Shown one piece after another: positions 1 through 64,000 of a stretch of 64,000 nt of DNA. The first letter of the stretch is position 1. Every line of letters begins with the position of its first letter. The stretch is from Candidatus Nitrosocosmicus agrestis (lineage in GTDB: Archaea > Thermoproteota > Nitrososphaeria > Nitrososphaerales > Nitrososphaeraceae). Under the pieces are notes generated by a model. The model did not search any database and was not told where the DNA came from. It saw nothing but the letters and a program-made list of their open reading frames with translations. The stretch spans positions 20,366-84,365 of the forward strand of contig NZ_VUYS01000016.1 of the NCBI RefSeq assembly GCF_008389435.1, in the 5' to 3' direction. Position numbers and translations under genes: made by a program.

Positions 1-155
1 ATAACAGCACTACTACTGCTGCAAACAATAACAGCACTACTACTGCTGCAAACAATAACAGCACTACTACTGCTGCAAACAATAACAGCACTACTACTGC
101 TGCAAACAATAACAGCACTACTACTGCTGCAAACAATAACAGCACTACTACTGCA
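1..155 (+). repeat. 27-bp tandem repeat inside the partial CDS
   Basis: A 27-bp unit encoding NNSTTTAAN begins at 27, 54, 81 and 108, with partial units at 1-26 and 135-155. The copies are essentially identical at DNA level, so the array is young or homogenised and could vary in copy number by slippage while keeping the frame. Confidence 0.9.
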
Positions 156-326
156 AGTACCCCAAAAAAGATTTGGTATACTGAAACTAATCAGTTCGAA
201 CCAGAAACTCTATTAAAGAATGTTTCAAATGGTTCTGTTAATTTTGATAGTAATGGTATTTTAGCTCACCGACCCTCAAACGATACGTTCTTTGTAAACT
301 TCACCCTTAGCAATCAAGTGCAATAA
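1..326 (+). CDS. C-terminal part of a repeat-rich, probably secreted protein (5' end outside window)
   Basis: An open frame enters at the left edge and ends at TAA 324-326. The visible part starts with a nine-residue repeat, NNSTTTAAN, repeated about five times. It is followed by a unique tail of about 56 residues with several N-x-S/T glycosylation-type sequons. The Asn/Thr-rich linker next to a small domain is typical of archaeal surface proteins, but I do not recognise the family and the N-terminus is missing. A secreted role is inference from composition only. Confidence 0.6.
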   Translation, partial: NSTTTAANNNSTTTAANNNSTTTAANNNSTTTAANNNSTTTAANNNSTTTASTPKKIWYTETNQFEPETLLKNVSNGSVNFDSNGILAHRPSNDTFFVNFTLSNQVQ

Positions 327-1382
327 ATACTTTTAGGAAACTCAATCTTTTTCTTTGTTATTTAATTTAGATGCAATTGCATACTTTAGTTACATTAACT
401 ATTCGAGAAATCTATAACTAGAAATATTGTATAATACTATTTTATACACGACAGTCATAAGCAGGGATTCATTATTTTAAATCAATAGAGATTTACTATT
501 AGTGTCATTAGATCCAACACCTAAATTCCTATTGCGATAAAAAATAATGTTTATTGCCACAGGTAGTAAATAATGACAACGATTAGATAGATCTAACGAT
601 ATCACTATCCACTACCATGAAGAGTATTTGACTTTATTTGCATTTGTTTCGGTGTTAGCGTCAAGTCATTTATTAAACAGTCTTTTCATGTTGTGATTTA
701 TAACAATTGTTGTACATTCAACGAATGTAATAATAAAGATTCTTGATCAGGATACATCTATGTTTTGATAATGATACGAAATAACTAATTTCATCATTGT
801 ATAGTTTCTAATTATTGAATTTTTTGTTACTGTTATACTGTTTAGAGAATGACCTATCTAGAGTAGGTGGGCACATTACAAAGTCCATATACAACGAAGG
901 TGACTGACTCTTGGTACTTGTATTTTATTAGCTTCAATTTTTGTATATTTTTCTGATTCTTCAAATACAATATATCTATTGTATGTTTACCATGTTTTGA
1001 CAGATATTGTTAGTTTTAATATTTCAATATATATGACTTTTATTTCGATACCTTCGCGTAGAAAACTGAGAAGTACCTGATTACGATTCGCAATTTTTAG
1101 CTTTGTGTTTCTTGTTGCAATGAAATTCTCGACTTGTTATATTTAAGTAATATTTCAAGGATTTTTTATGTCCCTTGGATTGAAATAGACATTTCGTATA
1201 TACCGCTAACATGTATATTATTTGGTATGTTTAGAGTTTTTAAAAGGAAACTAGAAACAATGACTGAATAATTCTGTAAAAATATTCTCTTATAGACCCT
1301 CCATAACAAAGGTATGTTAATTGGTACATTCGATGAATGAACAAAGTAGGTTTTATACTTAAATGTTCACAACAAATTAACA
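327..1382. other. Intergenic stretch, no gene seen
   Basis: About 1.05 kb of AT-rich sequence with stops in all frames. I saw no tRNA-like structure or recognisable gene remnant. The only functional signal is the TATA box just before the next gene. Confidence 0.6.
1351..1358 (+). promoter_or_regulatory. TATA box for the 1383 gene
   Basis: TTTTATAC is centred about 28 nt upstream of the TTG at 1383. This is the archaeal TATA-to-TSS distance, so a leaderless transcript starting at the TTG is likely. That supports this unusual start codon. Confidence 0.55.
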
Positions 1383-2006
1383 TTGACCAATCGAATTCCT
1401 CGCAATCTGGTCCTTGGTTTAGTGATTATAGTAGTTTTAATGGGAACATCAGTTTTTCAAAATTCATTTGCCCATCAAAGAGCATTGTACTCGATAAATG
1501 GTAAGAACTATCTTATGGAAGTCGAGATGACCAACGAACCAGTTGCTGTGGATGACAAGACTAACATCGAACTTTCAGTTGGTTCACCAAATATGACTAT
1601 TCCCATGGATCCAGAGGCTAATGGTATTGTCCCTATAACTGGGTTAGAGAATTCACTTAAGATGGATATTCAAGCTGGGAATAAAACTCTCACATCTGAC
1701 CTAGAACCTGCCTTTGGGAAATTGGGCGTATATGAGTCTCAGACATTTTATCCAACCATTCCCACATCCTATAGTTTTAGAGTGTATGGCGAAATAAATG
1801 GTACCCAATTTAATGATACTTTTGGATGCAACCCAATCATGGGAGAGGATGCTCCCCCAGACAATTCAACGATCAAGATTTCAAATGAAGTAGAAAGAAA
1901 AGCATTAACTGGTGGATTGGATTGCCCTGCAGACAGAGTTGGATTTCCAGAACCATACATATCTCAATTTGACTTGGCCAAATCTCTAAATGAAAAACGA
2001 CAATAA
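1383..2006 (+). CDS. Secreted protein with predicted mature N-terminal His, paralogue of the 3161 gene
   Basis: A 207-residue protein starting with TTG. A hydrophobic signal peptide (about residues 8-30) ends in SFA, so signal peptidase would leave His31 (HQRALYSING) as the mature N-terminus. The rest looks like a beta-rich domain with N-glycosylation-type sequons and two cysteines (C149, C181) likely to form a disulfide. It is clearly paralogous to the protein at 3161-3775, sharing the HQRAL start and the C-terminal VGFPEPYIS motif. A CopC-type copper protein lies between the two on the opposite strand, so a periplasmic copper role is possible. However, the mature protein has no second histidine, so a complete histidine brace is not visible. 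Family function unknown. Confidence 0.8.
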   Translation: MTNRIPRNLVLGLVIIVVLMGTSVFQNSFAHQRALYSINGKNYLMEVEMTNEPVAVDDKTNIELSVGSPNMTIPMDPEANGIVPITGLENSLKMDIQAGNKTLTSDLEPAFGKLGVYESQTFYPTIPTSYSFRVYGEINGTQFNDTFGCNPIMGEDAPPDNSTIKISNEVERKALTGGLDCPADRVGFPEPYISQFDLAKSLNEKRQ

Positions 2007-2015
2007 TTTTTTTTT
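2007..2015 (+). terminator. Oligo-T terminator
   Basis: Nine consecutive T directly follow the stop codon of the 1383 gene, the usual archaeal intrinsic termination signal. Confidence 0.5.
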
Positions 2016-2202
2016 ACAAGAGATTATAGCAATTTGACATGTCTAAATCACTTAAATAAGATTTGCTAGTTCTTACTGACGCAAACACGCAAACTCACGT
2101 AACAGAAGCAACCAATTTACTTACTGTTTGAATGCCTGATAATAAATTCTCTTTCACAAATTGTAAAAAAATAAAGATCGATTTGATACTATGACTAAAA
2201 AA

Positions 2203-2976
2203 TTATTTCATTATAGGTACCTCAAAATTCTCATTAATGTCATACTGACCTATCCTTTGAACTGTAGTTTTCACTTGCCATTCTCCTTCCTGACTCAAAT
2301 AACTCCCTTGAAGAGAATAATTTCCACTGTGTGTTTTATTCATGGTGTCGCCTATTGGGCCAAGATTCTTTTCGGCATTAGTAAACTGCAAGAAAATGTT
2401 TCTAATGTTTTCAACATCTGTACCGTTTGTGTAATGTACGCCTAAACTAAATGTATTTAGACCTGGCTTAGCTGGATTTACATTAAAGTCAAGGACAACG
2501 TTATCCTGTGTGGTTATATTTTTGGAAAATCCGGAAGCTTGAGTTGTATTTGTTTGAATCCCTTGACTTGAATTCTGTTCTGCCTTGTTATCCTCAATTG
2601 TAAATACATAAGATCCTTTTGTAATATGACCATCGTCTTTGGACAGGACAGCCCAATTTACTGTATATATGCCAGGAACGACCTTTGAACTGTCGAGAGA
2701 TACTATTAATGTTTTATCTGAATCGCCATTCTTCAAATCATTTTTATCTACTCTCTCGTTGTTTTGATCAATTACTTTAATGCTACTTGCCCTTATTTCT
2801 GGTCTTTCTGTGAAAGTGATGGTAACCTTATCTGGCGATGAATCAGAAGATTTGAGGACTTGATTTGGTGTAGGACTATAAGTTGTAGGACTTGCATGGC
2901 CATAAACTGGAATATACGAAATACTCATCCCAACTATATACAGAATTGCAAAAAAGACTACAAAGAGAAATTTCAT
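2203..2976 (-). CDS. CopC-domain copper-binding protein with C-terminal YtkA-like domain
   Basis: A 257-residue secreted protein. The signal peptide covers residues 1-26 and cleavage after VYG leaves His27 as mature N-terminus. A CopC domain follows (about 27-130). The Cu(II) ligands known for CopC, the N-terminal His and a D-x-H motif, are present as His27 and D115-G-H117 in LSKDDGHITKGSYVF. A linker then leads to a second beta domain (about 155-257) resembling the YtkA-like domain at the C-terminus of YcnJ-type copper proteins. The CopD membrane segment that often joins these domains is absent. It probably binds or delivers copper outside the cell, which fits a copper-dependent ammonia oxidiser (inference). 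It lies between two paralogous secreted proteins on the opposite strand. Confidence 0.8.
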   Translation of the reverse strand: MKFLFVVFFAILYIVGMSISYIPVYGHASPTTYSPTPNQVLKSSDSSPDKVTITFTERPEIRASSIKVIDQNNERVDKNDLKNGDSDKTLIVSLDSSKVVPGIYTVNWAVLSKDDGHITKGSYVFTIEDNKAEQNSSQGIQTNTTQASGFSKNITTQDNVVLDFNVNPAKPGLNTFSLGVHYTNGTDVENIRNIFLQFTNAEKNLGPIGDTMNKTHSGNYSLQGSYLSQEGEWQVKTTVQRIGQYDINENFEVPIMK

Positions 2977-3129
2977 CTGTATATATGATTAGGCAACAAA
3001 TTTTATAATCCTTGTTGTACAACCTTCGAAGGTTTTATTAATACCTATGGCACTAGATTTTGTCGCCAAACCTCTAAACCCAAGATGAAATAAAGATATT
3101 AAATTTCTATTCGATTTTTGTACAAAAAA

Positions 3130-3147
3130 CATTATAATGTTATATAT
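3130..3147 (+). promoter_or_regulatory. TATA region that argues for the start at 3161
   Basis: CATTATAATGTTATATAT lies here and overlaps two upstream in-frame ATGs (3137, 3146). Its first TATA-like part is centred about 27 nt before ATG 3161, which favours 3161 as the real leaderless start. Confidence 0.45.
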
Positions 3148-3160
3148 GATAAAATCTGCG

Positions 3161-3775
3161 ATGAATAGTATTCCTTACGTAGTCCTAGGAGTTATCTTGG
3201 CAGTCTCTATGCTAATGACTCCAGTAGTACAAATGTCTTTTGCTCATCAAAGAGCATTATTTGAGATAAATGGTAAAGATTATTTGTTTGTGGTTGGGTC
3301 ACTGAATGAGCCTGCACAAGTTGACGATAAAACAGGTGTTGAATTTAGAGCTATTTGGCCTAATGCTACCGACCCTACTAACTCTAGAGCCAATGGCACT
3401 CAACCAATTACCGGTCTTGAAGACATGTTGAAAGTAGAAATTCTAGCCGGTGACAAGAACATGACATCCAACCTTGAACCCGCATTTGGAGAATTGGGAA
3501 GCTATGAATCCGAGCCATTCTACCCAACTGTTGCAACTACATATGATTATAGAATTTATGGAAACATTAATGGAACTAACTTTGATGTGACATTCTCATG
3601 CTTGCCCTCTGGCGAAGAAGGCCCATCTGACAACTCTACAGTTCAGATTTCTGATAACGTGGTAAGAAAAGCATTATTGGGTGGATTTGGATGCCCTGAA
3701 GACAGAGTTGGATTTCCAGAACCTTATATATCAAATTATCAAATGAGTCAAGAGTTAAACAAGACGGGTAACTGA
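3161..3775 (+). CDS. Secreted protein with predicted mature N-terminal His, paralogue of the 1383 gene
   Basis: A 204-residue protein when started at ATG 3161; upstream in-frame ATGs at 3137 and 3146 lie inside the apparent TATA box. The signal peptide (residues 1-28) ends in MSFA, predicting a mature protein that begins HQRALFEING. The mature domain parallels the 1383 protein throughout: VDDKTG motif, N-x-T sequons, a Cys in a TFSC context, a second Cys in FGCPEDRVGFPEP. As in the paralogue, the N-terminal His is the only histidine. The pair flanks a CopC protein, so a link to extracellular copper is plausible but unproven. The family looks archaeal and uncharacterised. Confidence 0.8.
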   Translation: MNSIPYVVLGVILAVSMLMTPVVQMSFAHQRALFEINGKDYLFVVGSLNEPAQVDDKTGVEFRAIWPNATDPTNSRANGTQPITGLEDMLKVEILAGDKNMTSNLEPAFGELGSYESEPFYPTVATTYDYRIYGNINGTNFDVTFSCLPSGEEGPSDNSTVQISDNVVRKALLGGFGCPEDRVGFPEPYISNYQMSQELNKTGN

Positions 3776-4738
3776 TAGGCTAAATCAAATTGAATTTTTT
3801 TTATGAATAATTCAATTTTTCTTTTTTATAATTTTTTTAGAATACTTGTTTAAATCCTCTTAATATCGTATCTTTGATTCTCATTTTGTTATTAATTTTG
3901 AATAATGTACAACAAATATTATACATTTTTGATATGCAAAATAATTGAGATTTATTGTAGGGATACTCCTTTCCTTATTTGGTTGTACTGTATCCTTGTC
4001 AAATGTCGTCCAGTTATGATATTCACAAAGTCGTCCTACAGGTAAATTATTGTTTGGAGGCATAGTGATACACCATTGTATTATACTCGGTGAGAAAAAA
4101 CCATGTAGTAATAATATAAAACCAGTCTCTTTCAGAGATGGATATGGCCTGCTTAAATACTAATACAAATAATAACTTGGAGATAATCTATTAATACAAA
4201 ATATCCTTTTCGCTGAATTTAATTGGTTGGTTGATTAGTATCTAAGACCTTCTGGCTACTTGTGGTCCCTGGCATAGGACGAGCTTTTGTTTATCAGTAA
4301 GAATTGGCTCAAAAGCGATGAAAAACTACAAAATTCTAGTAAAGGTTTAAATATATTTTATTTTATAGAGCAGAGTATTTTAGCTAATTTTAGCGTCGCT
4401 GGTTGACCTTTTTATATAGTGTAATTTTATCAAGCTTCACATACAAACGGGATATAATGCTCAATAGGTATTCTATTTGATCACTATTTCTATAAAATTT
4501 CCTAATTACTTTTCATACAAGCAATGATAAAAAATCAGACCTACTTTTGACCGAATTTCCACCAAATTAATACTTATTTTGCCGATTGTGCTGATCTAAG
4601 TCAAGAATTGGAAGTAACCTCTACATATATTCAAATTCAAATTCAAATTCAAATTCAAACCTAAAGGTTAATTCATTATCTTTTATTTCCTAATATTTTA
4701 ATGAGCTCAAAATTACTTCATAGTCTAGATACAAAGTA
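3776..4738. other. Intergenic stretch with a hexanucleotide microsatellite
   Basis: No gene recognised. Five perfect copies of ATTCAA lie at 4629-4658. A short open frame on the minus strand at 3881-4063 has no recognisable motif or signal and I do not call it. Confidence 0.5.
3795..3802 (+). terminator. Oligo-T terminator
   Basis: A run of eight T lies about 20 nt after the stop of the 3161 gene, with further T-runs downstream. Confidence 0.4.
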
Positions 4739-6041
4739 TTAGACATTACTTGATACATTCTTCTTGTAAGCACTTTTTAACCATATTGGCGTGATGACGG
4801 TGTTAATGGCAACCATGATAATTATGGATGTATAAATATTCGACAATAACATAATCCGTGATAACTCACTTTGGAACCATCAAACCAACCTTTCCTTTTC
4901 AAATCTTTCCAATACTACTCATTGATTGTGTTTTATTCTTAAAATTTTGAGGGAGGGTATCCTATATCCGGCTATCTTTGTCAATATCACTATTGCTATT
5001 ATTATTGCTGAGATAACTAGGGCCTCAAAATTGATCCTTCACAAATCTACTTGGGCACCAATAACTGCGAAATATAAAGGAGCAAAAATAAATTGTAACC
5101 TTTGAGCATATTCACATACCTGTTTGATTAATCGGCAGATGCTACTGCCATCCCTGCTGCAAATTCACCAACAATGGAAAATAACTTATGTATGACGCTA
5201 TTCCGTCAATATCAATGAAATTGGCTATTGTAATTCCCTCGATATCTTCCTACGAACGCCAAAGCTTCTCTGCGTGAAGAAATATTCATGGAATTATGGA
5301 CCGCAATCAAAAGTAGCACTATAAATAATCCTAGAATTTTTAACAATAGAAATGCTAGGTTGACTGTGTTGGAGATACATCATGGGATAGAATCATAGCA
5401 ACCTCCCCCGATAATATGACCACTGCCAAGATGTTGTCTACTATCACCTCTCTCAGAATAAGCCTCTCTTCCTTTGAATTTATTTTTCCTAATTCTGTTA
5501 AAATTGAATAGAAATTGCTATGTTAGAGGCAGTTAACAAGATTACTACTAGCAGTATTTCAAGTTCATGCCATATAGTGTGAGAATAAAAGTTCACAAAA
5601 AATCACAATATTACACCAAATGCACTAATCGTAAAAGAGGCTACGCCGTCTTAAAGAAAGTCTTTATTGATTGAAAATCTAAATCCATAATAAATAATAT
5701 TATTACAGCAGCAGGTATCTATCCTACATGTTTGATAATTTGAGCCAACATCAATAGTGGTTCGCCATCATAAAGTGGATGTCTCAAGTGCGAAAGGGCA
5801 AAATATAATGCCTGCCTATTACTTGCCCAAAACTACCGTTAGATTAATTCTATGAAAAAGATCTAAAAATTTTGGCACTAAAGAGCAAAATTGAGAGCGA
5901 AACGATAATATGTACAAATTCAGATTTACAGCCATCTCCCACGTGATGTATAATTTTGCGTTTTTTACATAATATATTGGTGTTAGCATGTAAGCCAGAA
6001 AATATTGCTGATTGTATGAAGATAAATTTTAAAGTAGACAT
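4739..6041 (-). pseudogene. Decayed Kef-type (CPA2) cation:proton antiporter
   Basis: Reading the minus strand across shifting frames recovers a CPA2 antiporter in order. First comes an N-terminal helix (HIIVSLSILLFSAKIF near 5880), then a degraded VLGK-x-IAGIIFCPFAL (near 5810). Next is MDLDFQSIKTFFKTA (near 5670), the LTASNIAISI helix and ELGKINSKEERLILREVIVD, NILAVVIL (near 5420-5530). Then GEFAAGMAVAS, FAPLYFAVIGAQVDL and the following TKIAGY helix (near 4970-5170), and finally IYTSIIIMVAINTVITPIW before TAA at 4739. The span (about 430 codons) matches a full-length family member. Several in-frame stops and frameshifts interrupt it, so it is certainly non-functional. An intact copy elsewhere in the genome is possible. 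Confidence 0.8.
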
Positions 6042-6725
6042 TGGTATATCATCCCAAATATAGTAAATCCTAAAGTATTGTCAACAGTTCTTTTAAATTT
6101 TGTATTGCTGAGTATCAGAAGCAATATAGTCTTCCCTGGTTCGATTATTATCTTGTTACAGTTGTATTCAATTTTGTTCCTTCTCAAATTTATATGATAC
6201 ATTAGACAAGGATGAATAAATCGGTAAGTTGGATTAGATGTTAAAAGTGATGTCTAAACTTGGTTGTTTAAATTAGCTTGCTTAAATTCAATACGCGCAC
6301 CAAATAGATAATGCAAAGACTATTTGCAGAACAAAATGGTCGTTGCCGCACCGTTTTATTGCAATGCGATAAAGTACTCGAAATATAAAGTGTATTATTA
6401 TTTTTAGTGAAATGTACAAATATAATAATTTTTTTTGTTGTTTTGCGGGTTAATCCAAATGATATTCCCATCTCATTTTGTGTAAGTTAAAGACCCAATT
6501 GTATCAATATGTTTAAACAAATACAGAAATACATCAAAGAAATTATACAAAACATAAGCACAATTAATATTTATAAAATAATGATAGTGTAGGTTCTAAT
6601 ATGCAGGAATAAAAGATATCGAATAATATATTTTTAATTTCAAATACAATAATGGCACAAGGCTCTTTCAGTTCAGATTGTCTAATTTAGATAATTTTAT
6701 TTAGTGATGCTATCTAAAAAAAGAT
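6042..6725. other. Intergenic stretch, no gene seen
   Basis: AT-rich with no recognisable coding remnant. An open frame at 6268-6471 (minus) has unconvincing composition. AATTTTATTTAG near 6694-6704 is a plausible TATA box about 27 nt upstream of GTG 6726. Confidence 0.45.
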
Positions 6726-7151
6726 GTGGTCAATATCGGATCAATATCATTTGAGGATATTTTCAAAGATGTACTATTTCTTGAGAACATTATGATCTCG
6801 ATACGAAACGATGGTGGAGTAGCAGAATTAAGAATTGATAGAAATACCCCCTTCAGAGTTAATGGTCAATACGCAACCATAGGTGATGAAAAAGGATCGT
6901 GGCATGTACACATCAATACAACTCAAGTTCGGGAAGCAAAGTTTGTTATTGAAGAGAAGGAGAATGGGAACAAAAGTTATAGTCTAAGATTCTTTAACTC
7001 AAATAATTCTCTAGTACTTCGGGTAAATTTTATGAAAATGTATACTTCTGACAACGTTCCAATTCAGGAGAGTTTAATTCAATACAATCGTTTATTTGCA
7101 AAATATGGTGGAAAAGAATTGTTAACACTAACCCCTCCCCAAGTAAGTTAA
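6726..7151 (+). CDS. ChuX/HutX-like haem-utilisation family protein (tentative)
   Basis: A 141-residue soluble protein without signal peptide. The start is GTG 6726, supported by a TATA-like sequence about 27 nt upstream; an internal ATG at 6792 would give 119 residues. The centre reads GSWHVHINTTQVREAKFVIE, followed by a strand pair and SYSLRFFNSNNSLVLRVNF. This order resembles the HemS/ChuX fold, where a G-x-W-x-V-x-(I/L) strand precedes an A-x-(F/W)-V strand and an L-(R/E)-x-F-x-x-x-G segment. In that family the domain binds haem and may help in haem handling. The match is by eye and haem ligands cannot be assigned. It runs convergently toward the conserved protein at 7188. Confidence 0.5.
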   Translation: MVNIGSISFEDIFKDVLFLENIMISIRNDGGVAELRIDRNTPFRVNGQYATIGDEKGSWHVHINTTQVREAKFVIEEKENGNKSYSLRFFNSNNSLVLRVNFMKMYTSDNVPIQESLIQYNRLFAKYGGKELLTLTPPQVS

Positions 7152-7187
7152 TTATTATTAGTTTTTTTTTGATTGCTTCAAGGGTCA

Positions 7188-8222
7188 TCACTTGATGATC
7201 TCAGGAGCAAATTTCATTGCCCAACTCTTTAAAATTGGAAAATTAATAGCGTTCAATTTTTCCAATACCTCTAGTCCTCTCTTACGATACATACTTTCAT
7301 AACCATTATCACAAACTATTTGAGCCAAGATAATTCTGATAATGTCTTGTTTGGAGAGTTTATCATACATATTTACTATTGAAGCGATATCATCTTTTCT
7401 AAGTAAGTCAGTAAGCATGTTCTTAAAAGTAATTTTCTCCTCAAAACCAATCTTATCTCCATATTTTTTTAAGAGTTGTTGAAAATCATCTTTCTCGAAT
7501 CCAAGCCATTCTTTGTAATTTCCATTACCATCGATTGCTCCTCCAATTGGATCCACTTGTATTTGAGAACTAAGTTCTTCGTTAATCGGATTAGGAAAGA
7601 TAATTTTTCCTAAAATTATGTCAGGTAGTAGATGGGTATGGGGACCATCAACTTCATCTTTATTTGGGGCAATTTTTTGTTTAACTAGTATTGAAGCAAA
7701 TTTTGAATCAAATAAACGATATGGTGAATACTCTACAATTACTTCCAAAAATTTAGGGTCGTCAATGATACTCTGTCCTTCCTTTTGTTTCAAATGGTAT
7801 TGGAGATCATCGTTATTTACGATAATTTTAGCTTGAAAATCACGATATCCAATTCCGAGATCCCAAATGATGCCACTGATGTTGTTTTTTTTATACTCTC
7901 CTATCTGCGTCAATGTGTTTCTCACCGGTAGTTCTGATTCTTTTTTAGGCACGCAAAGATAAATGTTCTGAGACCAAGGCGAACATTTGTAGCTTGCATT
8001 TTCTGTTACTACTGCAATTAATGAGTCACTCATTTTAACTTCTAAAATTCCTCTTTCTGTGATTGCGATCAAAGTCTTGGTGTCGTGATCAAACACGCGT
8101 TGAGTAAGTTCACCTGGTATAACAGAAAACTCGGCAACAGCACCATTTCTAACTATCGCCCAACTCGATCGCCTGTCTGTGGAGGCATTTTGTAATAGCT
8201 GCTTAAGGTAGGTATCAATCAC
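7188..8222 (-). CDS. Conserved hypothetical protein, DUF6925-like
   Basis: A 344-residue soluble protein. Early motif SSWAIVRNGAVAEFSV (about residues 19-34) and central GPHTHLLPDIILG (about 196-208) look like signature positions of a family I recall mainly from proteobacteria (DUF6925); I am unsure of that name. The C-terminal third is helical. No catalytic motif is recognised, though the His-x-His in PHTHLL is a candidate metal or active-site element. It converges with the ChuX-like gene, with 36 bp between the ends. Confidence 0.7.
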   Translation of the reverse strand: MIDTYLKQLLQNASTDRRSSWAIVRNGAVAEFSVIPGELTQRVFDHDTKTLIAITERGILEVKMSDSLIAVVTENASYKCSPWSQNIYLCVPKKESELPVRNTLTQIGEYKKNNISGIIWDLGIGYRDFQAKIIVNNDDLQYHLKQKEGQSIIDDPKFLEVIVEYSPYRLFDSKFASILVKQKIAPNKDEVDGPHTHLLPDIILGKIIFPNPINEELSSQIQVDPIGGAIDGNGNYKEWLGFEKDDFQQLLKKYGDKIGFEEKITFKNMLTDLLRKDDIASIVNMYDKLSKQDIIRIILAQIVCDNGYESMYRKRGLEVLEKLNAINFPILKSWAMKFAPEIIK

Positions 8223-8640
8223 AATGTATCATAAATTACTAGACCTAAAAATGGATCTATCGAAATTGGTCTATTATTTCATGGATAAAGTATAACGTAC
8301 ATAATCATCATGTGCGCCGAATTAGTAAGCCGTAATTTTAATTCAAGACAAATCAAAGAAGGCCATGAATTAGGCATAAAAGATGATTAGATCAAAAAAA
8401 AATAACATTCAAATCGTGATAAAAAATTGTATCGAATCTCTGAATCCCATTATTTCATGCATCAGAAAGATTCAGTCAAGTGTTTTTAGTGATATATCGA
8501 AGTGGTTGATTTGTTTACCTTGTGTCCGTAAAGACAACTTTCATACTATTTGCATCTTTAACTTAATTAAAGGAACTAGAAATATTAGCAAATCATCCTA
8601 ACTACTCAAACTTGCGTATTGGTATGTTTGGAGGTATTAT
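8223..8640. other. Intergenic stretch between divergent-looking units
   Basis: No gene I can support. A 72-codon open frame at 8383-8601 (plus) has no recognisable features and is probably chance. Confidence 0.4.
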
Positions 8641-9321
8641 TTAGTATGAATTATTTAATGCAATTTTCGAATCTATTTCTTTATGGTCCACGTGATTTTG
8701 TAGTGTATATAACGCTGCTGCTTTTGAGGCCAGCTCAGCTATTATATAACTTGAATTATCGCTTGCGATTATTATGACATCATCATTAATTGGATTTAAC
8801 TTGTCTTTTAGAATCCTTTCGACATTTTTCTCATACTTTAGAGCGTTATAACTCGAACCTGGAATCAAAAATTTTCCATCCTTAAAAATTAATGTTGTGG
8901 CTCCTTGAGCCCCCATTTTGATGGCTGCATCTCTTTGTTCAACGCCTTGCTTAATTGCGAATTTTAAATGTCTTAATAATATTGCGTAATTAAACTCAGA
9001 TACAGAAATATTACTTTTAGGTATCTTTGATTCAGAGCAAATATATTTAGACATTTCTTCAAAAATCTTTCTACCTCGATCCGACATGGTTGTCCCCTTG
9101 TTTGTAGTAATAATCATTTTCTCCATTTTTAGGTGCTTAATCAAGGTCTTTATTGAACCCTCGCCAAGTTCTAATTCTTCAATTAACAAATGTCTGCTTA
9201 CAAAACCTTCTCGATTTATTAGTTGCAAGGCTTTAAACACATGAGCCGAACCAAAAGATAATGCTCTACTAGGTGCATATCTACTCGAAATGGAATTAAG
9301 AGTATTTATCACCAGATGCAC
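8641..9321 (-). CDS. DUF4443 winged-helix transcription regulator
   Basis: A 226-residue cytoplasmic protein. The N-terminal winged helix (about residues 20-95) contains SFGSAHVFKALQLI, a recognition-helix region LGEGSIKTLIKHL, and a wing ending in LTERG-like MSDRGRKIF. The C-terminal DUF4443 domain carries the family motif GVEQRDAAIKMGAQGATTLI followed by a DGKFLIPG loop. DUF4443 proteins are archaeal, and this domain probably senses a small ligand. It is transcribed away from cbtB with about 600 bp between, so direct control of cobalt uptake is possible but unproven. Confidence 0.8.
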   Translation of the reverse strand: MHLVINTLNSISSRYAPSRALSFGSAHVFKALQLINREGFVSRHLLIEELELGEGSIKTLIKHLKMEKMIITTNKGTTMSDRGRKIFEEMSKYICSESKIPKSNISVSEFNYAILLRHLKFAIKQGVEQRDAAIKMGAQGATTLIFKDGKFLIPGSSYNALKYEKNVERILKDKLNPINDDVIIIASDNSSYIIAELASKAAALYTLQNHVDHKEIDSKIALNNSY

Positions 9322-9918
9322 ATCTGTATAACAAGTAATACCGCAAGATTAATGTTATCTTTTACATACCTATTCCGATTGTAATTGAAGATTGGACACA
9401 CAAAAATCTGTTATTTTGAACAAAGCCTCAACCTACTCTTCCCTGCAATCCAATTCGTGATAGAAATAAATAGACTGTAAGCAAGTCTTTTAAAATAATT
9501 GCTTCATTAAATCTTACGTTAAACCTTATAACAAATTAAATGAAATTGACAAAAGAATATGACAGGTGTTTTAATGGATTTATCAACACCATTTTGTTCT
9601 CAAAGCAATCAATAACTAATTTCAAAGACAACGCCTTTAATTAGCAAACAGCCTATGCTATAAGTTGAATGCGTTCTCATTATTCTATAGTTTAAATTAG
9701 AAATGCTGGATGGTTTATCCAATAATTAACCATTGTTTCATATTATTACCATTAAACAGATCAAATTGTTTAGATTTACGTTTAAATTTTCGCACCAAAT
9801 TCTATATCTTGCAAAACTTTTACCTAAAGATCAAGAATCTATAAATTTGATATTCAAAGTTTATTTGTTGGATAAACAATACAATAATTTATATAGTTCT
9901 GTAGTCATCTAGGTTGTT
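9322..9918. other. Intergenic region upstream of cbtB
   Basis: About 600 bp without a gene. I looked for a cobalamin riboswitch (B12 box) and saw none. Confidence 0.5.
9888..9896 (+). promoter_or_regulatory. TATA box of cbtBA
   Basis: TTTATATAG is centred about 27 nt upstream of ATG 9919, consistent with a leaderless cbtB transcript. Confidence 0.6.
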
Positions 9919-10137
9919 ATGAGTTCTCAACATGGTCTGAGGTTAATTCAAAAAGATCAAACTCCCAAATTAGCTATTGTGGTGTTAGCGATAGTAGCAA
10001 TTCTGAGTATTTATATAGTTGGTTACGATCAGGGACAGCTTTTCAGTTTGGCTCAAGGTAACGATGCATATCAATCAATGTGGCTTCATGAATTTACACA
10101 TGATATTAGACATGCAGCCGGATTTCCTTGTCATTGA
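9919..10137 (+). CDS. cbtB: Cobalt transporter subunit CbtB
   Basis: A 72-residue protein with one transmembrane helix (about residues 18-36) and the CbtB C-terminal signature WLHEFTHDIRHAAGFPCH, whose histidines probably bind metal. Length and layout match CbtB, the small subunit of a predicted cobalt importer that usually sits directly before cbtA, as here (41 bp apart). Cobalt import would feed cobalamin synthesis, common in this archaeal phylum (established knowledge). ATG start supported by the TATA box at 9888. Confidence 0.9.
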   Translation: MSSQHGLRLIQKDQTPKLAIVVLAIVAILSIYIVGYDQGQLFSLAQGNDAYQSMWLHEFTHDIRHAAGFPCH

Positions 10138-10178
10138 CGCAGATATTACTTTCCTCGAAATCTGTTTGGTTATAAATC

Positions 10179-10904
10179 ATGAATTCTTATAATTTTATTT
10201 TTATCGCTCTTTTGGCTGGTGTTCTTGCAGGGCTCATTCTAGCTGGTGTAAACTATTTTGTAGTTGAACCTTATATAGATCAGGCAATAGGGATTGAGGT
10301 TGACAATAGTATTGCTGCAGGCGAGCCTGTCAATTACGAAGAATTAAATACTTATAGAATTTGGCAAAAGGATGGAACTTTTGCCGCAGGTGCATTTCTT
10401 GGATTGTCATATGGGGCAATATTGGGAATAGCATATGTTATCTCTCGAAAATATATTCCATCATATGATGACAGAAAGAAGGCGTTGATACTTGCTGCCG
10501 TTATGTGTCTGACGTTATATGTTATTCCGTTCATCAAGTATCCTGCTAATCCTCCCGCAGTTGGCGATCCAGAAACCATTGGATTAAGAGATACATTGTA
10601 TACTAGTTATCAGTTAACCTCGGGATTAATTACAGTTGGACTATCAGTTTTACTAATAAAGATGAGATCGATAAACAATCTCAAATATTTGATACCTATA
10701 ATTTACCTAGGGCTAATTGCTTTTATTTATGCGGTATTTCCCTCAAATCCCGATTCTATAACTGCTCCAATGGATTTGGTAAATGCCTTTAGAACAGCTA
10801 CATTCAGTACTATGGTAATGTTCTATTTAGTTATGGGGGGAATATTTGGGCTTTTATGGCACAGATTTAAACCACACGAACCGACAAGAGTAGAAGCGAG
10901 ATAA
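10179..10904 (+). CDS. cbtA: Cobalt transporter subunit CbtA
   Basis: A 241-residue integral membrane protein with about six helices (roughly 5-25, 68-90, 103-122, 140-160, 168-188, 212-232). It has the CbtA N-terminal pattern of one helix followed by an extracytoplasmic acidic loop (IDQAIGIEVD). It lies 41 bp downstream of cbtB in the same direction, the conserved CbtBA order. It probably forms the membrane channel for cobalt. The His in LLWHRFKPHEP at the C-terminus may be a ligand or a cytoplasmic tail feature. Confidence 0.88.
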   Translation: MNSYNFIFIALLAGVLAGLILAGVNYFVVEPYIDQAIGIEVDNSIAAGEPVNYEELNTYRIWQKDGTFAAGAFLGLSYGAILGIAYVISRKYIPSYDDRKKALILAAVMCLTLYVIPFIKYPANPPAVGDPETIGLRDTLYTSYQLTSGLITVGLSVLLIKMRSINNLKYLIPIIYLGLIAFIYAVFPSNPDSITAPMDLVNAFRTATFSTMVMFYLVMGGIFGLLWHRFKPHEPTRVEAR

Positions 10905-11181
10905 TACATCACTTTCTTTTTACTTTTAAAACACATATTTATAGAAGCTGACCCTTATAGTTTTACCTTTGACTTGTCCTTAGTTTTGACAATTAATTTA
11001 GAAACAATTCAAGATAACTTTATTTGTAAACTTTATTTTATTTGAAAACAAGATTTGTCATTTTTATATTGTATTATTCTGCATATCCAAAAAAAGAATC
11101 CATTATATCAAGTTCCAAGAACAAATCAATTCAATTAACACCAAATTTTTTGTATCTATCTAATACTAATCTCTCTTCTGA

Positions 11182-12003
11182 TTATTTTAAACCATAAACC
11201 TTGTACGGCTCTCCAGTTTTAATATCAATATATTTCCAATCATTATTATCAAATAAAACTTGTTTAAATTTAGATTGAATTTGAGGATGCAAAAGCTTGA
11301 AAACATTTTCTCCCACTGATATTCCATTTGGTGATGTGATAGAGGTAATTTTTGAAGTAACATTCATAGTATATCCTAGGATATCTATTTGTGAACTCTT
11401 ATCGTATCCATATTGAAAGACAATGTTTTCACCTTCATCTATTCCTATTTTTACCGCCAGACTCGGAAAGTCATGCTTGCTTAATATAGGATTGATACCA
11501 TCTCTAATTATGTTAATCATAGACTTGGCACATCGAAATGCATTATCACAGGTCAAATATTTATTGAATCCTGAAGGAAAGAAAGCGATGACTGCATCGC
11601 CAGCATATTTTAATACATAGCCATTTGAACTCTCTATCACTGATGATAATTCGTGAGAAAATGCTCTCACAATAGTTACCAGTTTTTCTACAGGTAACGT
11701 CATACTCATCTTGGTGGAACCAACTAAATCTGCATACATGATTACAAAAGAGACTTTAGTGTCAACATGTTTAATTAAATAATCTTGGCCTCTTTTGATA
11801 GAGGTATTGTATTTGTATCTCTCTTTAATAGCTCCCCATAACCTGTCCTGCCTCAAATGAAACAAGGTTTTTAGGTCGAATACTTCGTTGTCACTAGAAA
11901 AAGTGTTGCTTTTTTTGTATATTATATCTTCAAGGACTCGTCTATCTTCATCATCAACTTCATTTTTATTCTTTGTGTCATTATCGTTACTTTTCTCATT
12001 CAC
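11182..12003 (-). CDS. Class III adenylate/guanylate cyclase
   Basis: A 273-residue soluble protein with a catalytic domain from about residue 82 to 235. The two metal-binding Asp of class III cyclases are present (D92 in YADLVGST, D136 in KYAGDAV). The ATP-selecting pair is also present: K132 four residues before D136, and D207 seven residues before N214. The transition-state Asn is N214, but the partner Arg four residues later is Lys (K218 in NVTSK). The cyclase at 25149 has the same Arg-to-Lys change. The N-terminal 80 residues are charged with no recognised sensor. No receptor gene lies nearby. It probably makes cAMP or a related cyclic nucleotide, with activity uncertain because of K218. 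Confidence 0.8.
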   Translation of the reverse strand: MNEKSNDNDTKNKNEVDDEDRRVLEDIIYKKSNTFSSDNEVFDLKTLFHLRQDRLWGAIKERYKYNTSIKRGQDYLIKHVDTKVSFVIMYADLVGSTKMSMTLPVEKLVTIVRAFSHELSSVIESSNGYVLKYAGDAVIAFFPSGFNKYLTCDNAFRCAKSMINIIRDGINPILSKHDFPSLAVKIGIDEGENIVFQYGYDKSSQIDILGYTMNVTSKITSITSPNGISVGENVFKLLHPQIQSKFKQVLFDNNDWKYIDIKTGEPYKVYGLK

Positions 12004-12425
12004 AGATTATTTCTTAAAATTATCGTTTAAAAAGATTTATACGGCTTCCATTTGGATCTCCTACTGTTGAATCAATTCCTTACATCAAAATGAGAGTCAG
12101 TGTCTACTCAATGTTGAACCTAATGAGTAAGCAAAATGAGATGCCTCACAAACCAAAAAACTGGAAGGCTGATTGGATAGAAATAAACTCAAAATAGTTC
12201 AAATCTGTTTTTTATAAATCAGCACATCAAAATCTTTCACACTTCGTCCCAATATGATTATATTATAGCATTAGATCATACTAACTAATCTCTGTATTAC
12301 TATACAGAGTAACAAAAACAATGTTAATTAAAAAAGGTTCAAATCAGTTAAAACCCCGACAAATAGTCCGATCTTACTTTATAATTGGGATCTACTCATC
12401 TTTTTTATCTGGACTTATCTTTAGT
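12004..12425. other. Intergenic stretch, no supported gene
   Basis: AT-rich. A 24-codon open frame at 12123-12197 (plus) is Trp/Lys/Asn rich but too short to call. Confidence 0.4.
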
Positions 12426-12779
12426 CTACTCTTGGACTAGTTTCAGGGCACTACTGATTATGTTGCCATGATCGGCATCTACTTCAGTTGTAACCACTAA
12501 TAGATGATCATCATCTATTGGAATCGTTATACGTTTAAGTTTTTCATATTCAGTCATTGCATAAATGCCTCTACCAGTCTTGCTTATTAGTGATTTCCTT
12601 AAACCCCATCTTCCTACAGCTTGCAAATTGGATTTTTGTGATTCTTGAGGCGAAAGCAGACTAGTCAATCCTTCTCTCATACCACCATGTTTAGTCTCAC
12701 CATTCTCATCGCAAATTCCTGCAAAGCGGACCTTCGAATCAATTGCTAATATGCTCTTACAAACCTGATCGTAATCCAT
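12426..12779 (-). CDS. Roadblock-like conserved archaeal protein (DUF6659-type)
   Basis: A 117-residue cytoplasmic protein starting MDYDQVCKSILAIDSKVRFAG. The order of helix, strand with RFAGICDENG, a GGMREGL turn, helix RWGLRKSL and a final strand pair DDHLLVVTTEVD fits a roadblock/LC7-like fold. This type of small protein is abundant in Nitrososphaerota, where the family is annotated DUF6659. Roadblock proteins usually regulate small GTPases or signalling complexes, but no partner is encoded next to it. Assignment by pattern recognition only. Confidence 0.7.
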   Translation of the reverse strand: MDYDQVCKSILAIDSKVRFAGICDENGETKHGGMREGLTSLLSPQESQKSNLQAVGRWGLRKSLISKTGRGIYAMTEYEKLKRITIPIDDDHLLVVTTEVDADHGNIISSALKLVQE

Positions 12780-13917
12780 GTCTGTATAAAAGAATACCTT
12801 GTATTAAACATATCAATGGAACAATAAAATGAGCCATAATCTCTTAATTTTATTAAATTATTTTGAACTGAGACTATAATAATTTAAAATTAATTTATGA
12901 AAATGGAATGTAATCCAAAAATATACGAAAAAGTCAAACTAACTATCGAGATATACTAATTGGTTTGTATGTCAAAGAGGTGCATTAGAGTATATCTGTA
13001 GTGCAAAGCGCGAAGCGTTATTTAAAATAACATTACATTTCATTATATATATTACTATATGGAAGACTTGTTTTCTTAATAAATCCTTATTTGTAATGCA
13101 TAAGCCCATTGTTTGGTTTCATTGAGAAAAAGTTCAAAAAAAGATCATCAATCATAACTCGGTCTATTTTGAGGATATATTACGATCCTAAAAAAATGAT
13201 GTGATGTATTGTAACTTATTAATGATCAAATAGTAAGCTTTATTATTATTTTATTTAGGAATAGATTTGAATATATGTGCACGAATTATCCTTGACTATT
13301 CATTGCAAGTCATGAGTACTAGTTCCTGAGTAGCATTTGTAAAATCTGTTTTTGTCTGCGTAGCACCATTTTTCGTCTTTTATTTCTGTTCTTTATTCTA
13401 GTTAATTGTGTTTTATGAATCATAATACTGCAATGTACTCTAAAAGTTCATCATCTTTAACTTAGGTTGGTTTAACTAGTTTGATTAAAAAAATTAAAAA
13501 GACAAGCTTGTACTTTTTATTCTAATGAGGCAACTTAATTCTGTGTAACCCTCTATGTATGGTCCAAGTGTTACAACGTTATCAAAAATGGTGGTATCAT
13601 TCTTCTTCATGTATCTTATAATTGGTCAAATAATTTATTTTTTTGATTTTTGAAAAATCCATTGAGAATTATTTGGTTAGGGTCTGCCCATTGGCATTGT
13701 CATTGCACAAGGATATTCATACTGCAAAAAGTCCAAACTACCCTTAATTTTTTCATGGTAAAATTTTTCATCTTAATTTATCCTTTCTGGAATTTATTTT
13801 GAAATCATGTGATTCATATTTTTTTCTAAAGTAAATTGAAATTTTTTCCTACCTCTCAATACTTGCGGTACATTGATAGGAGCTATTTTATAGCAATGGT
13901 TACTACAGAATTACTAA
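12780..13917. other. 1.1-kb intergenic stretch
   Basis: No coding remnant or tRNA was recognised. A perfect 15-bp inverted repeat, GTTATTTAAAATAAC, lies at 13018-13032. A TATA-like CTATTTTATAG at about 13883-13893 precedes the NHL gene. Confidence 0.45.
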
Positions 13918-14901
13918 ATGAATATGATTCATAAATTCTTAGCCATAAGTTTTGTATTAGGGTATTCATTATTAATGACGTCTGATTTCTTTACTACAAA
14001 AATAGTGGCACAAACAACCTCATCACCCCCTACCAACCAGAATTTAACTTTTGCTTACTATACAAACTGGGGATCTGCAGGTGAAGAGGATGGGCAATTT
14101 GATGGACAAAATGATGTTGATTACTTCAACGGCAAGGTCTATGTACCTGATTATGCCAATCATAGGATTCAGATTTTTGACCCTGAAGGAAATTTTTTGG
14201 CCAAATTTGGTGAAGGAGGTGAAGGTGATGGGCAATTCCACAAGGCATCTGCTTTATCCATGGATTCTGAAGGTAATATCTATGTGGCAGATCAATTCAA
14301 TTACAGGATTCAAAAATTTGATGTAAATGGCAATTTTATTACCAAGTGGGGATCTGAAGGTACTGGTGACGGACAATTCTTACATCCACATGTTCCTGCA
14401 AATGATGCCGAAGGCAAGCTATTTGTTACTGATCGGGATCAACCAAGTGTACAAGTATTTTCTCCAGACGGTGAGTTTTTGCATAGGTGGGGATCTGAAG
14501 GAGAAGGCAATGGTCAACTTTCAAATCCTGAAAGTTCAATAGTGGATTCACAAGGTGATGTCTATATTGCCGATTATGGAAATAATCGAGTACAAAAATT
14601 TAGTAACAATGGTACATATCTATCTCAATGGGGCACAAAAGGCACTGCTAATGGCGAATTTCAAGGACCATCGGGCTTGTCAATTGACAAGGATGACAAC
14701 ATCTATGTAACTGACAAAAACAACAATCGAGTTCAGGTATTTACAAACAACGGTCAGTATATTACACAATTTGGCAACTCCACTTTTGGCGAAGGTAGTC
14801 TCTTAGACCCTGAGGGTGTTGGCGTAGATAAAGAGTCTGGTACTGTGTATGTTGCTGACACTGGAAACACACGTATAGTAGTGTTCAAGCCTATTAATTA
14901 A
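13918..14901 (+). CDS. Secreted NHL-repeat beta-propeller protein
   Basis: A 327-residue protein with an N-terminal signal sequence (about residues 5-32). It is followed by six NHL blades, each carrying a G-x-G-DGQF type turn, an IYVAD-type strand and a NxRIQ-x-F strand (for example IYVADQFNYRIQKF). The blade spacing of about 45 residues and six-fold repeat fit a closed propeller. NHL propellers are ligand- or protein-binding scaffolds; no catalytic motif is seen. It stands alone with long gaps on both sides. A TATA-like element lies about 30 nt before ATG 13918. Confidence 0.85.
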   Translation: MNMIHKFLAISFVLGYSLLMTSDFFTTKIVAQTTSSPPTNQNLTFAYYTNWGSAGEEDGQFDGQNDVDYFNGKVYVPDYANHRIQIFDPEGNFLAKFGEGGEGDGQFHKASALSMDSEGNIYVADQFNYRIQKFDVNGNFITKWGSEGTGDGQFLHPHVPANDAEGKLFVTDRDQPSVQVFSPDGEFLHRWGSEGEGNGQLSNPESSIVDSQGDVYIADYGNNRVQKFSNNGTYLSQWGTKGTANGEFQGPSGLSIDKDDNIYVTDKNNNRVQVFTNNGQYITQFGNSTFGEGSLLDPEGVGVDKESGTVYVADTGNTRIVVFKPIN

Positions 14902-15514
14902 CTGAATTCCTTTTCTTTTTTTGTATATTATATTTTGTATTGTCCCTTAATTCGTTGTTTTACTATATTGCTATAACAATTATATTATTCAAGTTATTTT
15001 TCTGGTGACCATATTTATTTTTTTATAGACAAATTATTTACAGGGTTAAGATCATATTACTATGACATCATTGCTGAATTGACGTGTTAATAAATGATTA
15101 GTAATTCATTTTTATTTATAGATAAGAATGTAGTTTATATAAATACAAATAGAAGTACAAGTACAAATACAAGTACAGAGATTTTAATTCGCGATAGTAA
15201 AATCCTAAATATAGTTTAGTAGTATTGTTCCAAGAAAAATAGGTTATCATATTATTAAACATCGTGGGAGTCATGTTATCATAATTATTAAAAAAGATGA
15301 TATAATCTTAGAGAACTAATTCTGTGATTATTTTATTATTTCATAGAGAATCTGGCATATTGTTTATTAACTTTAGTTAAGATATTTTGAATAGTATCCT
15401 AGAGAAATAGTATTAAAGGCTACATTCATGTGATAAGTATCTATCGTCAAAAAAACAGTAGATTCGCAACTACCTGTTCCAAAGGCTTTAGGCACAAAAG
15501 CATGGGACTTGGAA

Positions 15515-15543
15515 ACCCTATATCTGAAGGGTGACGGCGCCGT
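15515..15543. other. GC-rich hairpin plus perfect palindrome
   Basis: ACCCT at 15515-15519 pairs with AGGGT at 15528-15532, and the perfect palindrome ACGGCGCCGT follows at 15534-15543. GC content is high for this AT-rich background, suggesting a structured RNA, protein-binding site or degraded element. No known RNA family recognised. Confidence 0.35.
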
Positions 15544-15808
15544 AAGATATTGATACCTTTGATACTTCTAAACTAGGATTTTATTATTAAATATGTTGGT
15601 ATAAATATATGCCAATGCTTTTCACAGATTATTAAAAAGATGTAATATATTGTAACAGAGGTACAAAAAACAATCTTGATTTCAATGAATTCATTCTTTA
15701 TTAATAAGCAAATCATTCTTCTGTCATTTAAAAAATTTGTAAATACAAATAGAATAATCCCCTTTGCAAAACGAATTTTCGCAATAAATTAAAGCCTTAA
15801 ATTTTGAC

Positions 15809-15875
15809 AGTTCCCATGCACCTCATAGATTCGAAGGTCACAGAATTAATCATCTACAGTACTTTCCCATTTGAT
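15809..15875 (-). pseudogene. Fragment homologous to the 17300 small open frame
   Basis: On the minus strand this reads INSVTFESMRCMGTVKI, matching INSLGFESVKCMGTIKQL from 17300-17482, with an in-frame stop just upstream. The DNA also aligns (GTTCCCATGCAC and flanks). A decayed duplicate. Confidence 0.5.
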
Positions 15876-16143
15876 TCTTGATCATGAGTATCGATCAATC
15901 TTTAACAGAAGTTTTGTTATTTTTAGAATCCACATTAAATGCAAATTCAATATGGAAATTTGGACTCATAATATATCTATACCAAACTCACCAGACAGGG
16001 TATTGACAGGTATTTTAATGCCATTATTTACAATCATGATCTAAAAATCATTGACTCAAAGTAGTACACTATCAAGGTAATTATTCGGGTGATTAGATCC
16101 TTTTTGAACAACCTTTTTATTTAAAAATAAAATTACAATTTTG

Positions 16144-16413
16144 ATGATTGAAGTAAGTGACTCTCTCATTGAAAAGGCAGTTGATATTACAATGGGATTT
16201 TCTTTAGGAATTTTGGCATTAATTTTACATCGACATGCTGATAGGCATGTACATGCTAAAATAGAATAACTGCATGAATATGTAATCTAAGAGGCTAACA
16301 AGTTGATACGGGAAATTTACAAATCGATGGAGAAAGAACAGGTGATAGACCAAAAAGTCCAGAGGTTGGTTCAAGAACAACAAAGAATAATTAAAGAGAT
16401 ATACAAGATATAA
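16144..16413 (+). pseudogene. Small membrane/coiled-coil protein gene with two in-frame stops
   Basis: From ATG 16144 to TAA 16411-16413 one frame reads a hydrophobic helix (TMGFSLGILALIL), a His-rich turn (HRHADRHVHAK) and a charged coiled-coil tail ending QRLVQEQQRIIKEIYKI. Two stop codons interrupt it in the middle (after HAKIE and after HEYVI). Both halves are coherent in one frame, so this looks like a short gene inactivated by two nonsense changes. Family unknown. Confidence 0.5.
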
Positions 16414-16603
16414 CAATTTCAAGGAAAATGAATATGGAGGGGTTGTTTTGTTACGGCCTTACATACTGTACTTCTGGATTAAATAATCACCATCAGACAT
16501 TCTGGATAGATATTCACGATTAAATCAATCGTCATACCTCTCCACATATTAGAAAAACTACAAACATTTCATCGGTTATTTATAACACGATCATGTGCTG
16601 ATA

Positions 16604-16692
16604 GAGTGACTATTATAAGCCAGTTCCGTGTTTGGCTCCCTCACTCCACCATAATAATGACCTTCGGTGAACGGAACAGAAAACCGGGTCAT
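16604..16692 (+). ncRNA. Candidate structured RNA: two compound hairpins with complementary loops
   Basis: Hairpin 1 pairs GAGTGA (16604-16609) with TCACTC (16641-16646), and inside it AGCCA (16618-16622) with TGGCT (16633-16637). Hairpin 2 pairs ATGACC (16657-16662) with GGTCAT (16687-16692), and inside it CGGT (16665-16668) with ACCG (16683-16686). The loop of hairpin 1 contains GTTCCGT (16623-16629), the exact reverse complement of ACGGAAC (16671-16677) in the loop of hairpin 2, so a kissing-loop contact is possible. The segment is GC-rich relative to its surroundings. No known family recognised; the strand is not certain because all pairings also exist on the other strand. Confidence 0.4.
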
Positions 16693-16803
16693 CGTTTCGC
16701 ACCTACTTAATATATTATAATACATAGTAATAAACTTTTAGTTATTGCCAATACTTACCAAGAATTATCAATATCTATAATATTATCTTCAATTTACGGA
16801 GGC

Positions 16804-17225
16804 GGCCCTGTTCATTAACGAAATCTTATAGCTTGAAGATGCTTATCTCCTTTATGATTACCAGAAATAAAACACCTTCAAAATATGTCTGCTATGGACT
16901 ACATCCATAGTTTTCAGGTCTTTCTCTTAGAAAAGCCTCTGAAAGATTATCTAAATTGTTTAAACGAAATCATGTTTCCATCTGAAATTAAATTCAAAAG
17001 TATCAAGTTATAAGAATCTCGTCGAAGAGAAAAAGGATTAGAATTTATCGTCGACGAGACTTTGCTTAGGGTTGGTTCAGAATATGTATGGCTCTGGGCG
17101 GCTATTGAACCAGAAACTAAGCAAATACTCTCGCTATCTTTATCTAAAGAGAGAAACATATTTGTATTCGAAAGATATCCTTCAGGTTTAGTAAAAATCC
17201 ACGAGAAGCATCCTGTATCCAAAAC
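16804..17225 (+). mobile_element. IS6-family insertion sequence fragment (left end and 5' half of transposase)
   Basis: It begins with an IS6-type terminal sequence, GGCCCTGTTCATTAACGA. The DDE transposase reading then becomes clear from FIVDETLLRVGSEYVWLWAA (first catalytic Asp in VDET) to LVKIHEKHPVS, after which homology stops near 17225. It aligns with the decayed copy at 24433-25122 from the terminal repeat through the shared TATAGCTTGAAGATG. Frameshifts occur upstream of the VDET motif and the 3' half and right end are missing, so it is dead. Confidence 0.75.
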
Positions 17226-17299
17226 AATTGATATTCTTGTTGTTCCTCAAGGCCAGTATAACCATATTACCTTGTCCTATAGACACCCAATTTAGTTTT

Positions 17300-17482
17300 C
17301 TATTGAAAAAAGGTTAATTGTTTAATAGTTCCCATGCACTTCACAGATTCAAAGCCCAGTGAATTTATTTTATTATGTAAGATCCCATTTACCTCAAGCA
17401 TTTGAATAGTAAATTCACTAGCAGCATTGGATTTGAAAACACTTATCACTGAACCCATCGGGCGAAATGAAGTACCTGACAT
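17300..17482 (-). CDS. Possible 60-residue protein, duplicated family
   Basis: An open frame reading VISVFKSNAASEFTIQML and INSLGFESVKCMGTIKQL. I do not recognise the family. The second segment recurs as a broken copy at 15809-15875, which suggests it was once part of a real duplicated gene. No clear start signal or promoter is seen and it sits in a decayed region, so it may itself be a remnant. Confidence 0.3.
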   Translation of the reverse strand: MSGTSFRPMGSVISVFKSNAASEFTIQMLEVNGILHNKINSLGFESVKCMGTIKQLTFFQ

Positions 17483-17643
17483 AATACTAAACTTCCAAGA
17501 CTCAGAATTTGTTAGTCAATCTCAAATACTTTTTTTTAGATTATGAGGTTGATGAATAATACCAATTATATCCAAAAATACGAAATAACTATTTTTTGGC
17601 CAAACATTATCAAAAATAAAAATGAACAGGAGATGCTTAAGAT

Positions 17644-18075
17644 ATGTTGATCAAAAATTATGTTGTTATGACAGCCATAACCATAGTATTGATGAGTGGA
17701 CTAGTTTCAAGTACGCTATATGTTTTCAGAGTGCCGCCAAAAGAAGGATTTTTATGAAGTCAGGATTGTAAACTCGGAGGAACAAAGGGCGGTATGTTCC
17801 CAGTTACTTGTTGTTGGCATGATGATAAAACTCAAACTAATTATTGTCAAACATGTGTGTTCGTATATTCAAATTCAGAAGGGAATGGTAGTTATCAAGA
17901 TTGTAATGAACCAGAAATTCAAATGCTAGATATACCTCCAAATAATCCACCAGCCTCACCTAAAGGTCCATCAGTACCGATACAAGATGAGGGAGTACTG
18001 GAACAGCCAGATAATCCAAACAAAGGAAGTGTAATGAACTTGCCTAATAGCGGTGAAAGGACTTTGGATAACTAA
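17644..18075 (+). pseudogene. Secreted CC...YCQTC protein interrupted by a single TGA
   Basis: One frame runs from ATG 17644 to TAA 18073-18075 with only one interruption, TGA at 17755-17757. Residues 1-37 form a signal peptide and early mature region. After the TGA comes SQDCKLGGTKGGMFPVTCCW, then NYCQTC, a Cys-containing segment ending CNEPEIQM, and a Pro-rich tail. The 145-residue gene at 50301 shares the TCC, YCQTC and C..PE.Q pattern and is intact. This looks like a recent nonsense mutation in a paralogue. If translation restarts at ATG 17794 the product would lack a signal peptide. Confidence 0.65.
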
Positions 18076-18254
18076 ATTAGTTAAGTCGATGGGAATTTAT
18101 TTGAGGGTCGTCTGTCAGTAAAATCCATATTAATGGTCTGGTATCGTGCTAAAGTACACCGGGCCCGTTTAATTGATGTGCTTCCGTTGCGAAGTGATCT
18201 AAATCTTGATGATGAATAGCAAATTTAAGTTTAAGATTTGCAATTCTTTTTCTT

Positions 18255-18310
18255 TAGTAGAATCCCACTTATACCAATATCAGCACTAATCGCCACGTAT
18301 GAACACCACA
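18255..18310 (+). repeat. Dispersed intergenic repeat, copy 1 (degenerate)
   Basis: Reads TAGAATCCCACTTATACC then ATATCAGCACTAATCGCCACG. It matches the copy at 37474 best, which shares the ATATCAGCACT core. Confidence 0.5.
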
Positions 18311-18398
18311 GTGTTTTTGCGCGGTTGCTTTCATTCACTATAATTATTCTTAAAGCGCTAGAGTAAGATATCTCCCATGCCTTAACTTTACCAACTTA

Positions 18399-18593
18399 TT
18401 AGCGGAGCAACTCTTTCACTCTACCAACAATCCCATTTTCTAAAACGACCTTAATTCCATGGGAATGGGTCATAGATTTTGTCAGTATCTCCTTTACTGT
18501 GCCTTCTGTCAACTTGCCGGTCTTTTGGTCGTTCTTTTGCACTACTCTTACTATGGAGCCTATCTTAATATCATGTCTGCTGTTTTCATTCAA
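18399..18593 (-). CDS. ywbE: YwbE family protein
   Basis: A 64-residue protein when started at TTG 18593 (MNENSRHDIKIGSIVRVV). A longer frame exists upstream, but the family is about 60-65 residues and begins at the D-I-K/S-x-G motif. YwbE signatures are present: KNDQKTGKLTEGTVKEILT, then SHGIKVVLENGIVGRVKELL. The fold is a small KOW/SH3-like beta barrel. Function is unknown in all lineages; the family is widespread in bacteria and some archaea. It is the only clean gene in the decayed 15-20 kb stretch. Confidence 0.85.
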   Translation of the reverse strand: MNENSRHDIKIGSIVRVVQKNDQKTGKLTEGTVKEILTKSMTHSHGIKVVLENGIVGRVKELLR

Positions 18594-18778
18594 TGAATTT
18601 ATACAACCAAAACTATTACATATAAAAGAAAGGAGTTCTTTACTGGCTCCAATTTGAAATGAAATATTATTACAGTTTATGAACAATATTGGGCCACGCC
18701 AAACAGATAAATACAAACTTGATTATGTTAAGCAGAAATATATGCTTAGTTGAACTACTTTTGAGAAAACTCATTTGT

Positions 18779-18822
18779 ATTAGAATCCCATCTCCACTTG
18801 GAACTTATCCCCAAATACAAAA
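18779..18822 (+). repeat. Dispersed intergenic repeat, copy 2 (degenerate)
   Basis: ATTAGAATCCCATCTCCACTT followed by GGAACTTATCCCCA; the 3' part is diverged. Confidence 0.5.
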
Positions 18823-19331
18823 ACCAAATCCTATTACCCATAGTAACAATATTATTATTTGGAGAGATTTAAAATTGTCAATGCCTTATATAATTGATGT
18901 TTGGTTCATACTGTTTTGATGTTTTAAGCTTTTGATTTAGCATTTATGACCTACCTATGTCATAATATTATAGCACGAGCAGATCATTTATGTCGGTTAT
19001 CTGAGTCAATAGGCATCATTTTGTTTTACACAAATTTGTCATTTTAAATCCTTCCTTTTAACCACTTGTCAGACAGTTTAAGTAAATTTTGTTTATGTTT
19101 ATCACAATTATATATTGTAATTTTAAATCCATACAATCTTATTGTCGTTGAGCCTGTTGCCTGGTTTTTACATTCCATATATTGACACATTTCATTCTCG
19201 TAACTCATTTTATTACCACATCTCTAACAGGATCTAATATACACTCATGTTTTTTTCTGTTTTGATAGTATTCATCAAACATACATGAATAGATAGGATA
19301 ATTTACAAAACTATTGTTTATCTATTTGATA
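18823..19331. other. Intergenic stretch, no gene seen
   Basis: AT-rich sequence without a recognisable gene or RNA. Confidence 0.4.
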
Positions 19332-19530
19332 TGAAATCACTATTTCAGATAATAAAGAAGTTTAAGGCTACTGGATAAACTAAAACTTTGAACAATGTCA
19401 ATGGAATAGATTTATGAAACGAAGACGAAGACGAATCAATAGTGTTTGTAGACAATAAATTTGTTTAAGCAATATCAATTCTATAATAGAAAAGAAAATC
19501 GCCCTTTAAATCTACCCACAACCCTTCTTT
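19332..19530 (+). pseudogene. 3' remnant of a paralogue of the Excalibur-repeat protein at 31270
   Basis: The DNA aligns with the last codons and downstream flank of the 616-residue gene. AACAATGTCAATGGAATAG, GACGAAGACGA, a GACAATAA-type stretch and the post-stop GAAAAGAAAAT all recur in the same order. The frame is broken by stops. Only the 3' end of this copy is preserved. Confidence 0.65.
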
Positions 19531-19607
19531 TCTTTTTATTAGAACTATCAATCCAAATTTCGTAAACCTATTTTTATTACGGAATTAATCTACCTGCAGA
19601 GAAACTA

Positions 19608-19675
19608 GGGTCCAAATTTCTATTGAACCTTGGATTGTGTCCCCACATGCACAAAGTAAATGATATCTAATATCA
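19608..19675 (+). repeat. Dispersed intergenic repeat, copy 3
   Basis: TAGGGTCCAAATTTCTATTG, then AACCTTGGATTGTGTCCCC, and AAAGTAAATGATATCTAATATC. Confidence 0.6.
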
Positions 19676-19680
19676 TAAAG

Positions 19681-20566
19681 ATAATATACTTAGTATCGCT
19701 TTAACCTTCCCTCCAAACACTCAATTCAAATGAGAAGAAGTATCAATATTATAAATTAATAATATCAAAGAGCACCTGCAAAACGAATTTGAATGAATTA
19801 ATCGTGTATGGAATCAAGTATAAATCGTGCTATTTGAATTCGAATGCACATGTTAAATTCTTTGACACTATTGAATATATTTAGATAAGAACCTTCTATG
19901 TCAGATAAAATGTTAAATTTTGATTGATTGCATTCTTGGTCATATGTAATATAGAACCAGTAAAGAAGATTGAAGAAGAAAATGGTGGGGCAATAACATA
20001 GAATAGGACGAATTTTACAATTGCTGGAATACTTGTAAACAGGTTTGGATTCACCGCAGTCCCGGCAGATAATGGTGCTTCTGATCTTGAAATTGTGTTT
20101 AGCAATCGAAGATCCGTCCCAGACCTTAAAAAAAACTAGCACTTTTGAACATTCATTGGCAATAAAATTTCGCAAATTTGCTAACAAAGCCTTTGGAATT
20201 GACTTGGCACTAGAGGACCTCCGCCCCCTTTAAATGAACTTCTGGTAAACTTGTATGAAAAGAAATAGTTGAGAATAAATGAGATATTTATTTAGTCTTG
20301 TAACTTACATTTTTAGTTTATAGAATGCATAAAGAGGGAAATTTTTTTTGTGAATTGTTTCAAAACATACAAAAGATATCGTGTAATCTAAAACTTAATT
20401 CTAATATACTTTTGATCCGGTGTATACTTATTAGGCATTCATATGTTCTATTCCTTATGACTAATCCTTATCTTTTCTTACAAGTATATTTTTTTGAATC
20501 AATGGTATTAAGTAAGAATGAGAAAGCAGTTTCTTCAAATTGAGAAGTAAAGGGACGAGAATATAG
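19681..20566. other. Stretch with overlapping open frames, none convincing
   Basis: Open frames exist on both strands (minus 19798-20187, plus 20045-20233). The minus frame has a C-x2-C (IICRDCGESKPVYKYSSN) that might be a decayed zinc ribbon, but its start is unclear and the two strands compete. Probably a remnant. Confidence 0.4.
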
Positions 20567-21157
20567 ATGAACGATAACAAAACACCAGTGAGAAAATTGC
20601 GGCTGCAGGTACACATGTCTATTGATGGTTGTATCGCAGGACCAAACAACGAGATGGATTGGTTAATTTGGGATAATGGCTATTTAAAATACATCGACAA
20701 TATAACCGAATCAGTTGATACCATAATCATGGGACGAAAAATGGTTGATGGGTTTATTCCATTTTGGACGGAAGTAGCAAGCAAACCAGATAACCCCATG
20801 TATAAAATCGCTAAAAAGATGGTTGAAATTCCTAAAGTTGTATTCACTAAAACATTAAAGAAATCCGATTGGCAAAATACAGATATTGCAACAGGTGACC
20901 TTAGAGATGAAATTGCAAAATTAAAGAATCAAGATACTCGAGGAGATATCATAGTATACGGTGGGATATCTTTTGATTCCTCTCTAATTAAAGAAAAACT
21001 AATTGATGAGTTTTACTTATTTATTAATCCTATTGTATTGGGAAGTGGAAAAACTATATTCAAAGATACTGCAGAGATCCAAAAGCTTTCATTAATCGAA
21101 TCAAAGGTGTTTGATTGCGGTCTAGTTTTGCTCCACTATGAAGTAAAGAAAAATTGA
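20567..21157 (+). CDS. Dihydrofolate reductase / RibD C-terminal family protein
   Basis: A 196-residue cytoplasmic protein starting MNDNKTPVRKLRLQVHMSIDG. Family motifs: the first strand and M-S-(I/L)-DG turn, D-W-L near residue 33, TIIMGRKMVDGF (nucleotide-binding helix, about 52-63), KVVFTKTL, DIIVYGGISFDSSLI (about 123-137, NADPH contact), and LFINPIVLGSGKTIF. Such proteins are NAD(P)H-dependent reductases related to DHFR and the riboflavin reductase domain, often of unknown substrate (YyaP/YwjB type). No folate or riboflavin gene is adjacent, so the substrate cannot be inferred. Confidence 0.85.
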   Translation: MNDNKTPVRKLRLQVHMSIDGCIAGPNNEMDWLIWDNGYLKYIDNITESVDTIIMGRKMVDGFIPFWTEVASKPDNPMYKIAKKMVEIPKVVFTKTLKKSDWQNTDIATGDLRDEIAKLKNQDTRGDIIVYGGISFDSSLIKEKLIDEFYLFINPIVLGSGKTIFKDTAEIQKLSLIESKVFDCGLVLLHYEVKKN

Positions 21158-21198
21158 GAAGAAGATAAGATCCCATTTAATTTTACAGTTTTATTTGT

Positions 21199-21240
21199 TA
21201 GAATCGGATTCGACCTTGAACCGTATCTCCACATATCGCT
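21199..21240 (+). repeat. Dispersed intergenic repeat, copy 4 (truncated)
   Basis: TAGAATCGGATTCGACCTTG then AACCGTATCTCCACAT. Directly followed by the curlin-like gene remnant at 21273. Confidence 0.55.
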
Positions 21241-21272
21241 GAGTAATCACTTACACCTAGTAGGCGGACCGT

Positions 21273-21332
21273 AACAACATCAACGTCCAAAACCAAGAAA
21301 AATCTAGTAGTAACGCAGCAGCACAGAGCTAA
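21273..21332 (+). pseudogene. 3' remnant of a curlin-like repeat gene
   Basis: Reads NNINVQNQEKSSSNAAAQS and TAA, nearly identical to the C-terminus of the 143-residue proteins at 40971 and 60160. The rest of the gene is gone. A dispersed repeat copy lies immediately upstream, suggesting the deletion involved the repeat. Confidence 0.75.
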
Positions 21333-21584
21333 GTTCAAAACCATGATCTTTTTTTAATATGAATATTCAGTTATCAAGTATCCTTACAATATCCTTTGCA
21401 TTTAACATGTCCGTACTTAAAGTAAATATATTAATAAAGCCTAGCCCATCTATAGGCTAATAGATATTTATGTCCTCCTTATATGGTAAGATATAATGCT
21501 TCTCTCATAATATTCTTTGTTGTTTTCTAGCTCAAATTAACACTAGATCTGTCAATATGTTATCATGAGAATGATTGATACTTG

Positions 21585-21655
21585 TATTAGAACCCTATTA
21601 CCAGAGGGAACTTTATCCCCACGCGGCCAAACTAGATGATACTATATTATGGTAA
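21585..21655 (+). repeat. Dispersed intergenic repeat, copy 5 (near consensus)
   Basis: TATTAGAACCCTATTACCA, GGGAACTTTATCCCCACGCG, GCCAAACTAGATGATACTA and ending ATGGTAAAA. The TTACCA near the start and TGGTAA near the end form short terminal inverted repeats. Confidence 0.75.
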
Positions 21656-21832
21656 AAACATATGATTCATCGTCATTGAAGCCTTCATCAAACTTCCATG
21701 TCAAATTGGATCAAAATTCTATTCACTTTTGAACTTCATCTGTCATCATATCTTATTATTGTCTAATAACATCCAAATGTTGATTTGGTCTTCTTAAATA
21801 AAGGCACAACTCATCTTTAATGAAGAGATAAA

Positions 21833-22597
21833 ATGGATTCGCACAATGAAGATGTGATTTCAGAGTTTACAAAACAAGCATCTACTTCTCATAATATTTT
21901 TTCACATTCTAATGATTATAGTTTAAACCTTATGATTAGATTTAGTGAACCCACTCCTTACGATACTGTTTTAGATGTTACATGTGGAAATGGAACTGTT
22001 GCATTTGAATACGCGAAGCTTGCAAAGCATGTAACTGGAATAGATATAACCCCTTCGATGATCGAACGTGCAAGGATTATCCAAAATGAAAGGCACTTAG
22101 ACAACATGGATTGGAAGATTAGAGATATCTCTACGTTGCCCTTTAAGGATAATTTTTTTTCAATAGTTGTTACTAGAGGAAGTTTGCATCACTTAATTGA
22201 TTCAAATAAAGTTATTGAGGAAATGTATCGGGTATGCCAACCAGGTGGAAAAATCTTAGTCACAGATATTACAGTTGATGAGAACAAACAGTACGATTTC
22301 AATAGTATCGACAAAGTGAAAGTGTTTTCATATACTAAGGCGTTAACACTTGAAGACATACGAGAAAAGAAGAAGAGTTTATGGGCGATCAATATACGAT
22401 CAGAACAATTTGATTCAAAAAGGAACCTGAAAATGAGTTTATCATCATCTAATATCAAACCTGAAAGGTTAAATAAAAATATCCCACTTAAACCGGATTT
22501 AGATATTAATAACATAGGCAGAAAAAGTCAGGCAGTAGATGACCATGTTCATCATCATCTTCCAATATCAACGGTCATGGGAATAAAGGAAAAATGA
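21833..22597 (+). CDS. Class I SAM-dependent methyltransferase
   Basis: A 254-residue protein. Motif I is VLDVTCGNGTVAFEYAK (about residues 44-60), then acidic-strand motif VTGIDITPSMIERAR, DISTLPFKDNFFSIVVTRGSLHHL (motifs II/III) and a C-terminal strand RVCQPGGKILVTDI. This is the UbiE/YcgJ type with a D-V-x-CGNG variant also seen in the gene at 55927. After about residue 150 the usual C-terminal cap is replaced by a charged, low-complexity tail ending in a His-rich segment (VDDHVHHHLP), so substrate specificity cannot be guessed. No substrate gene is adjacent. Confidence 0.8.
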   Translation: MDSHNEDVISEFTKQASTSHNIFSHSNDYSLNLMIRFSEPTPYDTVLDVTCGNGTVAFEYAKLAKHVTGIDITPSMIERARIIQNERHLDNMDWKIRDISTLPFKDNFFSIVVTRGSLHHLIDSNKVIEEMYRVCQPGGKILVTDITVDENKQYDFNSIDKVKVFSYTKALTLEDIREKKKSLWAINIRSEQFDSKRNLKMSLSSSNIKPERLNKNIPLKPDLDINNIGRKSQAVDDHVHHHLPISTVMGIKEK

Positions 22598-22906
22598 TCC
22601 TTGTTACTATTAATAGAAGATAATTGTTTTTCAATGCTATCAGAGATTTATAATCAACTACTGGTTGATTCCCTGCACATTTGTGACCTTTGTTGAAAGC
22701 AGACTCTCTTCAACCTTGAATCACTTCCAAACGGCTGAAAACTGTTTGTAATTTCTCAGATATTTTGTATCAAACTTTGACCACATGTCCACATGATATT
22801 ATTAATAGCGATTATGAAATACTTGTAATAAGGAAATACTGCTTAAAACACCTTTGATTCTAGAAAATACCTATAATTTTAAATTCATGTGCTATCAGGT
22901 TAAAAT
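22598..22906. other. Intergenic stretch
   Basis: No gene. CTTCAACCTTGAATCACTTCC near 22709 resembles the core of the dispersed repeat but is too degenerate to count. Confidence 0.35.
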
Positions 22907-23407
22907 ATGGAAAGCACAAACAATTCCATTATTGCCATAGCTGATCTGGAAGGGGACAGCGTATCAATAGTAGGAGATACTTATCGAATTATAATCGGAG
23001 GTGAGCAAACAGGTGGTGCTTATTCTCTTGTAGATATGTTGATTCCACCAAATGGTGGTCCACCACCTCATTCTCATGCCAAATTCCAAGAGGCATTTTA
23101 TGTAATGGATGGAGAGATTGAGGTAATTACGAAGAATAGAAAATATACTGCTTCAAAGGGTTCATATGTAAATATTCCGTTTTATGGACCAGTGCATAAA
23201 TTTACTAACAAAACAAAAAAGATAACCCATATGTTATGCTTTATTACGCCATCTGGTATGGAAAAAATGTTTAGAGAAATAGGAAAACCAGTTCCTGCAA
23301 ACACATTCTTACCCCCTTTACACATGACTTCCGAAGAACAAAAACGGGTTCAGAGTATTGCAGAAATGTATGGACAGAAATTATACCCTCCAGATTATTT
23401 GGATTAA
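22907..23407 (+). CDS. Cupin-domain protein (quercetinase-like)
   Basis: A 166-residue protein with one cupin barrel. Cupin motif 1 appears as PPPHSHAKFQEAFYVMDGEIEV: the H-x-H and downstream Glu are metal ligands. Motif 2 appears as GSYVNIPFYGPVHKFTN, with the last metal-ligand His in PVH. The tail MTSEEQKRVQSIAEMYGQK-like region is typical of quercetin-dioxygenase-type cupins of unknown substrate. All four expected ligands are present, unlike in the related broken gene at 29224. Function is probably a small-molecule dioxygenase or isomerase (inference). Confidence 0.85.
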   Translation: MESTNNSIIAIADLEGDSVSIVGDTYRIIIGGEQTGGAYSLVDMLIPPNGGPPPHSHAKFQEAFYVMDGEIEVITKNRKYTASKGSYVNIPFYGPVHKFTNKTKKITHMLCFITPSGMEKMFREIGKPVPANTFLPPLHMTSEEQKRVQSIAEMYGQKLYPPDYLD

Positions 23408-23500
23408 AATATCCAAGTTTTTTCGTTTTTTCTTTGATGGTTGTCCCAGTAAATTCATATATTATTTTATTACGTCTCGATTAACAAAATTAATTAATAC

Positions 23501-23570
23501 ATTAGAATCATACTACTACAGGGAACTTAATCCCCACGCGCCCAAACTAAATGATACCATATGTGGTAAT
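23501..23570 (+). repeat. Dispersed intergenic repeat, copy 6 (near consensus)
   Basis: ATTAGAATCATACTACTACA, GGGAACTTAATCCCCACGCG, CCCAAACTAAATGATACC, ending TGTGGTAATGA. Confidence 0.75.
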
Positions 23571-23851
23571 GATATTCACTATCCTACGGGTTTGAATCTT
23601 ATCCTAATATGCCCAAACTAACTCCTGAATTATCAGGCAAGGCTAGTACGGCACAAACCCTCACGGATGAGACATGTGTTCTAAATTTTTGGATCTTTGC
23701 TCTATGGAACAGGTTTGTATCTGAAAAGTTTGTGTTTAATTTGAAAATTTACTATATTTATGAATTATTGCAGTATACATTTACACTCTTGCTGATTTTT
23801 ATATTATGGAATTTATAAGCATTCTATGATTAATCTATATAAAATTAAAAT

Positions 23852-23856
23852 GGAGG
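23852..23856 (+). promoter_or_regulatory. Strong ribosome binding site deciding a TTG start
   Basis: GGAGG lies 11 nt before TTG 23868, supporting that codon as the start of the VOC protein; no in-frame ATG exists nearby. Confidence 0.6.
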
Positions 23857-23867
23857 AAACCATTTAA

Positions 23868-24347
23868 TTGCAGAACGTACAAAGAATAAGCCCGTTTCTG
23901 TGGTTTGAAAATCAAGCTGAGGAAGCAGCCAATTTTTATATATCGATTTTTAAAAATTCCAAAGTTGATAAAGTTAGTTATTATGGAGATGCAGGCCCTG
24001 GACCAAAAGGCAGTGTTATGGCCATATCTTTTGAGCTTGATGGTCAAAGATTTGTAGCACTAAATGGCGGGACTCCATCAAAATTCACAGAATCAATATC
24101 TTTTATGGTAAGTTGTGATACCCAACAGGAAGTAGGTGAATATTGGGACAAACTATCGACTGGAGGTCAAAAGATACAATGCGGCTGGTTGAAGGATAAA
24201 TATGGTATATCGTGGCAAATTACGCCAGTAGTTTTGATGGAAATGCTAAGTGATCCTAATCCTAAAAAATCTCAAAAAGTGATGGAGGCAATGCTTCAAA
24301 TGGAAAAAATTGATATAAAAAAAATAAAAGATGCCTACAGTCAATAA
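23868..24347 (+). CDS. VOC (glyoxalase-superfamily) protein, PhnB / 3-dmu-9_3-mt type
   Basis: A 159-residue protein starting with TTG, supported by GGAGG upstream. Family motifs: ISPFLWFENQAEEAANFYISIF (first beta-alpha unit, about 6-27), GSVMAISFELDGQRFVALNGG (about 49-69), SISFMVSCDTQQEVGEYWDKL (about 77-97) and CGWLKDKYGISWQITPVVL (about 107-125). This is the family often labelled 3-demethylubiquinone-9 3-methyltransferase-like or PhnB-like. Members are usually metal-binding dimers of unknown substrate. Here Glu/His ligands are not clearly preserved. It ends 86 bp before an IS6-type remnant. Confidence 0.85.
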   Translation: MQNVQRISPFLWFENQAEEAANFYISIFKNSKVDKVSYYGDAGPGPKGSVMAISFELDGQRFVALNGGTPSKFTESISFMVSCDTQQEVGEYWDKLSTGGQKIQCGWLKDKYGISWQITPVVLMEMLSDPNPKKSQKVMEAMLQMEKIDIKKIKDAYSQ

Positions 24348-24432
24348 TTAAATCGATGATAATATAATGAATTTATTTCTTAAATTCAATTTTATTGTCT
24401 TGTTGATATTAAATGATCTTATTTACCTTTAA

Positions 24433-25122
24433 GGTGCTGTTAACTTAGCGTTTATCATCTCCTTATTGTGATAGTTGACAAATAGATTCAGCCAGTTCCT
24501 CGCATGTTTTAGTTTGCAGTTCTTTCTTTTGCATGGAAAGTAGTCGTCAATGCATTTGGTTCTGTCTTTGATGTACTGCACAGTTCTTTCGATAATGCTT
24601 TTCTCTTCTTTGTAAAAAAAGAATGCAAATGGTGTTTCAGTTTCAAAAACTTGCAAGCCATCGGGTACCATGTACCGCCATCTGTGGGTACTGGATGTTT
24701 TCTGTGTATCTTGACCAAATCCAAAAGATATCGTTTGGCAACAAACATGTATCTTTCCTTGGATATATTGGCAAAATAAGTGCGAGAATTTCCCTGTTTT
24801 TTTTTTTGGTTCTATAGATCCAGAGCCAATATGTACTCTGACCCCACCTTGATTAGCGTCTCTTCTATACAATGGATTCTACGATCTTCTTTTTCCTTGA
24901 AGATACTTCTTTGGATGGTACTTTTGAACTCAATTCCAGATTGAGGCGTAATTCCGGTTGACAAAACATGACTGCCTTTTTAAAACACACCATAATGATA
25001 GCCCTGAAAAATACAAATACAGACCATAGCATACATATTCTGAAGGTGTTGTGTTTCTAGTCTTCACACAAAAGAGATAGAACATCTTCAAGCTATAGAC
25101 TTGTCGTTAAATGAACAGAACC
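24433..25122 (-). mobile_element. Decayed IS6-family insertion sequence (both ends present)
   Basis: The ends are near-inverted repeats of IS6 type: GGTGCTGTTAACTTAGCG at 24433 and, on the minus strand from 25122, GGTTCTGTTCATTTAACGA. The minus strand encodes a frameshifted transposase: KRYLLDLVKIHRKHPVPTD, GGTWYPMACKFLKLKHHLHS and SIIERTVQYIKDRTKCIDDY, in shifting frames. Total length 690 bp fits a compact archaeal IS6-type element. Flanking octamers (ACCTTTAA, ATAATTCT) do not match, so no target duplication survives. It is inactive. Confidence 0.75.
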
Positions 25123-25148
25123 ATAATTCTCATTGAATACATATAAAA

Positions 25149-26234
25149 GTGAATTGTTTTCTAATATATGTGAATTCGATAAATAGCCCGGATATCGAAA
25201 TTCATCCAAACAAAACAATCATTTCATTATATGAGTCTAATATTCCAGTTGAAACGATTGCATTGCAGCTAGACTTGAGTATAGAAGAGATTAAAGCCGC
25301 GATAGTGACATATCGAGATATAAACAAAGCTAAGGAAGAATCAGTTCTGCAGGCATCAAAAGTACCTAAATTAGGCATGTTGTTACTAGATACTGTTTTT
25401 GATATCGAATCTGCGATCAAAGATGCTCAAAAAAGAACATGGTATAATATTAAGGTGAAATCTGAATTCAATATTTCCCAGGAAAAGACACAAGAACTAT
25501 TGGAGAGCTTTATCGGTACAAATGTTATATTAGTGATATTGCATATAGATCTTGTAGGTTCTACCGACCTTTCAATGAATTTGCCTCTTAAGAGGCTTGT
25601 TCCAATAATACAGGCATTTACTCAAGAAATGTCTCTGGTAATAGAGGCTTACGGTGGATATGTTTTAAAGTATGTTGGAGATGCAATTATGTGCTTCTTT
25701 TTTACAGAAAAAGATGATCTATATCTTCCCTGTACAAATGCTGTTGCTTGTGCCTATTCAATGATAACCATAATTCAAGAAGGGATGAACACTATTTTAG
25801 AATCAAATGGTTATACAGAACTGGGTGTAAGAATAGGCATTGATATAGGAGAAAACGCAATAGTCCAATATGGTTTGAGACCGGAGACAGTAACTATTAC
25901 TGAAAACGTTACTGGTATCAATACAATTCAAAATAGAGAGAAAGGCGACAATAAAGTGAATCAAGATAATAATATTAGAAAGAAAAACGACATTACAGTT
26001 CATAAAAAACCACACTTAGACATTATAGGGTATACAATAAATATCGCTTCGAAAATGACAAATTTTGCAAAGCCAAATCAAATAATCATAGGAGAGGAAG
26101 TTTATGGAAACCTTGACATCCAAACCAAAAGCAAGTTTAAAAAACTAAATATTAGAAACATTGATTGGAATTATGTAAATAACGCTACTGGAAATACCTA
26201 TGAGCTATATGTAGATAATAGTGTTCAAAAGTAG
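25149..26234 (+). CDS. Class III nucleotide cyclase with N-terminal HTH-like region
   Basis: A 361-residue protein. Residues about 22-55 (IISLYESNIPVETIALQLDL...) resemble a sigma-type helix-turn-helix. The catalytic domain runs from about 125 to 335, with metal-binding D134 (HIDLVGST) and D178 (KYVGDAI), ATP-selecting K174 and D291, and N298. As in the 11182 cyclase, the transition-state Arg is Lys (K302 in NIASK). A charged 45-residue insertion (about 245-288) sits before the last motif. The GTG start lies only 27 bp from the end of the IS6 remnant, so the original promoter or first codons may have been displaced; GTG 25170 is an alternative. Confidence 0.8.
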   Translation: MNCFLIYVNSINSPDIEIHPNKTIISLYESNIPVETIALQLDLSIEEIKAAIVTYRDINKAKEESVLQASKVPKLGMLLLDTVFDIESAIKDAQKRTWYNIKVKSEFNISQEKTQELLESFIGTNVILVILHIDLVGSTDLSMNLPLKRLVPIIQAFTQEMSLVIEAYGGYVLKYVGDAIMCFFFTEKDDLYLPCTNAVACAYSMITIIQEGMNTILESNGYTELGVRIGIDIGENAIVQYGLRPETVTITENVTGINTIQNREKGDNKVNQDNNIRKKNDITVHKKPHLDIIGYTINIASKMTNFAKPNQIIIGEEVYGNLDIQTKSKFKKLNIRNIDWNYVNNATGNTYELYVDNSVQK

Positions 26235-26769
26235 ATTTTTGGTGTTAATAGTGTTGAATACATATGTTAACTATGCTTGATAAAAAAATTTCAAATTCAA
26301 TCAAAGCCCCGTATATCTTTCTGAGTTTATATAATAAAATCCCTAAATGTATTAGAACCTTATAATCAGTAGGAACTTAATCCCCACGCGCCCAAACTAA
26401 ATGATACTAAATATGGTAATGGAAGTCTATTTTGATGTAATCTTAGCGATTTCTTTACTCAAAATTTGTTTAATGATATAAAACTCGGTCTGAATCAATT
26501 TTCATACATATTCTAAAGCTACTAGAATAAAAAATGAAATATTGTGCCAGATGTCAATGTATTCGGTGTTGTCATTATAATACATCATAAAACGGAAGAA
26601 TCCAGGATGATGAAGTCATAACAACATTGATTGAAAGAGATTTCATAAATTTAAGATTTTAAAAAGAAAGTAGGGGAAGAATCGATTCAATCTATTGTAA
26701 ATGATCTAGATTTATCGTATTAACTTAACAAAGAAGGGAAATATGAATAAAAAAATCTATACCAACCAC
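26235..26769. other. Intergenic region
   Basis: Apart from repeat copy 7 nothing is recognised. Confidence 0.4.
26349..26422 (+). repeat. Dispersed intergenic repeat, copy 7 (near consensus)
   Basis: TATTAGAACCTTATAATCAG, AGGAACTTAATCCCCACGCG, CCCAAACTAAATGATACTAA, ATATGGTAATGG. Confidence 0.75.
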
Positions 26770-27021
26770 TTATTTGCAGCTGCCGTGGGTCCAGCCTACT
26801 TCATATCCTTTACCGAAGTCGCCTGCATACTTTGATTTTGGTAAGCATTTATCATGATCAAACCAACCGCCTTTACAACCCTCAATCCAATCACTAGATT
26901 TTCCTGTCTGGGCGGAACAAGAAAATGATGCAGCATCTGCATTTTGAATCATTATCAATGGAGTTAATGCCATCGATGCGACTGCTATAGCAATAAATAA
27001 TAACCTTATTTTAGTATCCAT
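26770..27021 (-). CDS. Small secreted Cys protein, orphan third member of the family
   Basis: An 83-residue protein with a signal peptide ending NADAA (about residues 1-31). The mature part holds four cysteines: FSCSAQTGKSSDWIEGCKGG, WFDHDKCLPKS and the terminal VGWTHGSCK. Paralogues at 43233 and 57531 share the W-x-D-H-D-(H/K)-C and GW-x-HGSCK motifs. Those two each face a CHRD gene; this copy does not. Two disulfides are likely. Function unknown. Confidence 0.75.
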   Translation of the reverse strand: MDTKIRLLFIAIAVASMALTPLIMIQNADAASFSCSAQTGKSSDWIEGCKGGWFDHDKCLPKSKYAGDFGKGYEVGWTHGSCK

Positions 27022-27532
27022 TGCCTTTGATATAGTAGTCTACTATAAAAATATTATGAGATATTTCACTATTTGATCTTTCAAGATGGAAGACCTATAA
27101 TTATTATTGAATTATAAGATAAATTTCACTTTTAGGGTTAAAAAAATATCAGGATCGTATGGGAGGAATGCCAGACGGATATCTTTGTATTCTATGAAAT
27201 TTGCTAATACATTCAAGTTACCCATTGTTTCATATATTTTACCCTAGAGTTCTACCACTGGGAACTTAATACCCATGCACCAAACCTGAAGATACCTAAT
27301 ATAGTAATGAGAATTTATCGATACAAATATCTCGTATTCTTTTAGTCCCGACCTGATTTTATTATCGATTTTTGCGATATTCTCTGGACCCTAAATAATT
27401 TCTTTTTTCTTCAGGTAGGGTGTCAGAAGTTTTCAAAGATATTGAGTAATCAAAGATTAATCCATAAAAAGATTCAATTTAATTTCGATGATGCGGGAGA
27501 GTTTGCATACATATAGATCATGAAACTTCAAT
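27022..27532. other. Intergenic region
   Basis: Contains repeat copy 8; nothing else recognised. Confidence 0.4.
27246..27310 (+). repeat. Dispersed intergenic repeat, copy 8
   Basis: TAGAGTTCTACCACT, GGGAACTTAATACCCATGCA, CCAAACCTGAAGATACC, TATAGTAATGAG. Confidence 0.65.
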
Positions 27533-28513
27533 TTAATCACTGGTAGCAACCTTTAAACTCATCACTTCATTCCAATATTTTTCAAAAACTATTTCTTGCA
27601 CGAAAATGATGGATTCCTCAGTAGTAAAATACCCCATCATTTGATTAGATGGTTTAATACTACATCGCAGCATCGATTTCCCATCGCTTATTACAGTGAA
27701 TTCGCTATACTTATTCAATAGATGCGAAAATTCATACTCTATTTGCTGATCCAAACCTAAGCCATTAATAAAATTGAATTTACTTTTGATATCCCGATCA
27801 ACATTGTTGGATAGGATTCTAATTCTTACTCCTCGTTTTAATAAAACCGAAATTTGACTTAGAAAATCAGTGGTCAAGATTATTAGATTTAGTAGTTTTG
27901 AGGAGGAAATCAGTAACAATTCATTTCTACTTTGTTGTATTAGTAAGTCTATTTGTTTCTTGATTTCCTTAGCGTTTGTTAATGAGTTTTGATAGTCAGG
28001 AATACTTTGATATTCTAACTCTTTAGTCCGGGTGGATAAGGGTATTGCTATATCCCACATCTTATTAAATAGATCTTGCTGTCGATCTACTAGTGCTTTG
28101 GAATTGCTCCATAATGTTTGATCTGGTTGTTCGCTCTCTTTGTGAAAAATAAAAACCATATATGCTCTCTCATCAAAAATTCCAAAGTTGCCCTTTATTT
28201 CATCTATATGTTTGATTTCATGGAATTTTATTGTGTTTATGAAGTCGATATTTTCCTTATTTACATCTACTATCATTCTTGCTTTAATCCCATTTTCCTC
28301 AATTTTTCTGTCGATCATATCAATCCCCTCCTTGAAATATTTCAATATGAAACTATACACTAGGGGATCAATGACTGTGTCATATCCTTTTTCTGTTATG
28401 CTGATAGAATCAACTACCATTTCAAGCATCATTTTGGGATCAGCAATTACATCCGTGATTTGAGGATGGCGGTATTTGGATTCTTTTAATTGACGAAAGG
28501 TTAATTCGTCCAC
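27533..28513 (-). CDS. Standalone sensor-domain protein (intact copy of a three-copy family)
   Basis: A 326-residue soluble protein. The N-terminal half (about 1-150) starts with LTFRQLKESKYRHPQITDVI and contains ARMIVDVNKENIDFI and GNFGIFDERAYMVFIFHKE. A central helix follows, with DRQQDLFNKMWDIAIP and TKELEYQ. The C-terminal half (about 185-320) has QQSRNELLLISSSKLL and LLKRGVRIRILSNN, and ends VQEIVFEKYWNEV. The RILSNN strand and alternating layout resemble the phospholipase-D-like ligand domain of TrmB-type proteins and the input halves of many Nitrososphaerales histidine kinases. No kinase, PAS or DNA-binding domain is attached, so it may act in trans. Broken paralogues lie at 28779 and 30131. 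Confidence 0.7.
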   Translation of the reverse strand: MDELTFRQLKESKYRHPQITDVIADPKMMLEMVVDSISITEKGYDTVIDPLVYSFILKYFKEGIDMIDRKIEENGIKARMIVDVNKENIDFINTIKFHEIKHIDEIKGNFGIFDERAYMVFIFHKESEQPDQTLWSNSKALVDRQQDLFNKMWDIAIPLSTRTKELEYQSIPDYQNSLTNAKEIKKQIDLLIQQSRNELLLISSSKLLNLIILTTDFLSQISVLLKRGVRIRILSNNVDRDIKSKFNFINGLGLDQQIEYEFSHLLNKYSEFTVISDGKSMLRCSIKPSNQMMGYFTTEESIIFVQEIVFEKYWNEVMSLKVATSD

Positions 28514-28778
28514 TATATTGCTTTGTCAATACATTTTATTAAAAAGTTTCATAGTCTATTCCGAATTATCAGATTTTGTTTTGTATACATTTGCTTATAT
28601 TCTTGTACGATTTTATCGACCAAGATTTGTGCTCTGTAAACAAAGTTTTATTTTGATTTCGAAATTATATATCTCCAATTTATTGAATCTAATCATTGGA
28701 GTATGTTCAATCACAAATAGAATATATGCAAATTTCTTGAATCAGCAATTATCATTGCAATTACGATGTTTATAGCAA

Positions 28779-29221
28779 ATGAAATTAGTTTATAGTTTTG
28801 TGGAGGACTCAACGGCCAATCAATTGATTGCATCTAAAATGCGATATCCTGTAATAACTGATATAATACTGATCCTTATCTAATGGATAAAATCGTCCGT
28901 AGAGGTTTACCACACATTAAAAAGGGTCATCAGACAGTATGGAACCCTGCAATATTTGATTCTGCTTACAAATACTTTCAAGATGGATTTAGAATAGTTG
29001 AAAAACAAATTGAGAACAAGGAAATTCGATTAGACCTAATAGTTAAAACCACACCTGAAAATGTCGAAAGAGTGAGATCTTTAACCTTTCCAAATTTGCG
29101 TAACGTAGATAATCTACTGAGAAATATGGCTATTGCAAGCCCGGTTGGATCCTATAATATACTTTTAACTAATTTTTTAAATCAAAATAATCGATATCAA
29201 AGTTATAGTCGAATTGCTTAG
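28779..29221 (+). pseudogene. Truncated, frameshifted copy of the sensor-domain family
   Basis: From ATG 28779 it reads STANQLIASKMRYPVITDII, matching the family N-terminus. After a frameshift near 28880 it continues GHQTVWNPAIFDSAYKYFQD and IRLDLIVKTTPENVERV up to about family residue 120, then stops at TAG 29219-29221. The C-terminal two thirds are missing. It is divergent from the intact 27533 gene, 265 bp away. Confidence 0.65.
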
Positions 29222-29223
29222 GG

Positions 29224-29733
29224 TTATTCAAATAGAACCTTGGCTCCGTAATTTTTTTCTAGCAATTGAATCAAAATAGGATCCTCAATTCCGTTCTTCT
29301 TGAGATCCTCAATATTACATGATGCTATTTCTCTAAAGAAATTTTCGAATCCTGCGGGTAAATAAGTCACCAGCAATTTTCCATGTGAATTATCCTTCTT
29401 TTTAAAAGACCTCGGAATATCTTATTCTAATTTTAAAACTATTCCTTCAGTTCCACGAATGTTTTGTTTACCATAAAGAATTTCGAAATCACCGTGAACC
29501 ACACAAACTATTACAATTTCCTGGCTCTGTATATGGAGGGGGATTTCTTTCTCATTATCGCCTTCGGGGAATAGAATTTCTATTATTGAATATTCATTCC
29601 CGGTTTTGTCTCCCGATATTATAGTCTTGAATGTAATCCCATCTAAATCAAATTTTGGAAAAAAGTTTTCATGATTAATGTCAAAATTATTATTCCTAGT
29701 TTGTATTTTGGAATTACTTTCAATCAATATCAT
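29224..29733 (-). pseudogene. Cupin-like gene with in-frame stop
   Basis: One minus-strand frame of about 170 codons is interrupted only by TAA at 29422-29424. The first part (103 residues) has TFKTIISGDKTGNEYSIIEI and a cupin strand set IPLHIQSQEIVIVCVVHGDF. After the stop it continues DIPRSFKKKDNSHGKLLVTY, LPAGFENFFREIA and a helix ending at TAA 29224. Length and order match the intact cupin at 22907. The usual second metal-ligand His of H-x-H is Gln here (HIQ). Probably inactivated by a nonsense change; the truncated 103-residue form might still be made. Confidence 0.6.
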
Positions 29734-30019
29734 TTATTTAGCAATTCAAAGATTTAATCTTAGTGGATTGGGTTTGACATGGTCTATAACAATCTACGGA
29801 TATTCGCCTTTCAAATACTTCTTAACTTTAGAGATCCTTAAAAAGGTGATAATTATTAATTCTTTGAAAATTTAACATGGTTTCAAACATATCAGTTGTA
29901 TAGATTTGAATTGACGCATTAATGATATAATCAATAAGTTATTGAATAACCATATCTCATAAAGTGCCCCAATAATATAGTTCTAGACTGGATTATATAG
30001 AACATTGCCGGAAGAATGG

Positions 30020-30083
30020 ATTAGATTCAACCTTGAACCGTGTCCCAACGCGGCCAAACTAAATGATACCATATATAGTAACA
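30020..30083 (+). repeat. Dispersed intergenic repeat, copy 9
   Basis: GATTAGATTCAACCTTG, AACCGTGTCCCAACGCGGCC, AAACTAAATGATACCATA, TATAGTAAC. Confidence 0.7.
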
Positions 30084-30130
30084 TAAACGCGGTAGATGAT
30101 ATAATGATGCGATAATTGTTATTCATTACT

Positions 30131-31110
30131 TCAAGACTCTGCTTCATTCCAATATTTCTCAAACATTAATTGTTGAACTAAGACTGCGTGTTCTTGATTT
30201 GAAAAGACTGCAATCAGTAAATTATCCTGGTTGTAGTTAACACGAAGTAAATTTTTATCATTAAATATCATGATCATTTCATTTAGGTCTCCTATCTTAT
30301 TTGAAAATCCTAATTGAATCGGCCTGATCGATTGTAATGATTCATTTATAGAAGCAATTTGCTTTACCAAATACTCGTCTACGTTTATGGCAAGAATTTT
30401 AATTGAGATACCTCTTTGTAAAATGGAAGATAAGGACTTTATAAAACTAAATTTATTTAAAAGAAGACATAGGAAATTGTTCGATGAAAGCATTGTCAAA
30501 TCCTTTTTACAGGTGAGAGTCAAGACTTCTATTTCTCTTTGAATATTTTCAGAATCTCCTGTAATTCTTTTAGTGTCTTTCTTGTTTTCATATTCTAATT
30601 CCTTCTTTCTTATGGCAAATGGTATGGCCATGTTCCACAATTCTTCAAATATTTTCATCTGTTGGTCTGCGAGAGTTCTAGAATTGCTAAAGTCTGCACA
30701 GATTCATCATTCTGTTTGTTTAGTATAAATGCCATATATCCCATCTCGTCACGTATTCCAAAATTTCCTCTCAATCCTTCCAGATGTCTGATTTCTAAGA
30801 AGGGTAACGTGTCAAGAAATCCTTTATTCTCAAAATTCACATCAGTAATTAATCTACATTTTATGCTCTTTTCTTTTACTCTTTGTCTCACAAGTTCTAA
30901 TCCTTCTACAAAATACTTGGATGCCCATTTACACATCTCTGCATCCCATACTGTGTTATAGCCTAATTCGGTAGAATTCAATCCATCCATAGTAATTTCA
31001 AGCATAATCTTGTAATCTTGAATAACGTCAGTTATTACTGGATAATAATAATTGGACTCTTTTAACTGCTTGAGCGTTATTTTATCCACTGCATTGTCTT
31101 TAAATCCCAT
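30131..31110 (-). pseudogene. Full-length sensor-domain gene with a single frameshift
   Basis: From ATG 31110 the family N-terminus (ITLKQLKESNYYYPVITDVI) runs in one frame to TGA at 30655-30657. The rest (NSRTLADQQMKIFEELWNMA through the terminal MFEKYWNEAES) is in another frame. The span is 980 bp, exactly one less than the 981 bp of the intact paralogue at 27533, so a net one-base loss near 30690-30700 explains it. The stop overlaps the next ATG (ATGA), so two half-proteins could be translated, but homology shows this was one gene. An upstream ATG at 31149 would add 13 residues. Confidence 0.7.
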
Positions 31111-31269
31111 TTTATTAAAGATTTTAATTACCTTCACAATTTCCAACATTACTAAAGCAATTGTTTCTCTTTGGAGATGTGATACAATTCAATGTTATAT
31201 ACGATTTATCTATAAGAAAATTATTAAATAAATATTACTTGGATTCACACCATCAATTATAACTTTTCA

Positions 31270-33120
31270 ATGCGCAATAACAGTTTTAGAAACAAGATTT
31301 TTTATCAAATTCCGGTATTTGTGTTAATACTGGCAATATCGATTCCAATGGTCACTGCTCCGGTCTCATCTAATGTTCTTTTTTCTCCTTCTAGTATACA
31401 AGTAAATCAACTTGCCTATGCAGAAGACGAGGGTGATAGCAGCGGTGGTGGAGATTCCGATAGCAGCGGTGGTGGAGATTCCGATAGCAGCGGTGGTGGA
31501 GATTCCGATAGCAGCGGTGGTGGAGATTCCGATAGCAGCGGTGGTGGAGATTCCAATAACGGAGATCAATCTATTTCATCATCAACTACTACTGACCCAG
31601 CCTTAGCATCATCATCATCATCAACTACTACTGACCCAGCCTTAGCATCATCATCATCATCATCATCAACTACTACTGACCCAGCCTTAGCATCATCATC
31701 ATCATCATCAACTACTACTGACCCAGCCTTAGCATCATCATCATCAACTACTACTGACCCAGCCTTAGACCAAAGTCCTTTAGGATTAATCTTTAGCACA
31801 GAAAATGCTTCTCCTTCTCTGACTTATGAGACCGAAGATGAAGATCTAGACTGTGAAGATGTATCAGATAGGAACTTCAAAGTCTCCTCAAGTGATCCAA
31901 ATGGATTCGATAGCGATAATGATGGTATAGGATGTGAAGATGGCGACGATGATAGCAGCGATAAAAATAGTGACATTGCTCCAATTAGCCTTACTAATGA
32001 AGGTCCAGACAACGATTGTAAGTTGAATCCTGACTTACCAAAATGTGCTTCTGTTGATGGAGACTGTCCAGATGGATTCTTCAATAATGATGACGATCAG
32101 TGTGTTCCTGAAGGTGGATGTCCAGACGGTTACCATACCGTAGATGATGATGAAACTGGTAGATGTATTCCAGATTCAGAGGGATGTCCCGATGGAATGA
32201 TCTTTAGATCAGATGGAAAAACTTGTGGTGATGAAGAACAATTGTGCCAAGGAAACACTGGTCTTGAAGGTTGTCCTGAAACACCAGAGAAATGCGATCC
32301 TTCGTATCCAAATCATTGTATTAAACCTAGCGAGACTGACTTAGATTGTAACTGGGATGGCAATATTCAGGAAGACCAGATCGCAGACAAAAACTTTCCA
32401 GTAGGTTCGTCTGATCCGCATCACTTTGACAAAGATAAAAACGGCATTGGATGTGAGAAAGATGAAGGAAAAAAAGGATTTGATTTTATAGATATTGATT
32501 GCGAGGATATACAAGGTAGCGTTAGAGTGACTTCTGCTGATCCCAATGGATTAGACAAAGATAAAGATGGTATAGGATGTGAAAACAATGGTAGAGGGGG
32601 AAATGGTCATAATGGTAATCACAATGATGACCACCATGGTGACGACAACAGCAATGATAATGATAATGATAATGATGATAGCGATAGTAACAAATACATT
32701 ATTATGCCCTCAGATACATGTAGCGATATTTCTGATACCATAGATTTATCGTCTGAACAAATAGATCCACAAGAAACAAGAACTATTGCATACTTTGGTA
32801 ATTGTGAATTAGATACTGCATCATTGCAGTTAAATCTTGTTCAAAACAGTGATCTGAAATTGGTTGCAGCCAACTTGGACGACGGATTATCTGATGCGGT
32901 TGAGGTGGACCTGCACCAAATAGCGCAATCAGGATCTGATTCCCATATTTTATATGAAGCCACAATAACTGATAATCAGCAAGGTCAAGACTTAGACACA
33001 GGTGAAACAAAAACTCTAAACAATGTCAATGGAATAGTATTGTGGAACGATGACGAAGACGAGTCAATAGAATTTGCCGACAATAATTTTGTTGAAGCAA
33101 ACATCAATTTCTTTGATTGA
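31270..33120 (+). CDS. Secreted acidic repeat protein with three Excalibur-like calcium-binding motifs
   Basis: A 616-residue protein. Signal sequence about 10-50. Then five DSDSSGGG-type repeats (56-95), five STTTDPALA repeats separated by Ser runs (104-166), and three Excalibur-like units near 192-223, 357-395 and 408-438. Each has a D-C, a (S/A)DP-x-x-(F/L)D turn and a D-x-(N/D)GIGCE end, the pattern of extracellular Ca-binding Excalibur domains. A Cys-rich middle (CPDGF, CPDGYH, CPDGMIF) lies between the first and second. A Asn/Asp/His-rich linker precedes a unique C-terminal domain (about 480-616) with one cystine pair. Probably a calcium-binding surface or matrix protein. It converges with the 974-residue protein downstream; a dead 3' copy lies at 19332. 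Confidence 0.8.
   Translation: MRNNSFRNKIFYQIPVFVLILAISIPMVTAPVSSNVLFSPSSIQVNQLAYAEDEGDSSGGGDSDSSGGGDSDSSGGGDSDSSGGGDSDSSGGGDSNNGDQSISSSTTTDPALASSSSSTTTDPALASSSSSSSTTTDPALASSSSSSTTTDPALASSSSTTTDPALDQSPLGLIFSTENASPSLTYETEDEDLDCEDVSDRNFKVSSSDPNGFDSDNDGIGCEDGDDDSSDKNSDIAPISLTNEGPDNDCKLNPDLPKCASVDGDCPDGFFNNDDDQCVPEGGCPDGYHTVDDDETGRCIPDSEGCPDGMIFRSDGKTCGDEEQLCQGNTGLEGCPETPEKCDPSYPNHCIKPSETDLDCNWDGNIQEDQIADKNFPVGSSDPHHFDKDKNGIGCEKDEGKKGFDFIDIDCEDIQGSVRVTSADPNGLDKDKDGIGCENNGRGGNGHNGNHNDDHHGDDNSNDNDNDNDDSDSNKYIIMPSDTCSDISDTIDLSSEQIDPQETRTIAYFGNCELDTASLQLNLVQNSDLKLVAANLDDGLSDAVEVDLHQIAQSGSDSHILYEATITDNQQGQDLDTGETKTLNNVNGIVLWNDDEDESIEFADNNFVEANINFFD
31435..31554 (+). repeat. 24-bp tandem repeat, five perfect units
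   Basis: The unit GATAGCAGCGGTGGTGGAGA + TTCC occurs five times exactly, encoding DSSGGGDS. A multiple of three, so copy-number change would keep the frame. Confidence 0.95.
31573..31768 (+). repeat. Degenerate-length Ser/TTTDPALA repeat
   Basis: ACTACTACTGACCCAGCCTT recurs five times separated by TCA runs of variable length, giving variable Ser tracts. Suited to slippage-driven length change. Confidence 0.9.
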
Positions 33121-33247
33121 AAAGAAAATAACCATTCAAATTTACTCACAACTCTTACTTTTTCTTGCTTACATTATTTTTTCAATTTTGGTCATACAAC
33201 TTCTATGACAAAATTAATACTTGCATTGTAGAAAGATCTGTGAAAAA

Positions 33248-33312
33248 GATTCGATTCAACCTTGAACTGTATCCCCACGGTCCCGAACTAAATGATACTA
33301 TATTTGATAACT
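33248..33312 (+). repeat. Dispersed intergenic repeat, copy 10
   Basis: GATTCGATTCAACCTTG, AACTGTATCCCCACGG, CGAACTAAATGATACTATA. It lies between the convergent ends of the two large surface-protein genes. Confidence 0.7.
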
Positions 33313-33477
33313 ATATTTGCTAATATTATGGTGCAAACAAAGCGTATGCGTCTACCTCGAGATTTCCTAAAATAATGGGATTTGATTTAAGAAATAATTG
33401 ATATTAGATTGCTTATCTTGTTTATTACCATCACGATTGAAAAATTAAATCTAGCCATCTACTTCAAGAGTAGATAT

Positions 33478-36402
33478 CTACCTTCCACCTACAGGTGCAG
33501 ATGGTTGTGATGCTAGCGTCGTTTGTGTTGCTGTTCCAGCACCTTGACTAAGGGCGGCTTCTACTTTTACAGTATTATCTGAGCCTAGTTGAACATTCTC
33601 CCCGCCTAGATTCATTAAAAGTAATGAATTGACGTTGCCTGCTAAATTCACCGGATTTCCGCTCGCAAGATCTAAACCCGTAGGTTGCGCGGTCAAATCT
33701 ATAAAATATTGTGCTTGACCTGGAGTAGTAGAAGCTATTCTCTGCATTGGGACTATAGTGGATTGGGTCGTTTGTCCGCCTTGCATTTTAGCTCCTACAA
33801 GTTGAATTCCTTTTTCATCCGGTAAATTGAGCAAGACTTTTCCACCAGTAAGAATACACGGATCAAATGCTGCAAGGATTCGTGCTTTCCCATTTTCCAT
33901 CGGCGATGGACCCAAGACAATAGTTGCAGACTGTAGGGGACAATCTGCAGTTGGTGTTACTGCTCCATCAAGTGTTTTGACTGTCAATCCTCCATCATTT
34001 TTCACGGTGACTTGATCATTGTTAATATTTGTTTTAGTAACTATAACTGTCTTTGTAGTTTGAGCTGGTGTTGTAGATGTGGAAGGTATTGTAGATGTGG
34101 AAGGTGTTGCAGATGTGGAAGGTATTGTAGATGTGGAAGGTATTGTAGATGTGGAAGGTATTGTACTTTGAGCTGGGGTTGTAGTTTGATCAGGAGTAGA
34201 TTTTACCAAACAGAGGGAGGGATTGAATTGTGTCGATCCTGGCGGACATGTTCCATCTGCGCCTACTTTTTGTGCAGTTCCTACATAGCAATCATTATCT
34301 TCAAATGGATTGGCTTGAAATGATCCTGGCGGACATGTTCCATCTGCGCCTCTAGGTAATATGTCTGGTAGGTTTGATGGTGTTGTAGTGGTTTTTGCTG
34401 GGGGATTATCTGATACACATTTGGATCCGCTTGGAGCCCCATTCTTTCCACCAAACGCTACGACATGAGATCCTGATGGACATGTTCCATCTGCATTTTT
34501 AGGTACTTCACCTTCAGTAGTTGTAGTTGTTGAAGTTGTAGTATCAGGTGTATTATTTGAAACACAAGTAGAAGAGCCAGTACCTAGTTGACCGGCGTTA
34601 CCATTGCTTCCTCCTACATATCTAGAGTAAAAGGGTGGACATGTTCCATCTGCATTTTTAGGTACTTCTCCTTCTGCTGGCGTTGTAGTTGTCTTGCTAG
34701 ATGGATTATCTGATACACATTTGGATCCGCTTGGAGCCCCATTCTTTCCACCAAACGCTACGACATGAGATCCTGATGGACATGTTCCATCTGCATTTTT
34801 AGGTACTTCTACTTGTTTTGTAGTAGTTGATGTTTTGTTACAATCGGAATTGGTGGAAAAAACTTCACAAAGATTAATCGTACCGGGATCAGAAGGTAAT
34901 GTAGATTCCCCTGCTGGCAATGTTGTAGACTTAGTAGAGGGGCCAACACATGCACCTGCACTTGTTTCAACAGTTCCAACGGGGCATTTTCCGTCAAGTC
35001 CCTTAGGAAAAGTTTGTGTTCCTTCTGTAGATGTAATTCCGCCCATTTTTTCTGTTGAAGGCGTCGTTGTAGTAGGTGTTTTATTGCATTCCGGACTTGA
35101 TGGATTGTATTTGCAATAATATGTCATGTCTGTTGGTGTCGTTGGTTTTTGATCTACTGGTGGCTCAGTTGTTTCTGGTATAGTCGTCTGCTTTGTAGGT
35201 GTTTTATTGCATTCCGGACTTGATGGATTGTATTTGCAATAATATGTCATGTCTGTTGGTGTCGTTGGTTTTTGATCTACTGGTGGCTCAGTTGTTTCTG
35301 GTATAGTCGTCTGCTTTGTAGGTGTTTTATTGCATTCAGGAGGGACGGGAGTATTTACGCATAGATAAAGCCAACCGGAACTAGTGGATGTCGGTTCTGT
35401 TGTACCTGTACCCGGCGTCGAAGTCGACTTGCAAGCTGGATCGGTGGGATTGGACTGGCAAACAGGATTATTAGCTTGGAAAAGTGTTGTTTCCCCTTTA
35501 TCTAAATCTTCCTCAAAATATGGTAAAAGTAAAGTTTCAGATGAGGCATCATTAATTGTTCCGATGATTGATTTTGATTTACAGAATGGAGCTTCGGGAG
35601 ATGTTGTACAAATGGGATTCTTCTCCGACCCGGAATCTGCAGGAAGGGAACCCGATGTTACTCCTGTTGTACCTGTACCCGGCGTCGAAGTCGACTTGCA
35701 AGCTGGATCGGTGGGATTGGACTGGCAAACAGGATTATTCACTGAGGGTGGTGTTGTTTCCCCTTTTCCTACATCCGTTTCAAAATATGGTAAAAGTAAT
35801 GATGCAGGTGGTACATCAGTAGTTGTACTTGGATTTGTAGTTTTATCTGGCGTTGTAGTAGTCCCTGTAGTTGTTTGTGATTTACAAAATTGGGCGTTGG
35901 GAGACACTTTACAAATATCATTCTTGGTCGATCCGATATTTGTAGAAGGAGAACCAGATGGTGTTCCTGTATTTGTATCAGTTGTTGTTGATGATTTGCA
36001 AGCAGGATCGGTGGGATTGGACTGGCAAGATGGGTTAACATAAAAATAATCTCCCCAGAGAAAATTTTGTAATTCTGATTGTGATGGCGTTGTGGTTGTA
36101 TCTGTCCCTGGAGTACATTCTTCGGTTGTAGCTGCCTGTGTACCGTCAGGACAATTCACAAGTTTTGACTCTGCCTGTGGCTCTGTTTCTTCTACTGGCG
36201 CATCTGATTCTGGCTCTACCTCCGGCTGCTCATTTTCTGATAAACCATTGCCCTCATCGGAACTACCTCCCTCATCGGAACTACCTCCCTCATCTGATGT
36301 ACTAGCAAAGCTATTGGATGGCATTGTCATGGCGGGATTAGCAGATAACATCATGGCTAATATCAAAACTATAGTAAAACTGGACGCAACTTTTCGATTC
36401 AT
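33478..36402 (-). CDS. Large secreted Thr/Pro-rich protein with Cys-bearing repeats
   Basis: A 974-residue protein with signal peptide (about 8-33), an acidic DEGGSS repeat, then long Thr/Pro/Ser linkers carrying small two-Cys modules. CQSNPTDPACKS occurs four times, YCKYNPSSPECNK twice, and NADGTCPSGSHVVAF-type modules several times. A run of PSTST repeats leads to a globular C-terminal domain (about 790-974) starting KTVIVTKTNINND with two cysteines. The mucin-like linkers and repeated disulfide modules indicate an extracellular, probably glycosylated fibre or adhesin-like protein. No membrane anchor or sortase-type signal is seen at the C-terminus. Divergent from the PPOX gene; convergent with the Excalibur-repeat protein. 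Confidence 0.75.
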   Translation of the reverse strand: MNRKVASSFTIVLILAMMLSANPAMTMPSNSFASTSDEGGSSDEGGSSDEGNGLSENEQPEVEPESDAPVEETEPQAESKLVNCPDGTQAATTEECTPGTDTTTTPSQSELQNFLWGDYFYVNPSCQSNPTDPACKSSTTTDTNTGTPSGSPSTNIGSTKNDICKVSPNAQFCKSQTTTGTTTTPDKTTNPSTTTDVPPASLLLPYFETDVGKGETTPPSVNNPVCQSNPTDPACKSTSTPGTGTTGVTSGSLPADSGSEKNPICTTSPEAPFCKSKSIIGTINDASSETLLLPYFEEDLDKGETTLFQANNPVCQSNPTDPACKSTSTPGTGTTEPTSTSSGWLYLCVNTPVPPECNKTPTKQTTIPETTEPPVDQKPTTPTDMTYYCKYNPSSPECNKTPTKQTTIPETTEPPVDQKPTTPTDMTYYCKYNPSSPECNKTPTTTTPSTEKMGGITSTEGTQTFPKGLDGKCPVGTVETSAGACVGPSTKSTTLPAGESTLPSDPGTINLCEVFSTNSDCNKTSTTTKQVEVPKNADGTCPSGSHVVAFGGKNGAPSGSKCVSDNPSSKTTTTPAEGEVPKNADGTCPPFYSRYVGGSNGNAGQLGTGSSTCVSNNTPDTTTSTTTTTEGEVPKNADGTCPSGSHVVAFGGKNGAPSGSKCVSDNPPAKTTTTPSNLPDILPRGADGTCPPGSFQANPFEDNDCYVGTAQKVGADGTCPPGSTQFNPSLCLVKSTPDQTTTPAQSTIPSTSTIPSTSTIPSTSATPSTSTIPSTSTTPAQTTKTVIVTKTNINNDQVTVKNDGGLTVKTLDGAVTPTADCPLQSATIVLGPSPMENGKARILAAFDPCILTGGKVLLNLPDEKGIQLVGAKMQGGQTTQSTIVPMQRIASTTPGQAQYFIDLTAQPTGLDLASGNPVNLAGNVNSLLLMNLGGENVQLGSDNTVKVEAALSQGAGTATQTTLASQPSAPVGGR
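34072..34162 (-). repeat. 18-bp tandem repeat coding PSTSTI
   Basis: GTAGATGTGGAAGGTATT (plus-strand reading) is repeated about five times inside the 974-residue gene, with one variant unit. Confidence 0.85.
35072..35350 (-). repeat. 123-bp tandem repeat (41 residues)
   Basis: The segment beginning GTAGGTGTTTTATTGCATTC starts at 35072, 35195 and (partial) 35318; the first two units are almost identical. It encodes the KPTTPTDMTYYCKYNPSSPE module. Confidence 0.85.
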
Positions 36403-36869
36403 TTCTATTACCTCACGCTATTATAGTCATAACTTAAAATTGACTTAAAGTCACATACTAATTTTGCATAATCCCATGAAAAAATTATGATATTACTTAT
36501 ATCTCTATTATCTCTTGTTTTTCTAACACTGACATTTCTATTTGTAATCACATAGGACCTATGCGCATTTTTGCGGACAAAATACATTACCATGATTGAA
36601 TAATAGAATCAATGAGGTGACTGTTATATAACCATTTTATCACCTGAATTATCAATATTCTCAAACTGGATTATATCTATCTTAAATCATATTTCATGCG
36701 CCAAGACTAATTTTAGATCGGTTTTCTATTAAAAATCAGCATAAAAGAAACTGACCTGATAATACAACCTTGCTCACCAAATAGGTCAACTAGTCTATAG
36801 TGTAAAATTCAGGATGCAATTATTGCTCAAATGATCTATATTTTTATTTGACAAGAGATTTCAAAGAAT
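36403..36869. other. Intergenic region between divergent genes
   Basis: Must hold promoters for the 974-residue protein and the PPOX protein; no other feature seen. Confidence 0.4.
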
Positions 36870-37343
36870 ATGAAGATCCTTAAAGCAAATCCGGAGATTC
36901 CTAGCATGACTATGGAAGAGGCTGAGCGATTCCTTGAAAGTAAATTGAATTTACAGCTTGCTACCATTGATAGTAAAGGAGATCCTAATATTCAACCTGT
37001 ATGGTTCTACTACGATAAAAATAAGGAAAAACTGTTTATCATGACAGGCAAAAATACTAAAAAGAGTCAAAATGTCCGAGAAAGCCCGATCATCTATTTT
37101 TGTATAGAAGATGGTAACAGTCCATATAAAGGGGTAAAAGGTAAAGGTATAGTTACTATTTACGATAATCTTCAAACAGTTGTATCATTATCTAATAAAA
37201 TGATCATAAAATATTTGGGTACGCTCGATAATCCAATGTCAAAGGCTATTAGTGAACGCTCTAAAAGTGGAGAGGGTATAATAATTGAAATAACACCAAA
37301 GTTTTTCTCTACCTGGGATTTTGATAAGATGTCTATTTCTTAA
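36870..37343 (+). CDS. PPOX-class (pyridoxamine oxidase-like) flavin/F420-binding protein
   Basis: A 157-residue split-barrel protein. Motifs: MTMEEAERFLESKLNLQLAT (N-terminal helix and first strand), IDSKGDPNIQPVWFYYD (typical G-x-P-x-x-x-P-(V/L)WF turn), LFIMTGKNTKKSQNVRESP (cofactor phosphate contacts in the GKNTKKSQN stretch) and YKGVKGKGIVTIYD. This is the family of F420- or FMN-dependent reductases (FDOR/PPOX). F420 is common in these archaea, so F420 is the likelier cofactor, but this cannot be decided from sequence by eye. Substrate unknown; gene stands alone. Confidence 0.85.
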   Translation: MKILKANPEIPSMTMEEAERFLESKLNLQLATIDSKGDPNIQPVWFYYDKNKEKLFIMTGKNTKKSQNVRESPIIYFCIEDGNSPYKGVKGKGIVTIYDNLQTVVSLSNKMIIKYLGTLDNPMSKAISERSKSGEGIIIEITPKFFSTWDFDKMSIS

Positions 37344-37991
37344 TTGCGAAGTGAATAGCTTAAAGAATTGAATTACATTCCTTTCAGAAGAATAGAGTCA
37401 ATAGATGTGATCCCATTCTTACTTTAAAATTTCAGCTTACAAAATGTTTAAGTGTGTCTTGTTGTAATTAACTTTAGAATCCTAATTAAAATACCGATAT
37501 CAGCACTGGTCCCCACGCGCCCAGACTGTTACTAAAAGTCATATTAATCCATCTGAAATTACGCACTAATATGCAAAATCAGAGTAAGAAATTCATTGTG
37601 CGTTTAAGTGTCATAGAACCCTATTGGCTTCGGATTCTACAAGTTAATTCTAAAAGTTTTATAATAATTGTATCTTTAGTTTCGACATATGCTACCGTTT
37701 ACTAGGCTAATATATTAAAGAATAGGAAAAATATGGAAACTAATTCCAAACTATGTTTACAAATATATAATATAGTTTGGGTAAAATTGACTAAGCGAAT
37801 TTAGGGATTGAGCGTATAAATTTGAATACTTTTGACTCCAATGGCCACAAATTGTTTGACTTACTGCTCAGATTTATATTCAACTGAAACAAAATTTGCA
37901 ATTCGAGATATTGAGGATAATAAGTTTTCTTTGTAAACAATACAATGATGTTTTTGTAATTGTATACAAAGAAAATGGAGTAAACCCTATT
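37344..37991. other. Intergenic region with repeat and remnant of shared block
   Basis: Besides repeat copy 11, TTCGGATTCTACAAGTTAAT and TCTAAAAGT near 37630-37660 match the block found upstream of the 60160 gene, but no gene follows, so this looks like an orphan remnant. Confidence 0.5.
37474..37535 (+). repeat. Dispersed intergenic repeat, copy 11
   Basis: TTAGAATCCTAATTAAAATACC, ATATCAGCACTGGTCCCCACGC and CCAGACTGTTACTAAA. It shares the CCCAGACTGTTACTAA ending with copies 12 and 22. Confidence 0.7.
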
Positions 37992-38825
37992 CTATTGTAC
38001 CACTAGTTTATCGAAGCTTATTATTGCAAAAGGTTTGTTTTCATTATTAAGAATTACTCCTCTTGCACTGAGTCCAAATCCTGATTCCTGAAGTTTTTGT
38101 GCGGTCTCCTTTGCGGAGTCTGTAATTTTTACTACCACATAATTTTTAACTCCTGCAACTGTCCATTTCTGCTTTGTTATATTATCTAATACTTCAAATT
38201 GTTGTAGGAAGTCCTTGACACTAGTCTTTGAATATTTGGCTTCAATTTCGTCTTTTGACACCCGGCTAGTAACATCACTTATAAATAGTAGACCTAGTGG
38301 TTGTTCGTTATCATCAATAAGTAGAACGTTGGAAAGTATGCCAGCTTGATCCACTGCCTCCTTAATGGTGTTGCCAAGCTTAACCTTGCGTATATTAAGA
38401 CTGTCTGAATTTTTAGATATTATTTCAGCTAATGACTCGCTTGTTATTTTTTTATTTGTAGTTGCCTCTACTAAGGATTTCTGAGTATTACTTAATGAAT
38501 CGTATACTTTGTCCATATTTTTTGTTCCAAAATAAAATGCAATAATTGCACCTATCCAAGCTCCGAAAAGTGGAAGCAATGCATTGAACAAATTCTGATT
38601 AGAAGTGTTAATTGAATCAAATGCCTTTTGTTTTATCTCATCGCCAGCAATACCCATCATAAATACTACTCCATAAACATGAATTATTATTAATCCCACT
38701 ATTAGCCCTATTATTGAAAAAATCAAGATCTTTGCTAACTGATCATGAAATATCCCCCCTAAATTATTCGACTTTGATATGTTTCTGTTTAGTTCTTCAT
38801 TTGAATTTTTCTTATTTACTAACAT
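37992..38825 (-). CDS. Membrane-anchored protein with CBS-like domain pair
   Basis: A 277-residue protein with two transmembrane helices (about 31-58 and 84-104) connected by an extracytoplasmic loop, a short coiled coil, and a C-terminal cytoplasmic part with two CBS-like repeats (about 140-190 and 220-275). CBS signs are VLLIDDNEQPLGLLFISDVT and GVILNNENKPFAIISFDKL. CBS pairs usually bind adenosine nucleotides and gate an attached activity. Here they are joined only to the membrane segment, so this may be a sensor or regulatory subunit. No transporter is adjacent. Confidence 0.75.
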   Translation of the reverse strand: MLVNKKNSNEELNRNISKSNNLGGIFHDQLAKILIFSIIGLIVGLIIIHVYGVVFMMGIAGDEIKQKAFDSINTSNQNLFNALLPLFGAWIGAIIAFYFGTKNMDKVYDSLSNTQKSLVEATTNKKITSESLAEIISKNSDSLNIRKVKLGNTIKEAVDQAGILSNVLLIDDNEQPLGLLFISDVTSRVSKDEIEAKYSKTSVKDFLQQFEVLDNITKQKWTVAGVKNYVVVKITDSAKETAQKLQESGFGLSARGVILNNENKPFAIISFDKLVVQ

Positions 38826-39441
38826 AGTTTGGTATTACATTGGGAATTATTTAACTTTATCTACAAAAACGTGAATAATGAGTTATACTAGTATGTCAAA
38901 TGACTAGATACTTATCTATTATCGAAATCGGTCATATTTGCTTGTATCGTACCCAATAAGCATTTAGTATGATATTAATTCTAACCTGATGAGTATAACC
39001 ACGCAATAATGAATTCCAGGTCACAACTAATTTTCTGACCTGATGGATGACGGGCGGATCTTATTTACATTTGTTATTTTAAAGACTGATTATTTAACAA
39101 GTTACTTGAGATTCACTCTCCGTCTTTTTCTTGTGATTTTTTATACTTTGTCAAAAAGTATTATATACTTATCCGCTGCGTTAACCAAATTTGGAATAAT
39201 TAGTAGCAAATTCTGCATCAAAGTTAGGAGATAAGTTGAGTGGGACATAACCTTACAATTCGATTATTAATGGGCCGTCGATCTCAATATATGAATTTTA
39301 TCTAATGCTATGACTGTCATATCCCAAGGTTTTGTTTCTTTTAATTAATTATTCGAATTTGAATTGCATTATTAATATAATAACACGCTTTTGGCAATAA
39401 ATACCAATACACTTAAATGAAGGCTTAGGTTATATGATTGT
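38826..39441. other. Intergenic region
   Basis: No supported gene. A 63-codon hydrophobic open frame at 39043-39234 is probably chance. Confidence 0.4.
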
Positions 39442-40377
39442 ATGGAAATAATAACAGATGAACCACAAAAACCAAAAAGCGGTCGTGACCAGAGAAATAA
39501 GGGAGCTAAAATGGATCCGAGTCTATGGATTATTGTACCAATGGAGAACCCTTCTGATAAGTGGAAGATCACTGATGGGAACAAAAATGTGGCTGATATG
39601 TTTGATACAAAAGATGATGCATTACAATTCAAGAAATGGCTTGAATGGTCCGTAATTACTGGTCATGGAAATTCTCAATCAGAATCCAATATAGCATTAA
39701 AGTATGTTGCTAAAGCTGGAGGGCAAGTGGCAAAGAAATTTACTAAACCAGATTTCTCTGTCCATGATGGTAAGGACCGAAATAGTATCTATGAAGACCA
39801 TAGAATATTCTCTGCTACTAATGCTCAATTAGCACTATACGTGCATCCCAAATTCGGTAAGAAAGATCAAATCGTGATCAAGGCTTTATCTGGTGAACAT
39901 GGTTCCAAGCCAACTACAAGGGGAAGATGTTATTGTGTAGGGCTTGAAGTAGATCCAAAAGGTGAGACTAAATTTTACCTTGCAAAGGAAACGGACCATC
40001 CAACTACTCCTAGAATGGAGGGACAAAGAAAGATTGCCTTTGTTGGTAAACTGCCTGACCTAAACGATAAGACATTCGGTATGAGAGTTAACCATTATGT
40101 AGACAAAAACGGAAATACGATAGGAGAGTTAGACGTTGACTTATCAGTACTGGATACTCCAATAGACCAATTAGAAGAAGCTCCAAACAAATGGCAAAAT
40201 GGTTTCACATTTTTAGATGATGGAAAGTGGCACAAAGGTACCAATCAAATTACTGAAAACAGTGGTGTAACTTATGGTGGAGACAAACTGGGATTCTATG
40301 TTCGAATGGATGAAGTAGGAAAAGGAGATTGTCAGTGTAACTTCTGTCAAGCGGTAGAAATTGAACCTCCCAACTAA
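39442..40377 (+). CDS. Hypothetical protein with DUF2188-like N-terminus and jelly-roll-like body
   Basis: A 311-residue soluble protein. Residues about 29-70 (LWIIVPMENPSDKWKITDGN, then DTKDDALQFKKWLEW) resemble the small DUF2188 unit. The large remaining part is rich in beta strands with GRCYCVGLEV, KFYLAKETDHPTT, FGMRVNHYVDKNGNTIGEL and DGKWHKGTNQ, reminiscent of a lectin/glucanase (concanavalin-type) sandwich. A C-terminal CQCNFC could bind metal. No signal peptide. Function unknown; fold suggestion is weak. Confidence 0.7.
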   Translation: MEIITDEPQKPKSGRDQRNKGAKMDPSLWIIVPMENPSDKWKITDGNKNVADMFDTKDDALQFKKWLEWSVITGHGNSQSESNIALKYVAKAGGQVAKKFTKPDFSVHDGKDRNSIYEDHRIFSATNAQLALYVHPKFGKKDQIVIKALSGEHGSKPTTRGRCYCVGLEVDPKGETKFYLAKETDHPTTPRMEGQRKIAFVGKLPDLNDKTFGMRVNHYVDKNGNTIGELDVDLSVLDTPIDQLEEAPNKWQNGFTFLDDGKWHKGTNQITENSGVTYGGDKLGFYVRMDEVGKGDCQCNFCQAVEIEPPN

Positions 40378-40729
40378 GCTTTTGTGAGGATAAAAACAAA
40401 TAGATATTTAAATTGACATTCTTACACACATTTCCATTTTTCATTTTTCATAAATGCCAAATTACATTGTAAAACCTATGTATTTGGATAATTTATACTA
40501 AAATTACAATATGTATTATCAGAACTTGTACGTTTTAAAAATAAATCCTTCAGAAAAATATTTTTCAATGTCTCGTGCTATGAGATTCAGTTGGTTTGAT
40601 TAAACTATTTGCTATTATTGCACTATGTGAGTTCGGTTAGATTCTTTGAATAATGTTAATAATGTATATTTCAAGTACTCTTTGTATTTATAACGGCTCT
40701 TTCAGATTGTATTACGGATATTTGGAAAA

Positions 40730-40782
40730 TGGAATCTATCCAGCCTTGAACTATATCCCCACGCACCCAGACTGTTACTAAT
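40730..40782 (+). repeat. Dispersed intergenic repeat, copy 12
   Basis: GGAATCTATCCAGCCTTG, AACTATATCCCCACGCACCC and AGACTGTTACTAATC. Lies about 190 bp upstream of a curlin-like gene, as copy 22 does. Confidence 0.7.
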
Positions 40783-40890
40783 CATTATGTCAAGTCCTAT
40801 TGCTATTAAGCACTAATATTTGCAGTCAGATAATGGAATTCTTAATTTTATTGGATGAGATAGATCCCTGCTAGTTTTGGATTTAATAGT

Positions 40891-40970
40891 ATAATTCTAA
40901 AACTGCTAGAATATTAGAGTATTGCACCTAGTTAGCAAATGCAATATATTTTTTCTATTATAGCAAATAT
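40891..40970 (+). promoter_or_regulatory. Shared upstream block, copy A
   Basis: ATAATTCTAAAACTGCTAGA, ATATTAGAGTATTGCACCTA, GTTAGCAAATGC and a TATA region, nearly the same as upstream of 60160 and, for the first 45 nt, of 50301. Probably a common promoter/operator. Confidence 0.6.
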
Positions 40971-41402
40971 ATGAATAAAACAAATATTCACAACAAGAAA
41001 TACTTAATTTCAGCATCAATCGCAATGGTGGTCGCGTTAGCACTTATCTCAAGTCCCCTAGTGGCTATGGATGACGCCTTTGCAACGCATAAGAAAGCAA
41101 ATAAAGCAAAACAGTCTATATCACAATCGCAGTCATCAAATCAAAATGCTGGGTGTGTCTCTGGTGGAACAACATTTCTCTCATGCAGTAATCTAAGCTT
41201 CCAACATCAAAAAAATACTGGTAGCAACGCATTAGCTCAAAGTGGTCAAGGCGGCAACTTTGCAGACCAAAGCATCAGCCAATCACAATCCTCAAGCCAA
41301 ACAAGCAATGTAGTTTCTGGTGGAAATACAATAGGCTCTGGTAACAATATCAACGTCCAAAACCAGGAAAACTCTGGTAGCAATGCAGCAGCACAGAGCT
41401 AA
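40971..41402 (+). CDS. Secreted curlin-like repeat protein
   Basis: A 143-residue protein with a signal peptide ending DDAFA (about 1-39). It has two repeat units, each with a Q-S-Q-S-S-x-Q motif, a VSGG turn and a second half such as INVQNQENSGSNAAAQS. The spacing S-x-S-Q-S/Q-x-G-x-N-x-A-x-x-Q resembles curlin repeats that build amyloid fibres (CsgA type), where each repeat forms a beta-arch. The first unit has a Cys pair (GCVSGGTTFLSC). Nearly identical to the protein at 60160, longer relative at 46267, dead remnant at 21273. A role in an extracellular fibre or matrix is inference. Preceded by a TATA box and the shared upstream block. Confidence 0.75.
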   Translation: MNKTNIHNKKYLISASIAMVVALALISSPLVAMDDAFATHKKANKAKQSISQSQSSNQNAGCVSGGTTFLSCSNLSFQHQKNTGSNALAQSGQGGNFADQSISQSQSSSQTSNVVSGGNTIGSGNNINVQNQENSGSNAAAQS

Positions 41403-41424
41403 ATAACCATATCTTTCTGTAATC

Positions 41425-41431
41425 TTTTTTT
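41425..41431 (+). terminator. Oligo-T terminator
   Basis: Seven T about 22 nt after the stop of the curlin-like gene, followed by more T-rich sequence. Confidence 0.4.
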
Positions 41432-41638
41432 GATTTTTGGTATTATTTTTTATTATTAAGTAATCTAAAGAAAATTCGAATTACGGATAAAATTGTAGTT
41501 CTCAATCCGTGACATGAAAGTCATTCAATTTCTTGTATCAAAAATATGCTGTTGATGTCTCGTTTCAAGAAAATCTATCAGTAATGGAAAAAAAACCCAT
41601 TTTGACAAAAATTGTTTAAATATTAGCTAACAATAACC

Positions 41639-42946
41639 ATGATATTGAAAAAGTACCATTCATTAATTAAAAATTTTGCAGTCCTGTCTATCACAGCAAT
41701 GATTTTTTCAACTACTATTTATTCTCAATCTTTTAATAACAATGTGTCAGCCCAAAGTCAGAAAGAGAGTAACCTGCAATCATCATCATCATTATCGTCA
41801 TCACCTTCTAATAAATCTGAAGAAACAACTAATCTTTCAAAAGTTATTTTGGATAAATACAAACCAAGAGTTTTAGAGCATCTATTTAGTAATGAGACCA
41901 TTGCCAATACTATTTCTAATTCTTCTATACCCGCATCAATTGTAGTGGGGATTATTACTCCAAATGGCACACAAGTATCCGCATATGGTAATATTTCCAA
42001 AGATAATCCTACACCAGTAGACGGAAACACAGCATTTGACATTGCCTCAGTAACAAAAACATTTGTTGCTACTGTTTTGGCTGATTTAGTCCATCAAGGC
42101 GTTGTGAAATTAAGTGATCCATTGGAAATGTATCTTCCATCCAATGTAACAGTTCCTTCATATAATGGGTACAAGATCACATTAGGCGATCTAGCTACAC
42201 ATAGTTCTGGATTACCATACCAACCTACGGGATGGATAAAGAACAAACACTACACAACCCCACAAATTTATGAATTTCTGTCTAATTCTAAGTTTGAAGA
42301 TGAACCAGGAACGGTGGCCAAATATTCTAATTTAGGAATGGGCATGGTTGGACATGCAATGTCATTGAAGATGGGTGTTAGTCTAGGGCAGCTCATAGAG
42401 GACAGAATTTTGAAGGTACTAGGGATGAATAGTACTGGAATTGGAATGAATGCAACAGGAGTATCTATACCAGAAAATATTAAATCAAAGTTTGCAATAG
42501 GTCATATTGCTGGAAACGAAAGCGAATTGATGTTCTTACCCCAGGAAGTTCAAGGAGCTGGTGCAATATACTCTACTGTTAATGATCTGCTAAAGTATGT
42601 ATCAGCTAACCTCGGATTAATTGATACAAAGATCAACCCTGCTATGGAAGAAACTCACGCCATCAGATATCCATTCTACGAATTACAAGTTCCATTTCCA
42701 GATCCCTCCGGAAATGAATCAACACCCTATGCTTACGAAGGCTTGTCATGGTTTAGTACTACTAATTTAGGAACTCAGGTAGTCTGGCATAATGGAGGAA
42801 TAGATGGTTATAGCTCATTTGTTGGATTTAACCCGTCAAAACAAATAGGCTTGGTAATACTATGTAGTTGTCATTTCAGTGATGTGCCCCCTATAGAAAT
42901 GTTACAAATTGCTATACCTTTCCTTCTTTATTATCCTGACCTTTAA
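41639..42946 (+). CDS. Secreted class C beta-lactamase-family serine hydrolase
   Basis: A 435-residue protein with signal peptide (about 8-35) and a Ser-rich linker. Catalytic motifs of the beta-lactamase/PBP fold are all present: S-x-x-K as SVTK (in DIASVTKTFVATVLADL), Y-x-N as YSN (KYSNLGMGMVGH) and H-x-G as HNGG (VVWHNGGIDGYSSF). The intermediate HSSGLPY motif is typical of the class C/esterase EstB group. These enzymes act on D-amino-acid peptides or esters; an archaeon without murein more likely uses it as an esterase/peptidase (inference). It starts 237 bp after the curlin-like gene. Confidence 0.88.
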   Translation: MILKKYHSLIKNFAVLSITAMIFSTTIYSQSFNNNVSAQSQKESNLQSSSSLSSSPSNKSEETTNLSKVILDKYKPRVLEHLFSNETIANTISNSSIPASIVVGIITPNGTQVSAYGNISKDNPTPVDGNTAFDIASVTKTFVATVLADLVHQGVVKLSDPLEMYLPSNVTVPSYNGYKITLGDLATHSSGLPYQPTGWIKNKHYTTPQIYEFLSNSKFEDEPGTVAKYSNLGMGMVGHAMSLKMGVSLGQLIEDRILKVLGMNSTGIGMNATGVSIPENIKSKFAIGHIAGNESELMFLPQEVQGAGAIYSTVNDLLKYVSANLGLIDTKINPAMEETHAIRYPFYELQVPFPDPSGNESTPYAYEGLSWFSTTNLGTQVVWHNGGIDGYSSFVGFNPSKQIGLVILCSCHFSDVPPIEMLQIAIPFLLYYPDL

Positions 42947-42949
42947 AAA

Positions 42950-42956
42950 TTTTTTT
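42950..42956 (+). terminator. Oligo-T terminator
   Basis: Seven T begin four bases after the stop of the serine hydrolase gene. Confidence 0.45.
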
Positions 42957-43232
42957 CATCTTTTGGCTCAAAGAACTTGTAGACGACTCGTGGAAGAATT
43001 TATTTACTTTAGGATTGCCACTACATGGTCAGATTATTATAGAACTCTGCTATCACCAGGAACAACCTAATCGAGGTTAGGTATGTCATTTCTATTCTAT
43101 TAAAATATCATTTCGATATAGAAAAAGATATTAAATTTATAAGAAATTCTTTATTGACTTGCTAAATACCTGTGATTGGTAAAATAAGATCAGCCCAAAA
43201 AATAGAAAAATTTATGGAATCTTGACTTTTAT

Positions 43233-43490
43233 TTATTTACAGGAACCATGATTCCAACCTTTCTTGTATGCCGCTACTTCTTGCTTTGTATCAGCCATTG
43301 GATAGTATTTTTTACAATGATCATGATCATACCAGCCTTGTTGACACATTTGTATCAAATCTGGACTCTTATATTGTTGTTCACACCAGTGTGAAGCAGC
43401 CTCTACAGGTTGAATATTTATTATTGATGGAGTAAAGGCCAATGATGTTACGACAATTGCTATCGCAATCAATTTTGTTGTAATCTTCAT
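43233..43490 (-). CDS. Small secreted Cys protein, divergent from a CHRD gene
   Basis: An 85-residue protein, signal peptide ending PVEAA (about 1-32). The mature part SHWCEQQYKSPDLIQMCQQG, then WYDHDHCKKY and a terminal GWNHGSCK has four Cys in two probable disulfides. Very similar to 57531 (same ASHWCE start and W-x-DHDHC motif); more distant to 26770. As at 57531, it is divergent from a CHRD-domain gene with about 150 bp between. The pair is a duplicated module. Function unknown; the His/Cys-rich DHDHC motif could bind metal. Confidence 0.78.
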   Translation of the reverse strand: MKITTKLIAIAIVVTSLAFTPSIINIQPVEAASHWCEQQYKSPDLIQMCQQGWYDHDHCKKYYPMADTKQEVAAYKKGWNHGSCK

Positions 43491-43606
43491 TGCTATTGTT
43501 GAATTTGACTAATATAAAAATATTTTAATAATTACTAATCTTTGAAACTATTGTTTATTTAATCATTTTTTGCAAGTTTTTTGGTTAAGAATGACACATC
43601 ATATCA

Positions 43607-43620
43607 AATATGTTATATAC
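43607..43620 (+). promoter_or_regulatory. TATA region of CHRD gene, conserved with the 57939 copy
   Basis: TATCAAATATGTTATATACC in this area matches TATCAAATATATTATATACT upstream of 57939, so the promoter was duplicated together with the gene pair. Confidence 0.6.
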
Positions 43621-43641
43621 CGCCATTGTAATTGTTAAATA

Positions 43642-44151
43642 ATGAAAATCAGCAATCAAATAAGTAGGTTATTGGTATTGGCTATGACATTAGCAATAGC
43701 TGGAATAACGATGGTATCAACAAGCCTCCCTCCATCTACGGTATTTGCAAACATCTATTTTGTAACTAACATGACTGGACAAGAAGAGGTTCCACCAGTC
43801 GACACCCAAGCTGTAGGTGAAGCAATATTAACTCAGGATTTACCGCTAAATCAAACTATGCATTACTTTGTAAATGTCACTGGAATTCAGGGTGTAACAC
43901 AGGGGCATATACATAGTGGAGCTGAAGGAGAGAACGGTCCAATTGTTGTAACTCTGTTTAATTTTGATTCCCCTCAGAATGAGGTTCTTCAGTACAGCAA
44001 TTTTACCGCGAGTAACCTTGAAGGTCCAATGCAAGGAAAAACGATACAGGACTTGATAGGAGCAATGAAGAATGGTAGTACCTATATCAATGTTCATACC
44101 GAAAAAAATCCAAATGGAGAAATTAGAGGACAGCTAATGAATGTACCGTAA
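43642..44151 (+). CDS. Secreted CHRD-domain protein
   Basis: A 169-residue protein with signal peptide ending TVFA (about 1-35), then a single CHRD domain. The domain shows TNMTGQEEVPPVDTQAVGEA, GHIHSGAEGENGPIVVTLFN and a closing YINVHTEKNPNGEIRGQL. CHRD domains (chordin-like) occur in extracellular bacterial and archaeal proteins; the conserved histidines (HIHSG, NVHT) are a likely metal site. Partner of the divergent small Cys protein. Paralogue at 57939. Confidence 0.85.
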   Translation: MKISNQISRLLVLAMTLAIAGITMVSTSLPPSTVFANIYFVTNMTGQEEVPPVDTQAVGEAILTQDLPLNQTMHYFVNVTGIQGVTQGHIHSGAEGENGPIVVTLFNFDSPQNEVLQYSNFTASNLEGPMQGKTIQDLIGAMKNGSTYINVHTEKNPNGEIRGQLMNVP

Positions 44152-44674
44152 ACTACAACACATCTTCTTTCTCAAAATTTTAATAATTTTTTACGGTGAC
44201 AAAAGGGTTCATTTATTTTCAAATATAGGTATATTTTATCCTTAAACATCCTTGTTAAATAACCACTATATATTACAAGTACTTTGATTTATGACCTTGC
44301 AGTTCCAATTTTATTTGGAAATTTGTATAATGAAAATACTGAATAAAATTTTGCTTAAGACAAATAGAATTAGGAATAGACCATGTCTTTTATTTTTCAT
44401 CGAATCATCGCGGTATCTAGTATTAGAACCCTATTACCACCGGGAACTTTATCCCCACGCGGCCAAACTAAATGATACTTTATAGGTTAAATCAATATGA
44501 CTCGTTGATAGTGAAACCTATATTTAAGATCAAATTCTATTAACTTTTCAACCGTGTTTGAGGTTAAAACCTGGAGGATCTATCGTTTTATTTTATCTAA
44601 ATTGAATTTGGTCACACAGTAGGTAGGGGCTACGTTCTGGATTCACAAATATTATCAAAACACAAGATTGGATT
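44152..44674. other. Intergenic region
   Basis: Contains repeat copy 13. Open frame 44291-44485 reads through the repeat and is not a gene. Confidence 0.4.
44420..44490 (+). repeat. Dispersed intergenic repeat, copy 13 (near consensus)
   Basis: GTATTAGAACCCTATTACCA, GGGAACTTTATCCCCACGCG, GCCAAACTAAATGATACT, TATAGGTTAA. Confidence 0.75.
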
Positions 44675-45673
44675 CTACTGAATCGCCTCTCTTATGGATG
44701 TGGGAATATCATCAGCATTTCCTTCAGCTGTCACATTAATAGGGTTGAGACCTTGTCCTTTCAATAACTGAGATCCATTCATTGAAATTAGAAAATTTAC
44801 AAATGAAGTTGCTCCCTCGATATTCTTAACAGTATTGGGTATGGTAACTGCGAATTCAACTGGTTCTCCATAGATTGTTTTTTGACCCGATTGCAATGTG
44901 TAATTTGCACGCTTGTACAAATCAGAATAATTGGGATCTCCAAGATTAATCTCTTTGGGTAAAGTGATGTAGGGAAGACCTCTTGATATAGCCTCATGCT
45001 TGTATGCTATGACTGCATCCAATGTACCTGCTTCTAACACAGTCTTGAGAGTTTCTTCGGGAAATATTTGTTTAGGATTCCTATCTTCTCCAAATACTCT
45101 ATTCTTAATAGATGAATCATTGTAATAGGAATTTGCTAATTCGGCGGCAATAATTCCATAATATCCCTTTGGATCCAATTCAGGATCTGTTCTGCCAAAT
45201 TTAAAACCGTTCTGAGATACAACATCAAACCAAGGAATTTCACCTTTTCTTGCCTTCTCTAAATCGTCAAAGTGTGGACTATTGGACGAGTAAGCAATCA
45301 CAATTTCAGCGGATCCAAACTTTAAAAACCAGTCTACTATTGGAGGAGTTGTGTTCATTAGTTTTATCATTGGGACGCTGCCGGCACTAACAAACACATC
45401 AGGAGTTCTAAATCCATCTATAATCAAATTTGAAACTTGAACAGATCCTTTACCTTCTCCAACATAAGGATACCCTGATTCATTTTGAAATGCAGGTCCA
45501 ATTATATCTTCAAATATCTTTACAAGAGATCCTGCATACATCACAAAGACTTTATCTTGTTTATCAGTAAGTATAGTCCCTTTTGCAATTGGAAATCCCT
45601 CTAGCAAATGTGTCGAATATAATCCAATAATAACAAAGATTATCAATAATAAAGTATCATGCTTTAAGTTCAT
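44675..45673 (-). CDS. Tungstate/molybdate-type ABC substrate-binding protein (WtpA/ModA-like), orphan
   Basis: A 332-residue secreted protein if started at ATG 45673; an earlier ATG at 45703 sits too close to the TATA-like element. N-terminal signal/anchor (about 1-30). Motifs: VFMYAGSLVKIFEDIIGPAF (binding loop with Ser), YVGEGKGSVQVSNLI, DVFVSAGSVPM, KFGSAEIVIAYSSNSPHFDD, FKFGRTDPELDPKGYYGIIA and AYKHEA. These are characteristic of archaeal WtpA-type proteins, where the early Ser, the GSVQ/Ser, the TDPELDPKGY Asp/Glu and a Tyr hold the oxyanion. No WtpB/WtpC permease or ATPase genes are adjacent, so it must use components encoded elsewhere. Confidence 0.82.
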   Translation of the reverse strand: MNLKHDTLLLIIFVIIGLYSTHLLEGFPIAKGTILTDKQDKVFVMYAGSLVKIFEDIIGPAFQNESGYPYVGEGKGSVQVSNLIIDGFRTPDVFVSAGSVPMIKLMNTTPPIVDWFLKFGSAEIVIAYSSNSPHFDDLEKARKGEIPWFDVVSQNGFKFGRTDPELDPKGYYGIIAAELANSYYNDSSIKNRVFGEDRNPKQIFPEETLKTVLEAGTLDAVIAYKHEAISRGLPYITLPKEINLGDPNYSDLYKRANYTLQSGQKTIYGEPVEFAVTIPNTVKNIEGATSFVNFLISMNGSQLLKGQGLNPINVTAEGNADDIPTSIREAIQ

Positions 45674-46266
45674 CTCTAAATAATTATTCCCAATATTCAA
45701 CATATTAAATATATTAACAGCAGAAACTTGATCCTTAAGGATGAATTCGATGGAAATCCTGATCTTGGATTAGATTCCACTTTGAACATTGTCCCCCACA
45801 TGCTCAAACTAAATGATGCTCGACATGGTAATGATGTTGTGCGTCCCCCACATCAAAGTAATTTAATCAATGTCTACACTTCCATGCGAATTTTCTTTTA
45901 TTCTATTCAGACCAACATTGCAACGCAACCCACCCAGACTAATCCGGATTTATTCGCGCCATGTTCTGTTAATATTTGAAATTAGCCATCGAGTTCAATA
46001 AATTCTAATTTGAGATCTAAAATCTGGTATTTGATCGAAATGAGTTTGAAAGAGGTATGAGGTGTGTTGCATGTTGTCCAAATATTAACAATATTGATAG
46101 TGATTGATCATACCTCGGCCTTTACGCGTTAATAGTCGAGTATTAGCTTTGATATATGATACTCTAAAATTTAATGTACAAATTCAATATTACAAATACA
46201 CTATAAAATATTATATCTATTAATTATAGAGTTTAGTTTATATATTTTTTTAACTACATACAAACT
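45674..46266. other. Intergenic region
   Basis: Contains repeat copy 14 and, near 46233-46243, a TATA element (TTTATATATTT) about 28 nt before ATG 46267. Open frame 45728-45979 overlaps the repeat and is rejected. Confidence 0.45.
45769..45834 (+). repeat. Dispersed intergenic repeat, copy 14
   Basis: ATTAGATTCCACTTTG, AACATTGTCCCCCACATGC, TCAAACTAAATGATGCT, CATGGTAATGATG. Confidence 0.65.
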
Positions 46267-47211
46267 ATGAATAGCAGATTTAGTGTAAATAAAGCATTAA
46301 TTGCATCAACAGTTCTAGCAATTTCGTTCATACTTCTTGTGGGTCCAACCTTGCTGACCATGAACGTATTTGCTCAAGGCAATAAGGCTAATCAAGGAAT
46401 AGGCCAATCTCAATCTTCGACTCAATTAGGAGTTTGTGTATCTGGTGACGGCACTCTTTTTTCATGCAACAATCTAAATGCTCAAAGTCAAACAAATAGC
46501 GGAAACAACGCACTAGCTCAAAGCGGTGGGGGCGGAAAAAGCGGTGGTAATCAAGCCAATCAAGCAATAGGTCAATCTCAATCTTCAAACCAAAATGCAT
46601 TATGTGTTTCTGGAACAGGAACCTTTGTTTCATGCAACAACTTGAGTGCTCAAAGTCAAACAAACACCGGAAACAACGCAGCAGCTCAACAAGGTGGCAG
46701 TGGAGGTAAAGGTAAAAGCGGTGGTAATAGCATCAATCAAGGAATAGGCCAATCTCAATCTTCAAACCAAAAGAGTGGTGTAGTTTCTGGTGGTGATACT
46801 ACTGCTTCAGGTAATAACCTAAACTCCCAGAGTCAAACAAACACCGGAAACAACGCAGCAGCTCAACAAGGTGGCAGTGGAGGTAAAGGTAAAAGCGGTG
46901 GTAATAGCATCAATCAAGGAATAGGCCAATCTCAATCTTCAAACCAAAAGAGTGGTGTAGTTTCTGGTGGTGATACTACTGCTTCAGGTAATAACGTTAA
47001 TGATCAAAGTCAAACAAACACCGGAAACAACGCAGCAGCTCAACAAGGAAGTGGAAAAGGTGGTAATAGCATCAATCAAGGAATAGGCCAATCTCAATCT
47101 TCAAACCAAAAGAGTGGTGTAGTTTCTGGTGGTGATACTACTGCTTCAGGTAATAACGTTAATGATCAAAGCCAAACAAACACCGGAAACAACGCAGCAG
47201 CTCAACAATAA
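46267..47211 (+). CDS. Long secreted curlin-like repeat protein
   Basis: A 314-residue protein with signal peptide ending NVFA (about 1-37). About six imperfect repeats of 45-50 residues follow. Each has (N)QGIGQSQSSNQ, a VSGG/VSGD turn, and a second arm (N)(D/S)QSQTNTGNNAAAQQ, separated by Gly/Lys-rich hinges. The first two units have a Cys pair (CVSGDGTLFSC; CVSGTGTFVSC); the later ones replace it with VVSGGDTTASG. The Q-x-Q-x-N-x-GNNAA-x-Q periodicity resembles curlin amyloid repeats. Related to the shorter 40971 and 60160 proteins. A fibre or matrix subunit is the best inference; a nucleator homologue is not seen. Confidence 0.75.
   Translation: MNSRFSVNKALIASTVLAISFILLVGPTLLTMNVFAQGNKANQGIGQSQSSTQLGVCVSGDGTLFSCNNLNAQSQTNSGNNALAQSGGGGKSGGNQANQAIGQSQSSNQNALCVSGTGTFVSCNNLSAQSQTNTGNNAAAQQGGSGGKGKSGGNSINQGIGQSQSSNQKSGVVSGGDTTASGNNLNSQSQTNTGNNAAAQQGGSGGKGKSGGNSINQGIGQSQSSNQKSGVVSGGDTTASGNNVNDQSQTNTGNNAAAQQGSGKGGNSINQGIGQSQSSNQKSGVVSGGDTTASGNNVNDQSQTNTGNNAAAQQ
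46700..47208 (+). repeat. Internal near-identical ~135-141 bp repeats of the 46267 gene
   Basis: Segments starting at AATAGCATCAATCAAGGAAT occur three times (near 46726, 46906 and 47068) with almost identical DNA, so recombination between units could change the length in frame. Confidence 0.85.
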
Positions 47212-47215
47212 TTTA

Positions 47216-47223
47216 TTTTTTTT
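47216..47223 (+). terminator. Oligo-T terminator
   Basis: Eight T a few bases after the stop of the 46267 gene. Confidence 0.5.
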
Positions 47224-47857
47224 CCTAAATTAATAATTTTAGTTTCTTAATTTATTATTAACAATAGTTCTTGGTTATCAAAATTTAATTTTGTGTCTGT
47301 TTGCATTTTGTTCTAAATATTTGCCATACATGTGAATCAAAATCAGCCATAAAGATATTTTTGCTATTTTAATATTAAATTATACATATACATATATCAC
47401 ATCTCTTAAGTCAATTTAGAAATACGTTTACAGATTAAGAAAATTGATATTCATTTTGTGATACCTTTGAATTAGTAATTTCAAGTATGTATATTGCGTA
47501 ATTCAAGAAAAAGATAATCAGTTCCCATATTATCTTCAATTTTTGAATTGTTAAGGCAGGTAAAATGGCCGAAAATATGATAGGTCATCATAAAAAGAAA
47601 TCTAAATCATTGTCAAACAATCATGCAAATTCAAAATCGATTAAATCATTTTAGATCTGTTTTTTTTAATAAATCATCTTTTTGTAGTAATAACAGCTGC
47701 CAACTTTGGCATTCATCTCTTCCGACCCTTCATATGCTCCAGATATGCATCTAGATTTTTCATAAGGTTCATTAAAATCGGAATTCTCTAACCCGCTCAC
47801 ATGACAGTGTGAACATTACTCCTCAGTCGAATTGCAATTTAATGGTAATTATGTTAT
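47224..47857. other. Intergenic region with possible micro-ORFs
   Basis: AT-rich. A 29-codon basic open frame (ATG 47565 to TAG 47652-47654, starting MAENMIGHHKKKSKS) with an AAGGCAGG upstream is possible but too short to call. A better small open frame on the minus strand is listed separately. Confidence 0.35.
47666..47800 (-). CDS. Possible 44-residue protein
   Basis: The frame reads, from GTG, MSGLENSDFNEPYEKSR then CISGAYEGSEEM and NAKVGSCYYYKK before TAA at 47666. Composition is protein-like (no runs of Ile/Lys/Asn, two Cys). Just upstream the same frame reads CSHCHV immediately after a TAA, which suggests a longer Cys-rich protein disturbed by a small deletion, or a GTG start. A GAGGAG lies before it. 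No family recognised. Confidence 0.3.
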   Translation of the reverse strand: MSGLENSDFNEPYEKSRCISGAYEGSEEMNAKVGSCYYYKKMIY

Positions 47858-48052
47858 ATGGAATCTAAATTACATTACATTCCTTTTTTTATACTTTTAT
47901 CAGAGACTGTAACTATGAAAAGAGTAATATCTCGAAAATCCCGCTTAATGGAACATCAGTTAGCCGCGCATAACTCCAAATTGGCAAAAAAGTATAACCA
48001 AAGTAGGTTAGTTTATCTTCTTGATCCAGAAATGACAAATCTTGTAGTGTAG
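47858..48052 (+). CDS. Small basic protein upstream of the zinc-finger gene
   Basis: Open frame of 64 codons; a start at the internal ATG (MKRVISRKSRLMEHQLAAHN) giving about 45 residues is more protein-like than the hydrophobic beginning. Its TAG at 48050-48052 directly abuts the GTG of the next small gene, which hints at a two-gene unit. No family recognised. Confidence 0.35.
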   Translation: MESKLHYIPFFILLSETVTMKRVISRKSRLMEHQLAAHNSKLAKKYNQSRLVYLLDPEMTNLVV

Positions 48053-48223
48053 GTGAACTGCGTGAAGTCTATCAACCTTAATCGCTGTATATATGATGGC
48101 TGTTTGACTAAACCAACAGCACGATGTCTTTGTTGCTCAAAATTATATTGTTATGCACATCTAAAGTCATGTCTTCGCCATCACCTAAATGAGATCGAAA
48201 TCATCAATCCTTTAAAAAATTAG
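48053..48223 (+). CDS. 56-residue zinc-finger protein (AN1/B-box-like)
   Basis: A short gene starting GTG 48053 (alternative GTG 48062) and ending TAG 48221-48223. It reads NRCIYDGCLTKPTARC, LCCSKLYCYAHLKSCLRHH and LNEIEI. The ligand pattern C-x4-C-x7-C-x1-2-C-x4-C-x2-H-x6-H resembles AN1 and B-box zinc fingers, which bind two Zn ions and mediate protein contacts. Archaeal AN1-like proteins are known but poorly characterised. It follows the small basic open frame with no gap. Function unknown. Confidence 0.6.
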   Translation: MNCVKSINLNRCIYDGCLTKPTARCLCCSKLYCYAHLKSCLRHHLNEIEIINPLKN

Positions 48224-48326
48224 ATGAGGGCTAGATCATGCAAGAAGTATATCATCTTTTGAATTAAGGCAATTTAAAGGAATAATAATTTATCAACAAA
48301 TTATTTACCTATAAATTACAAAAAAA

Positions 48327-49400
48327 TTATGGCTTTGCTTCATAAACAATATTAAATGGTGTTTGAGCAGCTCGTTTGAACTTAGTAAACCCGGCTTTAT
48401 GGACTAGATCTTTTATTCTTTTTTCTCCTGCTTGTGCGCCCAGAGCAATCCCGTCATCTGCTAAAGAATTTGGTACGCAGATCAAAGATGATGCCGCATA
48501 ATATATTCTACCCGTCAGATTTAAGTTATCTTCCATGTTATCATTTGCCATTGGTTCGACAATCATACAGGTTCCATCGTTTTTTAGGGATTGTTTTGCA
48601 AAATTCAATGCTCCAAGAGGATCGCCCATATCATGAAGACAGTCAAAAAAGGCCACAAGATCATAATCATTACCTATGGATTCATTAGCAGAAACTAATG
48701 AGAAACTAGTATTTTTTCTCAAGTCATATCTATTAGCATTCTCCTTAGCTTTTTCGATTGAAGGTGGATGATTATCGAACCCATAAAATTTTGAATTTGG
48801 GTATGCTTTTGCCATTATCACGGTTGATACCCCATATCCACAACCAATATCAGCAACTTTGGCCCCTTCTTTTAGTCTTTCTTCGACTCCTTCAAGAGAA
48901 GGTATCCATGATTGAACCAAATTACTCATATAACTCGGTTTGAAAAATTTTGCAGTCCCTTCAAAAAGGTCATGGTGATGGTCACCCCATCTTAATCCGT
49001 CACCGGTTTGAAAAATTTTTACGAATTTATCTTCATCTTTAAAGATGGATCTTAAAATTTGATAACCTCCTAATAGATACGTTGGACTATTTTCATCTGC
49101 CAAAACCATTGCATTTTCAGGAGATATGGAAAATTTCTTGTCTGACGGATTATAACTTATATAACCAGCCGCAGCCTGACTGGCAAGCCATTCTCTGATA
49201 TATCGTTCAGAGGTATTGGTTGCATTAGATAGTTCTTCCGAAGTTAACGGACCCCCCTGTTGTAACGCTTTATATAATCCAAGTTTTTCACCAAGCATAA
49301 TCATCATAGCACTCAAACTGATGCCCATATCGGCTACTGCCCTCATTACAAATTCTTCAAGTTTCTTAGAGTCGATAGGATTTGTATTAGTCGAACTCAT
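48327..49400 (-). CDS. Winged-helix class I methyltransferase (Rv2258c-like)
   Basis: A 357-residue protein. The N-terminal winged-helix dimerisation domain (about 10-100) has MIMLGEKLGLYKAL, LTSEELSNATNTSERYIREW and a wing YISYNPSDKKFSIS. The C-terminal Rossmann domain starts with motif I, VADIGCGYGVSTVIMAKAYP (about 184-203). It continues with FYGFDNHPPSIEKAKENA, YDLVAFFDCLHDMGDPLGAL and a final strand GTCMIVEPMANDN. The HDMGDP motif is characteristic of the group containing Mycobacterium Rv2258c. The substrate is unknown. Long C-terminal cap ends FNIVYEAKP. Confidence 0.85.
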   Translation of the reverse strand: MSSTNTNPIDSKKLEEFVMRAVADMGISLSAMMIMLGEKLGLYKALQQGGPLTSEELSNATNTSERYIREWLASQAAAGYISYNPSDKKFSISPENAMVLADENSPTYLLGGYQILRSIFKDEDKFVKIFQTGDGLRWGDHHHDLFEGTAKFFKPSYMSNLVQSWIPSLEGVEERLKEGAKVADIGCGYGVSTVIMAKAYPNSKFYGFDNHPPSIEKAKENANRYDLRKNTSFSLVSANESIGNDYDLVAFFDCLHDMGDPLGALNFAKQSLKNDGTCMIVEPMANDNMEDNLNLTGRIYYAASSLICVPNSLADDGIALGAQAGEKRIKDLVHKAGFTKFKRAAQTPFNIVYEAKP

Positions 49401-49632
49401 AATATCTGGATCAATAGCAATTATTTAAACTAATTGCAAAAAGTATGGTGTTAAAAGATTAGATTTGTGCTGTTTCAGCTTAAAATAGAAGCTAAGAAGT
49501 TATTGCTCGGTCCTTGTTTTCGATATAGTAGAAGTAACATGTATCTGAACTGATCTGTATCTATGATAGACTTTAGTGATAGTGAGAATCAATACCGTAG
49601 AAAACATTCAATTTTAATTACATACGTATTAA

Positions 49633-50215
49633 CTAAGAAGGTGGAAACGGTTCTCTTAAAATTATTGGTGGAAGTTTTTCTTCCTCCTCCTCTTTGGGAT
49701 GAAGTAATTTATACTCCTGCTGCAATTATTCCACCAGCAATCGGCGCTATCAAATAAATCCAGTTATATGCAAAATCCCATGTTATCAAAGCAGGTTCAA
49801 AGGAGCGTACAGGGTTTAATGATCCTCCAGTAATTTAGCCTCCGTAAATAACATTTAACCCAAGGGTAAAACCTATGGCTACTCCAGCTAAGAGAACTAT
49901 CTTAAAGTTCCTTGAAGTGGCAGTAACAAATACAACATATACCAATGTAAACTTCATTACAGTTTCTAAAGTGAGAGCCCTTACAACATTATCTTCGGAA
50001 GGCAATGTTACACTTGCAGACATTTCAGAACCAAAGATTGAATAGACGACCGCAGCAACAATTACTGCACCTATGCTTTGAGCGATTATGCACATACAAC
50101 TGCCTCCTTTCTTCCAATTTTCTTGGTCACTAACAGACCGATTGTAACAGCAGGATTAACCTGTGTACCAGAACGATATCCTATAGCATAAACTATTGCA
50201 GTTAGTACTAGAGTA
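49633..50215 (-). pseudogene. Decayed aquaporin (MIP family), 5' truncated
   Basis: On the minus strand the remnant starts abruptly near 50215 with VHTLVLTAIVYAIGYRSGTQ and VNPAVTIGLLVTKKIGRKEA (first NPA motif intact). After a frameshift it continues MCIIAQSIGAVIVAAVVYSI and MKFTLVYVVFVTATSRN, GVAIGFTLGLNVIYGG. A stop, then ITGGSLNPVRSFEPALITWD (second NPA is NPV) and YNWIYLIAPIAGGIIAAGV follow, with a last frameshift before YKLLHPKEEEEEK. The N-terminus is replaced at about 50218 by the shared upstream block. Clearly inactive. Confidence 0.8.
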
Positions 50216-50217
50216 TG

Positions 50218-50300
50218 AACTAATTCTAAAAGTGCCAGAATATTAGAGTATTGCATTTAGTTAGATTAATTTAAGTAATTGATTCAAAAAATCAAATGAT
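50218..50300 (+). promoter_or_regulatory. Shared upstream block, copy B
   Basis: TAATTCTAAAAGTGCCAGAA, TATTAGAGTATTGCATTTAG and TTAG match the 60160 upstream region base for base over most of 45 nt, then diverge. The block abuts the truncated end of the aquaporin pseudogene. Confidence 0.65.
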
Positions 50301-50738
50301 ATGAGAAATTTGTATAATATAAAAGAAAATCGGATAAATAGACAACTAATGATATATGTTGTTGTAGGTGTATTGTCTGTATTCTTGATCTCCACTTCCG
50401 TCGTGACCGTCGTTTTTGCACAACCTCCTACAACTGGCTACAAATCATCTGGGGATTGTACGTGGAAGGGTACTAAACAAAAAACCTGTTGTTATAGGAC
50501 ATCTACAGGAACGAATCTTGGAGAATCTTACTGTCAGACATGCACAGTTAATCCTCAGACAGGTCAAATTTCTACTTGCGAACAACCAGAGCTCCAGTTT
50601 AGATCAACTAGTGGTAATGTACCAGACGATGGTGACGATGAAAGTGGCAATAATGGTGGAGTTCTAAAAGAATCAGAAGTCTCAAATAGAGGAACATCTA
50701 ACAAGATTCCAACAGATGGTGGGGTACTAAGTAATTAA
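50301..50738 (+). CDS. Secreted Cys-rich CC...YCQTC protein, intact paralogue of the 17644 pseudogene
   Basis: A 145-residue protein with an N-terminal charged segment, signal/transmembrane helix (about 16-40, ending VVFAQ), then SSGDCTWKGTKQKTCCYRTS, ESYCQTCTVNPQ and a C..PELQF end. The tail is acidic and Gly/Asn-rich. Six Cys suggest three disulfides. The paralogue at 17644 has a TGA but the same Cys spacing. Controlled by the same upstream block as the curlin-like genes. Function unknown. Confidence 0.75.
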   Translation: MRNLYNIKENRINRQLMIYVVVGVLSVFLISTSVVTVVFAQPPTTGYKSSGDCTWKGTKQKTCCYRTSTGTNLGESYCQTCTVNPQTGQISTCEQPELQFRSTSGNVPDDGDDESGNNGGVLKESEVSNRGTSNKIPTDGGVLSN

Positions 50739-50818
50739 CCATTTTCGTTTTTTCTGTCAAAGGGGATTGAAGTGCTCATAATATTCACGGGGTTTTAAAA
50801 CTACATTAAGTAACGGAG

Positions 50819-50870
50819 GTTCTATCCAACTGTGAACTACATCCCCATGCGCCCAGATTGCTACTAATAT
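50819..50870 (+). repeat. Dispersed intergenic repeat, copy 15
   Basis: GTTCTATCCAACTGTG, AACTACATCCCCATGCGCCC, AGATTGCTACTAATA. Confidence 0.65.
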
Positions 50871-50897
50871 AAGTTATTTTAGCGTTAGGGTATCGAG

Positions 50898-51470
50898 TTA
50901 TTCAGAGCCAACTATAACTACTGAAGTTCCGTTGGTTAGAGTGTCAAATGCAGGAGAGAACTTCTTACCAATCTCATATAGTTCATTTATTTGTTCCTTT
51001 GATGCAGTATTGCTATTGATTTTTAGATTTACTCTAAACTGTTGAGCTCCAGGCCTAACGTTTGAATCTATGCCTGTAAAACCACGCAAATTAACATCAC
51101 CTTCTACATCAATATTGATGTTATCGATTAGAATACCCTTTGAGGTGGCATGAGCTACTATAGTTTGTATTAGACATGCTGCCAAACTGCCCATACAGAC
51201 TTCACAAACAGTGGGACCTTTTCCTTCGCCAGAAAATTGAATTGGAAAATCATAATTCATTTTGAATTCAGTATTCCTTTCCATGGTTCTACCGCCAAGG
51301 CTGAAATTTTTGGAACTGGATGTAACACCAAAACCGCCATTCCATTCAGATCTCACATAAAACGTTGCTGTTGTCATTTCAGAAGGATTATTGTGAAGAG
51401 ACTCATACAGGGTTTTCAGCATATTTGTATTTACCCCATTATTTGTTGTTTCGTTCGTACTATTATTCAT
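50898..51470 (-). CDS. OsmC family protein
   Basis: A 190-residue cytoplasmic protein. Family signs: a first strand block EMTTATFYVRSEWNGGFGVT, FPIQFSGEGKGPTVCEVCMG (the first active Cys region) and SLAACLIQTIVAHATSKGI (central helix with the second Cys). Then INIDVEGDVNLRGFTGIDS and a closing SPAFDTLTNGTSVVI. OsmC/Ohr proteins are thiol-dependent peroxidases that detoxify organic hydroperoxides. Here the helix carries Cys in SLAACL and the earlier CEVC could supply the resolving thiol; the exact pair is uncertain, so a general OsmC-like role is the safe call. Confidence 0.85.
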   Translation of the reverse strand: MNNSTNETTNNGVNTNMLKTLYESLHNNPSEMTTATFYVRSEWNGGFGVTSSSKNFSLGGRTMERNTEFKMNYDFPIQFSGEGKGPTVCEVCMGSLAACLIQTIVAHATSKGILIDNINIDVEGDVNLRGFTGIDSNVRPGAQQFRVNLKINSNTASKEQINELYEIGKKFSPAFDTLTNGTSVVIVGSE

Positions 51471-51808
51471 TCAATCAATACAAGAAAATACAAGATAATA
51501 TTCTTTATTGGATAGATAAAAGAAATAGAAAAAATCAATGTAGATGATATTTACCAATTGTAAATTAATCACTACTTTGCAATAACTATATCTCGGGCCT
51601 GATTAATATAGAATCATACAACTTCCATTTCGATTCCTTAAATTCATTACAAGTAGTAGAACTCCACTACCAGCTAGGACTTAATCCCCACGCGGCCAAA
51701 CTAAATGATATTTTATATGATAATGATATTGGTATAACTAGAGTGAACATAAATAATCATAATCCAGTTATCCTATTCATTATCCATTTCTTTTCGTCAG
51801 ATCGGTCA
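51471..51808. other. Intergenic region
   Basis: Contains repeat copy 16. Open frames near 51237-51547 overlap the OsmC gene antisense and are not real. Confidence 0.4.
51655..51728 (+). repeat. Dispersed intergenic repeat, copy 16 (near consensus)
   Basis: GTAGAACTCCACTACCAGCT, AGGACTTAATCCCCACGCGG, CCAAACTAAATGATATT, TATGATAATGATA. Confidence 0.75.
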
Positions 51809-52870
51809 TCATTTTATGGTCGAAAGAAATGTGTTTAAGATCATACCTACCTCTTCGGGATATTGATCCATTACTGCATGACCCGCATTCTTTATCTGTA
51901 CAAGCCAAGCGCCTGGTATCTTTTCTGCAATTTTTAAAGAATTGACATAAGGTTGATATTTTATATCATCGGTTCCGGTTATAACCAAAGTGGGCTTGTC
52001 CAACGTAGCAAGTTTATCACAAGAACCACTCCATTGTGGATTGTCTTCCCAATATTTTCCTACCTTGTTTTGACTGTCAGCTATTTCAGGAGGCAAGCCT
52101 GGTTTCAATTGCTGTAGTGATGTAATGTTTGCTGGAAGGTCAACTGATTCTGGATGTAGTTTGACCCAGCCGGGACCTAATGAAGCAGCAACCAGCTCTC
52201 TTAATTCATTAGATGAAAGTGAAATGTTATTTAGAGATTTGTTTACAATATCTGATTGTAATTTTATAAACTCGGCTGGTTTGGGTGTATGATCTTTTCC
52301 GCCGCAAGAAGAACCAACAAGAGTTAAGCTGTTGACCTTGTCTGGATGCATAATTGTAAATTGTTGAGCCAAATATGATCCAAGAGATAATCCTGCAACA
52401 TCTACTTTTGAAATATTTAGCGCATCCAACAAACCTGCAGTGTCATTTGCAAGTTGTTGATGAGTATAGGGTTGGGAACCAACCGTCGAATTTCCAATTC
52501 CACGTTGATCAAACGCAATAACAGAGTGATTTGTAGAAATAACGGTCAAAAGTGCTGGATCCCAAGCATCAAGACCATCAGAGGCGCCATTAAAAAGTAT
52601 TATAGGATCACCTTTGCCAAACATCTTGTATGCGATGTCAATATCCCCAACACGGACCTTTTCTAAGGAAATATCTTGTAGATTTACCAAGTTTGGAGTA
52701 GTATGAGAGGAATTGATCTGCTGAGTAGTATTTGTCTGACCAAACACAACACTAGTAACACCATGATGACCATCGTCAATTAATAAAGTACTTGATAAAA
52801 GTAAACTCGATAGAACTACTATGATTAAAAGATGATTTTTTCTTAACTTACTATTGCTATACATAAACAA
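51809..52870 (-). CDS. Secreted alpha/beta hydrolase
   Basis: A 353-residue protein with signal peptide (about 12-40) and a Thr/Asn-rich linker. Alpha/beta-hydrolase signs: oxyanion-region PIILFNGASDGLDAWD (about 88-103), VIAFDQRGIGNST, nucleophile elbow GLSLGS (DVAGLSLGSYLAQQ), acid in VITGTDDIKY, and His in NAGHAVMDQYPEE near the C-terminus. The triad is complete. Such enzymes include esterases, peroxidases and epoxide hydrolases; substrate unknown. It acts outside the cytoplasm. Confidence 0.88.
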   Translation of the reverse strand: MFMYSNSKLRKNHLLIIVVLSSLLLSSTLLIDDGHHGVTSVVFGQTNTTQQINSSHTTPNLVNLQDISLEKVRVGDIDIAYKMFGKGDPIILFNGASDGLDAWDPALLTVISTNHSVIAFDQRGIGNSTVGSQPYTHQQLANDTAGLLDALNISKVDVAGLSLGSYLAQQFTIMHPDKVNSLTLVGSSCGGKDHTPKPAEFIKLQSDIVNKSLNNISLSSNELRELVAASLGPGWVKLHPESVDLPANITSLQQLKPGLPPEIADSQNKVGKYWEDNPQWSGSCDKLATLDKPTLVITGTDDIKYQPYVNSLKIAEKIPGAWLVQIKNAGHAVMDQYPEEVGMILNTFLSTIK

Positions 52871-53258
52871 ATTCTATTGAGATAGTATATAAACAAAATA
52901 CATCCTAGTAAAGGAATTACTAATTTGTTCCTTTTCAATTGGGAATTTGAATTAGATACAAACCGTGTTCTAATCCCAATACCTTCCATCAATAAGTTAG
53001 TGCTAACTGATGGGATTATGATTATGCAATAAAATTTGAATTTTACTTTATACAGTTAGTTAAACTGAACCCGATTAGATTCCAACTTAAACCGTGTCCC
53101 CGCTTCCAAACTTAATACACGTAAGGAAAAAAGGCCATCTAGCAGTAAATCGACTTTAAATTTGTAATCATACTATCAAATGCAGGATTTAGTTTTATAT
53201 GGTGTTATGGAACTAAATTAAGTATCTCGTACTAGATGTACAAGACGTTCTGGTTATC
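52871..53258. other. Intergenic region
   Basis: Contains repeat copy 17 and otherwise nothing. Confidence 0.4.
53073..53120 (+). repeat. Dispersed intergenic repeat, copy 17 (truncated)
   Basis: GATTAGATTCCAACTTA, AACCGTGTCCCCGC, then TTCCAAACTTAATACA; the 3' part is diverged. Confidence 0.6.
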
Positions 53259-53837
53259 CTATGGATTTGACCTCTGAAAAAGGTTTTCTATTAGTCCTTG
53301 TTTATCAGTAGTTATTTCTTTAAGAATTTCAGACCATTGAATGCTTTCTACATTTTCAAGTGTATTTAATGTGCGTATTATTTCATAAATCTCATCGTTA
53401 TTTTTGTATGCAATCCTAACTACTAGATTGACATCAGGATGACCGATGCGTACTGTAACTTCTAGAATACTTTTGGAATGTTTCTCGGTGATCTGGTCTA
53501 CAATTCTTTCAACATCTCCTTTTAAAGTCTTTATCAATAGATCTGCTACTCTCATTCCCAACCTATGATAATCTAGATCAAAATTTTTGGTAAATAAAGT
53601 CGAATTCTCTATTTTGCTTCTTCTTCTTTGGATGGTAGACAAAGGAATATGGACTTTTTCTGATATCTCTGAAGATCTAATATCCGGATTCTTCCAAATA
53701 TGTTTAATAATTTCAACATTTATTTTATCAAAGATAAGTGGGTTTTCTAAACTGATAGGTTCAGGTATCTTATTTCTTTTGTTTTTGGTAGAAGAAATCT
53801 TTTTATTGTTATTATTTCTTTTGCTCCTCTTGGACAA
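53259..53837 (-). CDS. Lrp/AsnC family transcription regulator
   Basis: A 192-residue protein. A basic N-terminal tail is followed by an HTH (about 30-80): FDKINVEIIKHIWKNPDIRS, SEISEKVHIPLSTIQRRRSK. The C-terminal RAM-like domain has DYHRLGMRVADLLIKTLKG, ILEVTVRIGHPDVNLVVRIA and a closing VESIQWSEIL. This is a winged-helix/ligand-binding layout of Lrp-like archaeal regulators. The ligand is unknown. No adjacent gene suggests a target. Confidence 0.8.
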   Translation of the reverse strand: MSKRSKRNNNNKKISSTKNKRNKIPEPISLENPLIFDKINVEIIKHIWKNPDIRSSEISEKVHIPLSTIQRRRSKIENSTLFTKNFDLDYHRLGMRVADLLIKTLKGDVERIVDQITEKHSKSILEVTVRIGHPDVNLVVRIAYKNNDEIYEIIRTLNTLENVESIQWSEILKEITTDKQGLIENLFQRSNP

Positions 53838-54027
53838 GTTCTAAACGTGGTAATTAAAATCAACTAGTTAAAAACTTTTTGGGTAAAATGACCAAATTAA
53901 TAATACGAACAATGATTTTTTTGTCTTTTTAGCAAATATATCTTCTTAGTGTTGAAATATTGCGATTATAATAAGAAAAAGACTTCTTAGTTTACCGTTA
54001 ATAGGAGTCTCATTTTAACTTCATCCA

Positions 54028-54291
54028 TCATGCCTTGTATGCTATTATGGTGATACTTGAAACCTTTCTGCTTTTTACATTACTATTATTTTCATCTTCC
54101 ACTTTACTGTACAGTATTTCATCAAGTATTTCAATATCAACAAAACCTGCTTTTCTGATAGCATTAAGGTAATTATCTTTTGTTCCACAACAGTTTTTTG
54201 TTGGAGAACAGCAGGAGTCAGAATCTCCACTCAAAGCAAACTTTCCGTATTGTTCTTTTATTCTTTCTTTTATTTGTAATTGTTTACTCAT
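54028..54291 (-). CDS. ArsM remnant: Cys-rich mini-protein lacking the methyltransferase core
   Basis: An 87-residue open gene. Residues 1-36 (IKERIKEQYGKFALSG then CC at 27-28 and CC at 34-35) match the N-terminus of arsenite methyltransferases (ArsM). Residues about 41-87 (YLNAIRKAGFVDIEILDEIL, YSKV, and SSITIIAYKA) match the ArsM C-terminus. The SAM-binding core of roughly 170-200 residues between them is missing in frame, so methylation is impossible. It may be a degraded gene that stayed open, or a metalloid-binding Cys protein. Divergent from an HxlR regulator, with about 90 bp between. Confidence 0.7.
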   Translation of the reverse strand: MSKQLQIKERIKEQYGKFALSGDSDSCCSPTKNCCGTKDNYLNAIRKAGFVDIEILDEILYSKVEDENNSNVKSRKVSSITIIAYKA

Positions 54292-54366
54292 GGTAATAGG
54301 TTTACCAAGGAAACTATTTAAGTTAGCAAGGCGAGTGTAGTAAAGTAAGTGAAATCAAAGAAACTA

Positions 54367-54373
54367 AAGGAGT
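54367..54373 (+). promoter_or_regulatory. Ribosome binding site deciding a TTG start
   Basis: AAAGGAG lies 10 nt before TTG 54383, supporting that start over the internal ATG at 54479. Confidence 0.5.
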
Positions 54374-54382
54374 TTCAGAAAA

Positions 54383-54781
54383 TTGAGTGAAAAAGCAAAC
54401 CGGTATTCCAAGTCCAAGTTACCTTTGTTACAAAATCAAGAAACATGCAACTTTCAGGGCTACAATACAGGTACATTAATGAAGGAGACATCCAAACTCC
54501 GAGCACTAATCACAAAAAGGGGAACATTTGAGATTTTGATTCCGCTATGCTGTTCAATTGATCCAGTAAGATATATGACTTTTAGAAAATCAATGAAGGG
54601 GTTTAGTAGCAAAACTTTGGCAAGTCGTCTAAAGGAACTTGAGAAAGGAGGGATTTTGGATAGACAGTATTATAATGAGATCCCACCAAGAGTAGAGTAT
54701 AGGTTAACACAAAAAGGACAAGAACTTGTTGAATCGATAATATATTTGCTAGAATGGATGAAAAAATGGTCAAATAAGTAA
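54383..54781 (+). CDS. HxlR-type winged-helix regulator
   Basis: A 132-residue protein starting with TTG. HxlR signs: helix 2 KRGTFEILIPLCCSIDP, then YMTFRKSMKGFSSKTLASRL (recognition helix), LKELEKGGILDRQYYNEIPP and PRVEYRLTQKGQEL (wing and helix). C56-C57 in LCCSID, plus C22 in ETCNF, are unusual. Because the divergent neighbour is an ArsM remnant, a thiol-based metalloid sensor that once controlled arsM is plausible (inference). HxlR regulators act as homodimers. Confidence 0.82.
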   Translation: MSEKANRYSKSKLPLLQNQETCNFQGYNTGTLMKETSKLRALITKRGTFEILIPLCCSIDPVRYMTFRKSMKGFSSKTLASRLKELEKGGILDRQYYNEIPPRVEYRLTQKGQELVESIIYLLEWMKKWSNK

Positions 54782-55177
54782 ACTGCTAACAGGAAAACAT
54801 TTTTTGATATGAGTATTACGTGATCATATTAGATTAGATCACTCGAAAAATGTAATCCATACTTGTGAAAAGTAGAGTGATCTATTCTTACAAATCCAAA
54901 CATTAATTCTCGACAACTATATCTGGTAACACTTTGTCATCTTAATGGAATAAATCAAATATTCTGACTTAGGCTTTAAAGGAAATCTGTTTTATGCTAC
55001 TTATCCCCTTGGATTCTTAATTTTCTCTATGAAATGCTGACCTGCACTCTTAAATATAGTCAAATTTATCACTAATCTCCACGCGGTCAAACTAAGTGAT
55101 CTCTTATTAGGCAATATCACCATGAGGTGGATAAGTTATCGCCAATTTTTCATTTACTTTTCATTCTTAGCATAGAG
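54782..55177. other. Intergenic region
   Basis: Contains repeat copy 18; nothing else seen. Confidence 0.4.
55050..55120 (+). repeat. Dispersed intergenic repeat, copy 18
   Basis: TTAAATATAGTCAAATTTATC, ACTAATCTCCACGCGG and TCAAACTAAGTGATCTC. Confidence 0.6.
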
Positions 55178-55837
55178 TTAACTCAATAGTAGTTTGTGTG
55201 TATTTTCTTTGGTTATGTGTATTTTAAATATTTGATCATCTTTGAGGAGAAATACCTGATCATGGGAATCAAACATCTCTATAATTTCTGATGAAGATGC
55301 ATTAAAAAGATTGGTCATCTCATAGGCACAAAATATGAGACCAGCCATTCTATTCTTATCGTATTGCTTTTCCAGCGAAACCGCTTCAGAAATTGAGGAA
55401 GATGCAATATCGTTGATGAGAAAATCTACTAACAAAATCTCTTTGTTGTTAGACTTTTGCCAAACATTTTGTAAGATGTCTTTAATATGTTTCATCTTAT
55501 CTTTTTGGGATTGTTTATACTGCACTATTGTTCCATCGAACCAACGCAGGCCTTCAAGGGCTTTTGTGATTGAAGTATTTGAAGAACGAACAAAACATTT
55601 GAACCAGTCGTCTTTTTGAGTCATTTTATCTAGTGACTTCATCAGCCTTTGCATCGATTCTTCGTTATCATAGAGAAGCAAGTGATGTCTTTTTGGTATT
55701 TCATCTTGTTTTTTTAGCCATTGGTCCACGGCATCTTTGACAATAGAATTGATAGAGACGCCCTTCTTTTTTGATTGATTGCCCAATTGTGAATGGATCT
55801 CGTCGTCAAAGCCGCGGATTATTAAATTGCGCGTCAC
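55178..55837 (-). CDS. Ribbon-helix-helix regulator with C-terminal MEDS-like ligand domain
   Basis: A 219-residue protein. Residues 1-44 (MTRNLIIRGFDDEIHSQLGN, then KKKGVSINSIVKDAVDQW) form an Arc/CopG ribbon-helix-helix DNA-binding unit. From about 50 on, RHHLLLYDNEESMQRLMKSL and later KEILLVDFLINDIASS, MAGLIFCAYEMTNLF and a closing DQVFLLKDDQIFKIHI resemble the MEDS-type signal-binding domain seen in archaeal sensors. It faces the methyltransferase at 55927 across an 89-bp gap that holds two inverted operator-like sites, so autoregulation plus control of the methyltransferase is likely. Confidence 0.75.
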   Translation of the reverse strand: MTRNLIIRGFDDEIHSQLGNQSKKKGVSINSIVKDAVDQWLKKQDEIPKRHHLLLYDNEESMQRLMKSLDKMTQKDDWFKCFVRSSNTSITKALEGLRWFDGTIVQYKQSQKDKMKHIKDILQNVWQKSNNKEILLVDFLINDIASSSISEAVSLEKQYDKNRMAGLIFCAYEMTNLFNASSSEIIEMFDSHDQVFLLKDDQIFKIHITKENTHKLLLS

Positions 55838-55867
55838 AGTTTTATTATATATGTCACATCATATAAG

Positions 55868-55922
55868 TGATATCACGATATCAGTAATAAAAAGCTATAT
55901 ATATTGTGATATCGTGATATCA
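55868..55922. promoter_or_regulatory. Pair of inverted 16-bp operator-like sites
   Basis: TGATATCACGATATCA at 55868-55883 and its exact reverse complement TGATATCGTGATATCA at 55907-55922. Each contains two GATATC hexamers 8 bp apart, the arrangement expected for an RHH tetramer. The second site ends 4 nt before ATG 55927, and a TATA-like GCTATATATATTG lies between the two sites. Bound protein would therefore block the methyltransferase promoter and probably the regulator's own. Confidence 0.75.
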
Positions 55923-55926
55923 AATT

Positions 55927-56751
55927 ATGAGTCAATTAAATATAGAAAGCAATAGAGAAAAATCATTGAATTTGAAAGCAGAGAATGTTTGGAAACTGGG
56001 CAATTATAGTAGTATATCTACCATGTTACCTCCTATTTCTGATCATTTGGTGAGGCTAGCTGATGTGCATTCAGGAGAATATGTTCTTGATGTAGCATGT
56101 GGCAATGGTAACACTGCAATTACTGCCAGAAGAAAGGGTGCAAACGTAACTGGGATTGATATCACATCTGACCTATTGAAGCGTGCTGCGGAGGAAGAAA
56201 AAATAGCGTTACTAGATGGCATAATATGGAAGGAAGGAGATGCCCAGAATCTACCATTTGAGGACGAATCCTTTGATGTAGTGCTTTCAAGCTTTGGACA
56301 CATGTTCGCACCGCAACCTGATCTTGTGAGCAAAGAAATGATTCGTGTAACAAAAAAAGGTGGTAAAATAGCATTTGCAACTTGGCCACCTGAGTTGGCT
56401 ATTGGGTCGATATTTAGAGTAAACGGTAAATATTTGCCAAAAAAACCAGACGCACCACTTTCACCAATTCTTTGGGGAAACCCAGAGGTCGTAAAGGAGA
56501 GATTAAATGGAGTATCAGAAATCTACTTTGAAAGAGGTACAGCATTATTTCCCATTCTTAGTCCAGGTCACTTTTGGGAGTTTATGAGTACAAATTATGG
56601 TCCTTTGCTCAAAACAATACAGGTTTTAAAGAGTCAAAATAGTGTTGAACAAATCAATTCGTTTAGAGATGATTTCTTACGCGTCATAGAACCATATGTA
56701 GTAGAAAATAATATACGATTAGGTTATCTTTTGACAGTAGCAAGAAAATAA
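55927..56751 (+). CDS. Class I SAM-dependent methyltransferase
   Basis: A 274-residue protein. Motif I is VLDVACGNGNTAITARRKGA (about 53-72), then VTGIDITSDLLKRAAEEEKI, WKEGDAQNLPFEDESFDVVL, SSFGHMFAPQPDLVSKEMIR and GGKIAFATWPPE. A C-terminal cap includes FMSTNYGPLLKTIQVLK and ends GYLLTVARK. The family covers UbiE/ArsM-like and small-molecule methyltransferases. The substrate is unknown, but tight control by the divergent RHH regulator suggests an inducible detoxification or modification role. The cysteines of ArsM are absent. Confidence 0.85.
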   Translation: MSQLNIESNREKSLNLKAENVWKLGNYSSISTMLPPISDHLVRLADVHSGEYVLDVACGNGNTAITARRKGANVTGIDITSDLLKRAAEEEKIALLDGIIWKEGDAQNLPFEDESFDVVLSSFGHMFAPQPDLVSKEMIRVTKKGGKIAFATWPPELAIGSIFRVNGKYLPKKPDAPLSPILWGNPEVVKERLNGVSEIYFERGTALFPILSPGHFWEFMSTNYGPLLKTIQVLKSQNSVEQINSFRDDFLRVIEPYVVENNIRLGYLLTVARK

Positions 56752-56866
56752 GATGACATAGGTGGTAAATAATATAAAAATATGGATAGTTTTGTAATTT
56801 GTCGTCGATAACCATATAATTTATTTTGAATCCAAATATTTTTACCTGTTCTATTGGTTCTAATAC

Positions 56867-56910
56867 GGATTCTATTCAACCTTGAAACGTGTCCCCACGT
56901 CGGCGCACCA
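56867..56910 (+). repeat. Dispersed intergenic repeat, copy 19 (truncated)
   Basis: GGATTCTATTCAACCTTG, AAACGTGTCCCCACG; the downstream half is missing. Confidence 0.6.
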
Positions 56911-57151
56911 TAGCATTTTTGTACTCGACTAAAACCGATGATTCATTAGTAGCATATAATTTTCTTTTTATTCTTATTGTCAGGAATTGTGTATTTTCTG
57001 TGAGAATGAAGAAATTAAATTTTGTCTTTAAATTGTCACCAATACTGCAAGATAAAAAAACAAAAACAAAAACAAAGGTAAAAAATTCCGCTTTAGAAAA
57101 TAATTTATTTTAATTTTACGTATATGTATACTCCTTCTGCAAAAGGATGTA

Positions 57152-57201
57152 GGCTTTGGCGAAAGCCAATAAAGGTCTTGAGATGCGGCCAACAGATCTC
57201 A
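57152..57201. other. Two adjacent small hairpins
   Basis: GGCTTT/AAAGCC with a GGCG loop at 57152-57167, then TGAGAT (57179-57184) pairing with ATCTCA (57196-57201). Locally GC-rich. A small RNA or a remnant; not identified. Confidence 0.3.
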
Positions 57202-57340
57202 ATACCAAGATCCAATGCCTGCAAATGCTAAATTGTGTTCGCATTCCAGAACTATGATTCAAATCTTAAACACAAAAAGCTTTAATAATACTTTTTTAAA
57301 TCCTTGTCCGATCTGCTTTTATGAAAATAATTAAGTTGAA

Positions 57341-57400
57341 TTGGAATCTTGTTACTTCTAGTAACTTAATACCCGTGAATGAAAATTATTACTTATATAT
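57341..57400 (+). repeat. Dispersed intergenic repeat, copy 20 (degenerate)
   Basis: TTGGAATCTTGTTACTTCT, AGTAACTTAATACCCGTG; weak match. Confidence 0.4.
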
Positions 57401-57530
57401 GAAACATATCCCATTGGGCTTTGAAAGAAATCTAATGTAAGATACTGAATTTCAGTATAACATAAAAATAGATATTGTATTAACTGCTGATCCAACCAAA
57501 AATAATTGAATATTCCGACGGACTCGCTAT

Positions 57531-57788
57531 TTACTTACAGGAACCGTGTTTCCATCCTACTTTATATCCGCTAGCAAAGGCATTTGATTCACCATCTGGA
57601 TTATATGAATAACAATGATCATGATCACTCCAACCCTGTTTGCATCCATTTACCCAATTTTGAGATTTTCCTTGATTCTCACACCAGTGCGATGCAGCCT
57701 CGACAGGTTGAGTGTATAATATCGATGGAGCCAAGGCCAAGGATATTATGGCAATTACCATCGTGCATAGTTTTATCACAATTTTCAT
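57531..57788 (-). CDS. Small secreted Cys protein, divergent from a CHRD gene (second module)
   Basis: An 85-residue protein, signal peptide ending PVEAA, mature part SHWCENQGKSQNWVNGCKQG, WSDHDHCYSY and terminal VGWKHGSCK. Four Cys, as in 43233 and 26770. Divergent from the CHRD gene at 57939 with 150 bp between, the same arrangement as at 43233/43642. The duplicated intergenic region keeps similar promoter sequence. Confidence 0.78.
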   Translation of the reverse strand: MKIVIKLCTMVIAIISLALAPSILYTQPVEAASHWCENQGKSQNWVNGCKQGWSDHDHCYSYNPDGESNAFASGYKVGWKHGSCK

Positions 57789-57906
57789 ATATCCTCTTAA
57801 TTTTTCCTAATATAAAAATTTTTTAATTTTTTTAGAAAATAATAAAATCAATTTCTCTTTCATTATTTTTATTCATTTTTTTAAAAAAAATGTACTGAAT
57901 TTATCA

Positions 57907-57922
57907 AATATATTATATACTA
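57907..57922 (+). promoter_or_regulatory. TATA region of second CHRD gene
   Basis: TATATTATATACTACC, matching the 43607 copy; centred about 25 nt before the start at 57939. Confidence 0.6.
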
Positions 57923-57938
57923 CCCTCTAGATTATTAG

Positions 57939-58451
57939 GTGATGACAATCAGAAATCCTGTAATGACAATAATGATATTCTCAATGACCGCAACAATTGC
58001 TGGAATCCTGGCCGCATCAATGAGCTTCACTCCAGCTACCGTATTTGCAAACCACGAGTTCGCAACTAACATGACTGGGCAACAAGAGGTTCCCCCGGTC
58101 GATACACAAGCAATGGGTGAAGCCATATTTGTTCCGATTCAACCAAGAAATGATACAATAGATTTCTATGTAAATGCTACTGGGATTAAAGCAGTAACAC
58201 AGGCTCATATACATAGTGGAAGCCCTGGAGAGAATGGACCAATAATAGTAACTCTCTTTACATTGAATCCTGTTCAAGACGGTATTTCCATAAACGGAAG
58301 TATAGCTGCAAATAACCTGGAAGGCCCGATGCAAGGAAAAACTGTGGCCGACTTAATTGATGCGATAAAGAATAATACTACATATGTAAATGTTCACACA
58401 GAAGCAAATCCCAATGGTGAAATAAGAGGACAGTTAGTGGATATTCCCTAA
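57939..58451 (+). CDS. Secreted CHRD-domain protein (second module)
   Basis: A 170-residue protein, starting ATG/GTG area at 57939, signal peptide ending TVFA (about 1-36). CHRD domain: TNMTGQQEVPPVDTQAMGEA, AHIHSGSPGENGPIIVTLFT and YVNVHTEANPNGEIRGQL. About two thirds identical by eye to the 43642 protein. Conserved histidines as in the paralogue. Extracellular, function unknown. Confidence 0.85.
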   Translation: MMTIRNPVMTIMIFSMTATIAGILAASMSFTPATVFANHEFATNMTGQQEVPPVDTQAMGEAIFVPIQPRNDTIDFYVNATGIKAVTQAHIHSGSPGENGPIIVTLFTLNPVQDGISINGSIAANNLEGPMQGKTVADLIDAIKNNTTYVNVHTEANPNGEIRGQLVDIP

Positions 58452-59006
58452 TTGTCTCTGCTTATTAGAACATCTATATTTTCTTTTTTTCTAAGATCCG
58501 GCAGATATTGTAAGATTATCCTTGTTAAAAATGTGTAATTACTAAAAAGATTGAGTTTTTTTAACTATTCATATATTCCAATTTTATATATGACGACCAT
58601 ATTGACTACTCACACTACAACTTTATTGTTCTAGGTTCTGATAAAACTGTCTATCAAGATACAAAAGTTTTTTATAAGAATGATAACATCGCGCCACAGA
58701 AACATTTCCGATTTGCTTTAGAATTGTATATTGATCATGTCTCTAGATTCAAAACACTAATGGTTTTAGATATGTTGCGCTTATTTTATCATAGTTGTTT
58801 TATAGAACCCCACTACTACAGGGAACTTAATCCCCCCGTGCCTCCATTTAACATCGTTAATGACTTTTTTGGAATAATTAACCAAATTCTACAAAAAGAC
58901 TCCTAGGTTCAGTACAGGTTACACTTTTGATTCAACTAATTCATCACCATTCTAATCATGATTAAAGATAAAACTTAACTACCTATAGTATATTAAATAA
59001 CTCCAC
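58452..59006. other. Intergenic region
   Basis: Contains repeat copy 21; open frame 58724-58906 runs through it and is rejected. Confidence 0.4.
58801..58855 (+). repeat. Dispersed intergenic repeat, copy 21
   Basis: TATAGAACCCCACTACTACA, GGGAACTTAATCCCCCCGTG, then diverged. Similar in its first half to copy 6. Confidence 0.65.
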
Positions 59007-59684
59007 ATGCTAACAACTAAAAAATCATTAATCATTATGACACTGTCAATTTACACCATCAGTACTGTTCTCGTATCGGGTTTGTTAATACTTAATTACA
59101 TCCCATTAGGTAACATCATATACTCTCAAATATTTTATCAACAAGCTTTAGGTCAAAGTACTGTCACTCAAACTTCTGCTGATAGCAGCCCAGTTAACGG
59201 CACTAAAGACGAGTCAAACAACCCACTTTACAGAGAAGGTCTGATTTTATCATCTAAATCGGGACCAAATGAAACGTCGCAAGTTGCACTCCTTTTACCC
59301 CATAGAGATGACGGGAAGATTTATTCGGGTGTTTTGACGTACTCAGCATCTAGCCCGGTGGAAATAGGTTTCCTGAGTAGAATTAATATAGACAATTCCA
59401 CTCTTTCTCAGATTACTGAACGATTTGGAGAATCATCACCGAATTGGATAGATCCTGCATCATCAATTCACAATCTGACTAATTCCACTACCCAAATAAT
59501 AGGAGGCATTCAGCCAGACTATGGGTCTTCAACTCCATACTATTCTGCATCCATTCCATTTGTTGCTAGTAGTGTTGGATTGTGGTATCCAGAGGACAAA
59601 CCTTTTCTTGTTTCATATCAACTGTCAGCAAATTTGGTTCAGCCCGAAATAGTTAATAAAATTGATTTTAATGGTACTAAGTAA
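59007..59684 (+). CDS. Secreted hypothetical protein
   Basis: A 225-residue protein with an N-terminal signal/anchor helix (about 8-30). The mature region is rich in Ser/Thr and sequons, with LYREGLILSSKSGPNETSQV, ALLLPHRDDGKIYSGVLTYS and SPVEIGFLSRINIDN. The body looks beta-rich; no cysteine and no catalytic motif is recognised. It sits between the second CHRD module and the second curlin-like gene, in a run of genes for secreted proteins. Family unknown to me. Confidence 0.7.
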   Translation: MLTTKKSLIIMTLSIYTISTVLVSGLLILNYIPLGNIIYSQIFYQQALGQSTVTQTSADSSPVNGTKDESNNPLYREGLILSSKSGPNETSQVALLLPHRDDGKIYSGVLTYSASSPVEIGFLSRINIDNSTLSQITERFGESSPNWIDPASSIHNLTNSTTQIIGGIQPDYGSSTPYYSASIPFVASSVGLWYPEDKPFLVSYQLSANLVQPEIVNKIDFNGTK

Positions 59685-59923
59685 CTCATAATGGATAATA
59701 TTTGTAGATACCCTTCCCTATTTTTTATATCTCAAATAATCGATATTTATTCAACAGGTTAAACCAACTCGGTATCGTACTTTTCCAAATGACATTTTAT
59801 AGTATTTCTAAATATTGATATCTAAATAAATTACAGATAAATGTGACCTGCAATCCTCCGGGTCCGGGTAAACTATAAAGGATTTTACATTCCAACTCCT
59901 GACATAAATTTCGTTGATAGTAA

Positions 59924-59975
59924 ATTAGATTCAATCTTGAACCTAACCCACACGCGCCCAGACTGTTACTAAGAA
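59924..59975 (+). repeat. Dispersed intergenic repeat, copy 22
   Basis: ATTAGATTCAATCTTG, AACCTAACCCACACGCGCCC, AGACTGTTACTAAGA. Same position relative to a curlin-like gene as copy 12. Confidence 0.7.
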
Positions 59976-60080
59976 GCAATTCAAATTGTCCTATTTTAAG
60001 CACAAATAAACATACTTAGGTCAAAGGATTTACTATTTGTAAAGTGTAATAGGACCCTATTATTTTCGGATTCTATAAGT

Positions 60081-60159
60081 TAATTCTAAAAGTGCCAGAA
60101 TATTAGAGTATTGCATCTAGTTAGCAAATGCCATATATTTTTTATATTATAGCAAATAT
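60081..60159 (+). promoter_or_regulatory. Shared upstream block, copy C
   Basis: TAATTCTAAAAGTGCCAGAA, TATTAGAGTATTGCATCTAG, TTAGCAAATGCCATATATTT. TTCT and AGAA form a small inverted repeat around AAAAGTGCC. Confidence 0.65.
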
Positions 60160-60591
60160 ATGAATAAAACCAATATTCACAACAAGAAATACGTAATTTC
60201 AGCATCAATCGCAATAGTGGTCGCATTAGCTTTGATAGCAAGTCCCCTAGTGGCTATCGATGACGCTTTTGCAACGCATAAGAAAGCAAATAAAGCAAAA
60301 CAGTCTATATCACAATCACAGTCATCAAGTCAAAATGCTGGGTGTGTCTCTGGTGGAACAACATTTCTCTCATGCAATAATCTAAGCTTCCAACATCAAA
60401 AAAATACTGGTAGCAACGCATTAGCTCAAAGTGGTCATGGCGGCAACTTTGCAGACCAAAGTATCAGTCAATCACAATCCTCAAGCCAAACAAGCAATGT
60501 AGTTTCTGGTGGAAATACAATAGGCTCTGGTAACAATATCAACGTCCAAAACCAGGAAAACTCTGGTAGCAATGCAGCAGCACAGAGTTAA
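60160..60591 (+). CDS. Secreted curlin-like repeat protein (near-identical to 40971)
   Basis: A 143-residue protein differing from the 40971 product at only a handful of positions (for example IDDAFA for MDDAFA, GHGG for GQGG). Signal peptide ending DDAFA, then two Q-S-Q-S-S repeats with VSGG turns and GSNAAAQS end. The high identity, including upstream DNA, indicates a recent duplication or gene conversion. Likely exported fibre or matrix subunit by analogy with curlins (inference). Confidence 0.75.
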   Translation: MNKTNIHNKKYVISASIAIVVALALIASPLVAIDDAFATHKKANKAKQSISQSQSSSQNAGCVSGGTTFLSCNNLSFQHQKNTGSNALAQSGHGGNFADQSISQSQSSSQTSNVVSGGNTIGSGNNINVQNQENSGSNAAAQS

Positions 60592-60593
60592 TA

Positions 60594-60600
60594 TTTTTTT
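60594..60600 (+). terminator. Oligo-T terminator
   Basis: Seven T directly after the stop codon of the curlin-like gene. Confidence 0.45.
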
Positions 60601-60809
60601 GCCAAAACTTGAAAAAAATGAGAAAGGGGGAGGGACGTTGACAGCTTGTTCTGGCTCCTAACCATTATTTGCATATTGTATTATTTGTCAAGTATGCTGT
60701 AATTTTTTTCTGTACAAATAAAAGTAACTCGAATTGATTAGTTATGGTCTACAATGTAGTAATTTCATAAATTATAGAAATATAGTAGGTTGCTACTCGT
60801 TTAAAATAA

Positions 60810-62162
60810 TCAGTCGCCTTCTACCTTAGAATTAATATTGTTATCATACATTTCATCAAGCCAATCAAATATTCTTTGATTTGTCAATGAGGCAGCGCCA
60901 GACTGACAGTGCTCTTCTGCGCCTTCTAATTCTGTAAATACAATATGTTTTTTTTGTTTAGGAGTTAACGAACTCAAACCATCGTATACTTTTTTTGGCT
61001 GGCCTGGAAATGAATCATCCTTTTCTGCCTCCAAAACTAGGGTTGGGCATTTAATATTAGGCAAAAGGTCTTTTACAGTATACCTTTTTGCACCAAGAAT
61101 CAACTCAAAAGGTGATTTTGCACCAGCCACCCACATTCCGTGCATCATGTTGAATCGTATGTTTGTGTCCGACTTCATTAATTCATTCAGAAAATCATTT
61201 ACATAATCTGCATTTCCACTATTTACTGCTTTAGACAGATCCTCAGGAAACCCCGATTGAATTGAATCAAATCCATCGTATACACCATTATAGAGGATAC
61301 ATGCAGTCAATCGTGGTTCAAAACTAGCAGCTCTCGCTGCTAAATAGCCTCCCATGCTAATTCCCATCAAGGCTATTTTCTTAGGATCAATGTTGTATTG
61401 CTCTTTCCTTTCCAATAAGTAGTCTATGACAGGTGTCACAACATTTTCCCAATCGTGTCTAAAGGGAATATTTTGAGTACGAATAACTTCACCCTGACCA
61501 GGACCCTCAAATGTTAAACAATTGTATCCTCTTTCTAACGCCGGAGCCGCTGCAAATGAATAAAGTTCTTCAATAGTAGAGTCAAATCCTCCATGAACAA
61601 TCAACGTGGGTCGCAAATTTGAAGTAGATGGCAAAGAAGTATCCTCTTTGTAGATCAGATGATCAAATTTGTCCTGATTTATCATCTCATTTTCATTTTT
61701 TTCTTTGAAATAACCCTTGTTCTCGCTTTTATTTGAATTCCTTAGATGAAAAAAGTACCCAGGAATAGTCGTATTCTCGTATGGAATTTGGAGTCTATCC
61801 ACTGAAAATGGAAATAACGAAATGGCTTGTCTAAAACATTCTTTACTCAGTTGGCTCGTGGTTAAAATTCTTTTATCGGACGGATCAATTAACATAAATT
61901 CAGAGGACCTATAGTAATTAGAAGACCTAAGAAATGCTTCTCTTGCACTTGTGAAATGCCCCTTAGAAAGCGATTCACTGGCATACTTGCGTACTCTTTC
62001 GGCTGTTTTAAACCACTCTGAATGCCAACTTTCAAAGTCCCCTTCCTTCACGCGATAGGCTGTTGAGAAACATTCTCCTATATCCGCACACTTGTAATAG
62101 GCAGATCCCAAAGTTCTTAATAATTGTGAAGAAAAGGTAGAATCATTAAAGAAAATTTTCAA
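60810..62162 (-). CDS. Cytoplasmic alpha/beta hydrolase (FrsA / pseudooxynicotine-hydrolase-like)
   Basis: A 450-residue protein. A helical N-terminal cap (about 1-130, with ECFSTAYRVKEGDFESWHSE and GHFTSAREAFLRSSNYYR) precedes the hydrolase core. Core motifs: PTLIVHGGFDSTIEELYSFA, NCLTFEGPGQGEVIR, nucleophile elbow GISMGG (IALMGISMGGYLAARAAS), acid in LEAEKDDSFPGQP, and His in GAEEHCQSG. The helical cap plus FEGPGQG motif is typical of the 2,6-dihydroxypseudooxynicotine hydrolase / FrsA-like group. No signal peptide, so intracellular. Substrate unknown. Confidence 0.85.
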   Translation of the reverse strand: MKIFFNDSTFSSQLLRTLGSAYYKCADIGECFSTAYRVKEGDFESWHSEWFKTAERVRKYASESLSKGHFTSAREAFLRSSNYYRSSEFMLIDPSDKRILTTSQLSKECFRQAISLFPFSVDRLQIPYENTTIPGYFFHLRNSNKSENKGYFKEKNENEMINQDKFDHLIYKEDTSLPSTSNLRPTLIVHGGFDSTIEELYSFAAAPALERGYNCLTFEGPGQGEVIRTQNIPFRHDWENVVTPVIDYLLERKEQYNIDPKKIALMGISMGGYLAARAASFEPRLTACILYNGVYDGFDSIQSGFPEDLSKAVNSGNADYVNDFLNELMKSDTNIRFNMMHGMWVAGAKSPFELILGAKRYTVKDLLPNIKCPTLVLEAEKDDSFPGQPKKVYDGLSSLTPKQKKHIVFTELEGAEEHCQSGAASLTNQRIFDWLDEMYDNNINSKVEGD

Positions 62163-62320
62163 GATGTACGTATCGGTTTTTTAATGTAATAAACATTTAG
62201 ACTGAAAAAAGATGATTTATTTATCAATAACCAAACTTTAATTGTCAAAAAATCACCTCAGCTTTCTATTTCTTATGTCCACTATTGGCTTTACAATCAA
62301 ACAGTAAATAGTTTTTTAAG

Positions 62321-62941
62321 TTGAGTGAAAGGTTAAAGGAATTTAAACATCTTAAATCAAAAAAAATGATAATAACTACTTCACCATTATCATCATCAAT
62401 AGTAATGGATTATCGACTATATCCAAAAAAAATAGAATCTAAAATTAGAATAATATTATTTGTATCATTAATAGCAGGAACATGTAATTTATTTATTAAT
62501 CCTGAGCAGTTAAACTCAGTATTTACATACCTCAAGATACAATCATCTGATGATACCTTTCAGTTTGTTTTTGCTCAAACTGATCCGACGGCATCCAATA
62601 AGACTAAACTTGTTTATCACTTAAGCAGTGATGAACCTTGGAGAGCTACAATTGCCCTCTTGGATTCACAAACAATGCTAAAAATGGGATACAATGTTAC
62701 ATTAATGCTCAGTATCGAGGGAGTTCAGATAGGAGTAAAAGACCCCCACCATTATCTTGGATTAGAACCCTTAACTAGTAACGTCACTGATTTCATTCAT
62801 AATGGAGGTAAGGTAATAATATGCGAAATTTGCCTCAAAATTGCAGGTTATAACAATTCCGATGTGATAAATGGTTCAATCATAGGAACACCATTAATAA
62901 TGGCCAACCTGCTTAATCAAACTACGGTTGTGGATTATTAA
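62321..62941 (+). CDS. Secreted or membrane-anchored DsrE-like protein
   Basis: A 206-residue protein starting at TTG 62321 (ATG 62366 is an alternative). A hydrophobic segment (about 40-60, IRIILFVSLIAGTCNLFI) is followed by a DsrE/DsrF-like domain (about 90-206). The domain has KLVYHLSSDEPWRATIALLD, MLKMGYNVTLMLSIEGVQIG, FIHNGGKVIICEICLKIAGY. The CEIC Cys pair is at the position where DsrE-like proteins carry a sulfur-transfer Cys. Unusually, the domain appears to be outside the cytoplasm. Possibly a sulfur carrier or copper-related thiol protein (inference). Confidence 0.75.
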   Translation: MSERLKEFKHLKSKKMIITTSPLSSSIVMDYRLYPKKIESKIRIILFVSLIAGTCNLFINPEQLNSVFTYLKIQSSDDTFQFVFAQTDPTASNKTKLVYHLSSDEPWRATIALLDSQTMLKMGYNVTLMLSIEGVQIGVKDPHHYLGLEPLTSNVTDFIHNGGKVIICEICLKIAGYNNSDVINGSIIGTPLIMANLLNQTTVVDY

Positions 62942-63173
62942 CTTAGATTCTTTTTTGTTTTTTTGTATTCTATTTTAACTTATTATGACAGTAAATAATA
63001 GTGATTAACAATAGAAAATGGTTTAAAAGGCCTCAAACTATTTTATCCAAAGGGTATTCGAAAGTAAAAGAAACAAACAATAAATTTTCATTGTGAGATG
63101 AATTTAAGATTCAAAGTTAAAACCATGAAAGGATATTTCACTCTATTGTGATAGAGTTTTCTTCGCTTCTTTT

Positions 63174-63785
63174 CTAGCTCAGATTAGTCATTTTTTTGAA
63201 TATAATTTGAAAAGGTATGATCAAAAGCCAGAAGTAAGATGCAATTTGCAAATTAAAAAATGCAATACCAATTGAACTCGCAAATATCAGTCCAGGTATC
63301 AGTCCTTGTAATATATATAATTTTTGTTGCCTAATGGTCATATGATCATCCTTTAATAGATTGTATCTTAAGGCATGAATCCAAATCAGGGAAAGTAAAA
63401 AACTTGTAGCGGTCAAAATTATTGCATATAAAGCAAATGTGATAACATAGTCGCCTTCAAAACGCAAAGCAGTACCAAATGATATTAGTGTAACTAAAAA
63501 CAGAAATAAGAGGTTTAACCATAGCATGATAGAATGTGAATCTTTAATTTTGTTAAATATTAGATGATATTTAATCCAAAATATCCCTATCACAGCAAAA
63601 CTTGCAAAGTATATTTCGAATTGAGGTAAAAGATCAAGAAGTCTATTTGTAACTTCACCTTCTGACAAATTGGATGGCAAATCTGGTATATCTATTGAAA
63701 CTGCTATAAAGGTAATAGCAAAAGCAAATATTGCATCTCCAAATGCTATAACATGATCTAATTTAACGTTATTAATTGAGACCAT
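63174..63785 (-). CDS. TMEM175-family (DUF1211) potassium channel subunit
   Basis: A 203-residue membrane protein with six predicted helices. Helix 1 bears the family signature as LDHVIAFGDAIFAFAITF, where the usual R-x3-FSD is H-x3-FGD (Arg and Ser replaced). Later segments IGIFWIKYHLIFNKIKDSHS and LWLNLLFLFLVTLISFGTAL match the family. Bacterial and archaeal TMEM175 proteins form K+ channels as tetramers of six-helix subunits. The altered first-helix motif may change gating. It is the last gene before the right edge. Confidence 0.82.
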   Translation of the reverse strand: MVSINNVKLDHVIAFGDAIFAFAITFIAVSIDIPDLPSNLSEGEVTNRLLDLLPQFEIYFASFAVIGIFWIKYHLIFNKIKDSHSIMLWLNLLFLFLVTLISFGTALRFEGDYVITFALYAIILTATSFLLSLIWIHALRYNLLKDDHMTIRQQKLYILQGLIPGLIFASSIGIAFFNLQIASYFWLLIIPFQIIFKKMTNLS

Positions 63786-64000
63786 TATTTGATAATGTAT
63801 TCGATATCAGGCTTATAATAAAAACAATATGTCTACATTTTTTTATTATCCAAAGTACAGATGTGAAAGTCTTTTCCCATAATATAATTCCAGTATTTCG
63901 AGTCGCTAAAATAACAAATTTCCAAGTAACTAAAAATAAAAAGATAGCGATATCATGAATAAAAAAAATTAGATATTGTTTTCAACTATCCTATGTAGTA

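Follow-up and report, generated by a model that had tools for sequence, protein, structure and literature searches.

Within the 64,000-nucleotide stretch of Candidatus Nitrosocosmicus agrestis DNA analyzed here (the window), the minus strand carries a compact element in which two hairpins, P2 and P3, are linked through their loops. In this copy the RNA is read on the minus strand, its body running from 16693 to 16598; these limits (16598–16693) mark exactly the block that is 99% identical to the nearest relative, G011:C168, beyond which the flanks are unrelated. P2 comprises an outer stem of 6 bp, AUGACC (16687–16692) with GGUCAU (16657–16662), in which every pair shows compensatory changes among 61 copies, and an inner stem of 4 bp, P2b, CGGU (16683–16686) with ACCG (16665–16668), which is supported by covariation and the minimum free energy (MFE) fold and whose first 3 bp are family-wide. 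P3 joins GGUGGAGUGA (16641–16650) to UCACUCUAUC (16600–16609) over 10 bp, with compensatory changes at all 10 pairs across the same 61 copies, and continues into the 4-bp P3b, GCCA (16633–16636) with UGGC (16619–16622), where 99.2% of alignment cells pair. The two loops meet in a 7-bp kissing helix between GUUCCGU in loop 1 (16671–16677) and ACGGAAC in loop 2 (16623–16629). The window copy keeps all 30 modelled pairs and is therefore structurally sound, and the covariance model matches it at 16708–16588 on the minus strand with 120.5 bits (E 1e-30; this copy is among the model's own sequences).

The initial annotation had described two neighboring hairpins with a perfect 7-nt complement between their loops, and both are indeed present (GTTCCGT at 16623–16629 and ACGGAAC at 16671–16677 on the plus strand). 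Its measurements fared less well: the 6-bp outer stem that it gave to one hairpin becomes the 10-bp P3 on the minus strand, since two of the pairs are G.U and do not show on the plus strand, and the body grows to about 16598–16693. Folding energy is a weak argument for any of this. The 89 nt first quoted are modestly stable relative to shuffled sequence (z −1.86 on the plus strand, −0.67 on the minus). With the corrected ends (16588–16708), P1, P2 and P3 form a three-way junction in the minus-strand fold, whose energy of −36.4 kcal/mol (z −2.1) is matched by 7 of 200 shuffles; the plus strand of this segment gives z −0.8. The arrangement of the loops is rarer, in that none of 3000 dinucleotide shuffles had two MFE hairpin loops sharing a perfect complement of at least 7 nt and only 5 of 3000 reached at least 6. 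It is the comparative evidence that is decisive.

A first alignment, of 19 sequences, has 98% of its cells paired and compensatory changes at 13 of the 30 pairs. Among 61 copies, 96.4% of pair cells are standard and the compensatory changes extend to 24 of 30 pairs, which bears out the covariation in relatives to which the initial annotation had looked. Doubly changed cells number 209 in these 61 sequences as opposed to 57 ± 9 in shuffles, and sliding the partner by 1–3 columns lowers pairing to 30–50%; as related sequences are not independent, such counts are not to be read as probabilities. The kissing helix is 97.7% paired across the 61 copies, in an alignment (A3) whose model contained P2 and P3 and left the kissing pairs out, so that the alignment was not biased toward it. 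The family includes five perfect kissing combinations (GUUCCGU/ACGGAAC, GUCCCGU/ACGGGAC, AUUCCGU/ACGGAAU, GCUCCGU/ACGGAGC and ACUCCGU/ACGGAGU), and their variation across genera would be hard to account for without a selected pairing. As judged from the alignment, P2 and P3 are real helices whose loops pair over 7 bp. Beside the kissing strands stand near-invariant unpaired bases: UUU and UUC flanking strand 1, and AAA ahead of strand 2. A further contact, between the P2–P3 linker (UAUU) and the internal loop of P3 (AUAAUAG), looked plausible in the window and was dropped because it is lost, by eye, in the g5, g9 and g11 copies.

The same alignment reverses the plus-strand reading of the initial annotation. 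Read on the minus strand, the modelled pairs include 102 G.U and only 22 A.C, and 45 copies favor the minus strand to 3 for the plus; G.U so far exceeds A.C that the minus strand must be the RNA strand. These counts, the fold energy and the lack of a TATA-like peak on the antisense side led us to reject an RNA from the plus strand. A small peptide or other protein product was also discarded: each sense frame has stops in 29–55 of the 61 copies, none is open family-wide, and P2 carries 2-nt indels among copies.

Whether an outer stem encloses the two hairpins depends on the genus. The initial annotation had found no P1, and this holds for the window's own genus, where native flanks pair no better than permuted ones (341 of 2000 permutations as good) and the MFE fold of 16588–16708 offers only a weak 4-bp P1, GUGC (16699–16702) with GCAC (16595–16598). 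Across the family it does not hold. The mean P1 score is 16.4 with a copy's own flanks versus 11.8 ± 0.4 with permuted flanks, a value reached in 0 of 2000 permutations, and most copies outside the window's genus have complementary flanks, such as CCUUCUGCA/UGCAGAAGG, AGGCUCCUGU/ACAGGAGCCU and CCCGCCCGC/GCGGGCGGG. By this comparison, most genera add an enclosing P1 and so form a three-way junction. One genus also has a shorter type of the RNA (L142, L143, L148 and L150–L156), in which both loops are kept, P2 is continuous and TTTTAAAT lies upstream; the internal loops are absent and the junction is not conserved. The scripted comparison of this type left out L142 and L149, and L155 is degenerate. 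Several of the genomes concerned carry both RNA types.

Covariance searches, which began with a model made from 19 copies, place the RNA in 48 of 70 Nitrososphaeraceae genomes and 10 of 12 genera, at 1–6 copies each and mostly 1–3. The window genome holds three, the two paralogues being 86% and 81% identical to the window copy, and the largest number observed is six, in genome bin G083 (L104, L106, L128, L130, L131 and L137). The RNA has no match in several genomes of the family whose completeness is at least 94%, and is therefore not universally required. Outside the family, the broader model R2 found no genome at E 0.01 or better in samples of 201 genomes from the order, 150 from the class and 151 from the phylum; model R1 had given a single hit at E 0.02 in a different family of the order (G194), which R2 at E 0.01 did not recover and which was treated as chance. 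The exact two-loop pattern, sought across 84,980 bacterial and archaeal species, gave 27 matches, all 27 in Nitrososphaerales or Thaumarchaeota records (the contigs are labelled Nitrososphaerales, Nitrososphaeraceae, Nitrososphaeria, Nitrososphaera, Nitrosocosmicus, Nitrosopolaris or Thaumarchaeota). The phage, plasmid and viral collections searched contained no match.

Most copies seem, from the sequences upstream of them, to be made from a promoter of their own. TATA-like octamers peak 51–60 nt upstream of loop 1, with 16 starts as compared with 1.2 ± 1.4 (maximum 4) per 10-nt background bin, and the box keeps its fixed upstream distance family-wide in unrelated contexts; the opposite strand has no such peak. 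Archaeal TATA boxes stand at a usual spacing from the transcription start, and this spacing would put the predicted start near the 5′ strand of P1. The conserved TATA block is absent from both the window copy and its 99% relative, so that the window copy may go untranscribed or depend on a different promoter; at the corresponding position (16709–16736, minus strand) there is an AT-rich stretch without a perfect match to the box. No oligo-T terminator stands out downstream.

We consider it likely that the locus is one of three genomic copies of an apparently undescribed, stand-alone Nitrososphaeraceae noncoding RNA of about 95–120 nt that would act in trans. The structured, kissing-loop sRNA that the initial annotation had suggested gains support from the covariation, the wide conservation, the fixed upstream TATA-like box and the lack of a constant downstream gene. 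As we picture it, transcription from the TATA-like promoter would yield an RNA whose 5′ end lies near P1, its two hairpins would be kept next to each other by the kissing helix, and their conserved loop–loop face would present a putative binding surface for a protein, forming an RNP, or for a small ligand, acting in trans. We infer this role in RNP or ligand binding from conservation only; it was preferred because the unpaired loop bases are near-invariant and because the loops survive when the RNA shrinks to its shorter type. A more tentative reading, which we hold to be doubtful, makes the RNA a new functional class in archaea: its near-invariant kissing-loop core would be a site dedicated to binding or catalysis, whether for a metabolite, a metal or a clade-specific protein, and the RNA would work as a sensor or RNP in its own right and not as a leader. 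The RNA would add an undescribed structured family to the soil ammonia-oxidizing archaea, its loop–loop core would offer a clean case of a non-leader archaeal RNA keeping a tertiary contact under selection, and the detail available on its fold, strand and promoter position suffices for direct testing in cultured strains. We found no description of it in the literature, in a search mostly outside subscription journals, and an earlier description may exist; nor did the literature searched describe any sRNA from soil ammonia-oxidizing archaea, and noncoding or small RNAs go unmentioned in a transcriptome paper on Nitrososphaera viennensis (PMC7785015).

Antisense sRNAs are known in archaea, sRNA162 of Methanosarcina mazei being one example (PMC3510493), and the RNA described here could be another, a stand-alone regulator whose kissing loops would part and base-pair with mRNAs. 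Like stand-alone archaeal sRNAs of this kind, it is short and intergenic with a predicted promoter of its own, and opening of the kiss would expose its loops; it differs in having a covariation-supported tertiary contact, no known target and a range confined to Nitrososphaeraceae. The seven loop bases, however, have their partners within the RNA itself and covary with them, and since the loop sequences are both conserved and paired internally, free antisense pairing is the less likely use for them. We regard the antisense reading as unlikely, and the trans-acting binding RNA as the better account of the same loops.

A cis-acting riboswitch or leader, in which the three-way junction would sense a ligand and control the gene just downstream, is suggested by architecture. 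In the purine riboswitch aptamer (RF00167), loop–loop pairing locks together the two parallel hairpins of a three-way junction, and the new RNA resembles it in its P1–P2–P3 junction and kissing loops, P2, P3 and the kiss covarying and P1 being found family-wide. Yet its hairpins are longer and contain internal loops, its conserved core lies in the loops and not in the junction (which the shorter type does not keep), it is limited to one archaeal family, P1 is undetectable in the window's genus, and it does not sit in the leaders of purine genes. The initial annotation had seen no purine riboswitch signature, and a covariance model scan of the window and three relatives gave no purine match, Rfam 15 has no match in the window at gathering thresholds, riboswitches included, and the best sub-threshold matches in the same four sequences belong to unrelated families far below their cut-offs.

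Genomic context weighs further against control in cis. We surveyed 61 loci with flanks of up to 4 kb, taking naive open reading frames of at least 120 aa as genes, which makes the neighbor counts approximate. No neighbor is constant, the largest gene cluster being present at 7 of 61 loci, and of 49 downstream genes 21 are sense and 28 antisense, only 3 being sense and within 150 nt. With neither a constant downstream gene nor more than these 3 of 49 close sense genes, the RNA is not a riboswitch leader as far as its surroundings tell. A point for a leader is a syntenic arrangement in one genus, alanine dehydrogenase-like (by eye), RNA, Rieske/FMN reductase (Pfam) and UvrC-like (by eye), where, in L089, L093 and L095, no more than about 10 nt separate the end of the RNA model from the start of the sense Rieske/FMN-reductase gene; at L086 and L090, however, the same Rieske gene family is convergent to the RNA. 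A riboswitch is accordingly improbable, and a stand-alone RNA remains our preferred reading.

Equally improbable, in our estimate, is a tiny mobile or repeat element of the MITE type, whose conservation would stem from copying and not from RNA function. Copies have certainly changed position. The window copy and G011:C168 (L105), from another species, are 99% identical over the 96-bp body and unrelated in their flanks, the promoter block included, and since the body is all that the nearest relatives have in common, it has relocated without the family's promoter block, in a discrete move of the RNA body. In genome G076, L118 and L121 lie on two contigs and are 98% identical over 149 bp, from the TATA box through P1, with unrelated flanks, so that promoter and RNA have evidently duplicated there as a unit; a different genome, as noted, has six copies. 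Against such an element, the usual 1–3 copies fall short of the many similar copies per genome that it would entail, in one lineage the RNA stays within a syntenic stretch of more than 5 kb in different species, the phage, plasmid and viral collections are empty of it, and the compensatory changes, which include the kissing helix, require selection on the RNA fold. A self-cleaving or other catalytic RNA built on the kissing-loop core, to which the near-invariant loop nucleotides and pseudoknotted architecture might point, is on the sequence evidence very improbable, with no match to any Rfam ribozyme family.

An association with tRNA genes was set aside, only 2 tRNAs occurring in 58 loci. A decayed, transposase-like remnant with many stops occupies 16836–17295 of the window. 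The initial annotation had reported an IS6-type fragment nearby; the IS6 label is by eye only, as the 77-aa open piece has no Pfam match, and the remnant is incidental to the RNA, which occurs in many unrelated contexts. A relation to IS6 was dropped, given that the Pfam scan of this 77-aa frame found no transposase and that the other copies have no shared transposase neighbor among the recurrent clusters. A synteny group in Nitrosocosmicus includes a gene for TFB (Pfam TFIIB).
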